Shown here: positions 1-33,364 of the stretch, piece by piece
How positions within the stretch are numbered: the stretch's first letter is position 1
Layout: every line of letters starts with the position of its first letter
DNA from: an uncultured Clostridia bacterium
GTDB taxonomy: Bacteria; Bacillota; Clostridia; Oscillospirales; Acutalibacteraceae
Assembly: GCA_905235625.1 (NCBI GenBank)
Contig: CAJOLX010000013.1
Location: 1-33,364 of the forward strand
DNA: 33,364 nucleotides
Direction of reading: 5' to 3'
Translations under genes and position numbers: made by a program
The notes under the pieces: generated by a model
The model's database searches: none
What the model was told of the DNA's origin: nothing
What the model saw: only the letters and a program-made list of their open reading frames with translations

Positions 1-810
1 GGCGCAATCGAAGACGGCGACAGCGTTATCCTCTTTAATTTCAGAGGCGACAGAGCCCTCGAAATTTCAATGGCGTTTGACGACGAGGATTTCCCGTATT
101 TTGACAGAGGCCGCAGGCCCGACGTCATTTACGCAGGCATGCTTCAATACGACGGCGACCTTAAGCTCCCCGCGCGTTTCCTCGTAAATCCCCCCGAAAT
201 CAAAGACACTCTTTCGGAGCTGCTCGTTTCCAACGGAAAAACTCAGTTTGCCGTGTCCGAAACTCAGAAATACGGCCACGTAACTTATTTTTGGAACGGC
301 AACAGGAGCGATAAATTCAGCGAAGAGCTTGAAACCTACATGGAAATTCCTTCCGACAAGGTTTCGTTTGACGAAAGACCGTGGATGAAGAGCGCGGAAG
401 TCACCGACGCCGTAATCGACGCCATGAGAAGCGGCAAATACGATTTCATCCGCTGCAACTATCCCAACGGCGACATGGTCGGCCACACCGGCTCCCTCGA
501 CGCCACGATAACGGCTGTTGAGAGCGTTGACCTCGGCATCGCCAGAGCGCTCAAGGTCGCTGAAGAAACGGGCTACACCGTTTTCATCACCGCCGACCAC
601 GGCAACGCCGACGAAATGCTCGAAAAGAACAAGAAGGGCGAGCTCCAGGTCAGAACGGCGCATTCCCTCAATCCCGTTCCCTTCATAATCGTTTCAAAGA
701 ACGAGTATAAGATCAAGGACGGCGCATTCGGGCTTGCAAACGTTGCTCCGACAGCGGCGAAAGTGCTGGGAGTAGAGCCCTATCCTACTTGGCTCGAAAG
801 CATGATATGA
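1..810 (+). CDS. gpmI: 2,3-bisphosphoglycerate-independent phosphoglycerate mutase, C-terminal half (5' truncated by window)
   Basis: Interconverts 3- and 2-phosphoglycerate in glycolysis; a cytosolic Mn-dependent enzyme of the alkaline phosphatase superfamily. The reading frame is open from base 1, so the gene begins upstream; about 269 of the usual ~510 residues are present. Visible family motifs are NFRGDRALEIS near the start, NGDMVGHTG and TADHGNAD (metal-binding Asp/His pairs), and RTAHSLNPVPF (third metal His). The internal ATG at 70 is not the true start. The stop at 810 is followed within 60 bp by a terminator hairpin. Identification is secure from the motifs; nothing can be said about its promoter. 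Confidence 0.96.
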   Translation, partial: GAIEDGDSVILFNFRGDRALEISMAFDDEDFPYFDRGRRPDVIYAGMLQYDGDLKLPARFLVNPPEIKDTLSELLVSNGKTQFAVSETQKYGHVTYFWNGNRSDKFSEELETYMEIPSDKVSFDERPWMKSAEVTDAVIDAMRSGKYDFIRCNYPNGDMVGHTGSLDATITAVESVDLGIARALKVAEETGYTVFITADHGNADEMLEKNKKGELQVRTAHSLNPVPFIIVSKNEYKIKDGAFGLANVAPTAAKVLGVEPYPTWLESMI

Positions 811-815
811 GCTCG

Positions 816-842
816 ACTTTGGGACTTCCGTATTAGGCGAAG
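816..842 (+). repeat. 27-bp post-gene element, copy 1
   Basis: Begins ACTTTGGGACTTCCGT and continues through TATTAGGCGAAGA. It matches 15598-15624 with two mismatches. Both copies lie directly after the stop codon of the last gene of a plus-strand unit, upstream of a hairpin terminator. Confidence 0.75.
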
Positions 843-871
843 AGCAAAACGAAAAAGTTATGGATAAATAT

Positions 872-909
872 AGCAGAGCGTTGATTTTTAAATCAGTGCT
901 CTGCTTTTT
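872..909 (+). terminator. Intrinsic terminator after gpmI
   Basis: AGCAGAGC (872-879) pairs with GCTCTGCT (898-905). An inner TGATTT/AAATCA stem closes a two-base loop, and a T-run follows. It lies 60 bp after the gpmI stop. Confidence 0.85.
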
Positions 910-954
910 AGCTTTTAAGTATTTTAAAATTCCATGTTAGTATTTTTCGTTTTT

Positions 955-1012
955 CGGCGTTTTTTTGCCCTCGCCGTATCAACGATACTGTCTTCGGGCA
1001 AAGAAAACGCCG
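955..1012. repeat. 58-bp imperfect inverted repeat (hairpin or cruciform)
   Basis: Three nested arms are visible: CGGCGTTTT (955-963) with AAAACGCCG (1004-1012), TGCCC (966-970) with GGGCA (996-1000), and GTATC (976-980) with GATAC (984-988). The right arm runs into the first 46-bp direct repeat. Confidence 0.6.
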
Positions 1013-1048
1013 TCTTCATCCTAATACGGCAGCCCTTGCAAGCGGTAA
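1003..1048 (+). repeat. 46-bp direct repeat, copy 1
   Basis: Runs from GAAAACGCCGTCTTCATCC to GCAAGCGGTAA and is identical to 1109-1154. It contains GCCGT...ACGGC inverted ends around CTTCATCCTAAT, so each copy can form a small hairpin. Confidence 0.85.
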
Positions 1049-1108
1049 CAAGAAGAGAACAAAACGAAAGCGTCTTTTTGTCCTGTAACAGCACTGCCTA
1101 AGGACGGA

Positions 1109-1154
1109 GAAAACGCCGTCTTCATCCTAATACGGCAGCCCTTGCAAGCGGTAA
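1109..1154 (+). repeat. 46-bp direct repeat, copy 2
   Basis: Identical to 1003-1048 and offset by 106 bp. A short GTCCT/AGGAC inverted repeat (1080-1084, 1101-1105) sits just upstream of this copy. Confidence 0.85.
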
Positions 1155-1234
1155 ACCAATATTCATAAGGGGCTAACGCCGAATATATATTCATAGGGCA
1201 AACAAGAAGAAAAACAGACTTTTGATAAATATAA

Positions 1235-1271
1235 CAGAGCGCGGATTTTGAAATCCACGCTCTGCTTTTTT
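1235..1271 (+). terminator. Intrinsic terminator, near-duplicate of the gpmI terminator
   Basis: CAGAGCG (1235-1241) pairs with CGCTCTG (1258-1264), and an inner GGATTT/AAATCC stem is followed by a T7 run. The preceding ATAAATATA and the trailing GCTTTTA match the module at 863-915. It lies just beyond the 3' end of the minus-strand antiporter gene and may act in both directions. Confidence 0.8.
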
Positions 1272-1291
1272 TGCTTTTATGTGTTTTTTCA

Positions 1292-2572
1292 TTATATTTT
1301 TGCCGGAGCTTCTCTGTTGCTTCTTTCTTTTTCTTTGGGCTTTTCGGTGATGTCGCCGGAGGCGATCAGCGCTCTTTTTGTGAGCGCGGGGCCGACGAGC
1401 TCGTATATCAGCACGGAGAAGAGGATGATATTTCTTATTGTGCTGCCTATGCTGCCCAGCTCCATGGCGGTTGCGGACATTCCGAGCGCAACGCCCGCCT
1501 GAGGCAGCAGAGTTATGCCGAGATTTTTGGTGATTTTAGGCTCGCATTTCGTTATTTTCGCGCCGCTGAACGCTCCGATATATTTGCCGAGCGAGCGGGC
1601 TAAAATATAAGCTATGCCTATTCCGACAACCGCGGGGCTTTTGAATACGTCAAGCTCAAGCTCCGCGCCGCTGAGCACAAAAAACAGCACGAGCAGAGGC
1701 TGAGTCCAGCGGTCGGTTTTTTCCATTAAATCGGGCGAAAAATCGCAAAGATTGCAAAACATCGTGCCGAGCATCATGAGGGTGAGAAGGGTCGAAAAAC
1801 CTATCGTCAGCGAGCCTATGTGAAACTCAAACTTTGACACCGCAACGCTAAGAAGCACTGCCGTTACCGAAAGGCTGAGCCTTTTGGAATTTGACGAAAA
1901 GAGCTTTTCCGACGCCGTGAGCGCCGCTCCCATGAGCGCGCCGAGCCCGAGCGAAAGCGCTATTTCGAGCAGAGGCTCCGCAATAATCGAAACAACGTTG
2001 AATTCTCCGTTTTCCATGGCGGAAGCCGCTCCGAATGAAACGGAAAATATGATAAGACCCACCGCGTCGTCTATGGCGACTATCGGCAGCAGCAGGTCGG
2101 TAAGCGCGCCCTTGGCTTTATATTGACGCACGACCATCAGCGTTGCGGCGGGCGCTGTCGCTGCGGCTATCGAGCCGAGCACTATCGCCATTGATAAGGG
2201 CAGCCTGTCGCCGAGAATAAAGTGCATGCCCACTAAAACCGCATCCACGCAGGCTGTCGCCGCGACTGCCTGCCAAACGCCTATAAACGCCGCCTTTGAG
2301 CCGATTTCTTTAAGCTGCGACAGGCGGAATTCATTGCCTATCGCGAAGGCTATGAAGCCGAGAGCGACGTCGGAAATGAGCGAATAAGACGCAACGTCAC
2401 CGGCGGAAACGAAGCCGAGGCCTTCTATGCCGAATCTGCCGAGCACGTACGGGCCGACTGCTATGCCTGCTATGAGATAAGCGGTTACCGAAGGCAGGCC
2501 GAAGGGCTTTGTGAGCCTTGAGGCGAAAAGACCTGCCGCAAGAGCAACGGAAACTGCAAACAGAATTTTCAT
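1292..2572 (-). CDS. CPA2-family monovalent cation:proton antiporter
   Basis: Integral membrane Na+(K+)/H+ exchanger of the Na_H_Exchanger family (PF00999), likely used in pH or ion homeostasis. The protein is about 426 residues with about 12 hydrophobic segments. The core motif VAIDDAVGL, with the paired acidic residues of the ion site, and a TAPAAT stretch before it fit the CPA2 fold. No C-terminal TrkA-N/RCK domain is present; it ends soon after the last helix in a charged tail. The start is set at the ATG at 2572, preceded by GGAGAA. The longer open frame upstream would start inside the promoter -10 region. It is monocistronic and convergent with gpmI. Substrate preference cannot be read from the sequence. 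Confidence 0.9.
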   Translation of the reverse strand: MKILFAVSVALAAGLFASRLTKPFGLPSVTAYLIAGIAVGPYVLGRFGIEGLGFVSAGDVASYSLISDVALGFIAFAIGNEFRLSQLKEIGSKAAFIGVWQAVAATACVDAVLVGMHFILGDRLPLSMAIVLGSIAAATAPAATLMVVRQYKAKGALTDLLLPIVAIDDAVGLIIFSVSFGAASAMENGEFNVVSIIAEPLLEIALSLGLGALMGAALTASEKLFSSNSKRLSLSVTAVLLSVAVSKFEFHIGSLTIGFSTLLTLMMLGTMFCNLCDFSPDLMEKTDRWTQPLLVLFFVLSGAELELDVFKSPAVVGIGIAYILARSLGKYIGAFSGAKITKCEPKITKNLGITLLPQAGVALGMSATAMELGSIGSTIRNIILFSVLIYELVGPALTKRALIASGDITEKPKEKERSNREAPAKI

Positions 2573-2617
2573 AATTTCTCCGAAAATAAAAAAGAGTGTG
2601 ATAAAATCATCTTCAAA

Positions 2618-2646
2618 AATATAGCACAAGGCAAACTCTCAGTCAA
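2618..2646 (-). promoter_or_regulatory. Promoter of the antiporter gene
   Basis: On the minus strand, TTGACT (2646-2641), a 17-bp spacer and TATATT (2623-2618), with a TGC extended -10. The leader to the ATG at 2572 is about 40 nt. Confidence 0.75.
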
Positions 2647-2718
2647 GAAAAAAGCGTTTTAAATTATGCCGAAAACGCATAAATCGGAAATTTGTTTAAA
2701 AAATCGTAATTAAAAGTA

Positions 2719-2747
2719 TTTAATTATATTAAAGAGTGTGATATAAT
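2719..2747 (+). promoter_or_regulatory. Promoter of the GH51-to-M18 operon
   Basis: Extended -10 TGATATAAT (2739-2747) with a weak -35 (TTTAAT, 2719-2724) at 17 bp. The stretch AAAGAGTGTGATATAAT (2731-2747) is nearly repeated at 2591-2607 as AAAGAGTGTGATAAAAT, which may be a second start site or a shared regulator site. Confidence 0.65.
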
Positions 2748-2814
2748 AAACCGAATATGTAAAAATCGGGCTTACTCTGCTCCCTTTGCCGAGGCGCCCT
2801 TTTCGGAGGACACA

Positions 2815-4293
2815 ATGGAAAAATATCTCATCAATCCCAATGAAAAGAAATCACAAATAAGCAAGGACATTTACGGCAACTTTTCCGAGCATCTCGGCAG
2901 GTGCATTTACGAAGGCCTTTACGTGGGCGAAAATTCCGATATTCCAAACGTAAACGGAATGAGAATTGACGTTGTAAACGCCCTTAAAGATATGGGGCTC
3001 CCCGTACTTCGCTGGCCGGGCGGCTGTTTCGCCGATGAATACCACTGGGAAGACGGCGTCGGCCCCAAAGAAAACAGAAAGAAAATGATAAACACTCACT
3101 GGGGCGGCGTTACGGAGGATAATTCCTTCGGCACCCACGAGTTTTTTGAGCTTTGCGGTCAGATAGGCTGCGACGCTTATATCACCGGCAACCTCGGCAG
3201 CGGCTCCGTGAGAGAAATGAGCGAATGGGTTGAATACATGACCTTCGGCGGCGACAGCCCGATGAGCAATCTGCGCCGCAAAAACGGCAGGGAAGAGCCC
3301 TGGAGGGTGAAGTATTTTGCCGTCGGCAACGAAAATTGGGGCTGCGGCGGAAATATGGACGCCTATTACTACGCCAACACCTACAAGAAATACGCAACCT
3401 ACGTTCGCAATTACGACAGCGGCAACAGAATTTACAAGGTCGCGTGCGGCCCGAACGGCGAGGATTATAGGTGGACCGAAGAGCTTATGAAAACCGCCGG
3501 CAGAAACATGGACGGCCTTGCGCTTCATTACTACACCATAACTCACAATTGGAGCAAAAAGGGCTCCGCGACCGAGTTTAACGAGGATGAATACTACGCT
3601 TGCGTGAGCAAGGCGTATAAAATCGACGAAATCATACGCAGGCACCTTGAAATAATGAACAGATACGACCCCGCGAAGAGAGTCGATCTGATAATAGACG
3701 AATGGGGCACCTGGCACGACGTTGAGCCCGGCACGAACCCCGGCTTCCTCTATCAGCAAAACACCATGAGAGACGCCGTTGTCGCCGCCCTGAGCCTCAA
3801 TATATTCAATAAGCACAGCGACAGAATCAGAATGTGCAACATCGCTCAGACCATAAACGTGCTTCAGGCGGTCGCCCTTACCGACGGCGACGAAATGGTG
3901 CTCACTCCCACTTATTTCGTTTTCAAAATGTTTAAGGACCATCAGCAGAACACTCTGCTCGGCTCTCACGTAACTACGGATGAATCGGGCTGCGAGCAGG
4001 GCAGGCTGCCCACTCTTATCGAAAGCGCTTCCGAAGACGAAAACGGCGTGATTTACTCAACCGTTGTCAACACGAGCGCGACCGACAAAAAGCAGATAAA
4101 ATGCCAGGTGGCGGATTCTTCCGTTAAATCCGTCAAGGCGGAAATTCTGACGGGCAAAATCGAGGCTTACAACAGCTTTGACAATAAAGAAGCGGTCAAA
4201 ACGCAGGCGTTTTATGATTTTGAAACGACCGCCGACGGCTTCACCGCCGAGCTTCCGCCCTGCAGCATAGTTAAATTCATCATCGAAAAATGA
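2815..4293 (+). CDS. abfA: Alpha-L-arabinofuranosidase, glycoside hydrolase family 51
   Basis: Releases terminal L-arabinose from arabinan, arabinoxylan or arabino-oligosaccharides by a retaining mechanism. The 492 residues match the normal GH51 length. Glu173 in GNENWG is the predicted acid/base and Glu296 in IIDEWGTWH the predicted nucleophile; [13 protein letters not shown] (66-78) and [12 protein letters not shown] are further family blocks. A C-terminal beta-sandwich follows. There is no signal peptide, so it acts in the cytosol on imported oligosaccharides. GGAGG at 2805-2809 supports the ATG at 2815. It is first in the operon, and its stop overlaps the start of the next gene (ATGA). 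L-arabinose use is also represented by araD, 11 kb away in another operon; araA and araB are not in the window. Confidence 0.95.
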
Positions 4294-4541
4294 CCGATAA
4301 CGTAAGGCCCTGCCGCTGCCTGCTTGCCGAAATCGGCAGGCAGGAAACGGCAAACGACATAAAAGAGCGCATTTCAAGGCTGTCCGAAAAGGAAAAAGCC
4401 GATGAAAAAGAATATCGCTCCCGCCTTGAAACGTGCAGGTCCTGCGAGCATCTTGCGGACGGCACCTGCCTCAAGTGCGGGTGTTACCCGGAATTCAGAG
4501 CGGCGTTTGCCAAAAACAAATGTCCGCTGAAAAAATGGTAG
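4290..4541 (+). CDS. Small cysteine-rich protein, DUF6171-like
   Basis: An 83-residue protein of unknown function. The N-terminal half is charged and helical. The C-terminal half carries [19 protein letters not shown] and NKCPLKKW, with Cys pairs spaced like a small zinc-binding knuckle. This layout resembles the short Firmicutes family DUF6171, recognised by motif memory only. Its ATG overlaps the GH51 stop (ATGA), so it is probably translationally coupled. The Cys-rich tail suggests metal binding; no catalytic role is evident. Confidence 0.8.
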
Positions 4542-4559
4542 AATGAGGTTATTCGCATT

Positions 4560-5555
4560 ATGAAACATATTATCCCCGCGCTTATTACAGCCGCAATGCT
4601 TGCCCTTCTGGCGTCCTGCTCTCTGGGAGGAAATCTGTCGGGCAACGTTTCCGAAACGGAAACGGCCGACGCCTCTTTGACCGAAGATATTACGGACGAA
4701 AGCAGTGACGGCGCGGAAACCGGCGAAAGCGAAGCCGTAACTTATCCGGAGCTTACGATAAATTTCGATAAAGAAACTTCCGTGCCACCCACCGAAGCGA
4801 CTGCGACCACGGCGCCGACGACAGCCGCGACGAAGCCTTCAACGACCGGTACGACTGCGGCAAAGCCGACTTCAACGACCGCCAAACCCGCCACGACGGC
4901 TAAACCGGTGACGACCACCGCCAAGCCGACGACGACCGCGATAAATTACGAGGGCGAAACGAAAATCCAAAGCGAAACCTACAGAGAAAATCTTAAATAC
5001 GGCGTTTACCGCAGCGTTAACGCAAAAGTTATTTATGCCGTAAATGACGACGGCTCTCTCAAAAAGCTCGGCAACCAGAGCGAATCCTCAACTTACGTTA
5101 GGTTCAATTATTCCGCGAGCTACAGCGATTTGCTCCCCGCCGCAAAGCAGAACGCAGCGGCGTATGAAGGTTACATAAACGAGGTATTGAGGCTCACTAA
5201 CGAAATGCGCGCAAAAGAAGGCCTCGCACCGCTCAAGCTCAATTCAAAGCTCACCGAGCAGGCAAACGTCAGAGCGGAGGAAATCGCGTGGAGCGGCCAG
5301 CACAGCCACACAAGGCCCGGCTACAAATATTTCACCACCATTTTCAGAGAAAACGGTCTTGACTCGGGCACTGCGGGCGAAAACATCGGCTGGGGCTATT
5401 CAACGCCCGACCAGGTGTGCAAGGCGTGGAAAAATTCCGAAACTCACTATGAAAACATAATGAACGGCAAATATAAGAGCATAGGAATAGGCGTTGCGCC
5501 CGATTGCGACCCCGACAAAAAGCTCTGCTGGGTGCAGCATTTTTACAGCGAATAA
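4560..5555 (+). CDS. Secreted CAP-domain (SCP/PR1-like) lipoprotein
   Basis: A 331-residue exported protein. A lipoprotein signal ends in LLASC, with lipid-modified Cys20. An acidic stretch (about 27-75) and a low-complexity Thr/Ala/Pro/Lys linker (about 76-130, repeated TAKPTTT units) then hold the folded part away from the membrane. The C-terminal ~125 residues form a CAP domain with LTNEMRAKEGLAPL, HSHTRPG, AGENIGWG and HYENIMNGKYKSIGIG, including the usual His and Glu cavity residues. CAP domains of this type occur widely in secreted proteins of Clostridia and Bacilli; their function is mostly unknown. GAGG at 4545-4548 precedes the ATG. It lies 18 bp after the DUF6171 gene and 10 bp before the DUF951 gene. 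Confidence 0.92.
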   Translation: MKHIIPALITAAMLALLASCSLGGNLSGNVSETETADASLTEDITDESSDGAETGESEAVTYPELTINFDKETSVPPTEATATTAPTTAATKPSTTGTTAAKPTSTTAKPATTAKPVTTTAKPTTTAINYEGETKIQSETYRENLKYGVYRSVNAKVIYAVNDDGSLKKLGNQSESSTYVRFNYSASYSDLLPAAKQNAAAYEGYINEVLRLTNEMRAKEGLAPLKLNSKLTEQANVRAEEIAWSGQHSHTRPGYKYFTTIFRENGLDSGTAGENIGWGYSTPDQVCKAWKNSETHYENIMNGKYKSIGIGVAPDCDPDKKLCWVQHFYSE

Positions 5556-5565
5556 GAGGTGCTTT

Positions 5566-5763
5566 ATGGATATCCGTGTCGGCGACGAGCTGCTTATGAA
5601 GAAAAATCATCCCTGCGGATGCAACAGATTTGCCGTGCTCAGAATAGGCGCCGACCTTCGCGTTAAGTGCCTCGGCTGCGGCAGAGAAATCATGCAGGAA
5701 AGAATAAAAATCGAGAAAAACGTAAAAAAGGTAATACGGGAAGAAAATGCTGGAGAAACTTAA
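5566..5763 (+). CDS. DUF951 family small protein
   Basis: A 65-residue protein matching the usual DUF951 length. Visible are the N-terminal beta region with [21 protein letters not shown], then KCLGCGR followed by a basic helix. The two Cys pairs suggest a small metal-binding or nucleic-acid-binding fold. The family is widespread in Firmicutes and uncharacterised. The ATG at 5566 is chosen because AAGAGGTG precedes it and the upstream in-frame ATG lies inside the CAP gene. Its 3' end overlaps the prfA start by 17 bp, indicating coupling with translation termination factor synthesis. Confidence 0.88.
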
Positions 5764-6820
5764 AGAGGTAGAGCAGCGGTACGAGCTTTTGAACGAGCGC
5801 CTTTGCGACGGCGGCATAATGGCCGACGTTGAAGAATACGCAAAGATAATGAAAGAGCTGAAGGCTCTGACTCCCGTTGTTGAAAAATACAGAGAATATA
5901 AAAAACACGAAGACGACCTCAGCCAGGCAAAAGAGCTGCTCAACGAGGGCGGGCTCGACCCCGAAATGAAGGAAATGGCGCAGGAGGAGATGAAAGAAGC
6001 CTCCGCCTACGCCGAAAAATGCCTTGAGGAGCTTAAAATTCTGCTTTTGCCAAAAGACGAAAACGACGACAGAAGCACCATAGTCGAAATAAGAGGCGGA
6101 GCAGGCGGAGAAGAGGCGTCGCTTTTTGCCGGCGTGCTTTTCAGAATGTATTCAATGTACGCCGAGTCAAAGGGCTGGAAAATTCAGGTTATCTCTTCAA
6201 ACCCCACCGAGCTCGGCGGATATAAAGAAATAGTGTTTGCCGTTGAGGGCGAGGGAGCGTATTCCCGCCTTAAATTCGAGAGCGGAGTGCACAGGGTGCA
6301 GAGAGTGCCCGAAACCGAAAGCCAGGGCAGAATTCAAACCTCCACCGCCACCGTTGCCGTTCTGCCCGAGGCGCAGGACGTTGACGTTGAGATAAACCCC
6401 GCAGATTTGCAGATAGACACCTTCCGCTCAAGCGGCGCGGGCGGTCAGCACATCAACAAAACCGAAAGCGCCATAAGGATAACGCACATACCGACCGGCA
6501 CCGTCGTTGAGTGCCAGGACGAAAGAAGCCAATACAAAAACAAAGACAAAGCGATGAAGGTGCTGCGCTCGAAAATCCTCGAAATGGAAACCAAAAAGCA
6601 GCAGAGCGCCATTGCCGGCGAAAGAAAAGCTCAGGTCGGCACGGGCGACAGAAGCGAAAGAATACGCACCTATAACTTTCCTCAGGGCAGAGTGAGCGAC
6701 CACCGCATAAATCTTACCCTGTATAAGATAGAATCCATTGTCAACGGCGACCTCGACGAGGTCATAGACGCTCTCATCACCGCCGACACGGCGGAAAAGC
6801 TGAAAGCGACGGAGCAATAA
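5747..6820 (+). CDS. prfA: Peptide chain release factor 1
   Basis: Recognises UAA and UAG stop codons and triggers hydrolysis of peptidyl-tRNA on the ribosome. The 357 residues are the full family length. The codon-recognition tripeptide is PET (188-190, in [10 protein letters not shown]), the RF1-type Pro-x-Thr, as opposed to SPF in RF2. The catalytic GGQ is at 232-234 in GAGGQHINK. The start overlaps the DUF951 gene with a weak GGGAAG upstream. It is followed after 1 bp by the TsaC-CoaE fusion. No frameshift or truncation is seen. Confidence 0.98.
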
Positions 6821-6821
6821 T

Positions 6822-8426
6822 ATGAAAACTCTTCACCTTTCCGCGTCGGAGCCGGGCTCTGCCGAAATCGCGGCGGAGATTTTGAAAAACGGCGGCATCG
6901 TCGCCATACCCACCGAAACGGTTTACGGGCTCGCCGCGTCGGCGCTTGACCCGAACGCGGTCAAAAAAATATTTGAGGCAAAGGGCAGGCCGCAGGACAA
7001 TCCTCTGATAGTCCACATAGCGAAGCTCGACGACGTTTATCCTCTCGTTGAGAAGGTTGACGAAAGACTTTACCCTCTCGCGGAAAAATTCTGGCCCGGA
7101 CCCCTCACCGTCATCATGAAAAAATCGGCTCTCGTGCCTTACGAGGTGACCGCGGGGCTTGACACGGTAGCGATAAGAATGCCCTCTCACCCCGTGGCGA
7201 GAAAGATAATCGAGGCGTCCGCTCTGCCGCTCGCAGCCCCGAGCGCAAATGCGTCGGGCAAGCCGAGCCCCACCAAGGCGAGCCACGTTATCGAAGACCT
7301 CGACGGCAAAATCGACGCTGTCATTGACGGCGGCGAATGCTCGGTAGGCGTTGAATCGACCGTGCTTTCGCTTGCGGGCGAAACTCCCGTTCTGCTTCGC
7401 CCCGGAGGAATATCCCCCGAAGAAATAGAAGAGGTCATCGGCAAAACGGAAATATCCCACGCCGTTTTTGAAAAGCTCGCGGCGAACGAAAAGCCTTCTT
7501 CGCCCGGCATGAAATACAAGCACTACGCCCCGAGAGCGAGAGTGTCGCTCGTAAAAAGCGATTTTGAGTCTTATCTGAATTTCGTTAAGGCTCAGAAATA
7601 CGAAACCTGCGCCGTTTGTTTCGACGGCGAGGGCAAAAATTTTGACGTTGCCGTGGAATACGGCAAAAAGGACGATCCCGCCTCGCAGGCAAAAAGAGTG
7701 TTTGACGCTCTGAGGCAGGTTGACGAAACGGGCTGTGAATTTGCCCTTGTACGCTGCCCCGAGCCGACCAAAGAGGGCCTTGCCGTTTACAACCGTCTTC
7801 TCAGAAGCGCCGCCTTCAGAGTGATCGGCCTTGATTTCAAACGCCCCGTTTACGGGCTCACGGGCCGCTCGGGCTCGGGCAAAAGCACCGTGGGCAAAAT
7901 GCTTCGGGAAATGAACGTAAACGTCATTGACGCCGACAAGCTCGCGAGAAAAGCCGTTGCCGACCCCGACGTTATCGCAAAGCTTCGGGAATATTTCGGC
8001 GAAGATATAATCAAAGACGGCTCGCTTGACAGGCGCCTTCTTGCCGAAAGAGCGTTTTCGTCCCCCGAAAAAACCGCTCTGCTCAACAAGGCGACTCACC
8101 CCGAAATATCGAGGCTTGTCATTGAAGAAATCCACTCGGGCGAGGCTCTGGGCAAAAGAGCGTCCGTAATCGACGCGCCCGTGCTGTTTGAAAGCGACCT
8201 TACGTGCCTTTGCAAAAAGGTCATCTGCGTAACGGCGCCCGAGAATGAAGTCATCAAACGCCTTTCTCTCAGAGACGGCATAACCGACGAAGAAATCCGC
8301 TGGCGCCTCTCCGCTCAGAGAGATGAAGAATATTATAAATCGAGGTCGGACATAATCATCGAAAACGTCGACCCCGAAAAAACGAGAGAGAAAGTCATAA
8401 AATTCACGGAGGAGGAATTATCATGA
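6822..8426 (+). CDS. tsaC-coaE: Fused L-threonylcarbamoyladenylate synthase (Sua5/TsaC) and dephospho-CoA kinase
   Basis: A two-enzyme fusion of 534 residues. Residues 1-~210 are a YrdC/Sua5 domain that makes threonylcarbamoyl-AMP for t6A37 of tRNA (KGRPQDNPL 54-62, PSANASGKPSPT 140-151). Residues ~225-335 include the SPGMKYKHYAP linker and a Sua5 C-terminal domain. Residues ~342-534 are a complete dephospho-CoA kinase for the last step of CoA synthesis, with P-loop GRSGSGKST (348-356), VIDADKLAR and a LID-like RWRLSAQRDEEYY region. There is no stop or internal ribosome site at the junction. Sua5 and CoaE are normally separate proteins of ~340 and ~200 residues, so both halves look complete. 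The gene starts 1 bp after prfA and ends overlapping the M18 gene. Confidence 0.95.
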   Translation: MKTLHLSASEPGSAEIAAEILKNGGIVAIPTETVYGLAASALDPNAVKKIFEAKGRPQDNPLIVHIAKLDDVYPLVEKVDERLYPLAEKFWPGPLTVIMKKSALVPYEVTAGLDTVAIRMPSHPVARKIIEASALPLAAPSANASGKPSPTKASHVIEDLDGKIDAVIDGGECSVGVESTVLSLAGETPVLLRPGGISPEEIEEVIGKTEISHAVFEKLAANEKPSSPGMKYKHYAPRARVSLVKSDFESYLNFVKAQKYETCAVCFDGEGKNFDVAVEYGKKDDPASQAKRVFDALRQVDETGCEFALVRCPEPTKEGLAVYNRLLRSAAFRVIGLDFKRPVYGLTGRSGSGKSTVGKMLREMNVNVIDADKLARKAVADPDVIAKLREYFGEDIIKDGSLDRRLLAERAFSSPEKTALLNKATHPEISRLVIEEIHSGEALGKRASVIDAPVLFESDLTCLCKKVICVTAPENEVIKRLSLRDGITDEEIRWRLSAQRDEEYYKSRSDIIIENVDPEKTREKVIKFTEEELS

Positions 8427-9826
8427 GTGAGAAATCACAGGCGGATATTCTGAAAGAGCAGCTCTTTTACGAGCCGAAGCACGCAAGCTACGTCATGGAC
8501 GAAGACGAAATAAACAGAGCGGACGTTTTCTGCAGGGATTATATCGGCTTTCTTAACGCAAGCCGCACCGAAAGGGAAGCCGCCGCGAATATCGTTTCTC
8601 TTGCCCGCGAGCGCGGATACAAGGAGTTTGACCCCAAGGCAAAATACAAAAGCGGCGACAAGGTCTATTCTCTCATCCACGAAAAATCCGTGATACTCTG
8701 CACCATCGGCAAAAAGAGCGTCGCCGAGGGCGTGAGAATACTTGCAGCCCACATTGACAGCCCCCGCCTTGATTTAAAGCCCAACCCCCTTTACGAAGAG
8801 GACGAGCTTGCTCTCTTTAAGACCCATTATTACGGCGGAATCAAAAAATATCAGTGGCCCACCGTTCCTCTCGCTCTTCACGGCGTTGTGATAAAGAAAA
8901 ACGGCAAAAAGGTCACCGTCAGAATAGGCGACGAGCCGGGCGACCCCGTGTTTGTAGTTACCGACCTTCTTCCCCACCTCGACCGTCAGCAGGCGGACAG
9001 ACCCATGACCAAGGTCATAAAAGGCGAAGAGCTCAACATTCTCGTCGGCTCAAGACCTTTCGGAAACGAAAAGAGCGATAAAGCCGTTAAGCTGAACGTT
9101 CTGAACCTTCTCCACGAAAAATACGGCATTATAGAAGAAGATTTTCTCTCTGCGGAACTTGAAGCCGTGCCCGCTTACCCTGCGGTCGACATCGGCTTTG
9201 ACCGCAGCCTCATAGGCTCATACGGCCATGACGACAGAGTGTGCGCATATCCGAGCGTTATGGCGGCTTTTGACGCCGCAGAGCCCGAATACACGAGCGT
9301 TGCAGTGCTCACCGATAAGGAAGAAACCGGCTCAGACGGCAACACGGGCCTTCAAAGCGCTTATTTAAAGCACTTTATCGCGGACCTCGGCGCTCTCGAG
9401 GGCGTTCCCGGCAGAGACGTTATCAGAAACAGCTCCTGCCTCTCGGCGGACGTTAACGCGGGCTACGACCCCACCTTCGGCCACGTTCACGAAAAGATGA
9501 ACGCCGCTTATCTCAACAAGGGCATCGTGCTCACAAAATACACGGGCTCGGGCGGCAAGGGCGGCACCAACGACGCAAACGCCGAGTTTGTTTTCAAGGT
9601 TCGCTCCGTGTTTGACAGCGCCTGCGTTCAGTGGCAGGTCGGCGAGCTCGGCAAGGTTGACGAGGGCGGCGGAGGCACCGTAGCCAAATATATAGCCAAC
9701 CTCGGCGCGCAGGTAGTTGACGTGGGAGTGCCCGTGCTTTCAATGCACGCTCCATTCGAGGTCGTTTCAAAAACCGACGTTTACATGGCATACAAAGGCT
9801 TCAAGGCGTTCCTTGAGGCAAAATAA
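8423..9826 (+). CDS. M18 family zinc aminopeptidase
   Basis: A cytosolic di-zinc aminopeptidase that removes N-terminal residues, preferring acidic or neutral ones in characterised relatives. The 467 residues match the family. Metal and catalytic residues are visible: AAHIDSPRLDLK (His110, Asp112), GHDDR (Asp270), DKEETGSDG (catalytic Glu300 and ligand Glu301) and SMHAPFE (His442). The ATG overlaps the TGA of the TsaC-CoaE gene and follows a strong GGAGGAGG. It is the last gene of the run from 2815; 239 bp of non-coding sequence follows. Confidence 0.95.
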   Translation: MSEKSQADILKEQLFYEPKHASYVMDEDEINRADVFCRDYIGFLNASRTEREAAANIVSLARERGYKEFDPKAKYKSGDKVYSLIHEKSVILCTIGKKSVAEGVRILAAHIDSPRLDLKPNPLYEEDELALFKTHYYGGIKKYQWPTVPLALHGVVIKKNGKKVTVRIGDEPGDPVFVVTDLLPHLDRQQADRPMTKVIKGEELNILVGSRPFGNEKSDKAVKLNVLNLLHEKYGIIEEDFLSAELEAVPAYPAVDIGFDRSLIGSYGHDDRVCAYPSVMAAFDAAEPEYTSVAVLTDKEETGSDGNTGLQSAYLKHFIADLGALEGVPGRDVIRNSSCLSADVNAGYDPTFGHVHEKMNAAYLNKGIVLTKYTGSGGKGGTNDANAEFVFKVRSVFDSACVQWQVGELGKVDEGGGGTVAKYIANLGAQVVDVGVPVLSMHAPFEVVSKTDVYMAYKGFKAFLEAK

Positions 9827-10065
9827 GCTGAAAAATAACCAAACAGCGCAGCATTTCCGGTAAGAAAAGGGAAAAAGAAAGCCGTATTAACAGTTTGTTA
9901 ATAATTTGTTTCAAATTCAGTAACAGAACTGTATTAAGAGAAGAGTAAAATACCACACAAGGACAGATTTGTCCGATAATTTAGACATCTTCTTTTTTCA
10001 TTTTTATTTTCTCTTTCCCCAAAACGCAGTACCGGATGTTCGCGCATCCGGTATTGTGTTTTTTT
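9827..10065 (+). other. 239-bp intergenic region or long leader upstream of the rRNA methyltransferase gene
   Basis: No gene is seen. It contains a purine tract (9862-9881), a pyrimidine-rich tract (about 9988-10020) partly complementary to it, a small GGACA/TGTCC hairpin around 9961-9974, and a terminator-like hairpin abutting the next start codon. TCCGGTA at 9856-9862 repeats the 3' arm of that hairpin and could pair with its 5' arm. No clear sigma-A promoter was found. Confidence 0.5.
10030..10065 (+). terminator. Terminator or attenuator hairpin directly before the rlmI-like start codon
   Basis: TACCGGATG (10030-10038) pairs with CATCCGGTA (10045-10053), followed by TTGTG and a T8 run that ends at the ATG at 10066. 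It may end transcription of the M18 operon, or attenuate the next gene. Confidence 0.75.
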
Positions 10066-11286
10066 ATGAACAGAAAAGATTTACCCATTATCAAAGTCAC
10101 CCCGAAGGGCGAGCGCTCTCTCAGAAGCGGTCACCCGTGGGTGTATGACGCGGAGGTAACGGAGGTTTTCGGCGAAATTGAAAACGGCGGCCTCGCGCAC
10201 GTGTCGTCCGCAAAAGGAGCTTACCTCGGCACGGGGCTCGTCAGCCTCGAGAGCAAGATAAGATTGCGCGTGCTGTCATCAAACGCAAACGAAACCTTCT
10301 CCCCTCAGTTTTGGAAAAGAAGAATTAAATACGCGGTGGATTACCGAAAAACGGTTATGAGCGGCGACCTCGGCTGCTGCCGGCTGATTTTCGGCGAAGC
10401 GGACGGTATGCCGGGCCTCACGGCTGATAAATACGGCAGCATCGTCGTAACGCAGGTGCTGTCCTACGGCATGGAAAAGCTAAAAGACGTTATCTATCCT
10501 CTCATCGTTGAAGTGTTGAACGAAGCGGGCGAAAGGGTAGACGGAATTTACGAGAGAAACGACGTCGCTCTCCGTGAAAAAGAAGGGCTTGAGCAGGGGA
10601 AAGGCTGGTATGAGCCCATTCCTCACCCTCAGTCAACCGTTACCGAAATTTGCGAAAACGGCATTTACTACGACGTGGATTTTGAAAACGGGCAAAAAAC
10701 GGGGTTTTTCCTTGACCAGAAGTTTAACCGCGCCAAAGTGTCCGAAATCGCCGCGGGCAAGAAGGTGCTCGACTGCTTTACTCACACGGGCTCCTTTGCT
10801 CTTAACGCCGCAAAGGGAGGCGCGAAGAGCGTGACTGCCGTTGACGTTAGCGAAACGGCGCTCGAGTGCGCAAGGCTCAACGCCGAAAAAAACGGACTTT
10901 CCGATAAAACGGAGTTTGTCTGCGCCGACGTTTTTGATTATCTCACCTCTCTTGAGAAATCGGGCGGCAAGCCGTTTGATATGATAATTCTCGACCCTCC
11001 CGCGTTCACCAAGAGCCGCAAAACGGTTTCTTCCGCGGAAAAGGGATACAAAGAAATAAACTACCGTGCCATGAAAATACTGCCTCGCGGGGGCTATCTT
11101 GCCACCTGCACCTGCTCCCATTTTATGGAAAGCGACAGGTTTGAGGATATGCTCCGTTCGGCGGCGAAAGACGCGCAGGTAAGCCTTATGCAGATTTATT
11201 CGCTCAGGCAAAGCCCCGACCATCCGATTTTATGGAACGTGCCCGAAACGGACTATCTTAAATTTTACATTTTCAGGGTGGTGTAA
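10066..11286 (+). CDS. rlmI: Class I SAM-dependent rRNA methyltransferase, RlmI-like (23S rRNA m5C)
   Basis: A predicted 5-methylcytosine methyltransferase of 23S rRNA: 406 residues with an N-terminal PUA-like RNA-binding domain (about 8-80), then a Rossmann methyltransferase. Visible motifs are the SAM motif LDCFTHTGSFALNAAKGGA (235-253), acidic loop AVDVSETAL (258-266), ILDPPAF (308-314) and CTCS (348-351), which likely carries the catalytic Cys. The ATG at 10066 fits family N-termini (VTPKGERSLRSGHPWVY), but no Shine-Dalgarno lies between it and the adjoining hairpin/T-run. The alternative ATG at 10036 lies inside that hairpin. It is followed after 3 bp by the PI-PLC-like gene. Confidence 0.92.
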   Translation: MNRKDLPIIKVTPKGERSLRSGHPWVYDAEVTEVFGEIENGGLAHVSSAKGAYLGTGLVSLESKIRLRVLSSNANETFSPQFWKRRIKYAVDYRKTVMSGDLGCCRLIFGEADGMPGLTADKYGSIVVTQVLSYGMEKLKDVIYPLIVEVLNEAGERVDGIYERNDVALREKEGLEQGKGWYEPIPHPQSTVTEICENGIYYDVDFENGQKTGFFLDQKFNRAKVSEIAAGKKVLDCFTHTGSFALNAAKGGAKSVTAVDVSETALECARLNAEKNGLSDKTEFVCADVFDYLTSLEKSGGKPFDMIILDPPAFTKSRKTVSSAEKGYKEINYRAMKILPRGGYLATCTCSHFMESDRFEDMLRSAAKDAQVSLMQIYSLRQSPDHPILWNVPETDYLKFYIFRVV

Positions 11287-11289
11287 ATT

Positions 11290-12183
11290 ATGTTTTATGA
11301 AAACTGGATGGATTACATCGTTCCTTCCGCTAAAATCACGCAAATCGCGATTCCCGGCGCGCACAACTCCTGCACGATGGGCATGCCGCACACGGCCTGC
11401 TGCCAAAACGGCACTCCGCTTGAGCAGTATCAATACGGCGTGAGAGAATTCTGCGTAAGAGTCAAGAAAAAGAAAGACGGCGTTCACATCGCTCACGGCA
11501 TAAGCACGGGCATGCCCGCCGAGAAAGCGTTTGCTTATTTTGGGGAAATTCTCGCGAAATATGACGAATTCATCATTCTTGACATAAGAACCTACGGCGA
11601 CCAGAAGGTCGGCCCCATCACTTTGAAATACGGCGCCGACCCCAAAACGATAGACGAGCTTATTGAAAAATATCTTGAGCCCGAAAAATACGCCTTCACC
11701 GATTTTGACGACATAAGAAACGTAACTCTTGAGGATATCAAAAAATCGGGCAAGCGCTATCTCATTCATCATAAAGACTGCGAATACGAATATTCCAAAA
11801 ACGTTCACCTTCTTGAGCCCTGGGACAAAGAGCTTTTCGGCTATAAGCCCGAAAAATTTGCCCGCGAAAACTTAAAGTGTCTCACAGAGCTTGACAGCGA
11901 AGGCTTCTTCTGGTTCCAGTCTCAGCAAACGCCGAATTTCGGCACGGAGATGGGCCTCACCTGGCCCGATAAGCTTGACGAGCTTGACAGGCCCTATTTC
12001 CCGTGGATGATGGAGCAGATAGCCGCCGACCCCGTTAAACTGAATAAAGCGAATATAGTAGCCGGCGACTTTATGACGCGCGACTATATGAAAGTAAATG
12101 AAATCCTGCGCCTTAACCTGCTCAAGGGGATAGTTAAACCCGAGAGAGAGCAGGAATATGCGCAGGCGATAAAAGCGAGGTAA
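11290..12183 (+). CDS. PI-PLC X-domain-like phosphodiesterase, probably cytosolic
   Basis: A 297-residue protein with the fold signature of phosphatidylinositol-specific phospholipase C. IPGAHNSCT carries the first catalytic His (His25), GVREFCVRV holds the conserved Arg57, and VHIAHGI holds the second His (His69). Compared with Bacillus PI-PLC, the Asp after the first His is Asn26 and the Asp of the R-x-x-D-x-R motif is Cys55, so activity or substrate may differ. There is no signal peptide or membrane segment, although bacterial PI-PLCs are usually secreted. It sits between the rRNA methyltransferase (3 bp) and a PfkB kinase (4 bp), so the genes are co-transcribed. The substrate is unknown; a cyclic or glycerophospho-inositol compound is one guess. 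Confidence 0.85.
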   Translation: MFYENWMDYIVPSAKITQIAIPGAHNSCTMGMPHTACCQNGTPLEQYQYGVREFCVRVKKKKDGVHIAHGISTGMPAEKAFAYFGEILAKYDEFIILDIRTYGDQKVGPITLKYGADPKTIDELIEKYLEPEKYAFTDFDDIRNVTLEDIKKSGKRYLIHHKDCEYEYSKNVHLLEPWDKELFGYKPEKFARENLKCLTELDSEGFFWFQSQQTPNFGTEMGLTWPDKLDELDRPYFPWMMEQIAADPVKLNKANIVAGDFMTRDYMKVNEILRLNLLKGIVKPEREQEYAQAIKAR

Positions 12184-12187
12184 ACAA

Positions 12188-13066
12188 ATGGCAAAATATT
12201 CTTCAATGATTATCGGGCACGCAACGCTTGACACAAACACCGACCACCTCGGCAACACGGTTAAAATCGTAGGCGGAGCGGTCATATATTCCTCGGCGGC
12301 GGCGCACGCGCTCGGCCACAGAGTGCTTGCGGTGACAAAGCTTGCCGATAAAGACCTCGACAGGCTTGAGAGCTTCACCATTCCCTCGGAGGATATAGTG
12401 TGCCTTAAAAGCGAAAAATCGACCGATATGGTAAACGTTTATCACACCGCCGATAAAGAAACGCGCACCTGCACCTGCCTTTCGCAGGGCGACCCCTTCG
12501 GCGTGTCGGATATTCCCGACGCGGAGGCGGCAATTTATCACCTTGCCGGTCTCATATACGGCGACTTTAATAAAGAGCTGATAGTTTCTCTCTCCAAAAA
12601 AGCGCCCGTAGCGCTCGACGTGCAGGCTATGCTTCGCCACGCTGAGCCCGACGGCTCAATGCATTTTGAAGACTGGTCCGAAAAGCTCGAGTGCCTGCCT
12701 TACGTCACCTATCTTAAAACCGACGCCGCCGAAGCGGAAATAATGACCGGCTGCAGCGACCGCAAAGAAGCGGCAAAGCACCTTTATTCCTGGGGCGCAC
12801 GCGAAATTATGATAACGCACAACACCGAGGTGCTCATTTACGACGGCAGAGAATTTTATACCTGCCCGATAAAATCGAGAAACTTAAGCGGCCGCACGGG
12901 CAGAGGCGACACCACCTTTGCCTCATACATTAACGAGAGGCTCACCCATACGATTCCCGAGGCTCTGCTCACCGCGAGCGCCACGGTTTCGCTAAAAATG
13001 GAAACCCCCGGCCCGTTCAAGGGCACAAGACAAGACGTTGAAGAGTATATAAAGGAGCTTTATTGA
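12188..13066 (+). CDS. PfkB-family carbohydrate kinase
   Basis: A ribokinase-fold sugar or polyol kinase of 292 residues. The N-terminal GG (29-30) of the substrate lid and the C-terminal anion-hole motif GRTGRGDTTF (235-244, catalytic Asp241) are visible; the usual GAGD is GRGD here. Substrates cannot be assigned from sequence. The PfkB family includes ribokinases, adenosine kinases and myo-inositol kinases. Its placement 4 bp after a PI-PLC-like gene makes an inositol-type substrate worth considering, but that is inference. The D,D-carboxypeptidase gene follows after 4 bp. Confidence 0.87.
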   Translation: MAKYSSMIIGHATLDTNTDHLGNTVKIVGGAVIYSSAAAHALGHRVLAVTKLADKDLDRLESFTIPSEDIVCLKSEKSTDMVNVYHTADKETRTCTCLSQGDPFGVSDIPDAEAAIYHLAGLIYGDFNKELIVSLSKKAPVALDVQAMLRHAEPDGSMHFEDWSEKLECLPYVTYLKTDAAEAEIMTGCSDRKEAAKHLYSWGAREIMITHNTEVLIYDGREFYTCPIKSRNLSGRTGRGDTTFASYINERLTHTIPEALLTASATVSLKMETPGPFKGTRQDVEEYIKELY

Positions 13067-13070
13067 CTCT

Positions 13071-14444
13071 ATGAAGAAGTTTATCTGCGTTCTTTTTGCC
13101 GTCGTTTTTACGTTCGGAGCGTTTTCGGCGGCGGCAAACGGAGAATACAGCGATTACCTCGATGTTCCGCTTTATTCGGAATGCGCCATGCTCGTATGCA
13201 CCGACAACGACGAGGTAATTTTTTCCAAAAACATAAACAAGCAAACCATGCCCGCGTCTCTCACAAAGGTGATCACGGCGAGCGTGATACTTTCGGAATG
13301 CGAAGATCTCGACGAGATGTTCACCGTTCCCGAGAGCTGTCTCACCGAGCTTCAGGGCACGGGCAGCTCCCTTGCGGGGCTTAAAGCGGGTGAATCGGTT
13401 TCAATACACGACCTGCTCTGCTGCCTGCTCATTCACAGCGGCAACGACGCGGCTACCGCGCTCGCCTGCTGGTCAACGGGCTCCGACAGGCAAGCGTTCA
13501 TTGACAAGATGAACGCTCTCGCCGAATCTCTCGGATGCGTGAATTCTCATTTTACAAACGTTCACGGCCTTGACGACGAGGATCAATACGTCACCTGCGC
13601 CGACATGGCGGTGTTCTTTGAGAATGCATTTAAATACGAAACGTTCGCCGAGATATGCGGCATGACCTCCTACACTCTGCCCGAGAGCAATATGCAAAAG
13701 GAGCGCACTATCCGCACCACCAATTTCACCCTCATGCCCGGCTATAAGGATTATTACTGCAAATACGAGCAGGGCGGCAAAACGGGCACGACCTCGGGCG
13801 CAGGGTGCTGCCTTGTGAGCAAGGCTTCCAACAACGGCTACAATTATATTGCCGTTTGCATGAATTCCATTAAAGAGGATATCGATAACGACTACGTTGA
13901 CGAAAACGGAGCGTTTGTTGATACAAAAGCGATGTATGACTGGGCTTTCGGCAACCTGCGGCTTGTGCCGATAGCAAGCTCCGCAAGAATCGTGGGCGAG
14001 GTGCCTGTCAGATACGGCAAGGATGCCGACAGGGTAACGCTTTGCCCGGGTTCCAACTCCTATGGGCTTATGCCCAAGGGCGTTGATGAGAGCGGCCTTT
14101 TAATTGAGGTTATAGACGATACGGCGCCCGAAAGGCTCACGGCTCCCGTGCATAAGGGCGACTACGTCTGCAAGGGGCGCGTGCTGTTTTCAGGCGACGT
14201 TATAGCGGAGATCGACCTTGTGTCTTCCTCCGATATCAAACGTTCTTTCCTCTCTCTTTTCGGCACGACAATAGAGGATATTTTCTCGTCCCCCGTGTTT
14301 AAGGCGCTTGTAGCCGCGGCGGCGGTAGTATTCCTGCTGCTTGTGTTCTCAAGGAGAGCGGCAAAGAAAAAATCAAGGCCTAAATCCAATTATGAGACCT
14401 TGAAACAAAGTGATTTTGCAAAAAAAGGAGAAAGAAAAAAATGA
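13071..14444 (+). CDS. D-alanyl-D-alanine carboxypeptidase (serine peptidase S11)
   Basis: Trims the terminal D-Ala of peptidoglycan stem peptides outside the membrane. The 457 residues carry a signal peptide (MKKFICVLFAVVFTFG...), catalytic SLTK (Ser63, Lys66), SGN (123-125) and KTG (237-239). A C-terminal beta domain is followed by a membrane segment (about 415-433) and a basic tail ending in KKGERKK, where most relatives have an amphipathic anchor helix. AAGGAG lies 13-18 nt upstream of the ATG at 13071. Its stop overlaps the start of the next gene (ATGA), suggesting coupling. Confidence 0.95.
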   Translation: MKKFICVLFAVVFTFGAFSAAANGEYSDYLDVPLYSECAMLVCTDNDEVIFSKNINKQTMPASLTKVITASVILSECEDLDEMFTVPESCLTELQGTGSSLAGLKAGESVSIHDLLCCLLIHSGNDAATALACWSTGSDRQAFIDKMNALAESLGCVNSHFTNVHGLDDEDQYVTCADMAVFFENAFKYETFAEICGMTSYTLPESNMQKERTIRTTNFTLMPGYKDYYCKYEQGGKTGTTSGAGCCLVSKASNNGYNYIAVCMNSIKEDIDNDYVDENGAFVDTKAMYDWAFGNLRLVPIASSARIVGEVPVRYGKDADRVTLCPGSNSYGLMPKGVDESGLLIEVIDDTAPERLTAPVHKGDYVCKGRVLFSGDVIAEIDLVSSSDIKRSFLSLFGTTIEDIFSSPVFKALVAAAAVVFLLLVFSRRAAKKKSRPKSNYETLKQSDFAKKGERKK

Positions 14445-15598
14445 GCAACATTTACAAAGGCAGAGGCTCGGATGAGGACAATAAGCAGCTCGTGGAGGTT
14501 CTTGACAACGTATTCTTCCGCGACGAGCCGGACGTGCGCTTTATGACTCTTCTGCCGAAGCTTTACAAGGATAAATACCGCCCCGCTTACAATAACTTCA
14601 TGATAAAAGAGGACGGCGCCATCAAGGCTTCCGTGGGGCTTTTCCCCATGACGCTGAACGTTGACGGAGCCATTCTGAGCGTAGGCGGCATAGGCAACGT
14701 CGCGGTCGCGAGAGATTCCCGCAGCAAGGGCTACATGATAGAATGCATGAATATGGCGCTTGACCAAATGAAGAGCGACGGCACCGATATATCCGTGCTC
14801 GGCGGTCAGAGGCAGAGATATGAGCATTTCGGCTTTGAGCCCGCAGGCGTGGGTCTGAGCGTAGACGTAAACAAAAACACTCTCAAATACATAAAGGGCA
14901 AGGATTACGTCACTTCATTCAAAGCCGAGCCCATAACCGAGCTCACCGACGAGCTGAGAGATAAAATAAGGGCTCTTTACGAGCGAAACGGCGTTTACGT
15001 TGAGCGCCCCGACGACGATTTTGAAGATATTCTCAGGTCTTGGAACTGCACTCCCTACGCCATTTATGACGGCGGCGAATTCAAGGGATATTTCTGCAGA
15101 AGAGCAGAAAGCACCATTCAGGAAATAAACTGCGTCAATAAAGAAGATATGCTCGACATCTGCCTTGCGGCGATGAACGCGATGGGCGCCGATAAAATCA
15201 ACTTCGACCTTCCGCTTTACGACAGCGAGCTTTGCGAGCACATGGCCGTAAATTCCGACGGAATGAGCCTTGAGCACAGCGAAAACGCAAGCATTCTCAA
15301 CTACGGCAAGGTTTTGCAGGCTTATCTCAGCCTCAAAGCAAAGCGCATAAAGCTCGGCGAAGGCAGCCTTACTCTGCTCGTTCACGGCGTTAAGAGAGAC
15401 GAAAATCTCACGATAACCGTTAAGGACGGCAGCGTAAAGGTTGAAGAAACGGAAAACACGCCCGAGATAGAGCTCGAGCACCTCGAAGCGATGCGCTTCT
15501 TCACGGGCCTGAGCAGCAAGAGCCGCGAGAAACTCCCCGCATTTGCCGCAGGATGGTTCCCCATTGACTTCTTTTTAAGTTCACAAGATAACGTATAA
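14441..15598 (+). CDS. GNAT N-acetyltransferase, Eis-like
   Basis: A 385-residue protein with an N-terminal GNAT domain. GGIGNVAVARDSRSKGYM carries the acetyl-CoA pyrophosphate loop, and RQRYEHFGFEPAG is the typical end of the fold. The second half resembles the second GNAT and SCP2-like domains of Eis proteins, which acetylate amino groups of small molecules or proteins; the substrate here is unknown. It is coupled to the carboxypeptidase gene by an ATGA overlap and is the last gene of the run starting at 10066. The 27-bp repeat element begins at its stop codon, and a terminator follows. Confidence 0.87.
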   Translation: MSNIYKGRGSDEDNKQLVEVLDNVFFRDEPDVRFMTLLPKLYKDKYRPAYNNFMIKEDGAIKASVGLFPMTLNVDGAILSVGGIGNVAVARDSRSKGYMIECMNMALDQMKSDGTDISVLGGQRQRYEHFGFEPAGVGLSVDVNKNTLKYIKGKDYVTSFKAEPITELTDELRDKIRALYERNGVYVERPDDDFEDILRSWNCTPYAIYDGGEFKGYFCRRAESTIQEINCVNKEDMLDICLAAMNAMGADKINFDLPLYDSELCEHMAVNSDGMSLEHSENASILNYGKVLQAYLSLKAKRIKLGEGSLTLLVHGVKRDENLTITVKDGSVKVEETENTPEIELEHLEAMRFFTGLSSKSREKLPAFAAGWFPIDFFLSSQDNV

Positions 15599-15624
15599 CT
15601 TTGGGACTTCCGTCTTAAGCGAAG
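15598..15624 (+). repeat. 27-bp post-gene element, copy 2
   Basis: ACTTTGGGACTTCCGT followed by CTTAAGCGAAGA; two mismatches to 816-842. As at the first site, it directly follows a stop codon and precedes a terminator. Confidence 0.75.
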
Positions 15625-15652
15625 ACAAAGCAAAAAATAATACACATAAGTT

Positions 15653-15694
15653 CAGCGTGGCGCAAACAGTCAGTTTGTGCCACGCTGATTTTTT
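15653..15694 (+). terminator. Strong intrinsic terminator after the GNAT gene
   Basis: A 15-bp stem, CAGCGTGGCGCAAAC (15653-15667) with GTTTGTGCCACGCTG (15673-15687), has a five-base loop and is followed by ATTTTTTA. It also lies just past the 3' end of minus-strand araD and may serve both sides. Confidence 0.92.
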
Positions 15695-15720
15695 AATATA
15701 GACTCCGCAAAGCCGAGGTT

Positions 15721-16410
15721 TTATTTTTGCCCGTAGTAGGCGGTGTCGCCGTGCTTTCGGTAATAGTGCTTGCTTTGCAGGCTTTTTGACGCGGGGGAAG
15801 CGCCGAGATTTTCGCTGAGGTATGCCATTTTTGCCACCTCTTCAAGGACGGCGGAATTTTTCGCGGCGGACGAAGCGTCTTTTCCCCATGTGAACGGGCC
15901 GTGAGAGCGAACGAGCGCAGCGGGGATTTTTTCGGGGTCGAGGCCTCTGTTTTCAAAGGTTTCAACTATCACTTTGCCGGTGTTCAGCTCGTAATCGCCT
16001 TTAATTTCGGAGCCTGTCAGCTCCCTCGTGCAGGGCACGCTGCCGAATGCGAAATCCGCGTGAGTCGTGCCGTAAGGCGCAATGTCCGACGCCGCCTGAG
16101 CGAAAGCGACGGCAAAGGTCGAATGAGTGTGCGCAACGCCGCCGATTTCGGGGAATGAGCGGTAAAGCTCAAGGTGGGTGGGCGTGTCGGATGACGGATT
16201 GAGTTCGCCCTCAACCTTTTTGCCGTCAAGGCTCATAACCACCATGTCGTCGGCGGTCATTTTTGAATATTCCACGCCGGACGGCTTTATCACGACGAGC
16301 CCGCTTTCTCTGTCAATCGCGGAAACGTTGCCCCACGTGAACAGCACGAGCTTATATTCAACGAGGCTGAGATTTGCCTCAAGCACTTCCTGCTTTAAGC
16401 TCTCAAGCAT
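15721..16410 (-). CDS. araD: L-ribulose-5-phosphate 4-epimerase
   Basis: Converts L-ribulose 5-phosphate to D-xylulose 5-phosphate, the last step of L-arabinose breakdown into the pentose phosphate pathway. The 229 residues equal the usual length. Zinc ligands are GVAHTHST (His94, His96) and RSHGPF (His170). [17 protein letters not shown] and [11 protein letters not shown] are family blocks. It is the last gene of the truB operon and overlaps DUF4364 by 8 bp. araA and araB are absent from the window; GH51 at 2815 supplies arabinose but is in a different transcription unit. Confidence 0.96.
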
Positions 16411-16969
16411 TTTTGTTTCCCTCTCCTTCGTAAAAGACGTTCATCACCTGAGAATAAATTTTTTCGGGGTCATTTCTGAAATTCTGCGCAAGCGACAGAG
16501 CAGTTTGCAAATCCGGGGCGTAAAGAGTCAGCGACATGAGCGCGTCGCCGCCGTGGCGCACGGTGCAAATCACGTCGTAATGATCGCCGCGGTCTTCAAC
16601 CGAGGCGCTGTTGCTTTGCTTTATTTTTGCTTTTTTTAGCGCTTCATACGAGTCCCCGAGCGCCGTTTCTCTGACGGTAACGGGCAAATCGGGCAAGAGC
16701 TCGTTGAGATTTGAATTGCCCTTGCCGGTGAGCTCAATGCCGTTTTCGCTTTCGGCAAGATTTCCGCTGCCTATTAGCTCGTCGAGAGCCTGCGACGCTT
16801 CAAAGTAATTCGCGAGAGAGCTGATGGTGACAGCCTGCAGCAAAATCTCTTTGCTTACCTGCCCGGAAAGAGCGCGGGCGAGAAACTCAAAGAGTATTTT
16901 GATTTGCACGGTGTTTCGCAGTCCGCCTGCGGCAACGCCTTCGTCAAAGCCGTTTATTTCGTTATCCAT
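16403..16969 (-). CDS. DUF4364 family protein (probable winged-helix)
   Basis: A 188-residue cytosolic protein. The N-terminal ~75 residues ([16 protein letters not shown] to [14 protein letters not shown] and GIELTGKG) read like a winged-helix DNA-binding domain: helix-helix-helix followed by a beta wing. The C-terminal half is a mixed alpha/beta domain with no recognised motif. This layout and length fit DUF4364, a Firmicutes family of unknown role, sometimes suggested to be regulatory. It lies 17 bp after the HExxH gene and overlaps araD. Whether it regulates arabinose genes is unknown. Confidence 0.75.
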
Positions 16970-16986
16970 GTTCGTTCTCCGATTTA

Positions 16987-17523
16987 TTATTTGCCGGTCT
17001 TCCTTTTTCTGCCTTTCACGTCTTTTCGCGGGTTGTGATTGGGATTTATGGGTTTACCGTATCTGCCCCTTTGCTTAAGCTCGTCGGTCAAAAACTTCTC
17101 TTTGGTGGCGTAAAGGCCGCACATATTTGCCCAGCCTTCGCAGTAAAGCCAATAGTAGGATTTATTTTTCTCTCTGCGCATTTTAACAAGCGGAGGGAAA
17201 TTGCACCAGATCGCCGAGGGCAGAGCGATTATAAGCAGCCAGAGCGGGCCGAGAATCATTGTCTGCACGGTGTGGCCGTATTCGTGAATTCTCGTGTCGT
17301 GACGGTGGTCGCCCGTGATATTTTTATTGATGAATATGAACATTCCGAGCGAAACGCCGCCGAAATTCTTTTTGTCAATATAGGTGACGAGCGCATTGTG
17401 AAACCACTCGCTCTCGCTGCCCTTGATTTTGTAAACGGCAAGCATGCAAAGGCCTATGATATTCTGAATGAGGCCGTATGTGAACTGCCAGAAGTAAAAC
17501 AGGATTTTTTTAATTATTTTCAT
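16987..17523 (-). CDS. Membrane protein with HEYGH metalloprotease-like motif
   Basis: A 178-residue protein. A hydrophobic N-terminal segment (about 5-32) and a second one after the motif (about 90-108) suggest membrane attachment. Between them, RIHEYGHTVQ gives an HExxH zinc motif (His80, Glu81, His84). A downstream Glu in CEGWANMCG could be the third ligand, as in gluzincin or minigluzincin folds. The tail is very basic (RKDVKGRKRKTGK). Proteolytic activity is not established. It sits 39 bp after truB and 17 bp before DUF4364 in the same operon. Confidence 0.7.
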   Translation of the reverse strand: MKIIKKILFYFWQFTYGLIQNIIGLCMLAVYKIKGSESEWFHNALVTYIDKKNFGGVSLGMFIFINKNITGDHRHDTRIHEYGHTVQTMILGPLWLLIIALPSAIWCNFPPLVKMRREKNKSYYWLYCEGWANMCGLYATKEKFLTDELKQRGRYGKPINPNHNPRKDVKGRKRKTGK

Positions 17524-17562
17524 ATTATTTCCTCCGCTTTGACCGTCGCCTTTTGCGGCGGC

Positions 17563-18450
17563 TTATATTTCATTAAAAACTCTTTCAACCTTCAGCGAAT
17601 CGCCGTCGTTGTTGCCGATGCCGAGAAACTCGCCCGACGGAGCGTAAACTCTGTAATATCCCGCCGCTCCGCAGTCTTTGAGCCTTTCGAGCGACAGCTC
17701 GCCGCCGTTGTGAAATCTTATTGCCTGCGCTCCGGTAACGGTGAGCGCCGGATATTTTTTGAGAGCAAAATCCGTGGGCAAAATCTTTTGTCTGAGCGCT
17801 TCTTTGCCTTCTTCGTCGTCAAAATCGGGCAAATCCGCCGCCTGCTCAATGGTGAATCCGTTCGCCTTCACTCTGTTCAGCTCCGTGAGAACTGCGCCGC
17901 AGCTGAGAGCCTCGCCGAGGTCCGACACGATTGAGCGGATGTAAGTGCCGCCCGAGCATTCAACATAGAATTTATATTCATTCTCAGCGTCGCCGGGAGT
18001 TATGTCAAAAAGATAAACGAGGGCGTTCCTCTCTTCGCGCTCAATTTCAATGCCCTCGCGGGCGAGTTCATAAAGGCGTTTGCCGCCTACGGACACCGCC
18101 GAATACATGGGCGGCAGCTGAGTTATTTCGCCCTTGAACGCGCGGGAAGCGGAGAGCACGTCGTCAAAATTTGCGGCAACGGGCCTCGTTTCGAGCACCT
18201 TGCCGGTGATGTCGAGAGTGTCGGTGACAACGCCGAGGCGAAACACGCCCGTGTAAGCCTTGTTACTGTCCGGCAAAAGGCTGCAAAACCTTGTCGCGCC
18301 GCCGAGCATAACGGTCATTACCCCGGTCGCCATAGGGTCGAGCGTGCCGCTGTGACCTATCTTTTTTTCACCCAGAATTCTTCTGAGCCTCGCAACCACG
18401 CCGAATGAGGTAATGCCCTTCGGCTTGTTGATTATTACTACTCCGGTCAT
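17563..18450 (-). CDS. truB: tRNA pseudouridine(55) synthase
   Basis: Makes pseudouridine 55 in the T-loop of tRNAs. The 295 residues match the family. The catalytic block GHSGTLDPMATG carries Asp38; INKPKGITSF at the N-terminus and GGTYIRSIVSDLG further on are conserved. A C-terminal PUA-like region closes the protein. GGGGAGG lies just upstream of the ATG at 18450. It is first in a four-gene operon driven by the consensus promoter at 18471-18499. The usual rbfA/ribF neighbours are not present. Confidence 0.97.
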   Translation of the reverse strand: MTGVVIINKPKGITSFGVVARLRRILGEKKIGHSGTLDPMATGVMTVMLGGATRFCSLLPDSNKAYTGVFRLGVVTDTLDITGKVLETRPVAANFDDVLSASRAFKGEITQLPPMYSAVSVGGKRLYELAREGIEIEREERNALVYLFDITPGDAENEYKFYVECSGGTYIRSIVSDLGEALSCGAVLTELNRVKANGFTIEQAADLPDFDDEEGKEALRQKILPTDFALKKYPALTVTGAQAIRFHNGGELSLERLKDCGAAGYYRVYAPSGEFLGIGNNDGDSLKVERVFNEI

Positions 18451-18470
18451 GTCGCGCCTCCCCTGTGGAA

Positions 18471-18499
18471 ATTATATAATTTAAGGGTAAAATTGTCAA
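18471..18499 (-). promoter_or_regulatory. Perfect consensus promoter of the truB operon
   Basis: Minus strand: TTGACA (18499-18494), 17-bp spacer, TATAAT (18476-18471). The predicted leader to the truB ATG is only about 15 nt and is mostly the Shine-Dalgarno site. Confidence 0.9.
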
Positions 18500-18523
18500 T
18501 AAAAAGATACGTGGGTAGTCTGC

Positions 18524-18557
18524 AAAAAACAACAGCCTCCCCCAAGCGGAGAGGCTG
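18524..18557 (-). terminator. Terminator downstream of the decayed surface-protein fragment
   Basis: CAGCCTC (18533-18539) pairs with GAGGCTG (18551-18557). Read on the minus strand the hairpin is followed by TTGTTTTTTG. Confidence 0.85.
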
Positions 18558-18572
18558 CCGTTAAGTTAATAT

Positions 18573-19112
18573 TTAATTCTCTGCGAACGCCTGCTCTTTC
18601 ACGGGCAGCATACCGAATAATGCCCTGATAAATCCAATCAAGCGCGAGAAAAAGCCGTTGCTTACTTTTACCGTTTCGGTTTCACTTTCGGCAAGTACGT
18701 TTCCGTTTGAGTCAACAAGCTTTACCTGCACGGTGCAGTCTGCAATTGAGTGACTTACGGTGAGAGTTTCATCTATTTCACATGTGCCGACCTCTTCGCC
18801 GTTATAGAGCCAAAGCAGTTCCGCTCCGTCGGGAGCATTTGTTACATCTGCGCTGAATGTGATTGATGTAAGATATGACTCGTATCGTTCGGATTGATAG
18901 TTATGAATCGATACAATCGGCTGCGATGCAACCGGCGTGTCAATTTTCTTCCACACGGCGTAAAGCGTGGTATTCGCCGCCAGATTAAAGCTTGCGCCCG
19001 GCTGACACTGCGCCGCCGTTGCGCTCGCATTAGTCGCCCAACCGAGGAAGGCGTAACCGCTTCGTGTGGGCTTTGTGCTTGACAGCGTGATACTTCCGCT
19101 GCCAGGCTGTAA
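18573..19112 (-). pseudogene. 5'-truncated C-terminal fragment of a secreted Listeria-Bacteroides (InlB B-repeat) protein
   Basis: The 179 open codons are in the same frame as, and begin immediately after, the stop of the large secreted protein. The translation starts within an InlB-type B-repeat (ITLSSTKPTRSGYAFLGWAT ... LAANTTLYAVW), lacking that domain's usual first strand. A beta-sandwich-like segment follows (ITFSADVTNAPDGAELLWLY ... VQVKLVDSNGNVLAES), then a hydrophobic C-terminal helix (FFSRLIGFIRALFGMLP) like those ending related Clostridia surface proteins. No start codon with a ribosome site exists at its beginning; a GTG at 18956 has no good Shine-Dalgarno. It is best read as the leftover 3' end of a second surface-protein gene. 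Stop-codon readthrough or assembly error are alternatives. Confidence 0.65.
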
Positions 19113-22100
19113 TCAGCCGCCGATTACGTTTAAGAGAGCAGCTACCGGCTTAAGCATCTGGCCGAAGACCCAAGCAATCTTTCCAAAGAATGTGAGGCTG
19201 TAGGACCAGGATTCAGATTCTTTGCAAACGATGCAGACGTGCTCCTTAGTGCCGTTTCTGAATGCGGTAGCTTCTTTGGTGATATACTCTCCGCCCCAGG
19301 CATGGCCTTTTGCAGAGATAATCTCGGGAGCGGTTCCGTAGTTTCCGCATCTGTCGCACTTGGTGTAGGAGCTTTGGCCGGATTCAGCGCAGGTCGCTTC
19401 TTTCGCGGGATAAGTTGTGAACGAGTGACTTAATCTCGGAATAACGACTTTAGCCTGGGTTTCAACACCGCAAACGGTGCAAACCTTGTATTCCTTGTAT
19501 CCGTCTTCTGTGCATGTTGGTTCTTTGGCAGGAACTTTTTCTTCCTTATGGCCGAGAGCTTTTATTACTGCCTTCTCAATTATATTTTCATTACAGACAG
19601 TACAATAGGAATATGCTTTGTAACCATCTTCTGTGCAAGTAGGTTCTTTGGCAGACACTTTCTTTTCTTTATGGCCTTCTGCAGGCAACATTTTTCCTTC
19701 AAAGAATCCGCAATTAGTGCATTCTGTTCCTTTGCGACCACACTCAGTGCATGACTCGCTTGAATTCACATTTTTGTTGTTATGAGGAAGAGAAGTTGAA
19801 ATTTCATATGAATCGGGATCTATATAATCGCAACGGCTGCACTTTTTAGCTGTTATGCCATCGTTAGAACACGTTGCCTCTTTAATGTTTATCGTTTCAA
19901 ATTTATGTCCTAACTTTGGCACTTCTCCTACTTTTTCATCCTCGTGTCCGCAAGTCTTACAAATATTGGCGGTATAGCCTCCTTCAGTACATGTGGCCTT
20001 AATTGTTATTGTCTCATAATCATGTGGTTTGTCTTTCTGGATTGATTTAGAATCGTCTACATTAAGGCAGAGAATGCATTGATTAACTATTTTTCCTCCA
20101 GTTTTGCAATTAATTTCTGTAACAGGCTCTTTATCTTCAGGGATTGTTTTGCTTCCGGAAGGCATGCCTTCGTCATCGTATCTTTCAATTTCTACCCATT
20201 GACCTTCATCGTTTTTACAGATGGTAACTGTTTTATTGTTATCATCAATGTAGTATGCTGCTCTTTCATAATAATTGTGTTCGAGTTTTTTAATTGCTTC
20301 TTTTTCAAGTGGTTTCACACCATCATCAATTTTGCCTTTGACAGTATCATTACCAAGCTCTGACCAAGCCTGCTCTAAAATTTCGATTATATTTTTTGCA
20401 CTATTGTCAGCCTTGGAATTTTCCCAAAGAATTTCGGAGGCTTTGGCTGCTATTTGTTCCAATGTAAAGCCGTTGTCGCCTTCCAGATTGTTAGGAACAA
20501 ATTTTGCTTCTCCTTCCTCGGTTTTCCATGCGCCGTAATTTGTAACAGCATCGGTAAAAATCTTTTCAACATTGCTTGAAAACTCAGCTTTATTATTGCT
20601 TGCTTTTTTCGAAGCAAATGCCGAATTTATCTGCCCGGGTATATCGCAATTTTGTTTTTCTTCCTTATAACTATCGCTATAGTGGGTGCTGTCGGAATCA
20701 TTTACAACTTTAATCATTGCGCTAAGATTGCCTCTGCTGCTGATTTTAGCAACTTCATCCTTTGAAAGCCCAATGGGATAATTAAGGCAACCTTCGTTTG
20801 TACAAACTTTTATTTTGTAACCGCTTTCATCGCATGTAGGCTCCTTAGAAATAATCCACATTGACAGAGCATGCTCGCCATACTCTTTTCCTTCCCGTGT
20901 TTGAGCTTTGCCGTTCTCATTAAGTATTTCTTCGCCGCAAGCATTGCAATAAAGAGTTTCTTCGCTATAGCTTACGCATGTTGCCGGTTTGGTTTCTTTC
21001 CATTCTTCCGAAACATGGTTTTGGGGATTTATTGACAAACTTTTACTTGAAACAATAATCCCACATACGGTGCAATAACTCTGCTCTTCACCCGGTTTTA
21101 CACAAGTTGCTTCAATGGTTTTTATTTCAATGTTGTGATCTCCTTTTGGAATTGACTGTTCTTCTTTGAATTTTTCACAGTATTCACAAGTAGTGGTAAC
21201 TTTTCCTTCTTTCTCACAAGTTGCTTCCACTCTGTCATAAACAAGCTTATGTATCCCTGTTATTTTTGTCAGTTCTTCCGAAAGCTTTTTGTTGCAGTCA
21301 ATTTGATTTTTGTTGACAACAGAATTTTTTTGTTCTTCTGTCAATTTATCCCAATCATCGCCGAGTTCTTTTCCGCTTTTGTCTATATACTTGGTTTTCT
21401 TAAATTCATTGTCACTGGATTTTGCTTTACAATTTTTACATTGAAGAACAATTATTCCGGGTTTTTTATCTGAATATTTTTCACAATCATCAACTTTTTT
21501 TGATACTTCCCAATCATGCTTACAGGTTTTTTCGATTACTTTAACGTCGCTCATATCAAAAATGCCGCAAACCAAGCATTTTTTAGCTTCTTTACCGTCT
21601 TTATTACATTCTGCCTCTTGCATTATTTCATAGTTTTCGGACCATGAATGAGGTTTTAATTCTATTGCGTCGCCCTTCTTAACAAACGCATAGCAGTCTA
21701 GGCAATAAACATCGCCCTCATAGCCTTCTTTGCTGCAAGTACTTTCTGTGTTGTGCCTTTTTTCCTCAGAGTTTTTGTGGTCATGATTATAAATCATTTC
21801 AAAATTAACTGATTTATCACTTGAGAAAATTTTGTTCCAATCAGAGTATGTGCCCGAATAGTAAACAGTTTTAATTAAAGAGTCCGTAAATGCATTGGAA
21901 TCAATTGATTTAACCGATTTCGGAATAAAAATACAATCAATTTTTTCTAAATCTACAAAAGCCTTAGCTCCAATTGATTGCACACTGCCATCATCTATTG
22001 TTAAAGTGTCAATTTTTTCTGCATACTGTTTCCAAGGTAAATTATCCTGATCCTCAATGTCGGGAATATCATCTACAAAACGAAGTTCATAATGATTACC

Positions 22101-22283
22101 TTCTTCATTTTCGTCAGAATAGTAGTACCAGTAATCGCCTTTTTCATAGGGCTTTCCTTCTCTCGCATCAGCAGCGTTTGCGGTTATTAAACCTACCTGC
22201 ATGCCGATGAGCGCTCCAAAGGCCATAATGAGAGCCATTACGACCGAAAGAGCCCTTTTTGCTGATTTTTTTGCTACTTTCAT
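19113..22283 (-). CDS. Large secreted protein: BspA-like leucine-rich segment plus ~15 degenerate Cys-rich repeats
   Basis: A 1056-residue exported protein. A signal peptide (about 1-37, ending ITANAADA) is followed by a BspA-type leucine-rich segment (about 85-165, VQSIGAKAFVDLEKIDCIFIPKSVKSI...). About 15 repeats of ~35-45 residues follow, of the form ATCTEDGYKxxxxCTVCGxxxxxxVIPxxGH, each with one Cys then a CxxC pair and usually a His. A Lys/Glu-rich spacer (about 525-720) interrupts the series. The C-terminal helix FFGKIAWVFGQMLKPVAALLNVIGG is hydrophobic; no LPXTG is seen. The repeats resemble extracellular zinc-ribbon-like modules of unknown function in gut Clostridia. GAGGAGGT precedes the ATG. 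The first two thirds are visibly richer in A+T than neighbouring genes, suggesting a different origin. Confidence 0.88.
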   Translation of the reverse strand: MKVAKKSAKRALSVVMALIMAFGALIGMQVGLITANAADAREGKPYEKGDYWYYYSDENEEGNHYELRFVDDIPDIEDQDNLPWKQYAEKIDTLTIDDGSVQSIGAKAFVDLEKIDCIFIPKSVKSIDSNAFTDSLIKTVYYSGTYSDWNKIFSSDKSVNFEMIYNHDHKNSEEKRHNTESTCSKEGYEGDVYCLDCYAFVKKGDAIELKPHSWSENYEIMQEAECNKDGKEAKKCLVCGIFDMSDVKVIEKTCKHDWEVSKKVDDCEKYSDKKPGIIVLQCKNCKAKSSDNEFKKTKYIDKSGKELGDDWDKLTEEQKNSVVNKNQIDCNKKLSEELTKITGIHKLVYDRVEATCEKEGKVTTTCEYCEKFKEEQSIPKGDHNIEIKTIEATCVKPGEEQSYCTVCGIIVSSKSLSINPQNHVSEEWKETKPATCVSYSEETLYCNACGEEILNENGKAQTREGKEYGEHALSMWIISKEPTCDESGYKIKVCTNEGCLNYPIGLSKDEVAKISSRGNLSAMIKVVNDSDSTHYSDSYKEEKQNCDIPGQINSAFASKKASNNKAEFSSNVEKIFTDAVTNYGAWKTEEGEAKFVPNNLEGDNGFTLEQIAAKASEILWENSKADNSAKNIIEILEQAWSELGNDTVKGKIDDGVKPLEKEAIKKLEHNYYERAAYYIDDNNKTVTICKNDEGQWVEIERYDDEGMPSGSKTIPEDKEPVTEINCKTGGKIVNQCILCLNVDDSKSIQKDKPHDYETITIKATCTEGGYTANICKTCGHEDEKVGEVPKLGHKFETINIKEATCSNDGITAKKCSRCDYIDPDSYEISTSLPHNNKNVNSSESCTECGRKGTECTNCGFFEGKMLPAEGHKEKKVSAKEPTCTEDGYKAYSYCTVCNENIIEKAVIKALGHKEEKVPAKEPTCTEDGYKEYKVCTVCGVETQAKVVIPRLSHSFTTYPAKEATCAESGQSSYTKCDRCGNYGTAPEIISAKGHAWGGEYITKEATAFRNGTKEHVCIVCKESESWSYSLTFFGKIAWVFGQMLKPVAALLNVIGG

Positions 22284-22320
22284 CTTGAGTATTTACCTCC
22301 TCTGTTTTGTGAAAAGTTTT

Positions 22321-22412
22321 CCGAGGTTTTAAAGAACCTAACATATATAAGGCAGGCGAATGGTAGAAAGGTTAGGAACTTTTTGAAAATTTTTTAAATT
22401 TCTGAACCTCGG
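22321..22412 (-). promoter_or_regulatory. Nested inverted repeats in the leader of the large secreted protein gene
   Basis: CCGAGGTT (22321-22328) pairs with AACCTCGG (22405-22412), enclosing CCTAAC (22337-22342) with GTTAGG (22371-22376). The structure ends about 37 bp upstream of the start codon at 22283, so it would lie in the mRNA leader if transcription starts beyond 22412. A-T-rich sequence fills the loops. Confidence 0.5.
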
Positions 22413-22569
22413 ACAGCCACGATGTGATTATTTATGATAGCTTGCTGCGACACATACAGAGCCCATATAAAGCCCGCAAAACTTGACAAATAGAAAGATA
22501 TGCAAAACTGCAATTCTATTCAAAAATTTTTAAATTTTTTTGAAATTTACGAAAATTCGGACCTCTTTT

Positions 22570-22585
22570 ATAACTAAATGGTTAT
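22570..22585. promoter_or_regulatory. Operator-like palindrome, copy 1
   Basis: ATAACTAAATGGTTAT: ATAAC/GTTAT arms around a six-base centre. It differs by one base from the copy at 22626-22641, 56 bp away, and lies upstream of the XRE promoter. Confidence 0.7.
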
Positions 22586-22610
22586 AATTTCTGCAATAAT
22601 ATCACAAAAA

Positions 22611-22619
22611 TGCTACAAT
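22611..22619 (+). promoter_or_regulatory. Extended -10 promoter of the XRE gene
   Basis: TGCTACAAT between the two operator copies; only a weak -35 (CTGCAA, 22591-22596) sits 17 bp upstream. The second operator covers the expected start point. Confidence 0.6.
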
Positions 22620-22625
22620 GTCAAT

Positions 22626-22641
22626 ATAACTAAACGGTTAT
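22626..22641. promoter_or_regulatory. Operator-like palindrome, copy 2
   Basis: ATAACTAAACGGTTAT, overlapping the predicted transcription start and ending at the Shine-Dalgarno of the XRE gene. This is a typical position for autorepression. Confidence 0.7.
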
Positions 22642-22654
22642 GGAGGAAAAAGAA

Positions 22655-22861
22655 ATGGGTTATTACCGCCGCCTTCGGGATTTGCGGGAAGATAACGATT
22701 TGACTCAGCAGCAGGTAGCGGAATATCTGCACATGAAGCAGCCGCAATACAACCGTTATGAGCGAGGGCTGCGCGACCTTCCTTCGGATGTAATTATTGC
22801 GCTTGCGAGGCTTTACAAAACCTCCGCCGATTATATTTTGGAGCTCAGTGACGAGCCTTGA
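22655..22861 (+). CDS. Small XRE-family helix-turn-helix regulator
   Basis: A 68-residue DNA-binding protein consisting of one Cro/CI-type HTH: LRDLREDNDLTQQQVAEYL, MKQPQYNRYERG (recognition helix) and the closing helices through LARLYKTSADYILEL. No effector domain is present. The ATG at 22655 is chosen because GGAGG at 22642-22646 gives correct spacing; the in-frame ATG at 22640 precedes that site. Two copies of a 16-bp palindrome flank its promoter, so it probably represses itself. It is divergent from the large secreted-protein gene and could control it as well. A terminator follows within 1 bp, making it monocistronic. Confidence 0.92.
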   Translation: MGYYRRLRDLREDNDLTQQQVAEYLHMKQPQYNRYERGLRDLPSDVIIALARLYKTSADYILELSDEP

Positions 22862-22897
22862 CGCCTTGGATTTCTGACGAAAATCAAGGCGTTTTTT
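22862..22897 (+). terminator. Terminator of the XRE gene
   Basis: CGCCTT (22862-22867) pairs with AAGGCG (22886-22891), with inner GGATTT/AAAATC pairing, followed by T6. Confidence 0.9.
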
Positions 22898-22984
22898 ATT
22901 GCCTGCCGAACGCTGGAATGAAAAACCGATTATCATTTTTAAATTGATTATCTCCGCCCCGCTTAAAATTCCGTTATGGTTTAC

Positions 22985-23013
22985 TTGAAACGGCGGGAAA
23001 AATATGGTAGCAT
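22985..23013 (+). promoter_or_regulatory. Promoter of the PAP2-MFS operon
   Basis: TTGAAA (22985-22990), 17-bp spacer, TAGCAT (23008-23013) with a TGG extended -10. It overlaps the in-frame ATG at 23004, which therefore cannot be the start. Confidence 0.75.
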
Positions 23014-23048
23014 ATATTCATATTATTTGCGGGAGGAGCAAAGCGTAT

Positions 23049-24044
23049 ATGGAAAAAAAGAAAAAGGTAATCGCCTCGCTGGTTTCCTTTGCCGTTATAT
23101 TTGCGGCGCTTTTGCTTATTGCAACATTTTTTGATTTGCAGATAAGCCGTTTTCTGACCAAAGGAATTCTTGAGCCGGGAATGTATGACACAAACAATTC
23201 TTTCGGCGCGTTTTTTGAAATAGTCGGCGACAGCCCGGTGGAAATAATGCTCGCTTTCGCGATAGACATTATTTTCGTTTACGCTTTTCGCTTCAAAGAG
23301 GGAGCGGCAAAGAAGGTTTTGCTTATAATATCGGGCATTTTCTCCGTCGTGCCCGGATTTGTGCTGAGCCTTATCGTGTTTGACAGAGTAAAGCCCCACG
23401 TTCTTTACGGCGTTGACGCAGAGCTTGCGACCGGCGCTTATCTTCAGCTCACCTATCTTTTCTTCGGCGTTGCTTTCGCCGTGCTCGGCATTCTTGCGGT
23501 GAATAATTTCTCGGATGAATCCATAAAGAAGCTGCTGCGCTTTGCTGTGGCGACCATAGTATTCGCCGCCGTTTCGACGATTGCGATAAATCTGGGCATT
23601 AAAGAAATTTTCGGCAGAATGCGCTTCAGAGCCATGAACGTTAATCCCGACGACGAGACGATAGGCTTCGCGGCTTATTCCCGCTGGTATGAGATAAAGG
23701 GTCACACGGTGAGCGACGAAACGATGATGAAGGCTTTCGGCCACACGGACGCCAACAAATCCTTCCCGAGCGGTCACACCGGAGCAGCAGGCACGTCCTA
23801 TGCGCTTATTATGCTTAATTCCGTTTTGAAGCCTCAAAAGAAGAGCGTGAGAGCGGCGATGTGGATTTTGCCCGTTACGTTCACGGGGCTCGTTGCCCTC
23901 AGCAGAATCATGGTCGGCGCTCACTTTATGAGCGACGTGCTCATGGGCGGCACGCTCTCGTTCGTGCTCATGATAATCGCAAGAGAAATAATCGTTTTAA
24001 AAGGCGAAAATTTAAAGGCGCTTAAATCGGGCGGCAAGAAATAA
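23049..24044 (+). CDS. PAP2-family membrane phosphatase
   Basis: A 331-residue integral membrane protein with about seven hydrophobic segments, larger than the usual ~200-residue bacterial PAP2 proteins. The three acid-phosphatase motifs are KEIFGRMRFR (motif 1, with Arg-Phe in place of Arg-Pro), SFPSGHTGAAG (motif 2) and SRIMVGAHFMSDVLMGG (motif 3, catalytic His and Asp). Substrates in the family are lipid phosphates such as phosphatidate, undecaprenyl diphosphate or phosphatidylglycerophosphate; which applies here is not clear. The start at 23049 is preceded by GGGAGGAG. It is followed after 27 bp by an MFS gene on the same transcript. Confidence 0.92.
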   Translation: MEKKKKVIASLVSFAVIFAALLLIATFFDLQISRFLTKGILEPGMYDTNNSFGAFFEIVGDSPVEIMLAFAIDIIFVYAFRFKEGAAKKVLLIISGIFSVVPGFVLSLIVFDRVKPHVLYGVDAELATGAYLQLTYLFFGVAFAVLGILAVNNFSDESIKKLLRFAVATIVFAAVSTIAINLGIKEIFGRMRFRAMNVNPDDETIGFAAYSRWYEIKGHTVSDETMMKAFGHTDANKSFPSGHTGAAGTSYALIMLNSVLKPQKKSVRAAMWILPVTFTGLVALSRIMVGAHFMSDVLMGGTLSFVLMIIAREIIVLKGENLKALKSGGKK

Positions 24045-24071
24045 CCGGAGGAAAGGGGAAGGGCGATTTTT

Positions 24072-25508
24072 ATGAAAAATCCCGAAAAGAAAGCGGAGCG
24101 AACGAAGGCTTTTGAAACAAGGCAGCTTGCTTCTTTGCAGAAAGCGAAGCAGAGAACGAGCCTCGTGCCTTACTTCGTGATGCTCTTATTCATCATAGCG
24201 GTCGTTAACATTCTGGACGAGGTAACGAGCAATCTTTCAGTCTCGGTGCAGTCTTCATTCATAACGGAATTCTTCGTCAACAAGCCGTTTCTCGGCAAAT
24301 ACTACAGCTTTGAAGAAGGCCTTTCTCTGCACACGACGATAAGCGTGCTCAGCTACGGCCTGAGCGCGATATCTCCGTTTTACAAGGCGCTTGCCGATAA
24401 GTTCGGCAGAAAGCCGCTTTTCTTCTTCTCAACGCTCGGCATGGCGGCAGGTCTGTTCATAATTTATTTTTCACCCAATTATATTATTTTCCTTATAGGC
24501 TTTGCCGTCATCAACTTCTTCATAGGCCACGACATTCAGATAATTTATATTCTCGAAGAAGCGCCCGATAAATACAGAAGCTCAATTTACAGCGTGCTCA
24601 AGAGCCTCGGTATTTTCGGCGTGGTGCTTATCCCCGTGCTTCGCCGCATTCTTATGGGCGACGACGCAACGCTTTGGAGAAGGATTTTCCTCGTGCCGTC
24701 ACTCATAGGCTTCGCCGCGGCTACACTCGTGCTTTTGCTCGTTAAAGACACGAAAGTTTTTGTGAAAGAAAGAACCGCTTATCTCTCCATTCCTTATGAG
24801 GAAAGGCAGGAGATGAAGCGGATTGAAAAAGAAAACAAGAAGGCGGCGAGAAATCAGTCCGGCGTGTTCAACGCGGCGAAATACATTTTTTCGTCTAAAG
24901 ACACTAAGTATCTGATGCTCGCAAACATAATTTTTGACACGGGCATGCCCGCGATAGCGCTTTATTTTGAATCTTCAATGCACGTTGCCGGCATGAGCAC
25001 GTCCGATATAACAGCCGCGCTCTTCGTGCTGCCCATAGTTTACGCAATTCTCACGTTTTTCTCGGGCTTTGTTGCGGACTCACTCGGCAGGCGCAGAATA
25101 ATCCTCTCGGCGAGCGTTTTGAGCATAACGGGATTTATCCTTTTCGCCGTGGGAATCAACATGCTTTGGAACCCCTACCTTATCGGCGGCTTCTGCGGGC
25201 TTTATCAGGGCTGCTACTGGATAGGCAGAGACTATATGAACATAATGATGACCGAAAAAGTGCCCACGGACATCAGAGCCTCGGTCGTCGGCGCGGCGAA
25301 TATGCTGACCGTCATAGGGCTCGTTGTGGGCTACCTGCTCATGATAATCGGAATGCAGATTTTGCCCGTGTGGCTCACCTGCCTCATAGCCTCGATTCCT
25401 TTCATAGCCGTTGCGGCGGTGCTGATAAAGACGAAGGTAAAGGAAACCAAGGGCGCGGATATGGGCGAAGTAGGAATGCAGGAAGCGAACCCCGAAACAG
25501 GCGAATAA
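24072..25508 (+). CDS. MFS transporter
   Basis: A 478-residue permease with about 12 transmembrane segments. The MFS signature loops are visible in both halves: LADKFGRKPLFFFS in the first and VADSLGRRRIILSAS in the second. The central cytoplasmic loop is long and basic (about residues 235-265, ERQEMKRIEKENKKAARNQ). The N-terminus is charged and cytoplasmic. The substrate is unknown; the sugar-porter-like motif spacing does not settle it. AAAGGGGAAGGG precedes the ATG. It is the second gene of the PAP2 operon and is closed by a terminator. Confidence 0.92.
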   Translation: MKNPEKKAERTKAFETRQLASLQKAKQRTSLVPYFVMLLFIIAVVNILDEVTSNLSVSVQSSFITEFFVNKPFLGKYYSFEEGLSLHTTISVLSYGLSAISPFYKALADKFGRKPLFFFSTLGMAAGLFIIYFSPNYIIFLIGFAVINFFIGHDIQIIYILEEAPDKYRSSIYSVLKSLGIFGVVLIPVLRRILMGDDATLWRRIFLVPSLIGFAAATLVLLLVKDTKVFVKERTAYLSIPYEERQEMKRIEKENKKAARNQSGVFNAAKYIFSSKDTKYLMLANIIFDTGMPAIALYFESSMHVAGMSTSDITAALFVLPIVYAILTFFSGFVADSLGRRRIILSASVLSITGFILFAVGINMLWNPYLIGGFCGLYQGCYWIGRDYMNIMMTEKVPTDIRASVVGAANMLTVIGLVVGYLLMIIGMQILPVWLTCLIASIPFIAVAAVLIKTKVKETKGADMGEVGMQEANPETGE

Positions 25509-25537
25509 TGAAACAATATTTATATTGATAAGCAACA

Positions 25538-25575
25538 CAGGGCGCGAGATGAATTTCTCACGCCCTGCGTTTTTG
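25538..25575 (+). terminator. Terminator after the MFS gene
   Basis: CAGGGCG (25538-25544) pairs with CGCCCTG (25561-25567), with inner GAGA/TCTC pairing, followed by CGTTTTTG. Confidence 0.88.
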
Positions 25576-25580
25576 CTTGC

Positions 25581-26402
25581 TTATTTATTTTTTTTCTTCT
25601 CTTCAAAAGCCGCTTTCTTTGCCGCTTTTTCGTCGTAAATATTTTGCGCCTCTTTTTCAATATCAACGGCAGGCAACGTAAAGCCCGTTCGCAGCGCCTG
25701 AACGCATTGCTCGGTGCGGTCGTTTATTCTGCGCTCTTTGCCGTCGGTGACAAAAACGTTTCCGGTTTGACCGAAGGTGAAGTTCACGCCGTATTTTTTG
25801 CAGCTTTCGTAAGCCGATTTGACCCATTCGTAATGCAGAGGACGGCTGCCGAGATAATTCTCTCCGCCCGCGAGCACCCATTCGACCTTGCCGTCGGCAA
25901 GATATGGGTCGAGCTTAACCTCGCCTATAAACGGCTTGAGGCTTATCCACCTGTGCTTTGCGGGCAAAGCTAAAAGGTGAGGCATTCTTTCGTCAAGGCG
26001 CTTTTGATTTTCGCACGAAACGGCAAAGGTCACGTTGTCCCAGCCGTCGCCCCAGTCATCGGGCAGATTTGCGCTTATGCGCTCGGCGCGTTTCGTGAGC
26101 AGAGAAAACATAAGGTCGGGGCGGGCTCTGATTACGTCCCAGGCGTCTTTTCTCCACTCGTCCGCTTCTTCAATGAAGAAATCGCTCGACATGCAAACTC
26201 TCACGTTTGAGCCGCCGGGCATTTTGAATTCGCCGTTTCTGTCTTTTTTTACCGGAGCGTCAAAGCCGGATTTATTCCGCGCCACCTCGTCAGTGTTTCT
26301 GCCGTAGCGTTTGTCAAGAAAAAACGCGTAGCAGTTTTGGCAGCCTTCGCTGTATTTGTGGCAGCCGTGCCACGGGTTCCATACTAAATCGTGCCTGTCC
26401 AT
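25581..26402 (-). CDS. DUF5131 (phage Gp37/Gp68-like) three-Cys protein
   Basis: A 273-residue protein of PF07505 type. The N-terminal signature WNPWHGCHKYSEGCQNCYAF gives Cys14-x6-Cys21-x2-Cys24. SLLTKRAERI, NVTFAVSCENQKRLDERMPHL, RWISLKPFIGEV and WVLAGGENYLGSRPLHYEW are typical further blocks. The family is widespread in bacteria and phages and is considered related to radical-SAM-like folds; no function is established to my knowledge. GAGGCG precedes the ATG. It lies 13 bp after a lipoprotein gene on the same strand. A TcmP-type partner gene, often next to such genes, is not seen here. The tail is Lys/Glu-rich. Confidence 0.85.
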   Translation of the reverse strand: MDRHDLVWNPWHGCHKYSEGCQNCYAFFLDKRYGRNTDEVARNKSGFDAPVKKDRNGEFKMPGGSNVRVCMSSDFFIEEADEWRKDAWDVIRARPDLMFSLLTKRAERISANLPDDWGDGWDNVTFAVSCENQKRLDERMPHLLALPAKHRWISLKPFIGEVKLDPYLADGKVEWVLAGGENYLGSRPLHYEWVKSAYESCKKYGVNFTFGQTGNVFVTDGKERRINDRTEQCVQALRTGFTLPAVDIEKEAQNIYDEKAAKKAAFEEKKKNK

Positions 26403-26415
26403 AGTTTCGCCTCAA

Positions 26416-26958
26416 TTATTCAAAATCTATCGTAACTTCGTTTTCTTCGCCGCCGAGAATGTTTTCAAGCTCGTTTGCCGACAAGCTTCTCACTTTGCCG
26501 AGACGCGTGTAAGCCCACGTGTTTGAGCCGTAAAAGAAAACGATCTGATTGCCGCTGTAAAGCATAACGTCGCCCGGCTTCGTTTTGATTTGAACGTCAT
26601 TGCTCGGCAAAGTCTCGGGCAGGCGGCAAACTTTTTCAAACCTGCCGTAATTTGAAGCGGAGATTGTTACCGCGCCGTTTGAAAGCAGCTCTTTAAGCGC
26701 CTGCGCGGAGTCGTTATTTTCCAAATCGACGATGAAAGAAGCGCCGCCGACGGTTACTTTGATTGAGTTTTCGCTCTTCACGGCGTTTTCCTCCTCCGTT
26801 TCGCTTAATTCGGATGAAATCGTTTTTTCGCTTTCGCCGGATATGCCCGTTATGCCCGGCGTTTCGCTTTGCGTTTCCTTTGCGCCGGAGTTTTTGCCGC
26901 ACGCCGACGCAGCGAGCAAAATCGCCGCGGCAAGCGTTGCGGCAATCGCTTTTTTCAT
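26416..26958 (-). CDS. Lipoprotein with cyclophilin-like domain
   Basis: A 180-residue exported protein. The signal peptide ends in a lipobox (LLAASAC, Cys20), followed by a Ser/Thr/Glu-rich linker. A ~110-residue domain follows: VTVGGASFIVDLENNDSAQAL, GAVTISASNYGRFEKVCRLPETLP, KPGDVMLYSGNQIVFFYG and WAYTRLGKV. This pattern fits the cyclophilin-like beta-barrel family common in gut bacteria, which lacks shown isomerase activity. The ATG at 26958 follows AAGGAG; a TTG two codons upstream is ignored. It has its own promoter and is followed by DUF5131 in a two-gene unit. Confidence 0.87.
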   Translation of the reverse strand: MKKAIAATLAAAILLAASACGKNSGAKETQSETPGITGISGESEKTISSELSETEEENAVKSENSIKVTVGGASFIVDLENNDSAQALKELLSNGAVTISASNYGRFEKVCRLPETLPSNDVQIKTKPGDVMLYSGNQIVFFYGSNTWAYTRLGKVRSLSANELENILGGEENEVTIDFE

Positions 26959-27017
26959 AAGCAACGGTCTCCTTTTTAATGAGCCGCGGAATATTTCTTT
27001 GCGGCTTTACGGCAATA

Positions 27018-27046
27018 ATTATATCACGGCGGCGGCAAAACATCAA
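27018..27046 (-). promoter_or_regulatory. Promoter of the lipoprotein-DUF5131 unit
   Basis: Minus strand: TTGATG (27046-27041), 17-bp spacer, TATAAT (27023-27018) with a TGA extended -10. Confidence 0.8.
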
Positions 27047-27089
27047 ACGTTTTCATTGTGTTTCCGTCAAAGAAAAGCGCAGCCGGCGC

Positions 27090-27125
27090 AAAAAAGCAAG
27101 GTGTGAACATCAGCCACACCTTGCT
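27090..27125 (-). terminator. Terminator of the unknown basic-protein gene
   Basis: An 11-bp stem, AGCAAGGTGTG (27095-27105) with CACACCTTGCT (27115-27125); on the minus strand it runs into T6. Confidence 0.92.
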
Positions 27126-27146
27126 CCGTTTAAAACGGTTTTAAAC

Positions 27147-27794
27147 TTATTTTTTTGCCGCTTTCAGAGACTTTCGGATATCGTCGTTAAGCTCTTTGAA
27201 AACGCCCTTGGGATAAACCTCGTCAAGAAGCTCGGCCATAAGCTTCACCTGAGCGTCGGTAAGCTCGCTGTTGCCTGTGATGCTGCGGAACTTCGCGCCG
27301 ACAACGTAATTTCTCACTTCGGCAACGGAAGCCTGATTTGCAATGAGCTCGCGCGCTTTGCTGCTGCGGTGAGTAAGCTGAATGAGGTCTTTATTGAGCA
27401 GCTCATAAGAGAGCTTGCCCTTTTTGTCGGTGTAATTATCAACTATTTTCTGATATTCGCTGCTGTCGATGATTACCTCTGCCTTTTCGGGCTTCTCGTC
27501 CTTCGCGGAAGCTACCTCTCTGAAGCAGTTGCCCTTGAGCTGAACGCCTTTTCTCTTGCTGTAAGGCAGGCCGGCGGTGAGCTCGACAGCCTCTTTGAAA
27601 GCCTCGGCGGGGTAGAGCTTGGCGGGAGTGTTATCGCTGATTATCGCTTCGCCTGTTTTCTTGCTGATTGAGGCAATGCCGGGCTGCTGAGAATCTTTGC
27701 GAAGGATAACTATTCCTGCGCCGCCTTTTGCCAGCTTCTGACGATAAGCGGAGCCCGGGACCGTGCTCAATTTAACTAATTCTGTTCTTACCAT
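27147..27794 (-). CDS. Unknown basic cytosolic protein
   Basis: I do not recognise this 215-residue protein. It has no signal peptide or membrane segment, is rich in Lys and Arg with a single Cys, and reads as a beta-rich N-terminal part (VRTELVKLSTVPGSA, GAGIVILRKD, IASISKKTGEAIISD) followed by helices (YPAEAFKEAVELTAGLPY, LLNKDLIQLTHRSSKARELI, DAQVKLMAELLDEV). The ATG at 27794 is chosen because CCCGGAG lies 9 nt upstream; the ATG at 27803 abuts that site. It is monocistronic, with a near-consensus promoter and a strong terminator, which suggests high expression. A nucleic-acid-associated or ribosome-associated role is possible given the charge, but this is inference only. Confidence 0.8.
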   Translation of the reverse strand: MVRTELVKLSTVPGSAYRQKLAKGGAGIVILRKDSQQPGIASISKKTGEAIISDNTPAKLYPAEAFKEAVELTAGLPYSKRKGVQLKGNCFREVASAKDEKPEKAEVIIDSSEYQKIVDNYTDKKGKLSYELLNKDLIQLTHRSSKARELIANQASVAEVRNYVVGAKFRSITGNSELTDAQVKLMAELLDEVYPKGVFKELNDDIRKSLKAAKK

Positions 27795-27838
27795 TTTTAT
27801 CATCTCCGGGAATTTTATTTTGGAATTATTCTTTCTTT

Positions 27839-27867
27839 ATTTTAGCATTCCCAAATTAAAATGTCCA
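27839..27867 (-). promoter_or_regulatory. Promoter of the unknown basic-protein gene
   Basis: Minus strand: TGGACA (27867-27862), 17-bp spacer, TAAAAT (27844-27839) with a TGC extended -10. Confidence 0.85.
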
Positions 27868-27923
27868 TAGCAAATTGTATTTATTTTGATTTTTCAAAAA
27901 TTTATTTCGTCAAAAAGCGGCGC

Positions 27924-28238
27924 TTATTCGCCTAATCCTACCGCTTTGTCAACGGGCAGAGAGAAGGCTATGCCCATGCCTGCGGTGTTCAGCCCCGCTT
28001 CGCGGTAAATGCCGAGCAGCACATCGTCCTTTATGCTCTCGGGCACGATTATCATCACGATTTCTTTTTCGGGCTGAATGTTAATGTGAAAGAATTCCTC
28101 AGCCTCGCGGTCTGCCGTGCCGCGCCCGCGCAGAAGGGTGCCTCCGCCTGCGCCCGCTTTTTTTGCCGCGTCCATAACGGTTTCCGAAAATCCCGTGTTC
28201 ACTATGCAGAACACAAGCTCATATTTTTGCTCATTCAT
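27924..28238 (-). CDS. PII-like signalling protein A
   Basis: A 104-residue protein with the ferredoxin-like layout of GlnB/PII proteins. A first strand (YELVFCIVN) and helix are followed by GAGGGTLLRGRGT, where PII proteins have the strand leading to the T-loop. The strand KEIVMIIVP, a helix, and GMGIAFSLPVDKAVGL (like the GDGKIFVxPVExxxRI end of PII) complete the fold. The T-loop region is shorter than in canonical ~112-residue PII and lacks the uridylylated Tyr context. PII-like proteins bind adenine nucleotides or other small ligands and gate transporters or enzymes. A strong AAAGGAGG precedes the ATG inside the upstream gene, which it overlaps by 8 bp. It is third in the DUF1538 operon. 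Confidence 0.85.
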   Translation of the reverse strand: MNEQKYELVFCIVNTGFSETVMDAAKKAGAGGGTLLRGRGTADREAEEFFHINIQPEKEIVMIIVPESIKDDVLLGIYREAGLNTAGMGIAFSLPVDKAVGLGE

Positions 28239-28626
28239 TTGCCGTTTCCTCCTTTAAGGCTCTGCGGTCGTTGCTCAAAAATCCGAAAAGCGCCGTGCCT
28301 GCCATGCTTGTCAGCGGCACCGCGACGGCAACTCCGTCACCGTCTCTTATGCTGCGGAATTTTTGCTCGAGAGCGTCGGCAAGAGCGTCGAGCCTGTCTT
28401 CTCTCACAATGCTGAAAATCGCGGTTTTATCAGGGTCGGTAAGCCCTAAATATTGCATCACTTCGCTGCTTGCTGTGCCGTGAGCAGGCACGGAAGCCTG
28501 CATATTAACGTCAAAAGACTGTATGAAATCAATGTAAAAGCCCGCTTTGCCGCGCGGGACGACCGTGATGAGCAGTTTAAGCTTCATCGGCGCCACGTGG
28601 CGGATTTTTTCGTTTTCATTCGGCAC
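28231..28626 (-). CDS. PII-like signalling protein B
   Basis: A 131-residue second PII-like protein. After a ~15-residue extension it shows LKLLITVVPRG, a helix (AGFYIDFIQSF), a strand with ASVPAHGTAS, KTAIFSIVRE, the helix DRLDALADALEQKF and GDGVAVAVPLTSMAG, the same order as protein A. Both end in a G-V/I-A-x-x-x-P strand. The start is set at GTG 28626, 8 nt after AGAGG; the GTG at 28635 lies inside that ribosome site, and the ATG at 28578 (MKLKLL) is a further option. It lies 12 bp after the DUF1538 gene and overlaps protein A. The family call rests on fold pattern and context, so it is less certain than for A. Confidence 0.75.
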   Translation of the reverse strand: MPNENEKIRHVAPMKLKLLITVVPRGKAGFYIDFIQSFDVNMQASVPAHGTASSEVMQYLGLTDPDKTAIFSIVREDRLDALADALEQKFRSIRDGDGVAVAVPLTSMAGTALFGFLSNDRRALKEETANE

Positions 28627-28638
28627 TTCTCTCACCTC

Positions 28639-30171
28639 TTATTCAAAATATATTATCTCTGCGTCGTCCGCCGACAGTATGCGTTTTCTCGCTCTGTTTG
28701 ACCTCACCCTGCTTGTCAGCACCGCTTTGAAGCCCAGCGCCTGTATCGTTATAAGCGGGGTCATTGCCACCATTGCCACAACTCCGAAGGCGAGGGAAAG
28801 CACCTCGCTTTCGCCCTGCAAGGCGGCGCAAACTCCTATTGCGAACGGCAGAATAAAGCTTGAAGTGAGCGGGCCGCTCGCAACTCCGCCCGAGTCAAAC
28901 GCAATCGCCGTGTAAAGCGGCGGCACGTAAAACGACAAAGCGAGAGAAATTATATATCCTGGTATCAAATAATAGAGAATTGAAAAATCAAAAATAATTC
29001 TCACTATCGAAAGGCCTATCGAGGCTCCCACGCCTGCCGAGAGAGCTATCATCATCTGACGCCTTGTCACCCCGCCGCCCGTTATGTCTTCAACCTGGCT
29101 GTTGAGCACGTGCACCGCAGGCTCCGCCAAAACGACGACCATGCCTACCATAAATGAAAAAATTATGAGAATCGGCGTGCTGCCCGTTGCAAGCTCCGTG
29201 CCGAGCCTGAAGCCTACGGGCATAAAGCCTGCCGTCGCCGCCACGAGGAAAACGCAAAGCCCCACGAAGGTGTAAACTATGCCCACCGTGATTTGATAAA
29301 TCTTTCTGCGCGGGAGTTTCAGCACCGTCACCTGCAAAGCGGCGAAAACAGCCATTATCGGCAGCAGGGATTTCGCAACGCTCCATAAGGTTTCAAGCGC
29401 CATGTGAACGAAAGAAGACCCGAAGCTCGCTTCAATGCCGTAATCCTGCAGCTCATAACTGAGCTCGCCCTCAGTGCCGAGCGCCAAAAGCAAAACGGAT
29501 ATTACGGCGCCCACCGAGCAGAGAGAAACGAGGCCGAAGCTGTTTTCTCCCGCGTTCTTTCCGCCTGCGGTCAGCGCTATGCCCACTCCGAGCGCCATTA
29601 TGAACGGCACCGTTATCGGGCCCGTTGTAACGCCGCCCGAGTCGAGCGCAAGGGGCAGAAACAAATCTTTTCCTCTCTCGAGCAAAAGCGAAACGAGGGC
29701 AAAAAGAAGCAGATAAGAAAACAGAAGCAGGCCGGACAGGCTCTTTTGCCTGAGCACTCTGAAAACGGCAAGCAGCATGAATACGCCCACTCCGGCTCCG
29801 ACGGCGGCTGTGAGCGTGAATTTATTTATAACCGCGGCAACCTGAACGGCAAGCACAGACAAATCGGGCTCGGCTGCGGTTATCAGCACGCCCATGATGA
29901 AGCAGACCGAAAACAGAAGGGGAATCTTTTTTGATTTAGTGAGTCCTTCGCCCATATACTGCCCCATGGGGGTCATTGCCATATCGGCGCCGAGATTGAA
30001 AAGAGCAACTCCGATAATCAAAAAAACGGAAGAAACGGCAAATGCGCCGAGCTCTGCGCGCGTGAGAGTGGCCGACGGCAAAAGAGCCGCCAGCAGCACG
30101 AGCGCGGACACCGGCGCAACCGAGCCGAAAGCCTCTTTAAGTTTTGGTATCAGGGCTTTGCGAACCTGCAT
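28639..30171 (-). CDS. DUF1538 membrane protein with internal duplication
   Basis: A 510-residue polytopic membrane protein built from two homologous halves. AEPD (100-103) and LDSGGVTTGPIT (176-187) in the first half correspond to AEPA (349-352) and FDSGGVASGPLT (425-436) in the second, with the same 77-residue spacing and a 249-residue period. LFNLGADMAMTPMG and FLVAATAGFMPVG are also paired. An inverted or tandem repeat of this kind is typical of transporters and channels, and the DSGG and AEP motifs inside hydrophobic segments are candidate substrate or ion sites. The substrate is unknown. GGAGG precedes the ATG at 30171. It is first in a coupled operon with two PII-like genes and has a perfect consensus promoter. 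Confidence 0.9.
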   Translation of the reverse strand: MQVRKALIPKLKEAFGSVAPVSALVLLAALLPSATLTRAELGAFAVSSVFLIIGVALFNLGADMAMTPMGQYMGEGLTKSKKIPLLFSVCFIMGVLITAAEPDLSVLAVQVAAVINKFTLTAAVGAGVGVFMLLAVFRVLRQKSLSGLLLFSYLLLFALVSLLLERGKDLFLPLALDSGGVTTGPITVPFIMALGVGIALTAGGKNAGENSFGLVSLCSVGAVISVLLLALGTEGELSYELQDYGIEASFGSSFVHMALETLWSVAKSLLPIMAVFAALQVTVLKLPRRKIYQITVGIVYTFVGLCVFLVAATAGFMPVGFRLGTELATGSTPILIIFSFMVGMVVVLAEPAVHVLNSQVEDITGGGVTRRQMMIALSAGVGASIGLSIVRIIFDFSILYYLIPGYIISLALSFYVPPLYTAIAFDSGGVASGPLTSSFILPFAIGVCAALQGESEVLSLAFGVVAMVAMTPLITIQALGFKAVLTSRVRSNRARKRILSADDAEIIYFE

Positions 30172-30227
30172 AAAAGAAAAGTCCTCCGGGTTTTTGATAA
30201 AGAGAAATAATAATATGATATATTTTC

Positions 30228-30256
30228 ATTATATTATAGCGTTTTCCGCTTGTCAA
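30228..30256 (-). promoter_or_regulatory. Perfect consensus promoter of the DUF1538-PII operon
   Basis: Minus strand: TTGACA (30256-30251), 17-bp spacer, TATAAT (30233-30228). The predicted leader is about 50 nt. Confidence 0.92.
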
Positions 30257-30314
30257 ATTAAGCGATTGTTAACTTTTTGCTTTTACTTTAGCCCGAATAC
30301 GATTAAATTTCCCG

Positions 30315-30343
30315 TTGAATATTATTTCTATTTGTGATAGAAT
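30315..30343 (+). promoter_or_regulatory. Promoter of mntP
   Basis: TTGAAT (30315-30320), 17-bp spacer, TAGAAT (30338-30343) with a TGA extended -10. It overlaps the in-frame ATG at 30334 and so rules that start out. A small GCCG/CGGC hairpin (about 30358-30374) lies in the leader; no yybP-ykoY riboswitch is recognisable. Confidence 0.85.
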
Positions 30344-30396
30344 ACAGCTCAAAACGCAGCCGGTTAAATTTCGGCTTCAATCGGAAAGTGATTATT

Positions 30397-30957
30397 ATGG
30401 GTTTCTTTGAAATAGCTTTAATAGCCGTCGGCCTTGCAATGGACGCCTTCGCGGTGTCTGTTTGCAAGGGGCTTTCCATGAGAAAAATGGAATGGAAAAA
30501 GGCTTTGATAATCGGCGCTTATTTCGGAATATTTCAGGCGGGAATGCCCGTTATAGGATATCTGCTCGGCGCTTCGTTCAGCTCGTTCGTTGAAAAAATC
30601 GACCACTGGATAGCTTTTGCGCTGCTTTTGCTGATAGGCCTTAACATGATAAGAGAGGCAATCAAGCCCGACAGCGGCGATCAGAACGACAAGGTGGATT
30701 TTAAAACGATGATTTTGCTCGCCGTTGCCACGAGCATTGACGCATTGACGGTAGGCATTACGTTTGCGTTTTTAAGCGCGAATATTTTTCTGTCGGCGGC
30801 GATAATCGGAATAATTACCTTTGCGCTGTCGGTAATCGGCGTTAAAATCGGCAATAAATTCGGCGATAAATTTGAGAGCAAGGCGGAAATTGCGGGCGGC
30901 GTGATACTGATTCTCATCGGCGCGAAAATCCTGCTCGAGCATCTCGGAATTATTTAA
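30397..30957 (+). CDS. mntP: Manganese efflux pump MntP
   Basis: Exports Mn2+ to protect against manganese excess. A 186-residue membrane protein of the family length with six hydrophobic helices. The two repeated acidic motifs are present: [14 protein letters not shown] (first half) and [14 protein letters not shown] (second half), whose Asp residues lie in the transport path. The start is the ATG at 30397, after GGAAAG and downstream of the promoter at 30315. It is divergent from the DUF1538 operon and is followed by a hairpin region shared with convergent cdsA. Regulation by Mn is expected from the family, but no operator or riboswitch is visible. Confidence 0.95.
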
Positions 30958-30973
30958 AACAAACGGCAAATCA

Positions 30974-30990
30974 TGACGGCGCAGCCGTCA
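30974..30990. repeat. Short hairpin after mntP
   Basis: TGACGGC (30974-30980) and GCCGTCA (30984-30990) around a GCA loop, 17 bp after the mntP stop. No T-run follows on the plus strand, so it is a weak terminator at best. Confidence 0.5.
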
Positions 30991-30996
30991 AATCAT

Positions 30997-31050
30997 AAAA
31001 AATACAAGCTGAGATATACGGCATTTTGCTGCCGTTTTTATCTCAGCTTG
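30997..31050. terminator. Bidirectional terminator between mntP and cdsA
   Basis: CAAGCTGAGATA (31005-31016) pairs with TATCTCAGCTTG (31039-31050), enclosing ACGGCA/TGCCGT. Minus-strand reading gives TATTTTTTA after the stem, so it is strongest for cdsA; on the plus strand TTTGATTT follows. Confidence 0.85.
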
Positions 31051-31121
31051 TTTGATTTAAAACACACACCTGCATGACGGTAGGGTATTGCGCAGAGGGC
31101 GTAATTTTTATCGGGGCGTTT

Positions 31122-31946
31122 TCAGTTAACGGGGAAAAACTGCATGTAAACGTAAAGCAGGGGTATTACGAAGAGCGAGCTGTCAAAGCGGTCCATTATT
31201 CCGCCGTGCTCGGGCATGAGCGAGCCGAAGTCCTTGATTTTGTATTCGCGCTTTACGTAGGAGAAGAAGAGGTCTCCCGCAGTGCCGAAGAGCGCTCCGA
31301 GCAGCCCGAATACAAGCAGCGAAACGAGGCGGACCGGTTTGCTCATGAAATAAAGCACGAGAGCGTAAATTCCCATGCCGATAACGCCGAAAACGAGGCC
31401 GCCGATAAAGCCTTCAACCGTTTTGTTGGGGCTTATGGAGGGAGCGAGCTTGTGTTTTCCGAAGGCTTTGCCCATAAACTGCGCTCCGGTGTCGGCGCTC
31501 CACGAAGCGATTAACGGAATAAGCATCAGCCCCGAGCCGTTGTCCGCTTCGGATATAGGATAAAGCAGAGAGAAAAAGCAGGGGAACACTATGCAGGCAA
31601 GGAACAAAAACGCTATTTTTTCAAACGCGTATTCTCCGCCCCTTTTTGCGTAAGCCAAAAACGAAACGGTCAGCGTGAGCAGGGCGGCGGCAGGGAGCAG
31701 AATGCTTTGAAGGTCAAAATACCAAAGCCAGGGGATGAGCGCCGCGACGACCGCAGCGAAAATCTTGAGCCACGGTATGTCTATCGCTCCCGTCGCATGG
31801 CAAAGCTCAACGCAGCAAAGAGCGGAGAGGAGCGTCAGCAATATCACGGTGCCCCAGAGCGGAGTCGCGAGCAAAACGAGCAGCGTGATGCTAATCCCCG
31901 CGAGCGCCACGAGTGTTTTAATCAAAATTGAGTGTTTCTTTTTCAT
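31122..31946 (-). CDS. cdsA: Phosphatidate cytidylyltransferase (CDP-diglyceride synthase)
   Basis: Makes CDP-diacylglycerol from phosphatidate and CTP, the branch point of phospholipid synthesis, in the cytoplasmic membrane. A 274-residue protein with about eight hydrophobic segments. The family signature is complete near the C-terminus: SYVKREYKIKDFG followed by LMPEHGGIMDRFDS, with metal-binding Asp residues. SADTGAQFMGKAFGKHKLAPSISPNKTVEG is a second conserved block. The ATG at 31946 is preferred; the upstream TTG at 31964 has no ribosome site. It is divergent from a diacylglycerol-kinase-like gene; the usual uppS, dxr and rseP neighbours are absent. Confidence 0.96.
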   Translation of the reverse strand: MKKKHSILIKTLVALAGISITLLVLLATPLWGTVILLTLLSALCCVELCHATGAIDIPWLKIFAAVVAALIPWLWYFDLQSILLPAAALLTLTVSFLAYAKRGGEYAFEKIAFLFLACIVFPCFFSLLYPISEADNGSGLMLIPLIASWSADTGAQFMGKAFGKHKLAPSISPNKTVEGFIGGLVFGVIGMGIYALVLYFMSKPVRLVSLLVFGLLGALFGTAGDLFFSYVKREYKIKDFGSLMPEHGGIMDRFDSSLFVIPLLYVYMQFFPVN

Positions 31947-31993
31947 TCGGCATCTTCTTTTCAAATCGGAAATTAAATGATAATTGTTATTAA

Positions 31994-32021
31994 ATTATAG
32001 ACCCGATAAATAAACTGAAAA
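31994..32021 (-). promoter_or_regulatory. Probable promoter of cdsA
   Basis: Minus strand: TTTTCA (32021-32016), 16-bp spacer, TATAAT (31999-31994). Confidence 0.55.
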
Positions 32022-32107
32022 GAAACATTTAAAAAGTTTAGAATCAATTTATATATATGGTATATGCTGTTTGGGAAAAAGCTTGCAATCGAAACGGAGA
32101 AAGTATT

Positions 32108-33049
32108 ATGAATTGGGAAAATAAAAAGATATTGCTCATTTACAATCCGAGAGCGGGTATGAATGCAAGAAGACCCAAGGCGCGCGAAATTCTTGACGAA
32201 ATGGGCGCTCTTGCGGCGCAGACCGACGTTGCCGCCACCGCTTACCCCGGTCACGCAAAAGAAATAGCTGCCAAAACGGGCGCAAACTACGACGTAGTGA
32301 TTTGCTGCGGAGGCGACGGCACTCTCAACGAGGTGATAAACGGGCTCAAAGAGGCGGGCTGCAGCCCCGAGATAGGCTACATCCCGACGGGCTCGACCAA
32401 CGACTTTGCCTCGAATATGAGCATCCCCAAAAAGATGCCGCAGGCTGTCGCCGTGATTAAAGAAGGCAATGTTAACGCATGCGACTGCGCTTCGTTTAAC
32501 GACCGCAGCTTTACCTACATTGCTTCGTTCGGCCCGGGCGTTGCCGTGTCTTATTCCACGCCGCAGGGCGTAAAGAATATGATAGGCTACAGCGCATACA
32601 TGATAAACGGCTTCGGCTTTCAGACCATTCCCACCATGCGCGCATTAAAGCCCAAACACATCAAGGTTGAATACGACGGCAGCACGCTTGAAGACGATTT
32701 CTATTTCGGCACCGTGTCAAACACGCTTTCCGCCGCTGGCCTTTTCAAATTCAGCGAGGACGAGGTAAGATTCAACGACGGCAGGTTTGAGGTCGTGCTC
32801 ATTCGCAGAATGAAGAACCCCATGCAGATGTTTTCATTACTCGTCAAGATGCGCCGCCACGAATATGACGGCGATATGCTCGTGCATTTCCGGGCTTCGC
32901 ACCTTAAATTCACCTTTGAAAAGGAAGAAGTATGGACTCTTGACGGCGAGTCAAGCGGAAAAGTCAAGGACGTTGAGATAATTGTTAAGCAGGAAGAGAT
33001 AAAGCTTCTGTGCCCCGACAGCGTGTATTTTGAGAAGAGAGAGCAGTAA
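32108..33049 (+). CDS. Diacylglycerol kinase-family lipid kinase (DgkB/YegS-like)
   Basis: Phosphorylates diacylglycerol or a related lipid with ATP, recycling it into phosphatidate for CdsA. The 313 residues match the family. ILLIYNPRAGMNARR (8-22) is the N-terminal block, CCGGDGTLNEVINGL (66-80) the catalytic-domain nucleotide loop, and YIPTGSTNDFA the next conserved loop. A C-terminal beta-sandwich holds WTLDGE near the end, the usual DGE motif. GGAG at 32096-32099 supports the ATG at 32108; the longer in-frame start at 32057 lies upstream of this ribosome site. It shares a 160-bp divergent promoter region with cdsA, giving a small phospholipid cluster. Confidence 0.93.
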   Translation: MNWENKKILLIYNPRAGMNARRPKAREILDEMGALAAQTDVAATAYPGHAKEIAAKTGANYDVVICCGGDGTLNEVINGLKEAGCSPEIGYIPTGSTNDFASNMSIPKKMPQAVAVIKEGNVNACDCASFNDRSFTYIASFGPGVAVSYSTPQGVKNMIGYSAYMINGFGFQTIPTMRALKPKHIKVEYDGSTLEDDFYFGTVSNTLSAAGLFKFSEDEVRFNDGRFEVVLIRRMKNPMQMFSLLVKMRRHEYDGDMLVHFRASHLKFTFEKEEVWTLDGESSGKVKDVEIIVKQEEIKLLCPDSVYFEKREQ

Positions 33050-33094
33050 GCAAAAACTACGGATAGTGATTGAAACCCGTATAAACCACAACAT

Positions 33095-33140
33095 TTCGGC
33101 GCTCGTTTTCAAATGAGAAAAATGGGCGCCGAGGTCTTTA
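33095..33140 (+). terminator. Probable terminator of the lipid kinase gene
   Basis: TTCGGCGC (33095-33102) pairs with GCGCCGAG (about 33126-33133) and an inner TTTTC/GAAAA pairing; only a weak GTCTTTAATT tail follows. Confidence 0.6.
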
Positions 33141-33205
33141 ATTCAGGCACACCCGGCGGGGTTGGCAAAACTCGAAAAATATTCTGAAATTTCCGAAAAA
33201 ATTTC

Positions 33206-33234
33206 TTGACAACGGCTAAATGATGTGGTAAATT
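33206..33234 (+). promoter_or_regulatory. Strong promoter, likely of an rRNA operon
   Basis: TTGACA (33206-33211), 17-bp spacer, TAAATT (33229-33234) with a TGG extended -10. It is preceded by A/T-rich tracts (33166-33205) resembling an UP element. Confidence 0.8.
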
Positions 33235-33240
33235 ATTCAA

Positions 33241-33364
33241 GCACCCCACGAGAGTGGGGGGAGGCAGCACCTTGAAAATTAAACAACGACGAAGCAAAAA
33301 AGGAACCCTTGAGGATGAATTTGAGAGTACTTTCAAGTACACAGTAATTCTTGTGAAAACAAGA
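33241..33364 (+). ncRNA. Probable 16S rRNA operon leader (cut by window end)
   Basis: After the promoter come a CCCCAC-GAGA-GTGGGG tetraloop hairpin (33244-33259) and CACCTTGAAAATTAAACAAC (33268-33287), resembling the CTTTGAAAACT-type stretch (boxA/processing region) found upstream of Firmicutes 16S genes. A further GTACTT/AAGTAC hairpin lies at about 33328-33341. There is no convincing ORF. The 16S gene itself is not in the window, so the identification is by resemblance. Confidence 0.55.

Follow-up and report, generated by a model that had tools for sequence, protein, structure and literature searches.

Analysis of the window, a 33,364-nucleotide stretch of DNA from an uncultured Clostridia bacterium, suggested that three of its minus-strand genes form an operon coding for a monovalent cation/proton antiporter of a fused UmpA-UmpB type and for a dedicated PII regulator composed of two different subunits; we give this reading a probability of about 0.62. 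The functional link and the pair of PII proteins proposed in the initial annotation were retained in it, while the lack of a substrate assignment was not. The reading suggests that the nutrient-signalling PII family also controls ion balance. The ORF listing of the window confirmed the three minus-strand ORFs (DUF1538 twice in one protein, PII-1 and PII-2), and the features discussed below are:

28639..30171, minus strand: fused DUF1538-DUF1538 (UmpA-UmpB-like) membrane protein, 510 aa (PF07556, 387.5 bits; AF2 model)
28231..28635, minus strand: PII-1, PII-fold protein without the GGT of PII-2, proximal gene, 134 or 131 aa (profile match to PII-2; AF2 and Foldseek)
27924..28238, minus strand: PII-2, PII-like, distal gene, 104 aa (PF00543, 23.9 bits; family profile; alignment)
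28639..28719, minus strand: C-terminal tail, predicted to be cytosolic, from about residue 485 up to the stop, with SADDAEIIYFE at its end (motif conservation)
29866..29871, minus strand: E101-P102, first AEP motif, located at the helix break that separates predicted helix 83-100 from 102-110 (AF2 helix limits)
29119..29124, minus strand: E350-P351, second AEP motif, located at the helix break that separates predicted helix 332-349 from 351-363 (AF2 helix limits)
30228..30256, minus strand: promoter-like site TTGACA-17-TATAAT, 12/12 match, 56 bp before the start codon of DUF1538

The region contained five promoter-like sites against 2.5 (sd 1.6) in shuffled sequences, and the one at 30228..30256 was the only perfect one. 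The 8-bp overlap between the PII-1 and PII-2 genes was found at 28231-28238, as described before, while the 12-bp gap between the DUF1538 and PII-1 genes holds if PII-1 starts at GTG 28626 and shrinks to 3 bp if it starts at GTG 28635; the length of PII-1 is accordingly 131 or 134 aa. GTG 28626 has by eye the better Shine-Dalgarno sequence, and the ORF tool picks GTG 28635. A mntP gene neighbours the operon in the window; a manganese link was abandoned, mntP recurring in only 2/80 and 0/100 loci.

Pfam search with the 510-aa protein gave two stretches of DUF1538 at 387.5 bits (cut-off 22.6), the correct number of this family being PF07556 and not PF07158 as annotated initially. The two homologous halves with a 249-residue period were confirmed, AEP lying at 100 and 349 and DSGG at 177 and 426. 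The AF2 model (pLDDT 87.6, pTM 0.88) was compared with the PDB in Foldseek, where no fold reached E 0.001 (best E 0.019), and kinship with the pyrophosphatase or CLC rows of that search was dropped because their TM-scores were low. Counts of K+R on side 1 and side 2 of the membrane were 9/4 in the N half and 2/12 in the C half of the window protein. With termini counted, the bias was towards side 1 in 80/80 N halves and 18/18 UmpA and towards side 2 in 80/80 C halves and 18/18 UmpB; without termini it was kept in 80/80 N halves and 73/80 C halves and, among UmpB, in 10/18 only, with five opposed. By this charge pattern the two DUF1538 halves look like inverted repeats of seven predicted helices each. 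We infer the same opposite orientation for the two UmpAB units, a point absent from the consulted sections of the UmpAB paper. Single DUF1538 genes were considered as balanced dual-topology proteins and set aside, there being just five rows with a mixed charge pattern.

Residues E101, E350 and D426 were invariant in all 80 fused proteins, and residue 177 was D in 73 and E in seven of them. The acid of the AEP site was E in 18/18 UmpB and 15/18 UmpA (D in three), and that of the DSGG site was D in all 36 UmpA and UmpB. The NCBIfam equivalog cut-offs were missed widely (UmpA, 140.7 vs 490 bits; UmpB, 138 vs 500 bits), so we class the window protein as a DUF1538 relative of UmpAB and not as UmpAB, and the substrate of the fused subfamily may differ. 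The initial annotation knew of no assigned substrate, which is wrong for the DUF1538 family: according to the consulted part of its description, UmpAB of Halomonas zhaodongensis is a Na+(Li+,K+)/H+ antiporter acting as a heterodimer (PMC5484666), and because this antiport was assayed the family has a published function.

PII-2 taken as a single protein scored 23.9 bits against PF00543 (cut-off 25), and its family profile matched solved PII chains at E 6.8e-7. The best PDB sequence match was 9p1x, the record of which is entitled 'P-II family nitrogen regulatory protein', with nothing more specific; we presume that it may be a NifI protein. Kinship by profile suggests that PII-2 belongs to the PII superfamily. 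PII-1 alone gave no credible Pfam match (best 16.6 bits vs cut-off 27) and was aligned to PII-2 by profile (98%, E 2.6e-13). Its AF2 model (pLDDT 83.2) retrieved PII structures from the PDB in Foldseek (probability 1.00, E 4.2e-5), the best rows including PII, GlnK, PstA and SbtB, and the predicted fold of PII-1 is that of PII (ferredoxin-like). A non-PII fold of either small protein, named at the outset as a result that would speak against the annotation, did not appear, PII-1 being PII by model and PII-2 by profile only.

Alignment revealed that PII-2 of the window keeps the GGT...RGT and GxGIAFxxPV motifs. In a further tabulation, three rows given as GGT in the N domain are matches at another site. 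GGT was present in 68/79 PII-2 vs 1/79 PII-1, and a GxGIAF-type motif was present in 52/79 PII-2 and also kept in 28/79 PII-1. Second domains of tandem PII proteins carried GGT in 64/69 and the GxGIAF-type pattern in only 13/69. The short T-loop described for both proteins stood in part: that of PII-2 is about five residues shorter than in archaeal GlnB and within one residue of the 9p1x chain, while PII-1 has 16 residues between strands 2 and 3 of the model, a modest shortening. Canonical GlnB and GlnK carry a T-loop tyrosine for uridylylation; inspection of the T-loop stretch of the window PII-2 found no Tyr, and the T-loop region of PII-1 has one, at a position of uncertain equivalence. The canonical residues for ATP and 2-oxoglutarate could be placed on PII-2 only with too much uncertainty, and this mapping was set aside.

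The adjacency of DUF1538 and PII genes, the absence of which from related genomes was the other adverse result named at the outset, proved to be conserved in three collections (149/152, 80/80 and 8/8). Among 152 loci taken from further genomes within the order and the phylum, those of the phylum being the ones with stronger DUF1538 matches, PII was directly downstream in 149, upstream in one, missing in one and cut off in one. The first batch gave adjacency in 100/100 loci, and in the second PII was directly downstream in 49/52, upstream in one, absent from one and lost at a contig end in one. The best 80 loci of the second collection gave 80/80, and all eight plasmid records examined (of nine found) carry PII beside DUF1538, two of them being Alphaproteobacteria with the arrangement umpA-umpB-PII. 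By assembly labels the operon occurs in Clostridia, Bacteroidales and Fibrobacter; gut and rumen bacteria carry it. All 125 PII-profile matches of the first batch sit inside DUF1538 operons, and the PII-2 profile was found in 63/63 DUF1538-positive genomes (of 147) vs 5/84 others, one of these matches being strong. In one genome the PII pair occurs but DUF1538 does not, and one locus (L281) has a fused DUF1538 gene with no PII within the stretch examined. A conserved operon link between transporter and PII, the mark of PII-gated transporters such as AmtB-GlnK and SbtA-SbtB, was found here.

Analyses of 101 loci, the window included, indicated that all 79 loci with a fused transporter have two PII domains, encoded by one tandem gene in 59 loci, by two genes in 19 and by two tandem genes with two transporters in one. 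The heteromeric or two-input pair proposed earlier gained support from this, since the many relatives encoding both PII domains in one gene make it likely, as far as gene structure can tell, that the two PII proteins form a heteromeric regulator. Distances of transporter, PII-1 and PII-2 gave Spearman values of 0.42, 0.48 and 0.50 (76 loci), which are moderate and were not counted as evidence. An apparent DUF1538-PII fusion (L116, a 746-aa ORF with PII domains) was rejected because the transporter occupies another frame of the same stretch. Riboswitch control was dropped, there being no Rfam match in the window and none directly before DUF1538 in 12 other loci; at L134 DUF1538 is preceded, at a short distance, by the end of an RNase P RNA gene. 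No claim is made of cassette transfer between phyla, because the labels need only four changes and follow MAG titles.

Of 79 relatives from the subfamily of the window protein, 77 have an acidic-hydrophobic tail motif (shuffle mean 2.8); it had first been noticed in these very proteins. A stricter form was missing from 23/60 tails of fused transporters with tandem PII, and tails shorter than eight residues went uncounted (one fused and tandem row, 1/18 UmpB and 3/5 single genes). One transporter clade combines the motif D..II.F with a diverged PII-1. The tree table, without L145 (two cassettes), had 57 rows with both, 18 with neither and three with diverged PII-1 only. Later loci, counted without L281 and ORFs of 440 aa or less, gave 13, 18 and four, where L304 was classed from PII-2 and not PII-1 and does not count, and, of the four motif-free 'diverged' rows, L249 and L264 keep GGT and were misclassed by the pattern. 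As both traits fall in one main clade they amount to about one event; repeated independent origin was not supported, the tree requiring three and two changes. Of the two usable independent pairs, one showed PII-1 moving in the same direction and the other no difference in PII-1.

In the antiporter reading, PII-1 and PII-2 would form a heteromeric ring at the cytosolic face, with PII-2 as the sensor, its cleft binding a small molecule that is probably a nucleotide. Having lost the usual PII motif, PII-1 would bind the transporter as docking subunit, perhaps through the acidic-hydrophobic C-terminal tail, and the ligand state would turn antiport up or down. Counted against this reading were the missed equivalog cut-offs, the weaker charge bias without termini, the incomplete conservation of the cleft motifs, the one main clade of tail motif and diverged PII-1, the 23/60 tails lacking the stricter motif, L281 and the genome with the PII pair alone; nor is a pseudo-twofold antiporter an obvious fit. 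The sharper division of labour, with PII-2 as metabolite sensor and PII-1 as an adaptor clamping the D..II.F peptide of the transporter tail, is put forward tentatively and is doubtful; if true, PII would dock here without plugging by the T-loop, and the transporter it docks on would be pseudo-twofold and not threefold.

A fused subfamily carrying something other than Na+ or K+ (for example an anion or an organic solute), its uptake gated by PII in the manner of SbtA or AmtB, appears unlikely. To our knowledge only one family member has been assayed, the UmpA and UmpB equivalog cut-offs were missed widely and the PDB offers no fold match reaching E 0.001 as a functional guide, but the membrane acids at helix breaks are common to UmpA and UmpB, with D at all 36 DSGG sites. 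A structural or stabilizing role of the PII pair in the transporter, as assembly factor or membrane tether instead of ligand-controlled gate, seems quite improbable to us, although GGT is absent from 78/79 PII-1 and the adjacency is as tight as expected for an obligate subunit. PII-2 keeps GGT in 68/79 and the GxGIAF-type motif in 52/79, and UmpAB antiport was obtained from a clone in which ORF1-4 are described, none a PII in the consulted part of the paper, so that PII was dispensable for transport there (PMC5484666). Control in the reverse direction, with the transporter recruiting PII to the membrane and its state controlling a PII that acts elsewhere, would leave an identical genomic signature, and AmtB is known to sequester GlnK at the membrane; we regard it as very unlikely, as within the order surveyed this type of PII is hardly found outside DUF1538 genomes and mntP, the one neighbour checked, hardly recurs.

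Sensing of nitrogen, carbon and energy state is the textbook role of PII proteins. Should the antiporter reading be true, metabolic state would be coupled to cytoplasmic pH and ion balance through a PII dedicated to a Na+(K+)/H+ antiporter family, and the assayed DUF1538 antiporter would gain a candidate kind of regulator. Whether PII may act on a non-trimeric transporter becomes testable in a compact three-gene system. The PII-regulated transporters tabulated in a 2023 review, in its consulted part, are AmtB/Amt1, Nrt, Urt and SbtA (PMC10710835), and no published account of a DUF1538-PII link was found in the literature searched.

Among known systems, NifI1 and NifI2 are likewise two different PII subunits from one operon, but they control nitrogenase and not a transporter. 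PII proteins gate transporters such as AmtB (by GlnK) and SbtA (by SbtB). As in AmtB-GlnK, a PII-family gene here adjoins a transporter gene; GlnK plugs the trimeric ammonium channel through its T-loop (consulted part of PMC10710835), whereas here a single chain with predicted inverted halves is encoded next to two distinct PII subunits, the T-loop of PII-2 being somewhat shorter. SbtB is a PII-like, nucleotide-binding protein from the same operon as the inverted-repeat transporter SbtA (PMC8352866), and the likeness lies in both the operon and the repeats, but SbtA is a trimeric 5+5-helix bicarbonate transporter while DUF1538 is 7+7 and matched no PDB fold at E 0.001 or below. UmpAB shares with the window protein its place in DUF1538, a build of two homologous 7-helix units that are both required, and conserved acidic residues, as far as the consulted part of its description goes; PII appears nowhere in the main text of that paper (PMC5484666), while the window has both units in one 510-aa chain, followed by two PII genes.

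Analysis of the window revealed that three genes on the minus strand form one operon, coding for a fused DUF1538-DUF1538 transporter and two PII-type proteins, PII-1 (proximal) and PII-2 (distal):

28639-30171, minus strand, DUF1538-DUF1538 transporter gene, 510 aa (ORF)
28231-28635, minus strand, PII-1 gene (ORF)
27924-28238, minus strand, PII-2 gene (ORF)
Minus strand, ending 56 bp upstream of the transporter gene, promoter-like site with 12/12 consensus bases (consensus match)

The two homologous halves seen in the initial annotation repeat with a period of exactly 249 residues; the family number given there, PF07158, was wrong, and the transporter belongs to PF07556 (387.5 bits). The genome comprises 2.06 Mb in 93 contigs and is rated 100% complete. 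In the scan of named genomes, the nearest transporter relatives (65-66% identity) were from Ruminiclostridium assemblies of water deer stomach compartments. A putative manganese efflux gene (PF02659; 30334-30957, plus strand) is the divergent neighbour of the operon, a position without conservation in relatives. The window also carries, on the minus strand, a 1056-aa ORF (19113-22283) with a weak BspA-type leucine-rich repeat match (25.7 bits, cut-off 27.7) and a gene for a DUF5131 family protein (25581-26402; 157 bits).

PF07556 was found in 63/147 order genomes and 101/299 phylum genomes. At least one locus was surveyed in all 63 positive genomes of the order and in 82 of those of the phylum, the window's genome being in both sets; the other 19 phylum genomes have weaker PF07556 matches. 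A PII gene was found directly downstream on the same strand at 149 of the 152 loci outside the window: 100/100 in the first batch (with a gap of 553 bp at L088) and 49/52 in the second. PII was upstream of DUF1538 in the single locus L260, and L303, which is cut by a contig end, could not be scored. The one clear exception is L281 (G363:C36), where the 9.5 kb examined held a fused DUF1538 gene (3837-5336, minus strand) and no PII match. PII was likewise present at all 80 loci of the named-genome scan (best 80 of 585 relatives), with two PII ORFs in 78 and one in L175 and L205, whose contigs end within 40 bases, and in all 8 plasmid records opened of 9 found, two of them from Alphaproteobacteria with the order umpA-umpB-PII. 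The 277 DUF1538 ORFs longer than 200 aa all differed from one another in their last 180 residues. Among the 147 genomes of the order, the PII-2 profile matched 63/63 DUF1538-positive genomes versus 5/84 others, four of these five weakly (E 2e-4 to 1e-3) and one strongly, through an orphan PII pair. This pair (L252; G058:C49, 6121-6953, minus strand) lies in a 92% complete genome with no DUF1538 match. The neighbourhood survey proposed in the initial annotation has hence found the adjacency conserved, and the DUF1538-PII association is real and stronger than was visible to a reading of the sequence alone.

As a single sequence, PII-2 scored 23.9 bits against PF00543 (cut-off 25), and a profile of 52 relatives matched one PII chain of known structure with E 6.8e-7 and further ones with E values from 0.0006 upwards. 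PII-1 alone gave no believable match in the Pfam search, and its profile retrieved nothing significant among solved chains, the top match being to an acyl carrier protein at E 0.082. Comparison of the PII-1 and PII-2 profiles gave 98% probability, and the AlphaFold2 model of PII-1 (pLDDT 83.2, 60 sequences) resembled structures of PII, GlnK, PotN, PstA, SbtB and CPII, the best match having E 4.2e-5 at probability 1.00. A GGT motif occurred in 68/79 PII-2 versus 1/79 PII-1. Judged by its profile PII-2 is a PII protein, and PII-1 is predicted to be one by its modelled fold together with the profile comparison, so the PII-like call for both genes stood. RefSeq already labels the DUF1538 neighbour 'P-II family nitrogen regulator'. 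When the genome that carries the window was searched with PF00543, the sole match fell in the C-terminal part of an apparent Amt-PII fusion (L253; G000:C55:7000-11406, 1707-3443, plus strand), a 578-aa, ammonium-transporter-like ORF following a glutamine-synthetase-like ORF, both labelled by eye from sequence.

The pairing of PII domains was counted in the first batch (101 loci including the window). Two PII domains were found at 79/79 fused-transporter loci: 59 had one tandem PII gene encoding both domains, 19 had two PII genes and 1 had two tandem genes and two transporters. Of the 17 split umpA+umpB loci, 6 carried one PII, 8 a tandem PII and 3 two single PII genes; L155, one of these 3, consists of two cassettes, each with its own PII. 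The remaining five loci were scored as single-gene DUF1538 loci, among them L130, where the gene lies beside fragments of a second. At L130 a c-di-AMP riboswitch (RF00379, 102 bits; 6991-7163, plus strand) is located just past the cassette's last PII gene, which ends at 6927. Since both PII domains form one chain in many relatives, the pairing argues for a physical assembly of PII-1 and PII-2.

Fused transporters of the window's clade have, after the last helix, a tail of variable length with a conserved acidic-hydrophobic motif. A stricter pattern matched 77/79 tails in the window's subfamily (shuffle mean 2.8, maximum 8), 16/19 where the fused gene is followed by two PII genes (0.8, 4) and 37/60 with a tandem PII, being absent from 23 (2.1, 9), against 0/80 N-half ends and 0/17 UmpB tails; these counts are not blind, because the motif was first noticed in the same proteins. 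With a looser pattern, the motif accompanied a PII-1 domain lacking the 'RKEIV'-type PII signature: 57 rows had both motif and diverged PII-1, 18 neither and 3 diverged PII-1 only. On the tree, 57 of the 59 rows in one main clade had the motif, against none of the other 19 rows, and the two traits therefore appear close to a single evolutionary event, long kept. Among 35 fused loci scored later, the motif was present in 13 tails (shuffle mean 2.5, maximum 7); PII-1 was scored as diverged in each of these, although the score of L304 came from the wrong gene. A further 18 had neither and 4 diverged PII-1 only. These patterns hint that PII-1 may have become a docking subunit, with the transporter tail as its possible partner.

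For the AlphaFold2 model of the transporter (pLDDT 87.6, pTM 0.88, 65 sequences), a Foldseek search of the PDB gave no match within an E limit of 0.001. With sides drawn by hand from the helices of this model, charge bias was opposite between halves (mean K+R on side 1/side 2, 10.3/1.4 in N halves and 3.2/10.4 in C halves). Its sign was constant with termini counted (80/80 N halves, 80/80 C halves, UmpA 18/18, UmpB 18/18); without termini it held in 80/80 N halves, 73/80 C halves and 18/18 UmpA, and in only 10/18 UmpB (5 against). In the model this is the pattern of an inverted repeat with both its termini on the inside. E101 and E350, placed at helix breaks, are E in 80/80 proteins, D426 is D in 80/80, and at D177 73 proteins have D and 7 have E; the corresponding acids are kept in UmpA and UmpB, with E to D in 3/18 UmpA. 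Acidic residues at helix breaks are well suited to the exchange of cations for protons in antiporters, and by analogy those of the transporter would fit such a role.

The initial annotation knew of no assigned substrate. UmpAB of Halomonas, a heterodimer of two DUF1538 proteins (Meng et al. 2017, PMC5484666), is a Na+(Li+,K+)/H+ antiporter active at pH 6.5-9.5 (PMC5484666), so the function is known at family level and is not a blank. DUF1538 also appears in a table of pH-adaptation genes in a machine-learning study (PMC13255231), and UmpAB is mentioned in a paper on cable bacteria (PMC10030654). The 4.2 kb UmpAB clone is described as carrying a truncated ORF1 and ORF2-4, with no PII among them, and the paper's main text never mentions P-II, PII, nitrogen regulatory or glnB (PMC5484666); transport there therefore does not require PII, as expected of a regulator. 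No PII-DUF1538 link appeared among the papers listed by searches of open-licence PMC.

The best reading is that the operon would encode a cation/proton antiporter under control of a two-subunit PII complex on the cytosolic side. The operon, the fold or kinship of its parts, their conservation and the charge inversion are directly supported, and antiport activity is taken from print for a distant family member; the complex of PII with the transporter, its ligand and the sign of regulation we infer. SbtB and GlnK are described as inserting T-loops into trimeric partners (PMC8352866, PMC10710835); a fused inverted-repeat antiporter served by two PII types would extend this kind of control.
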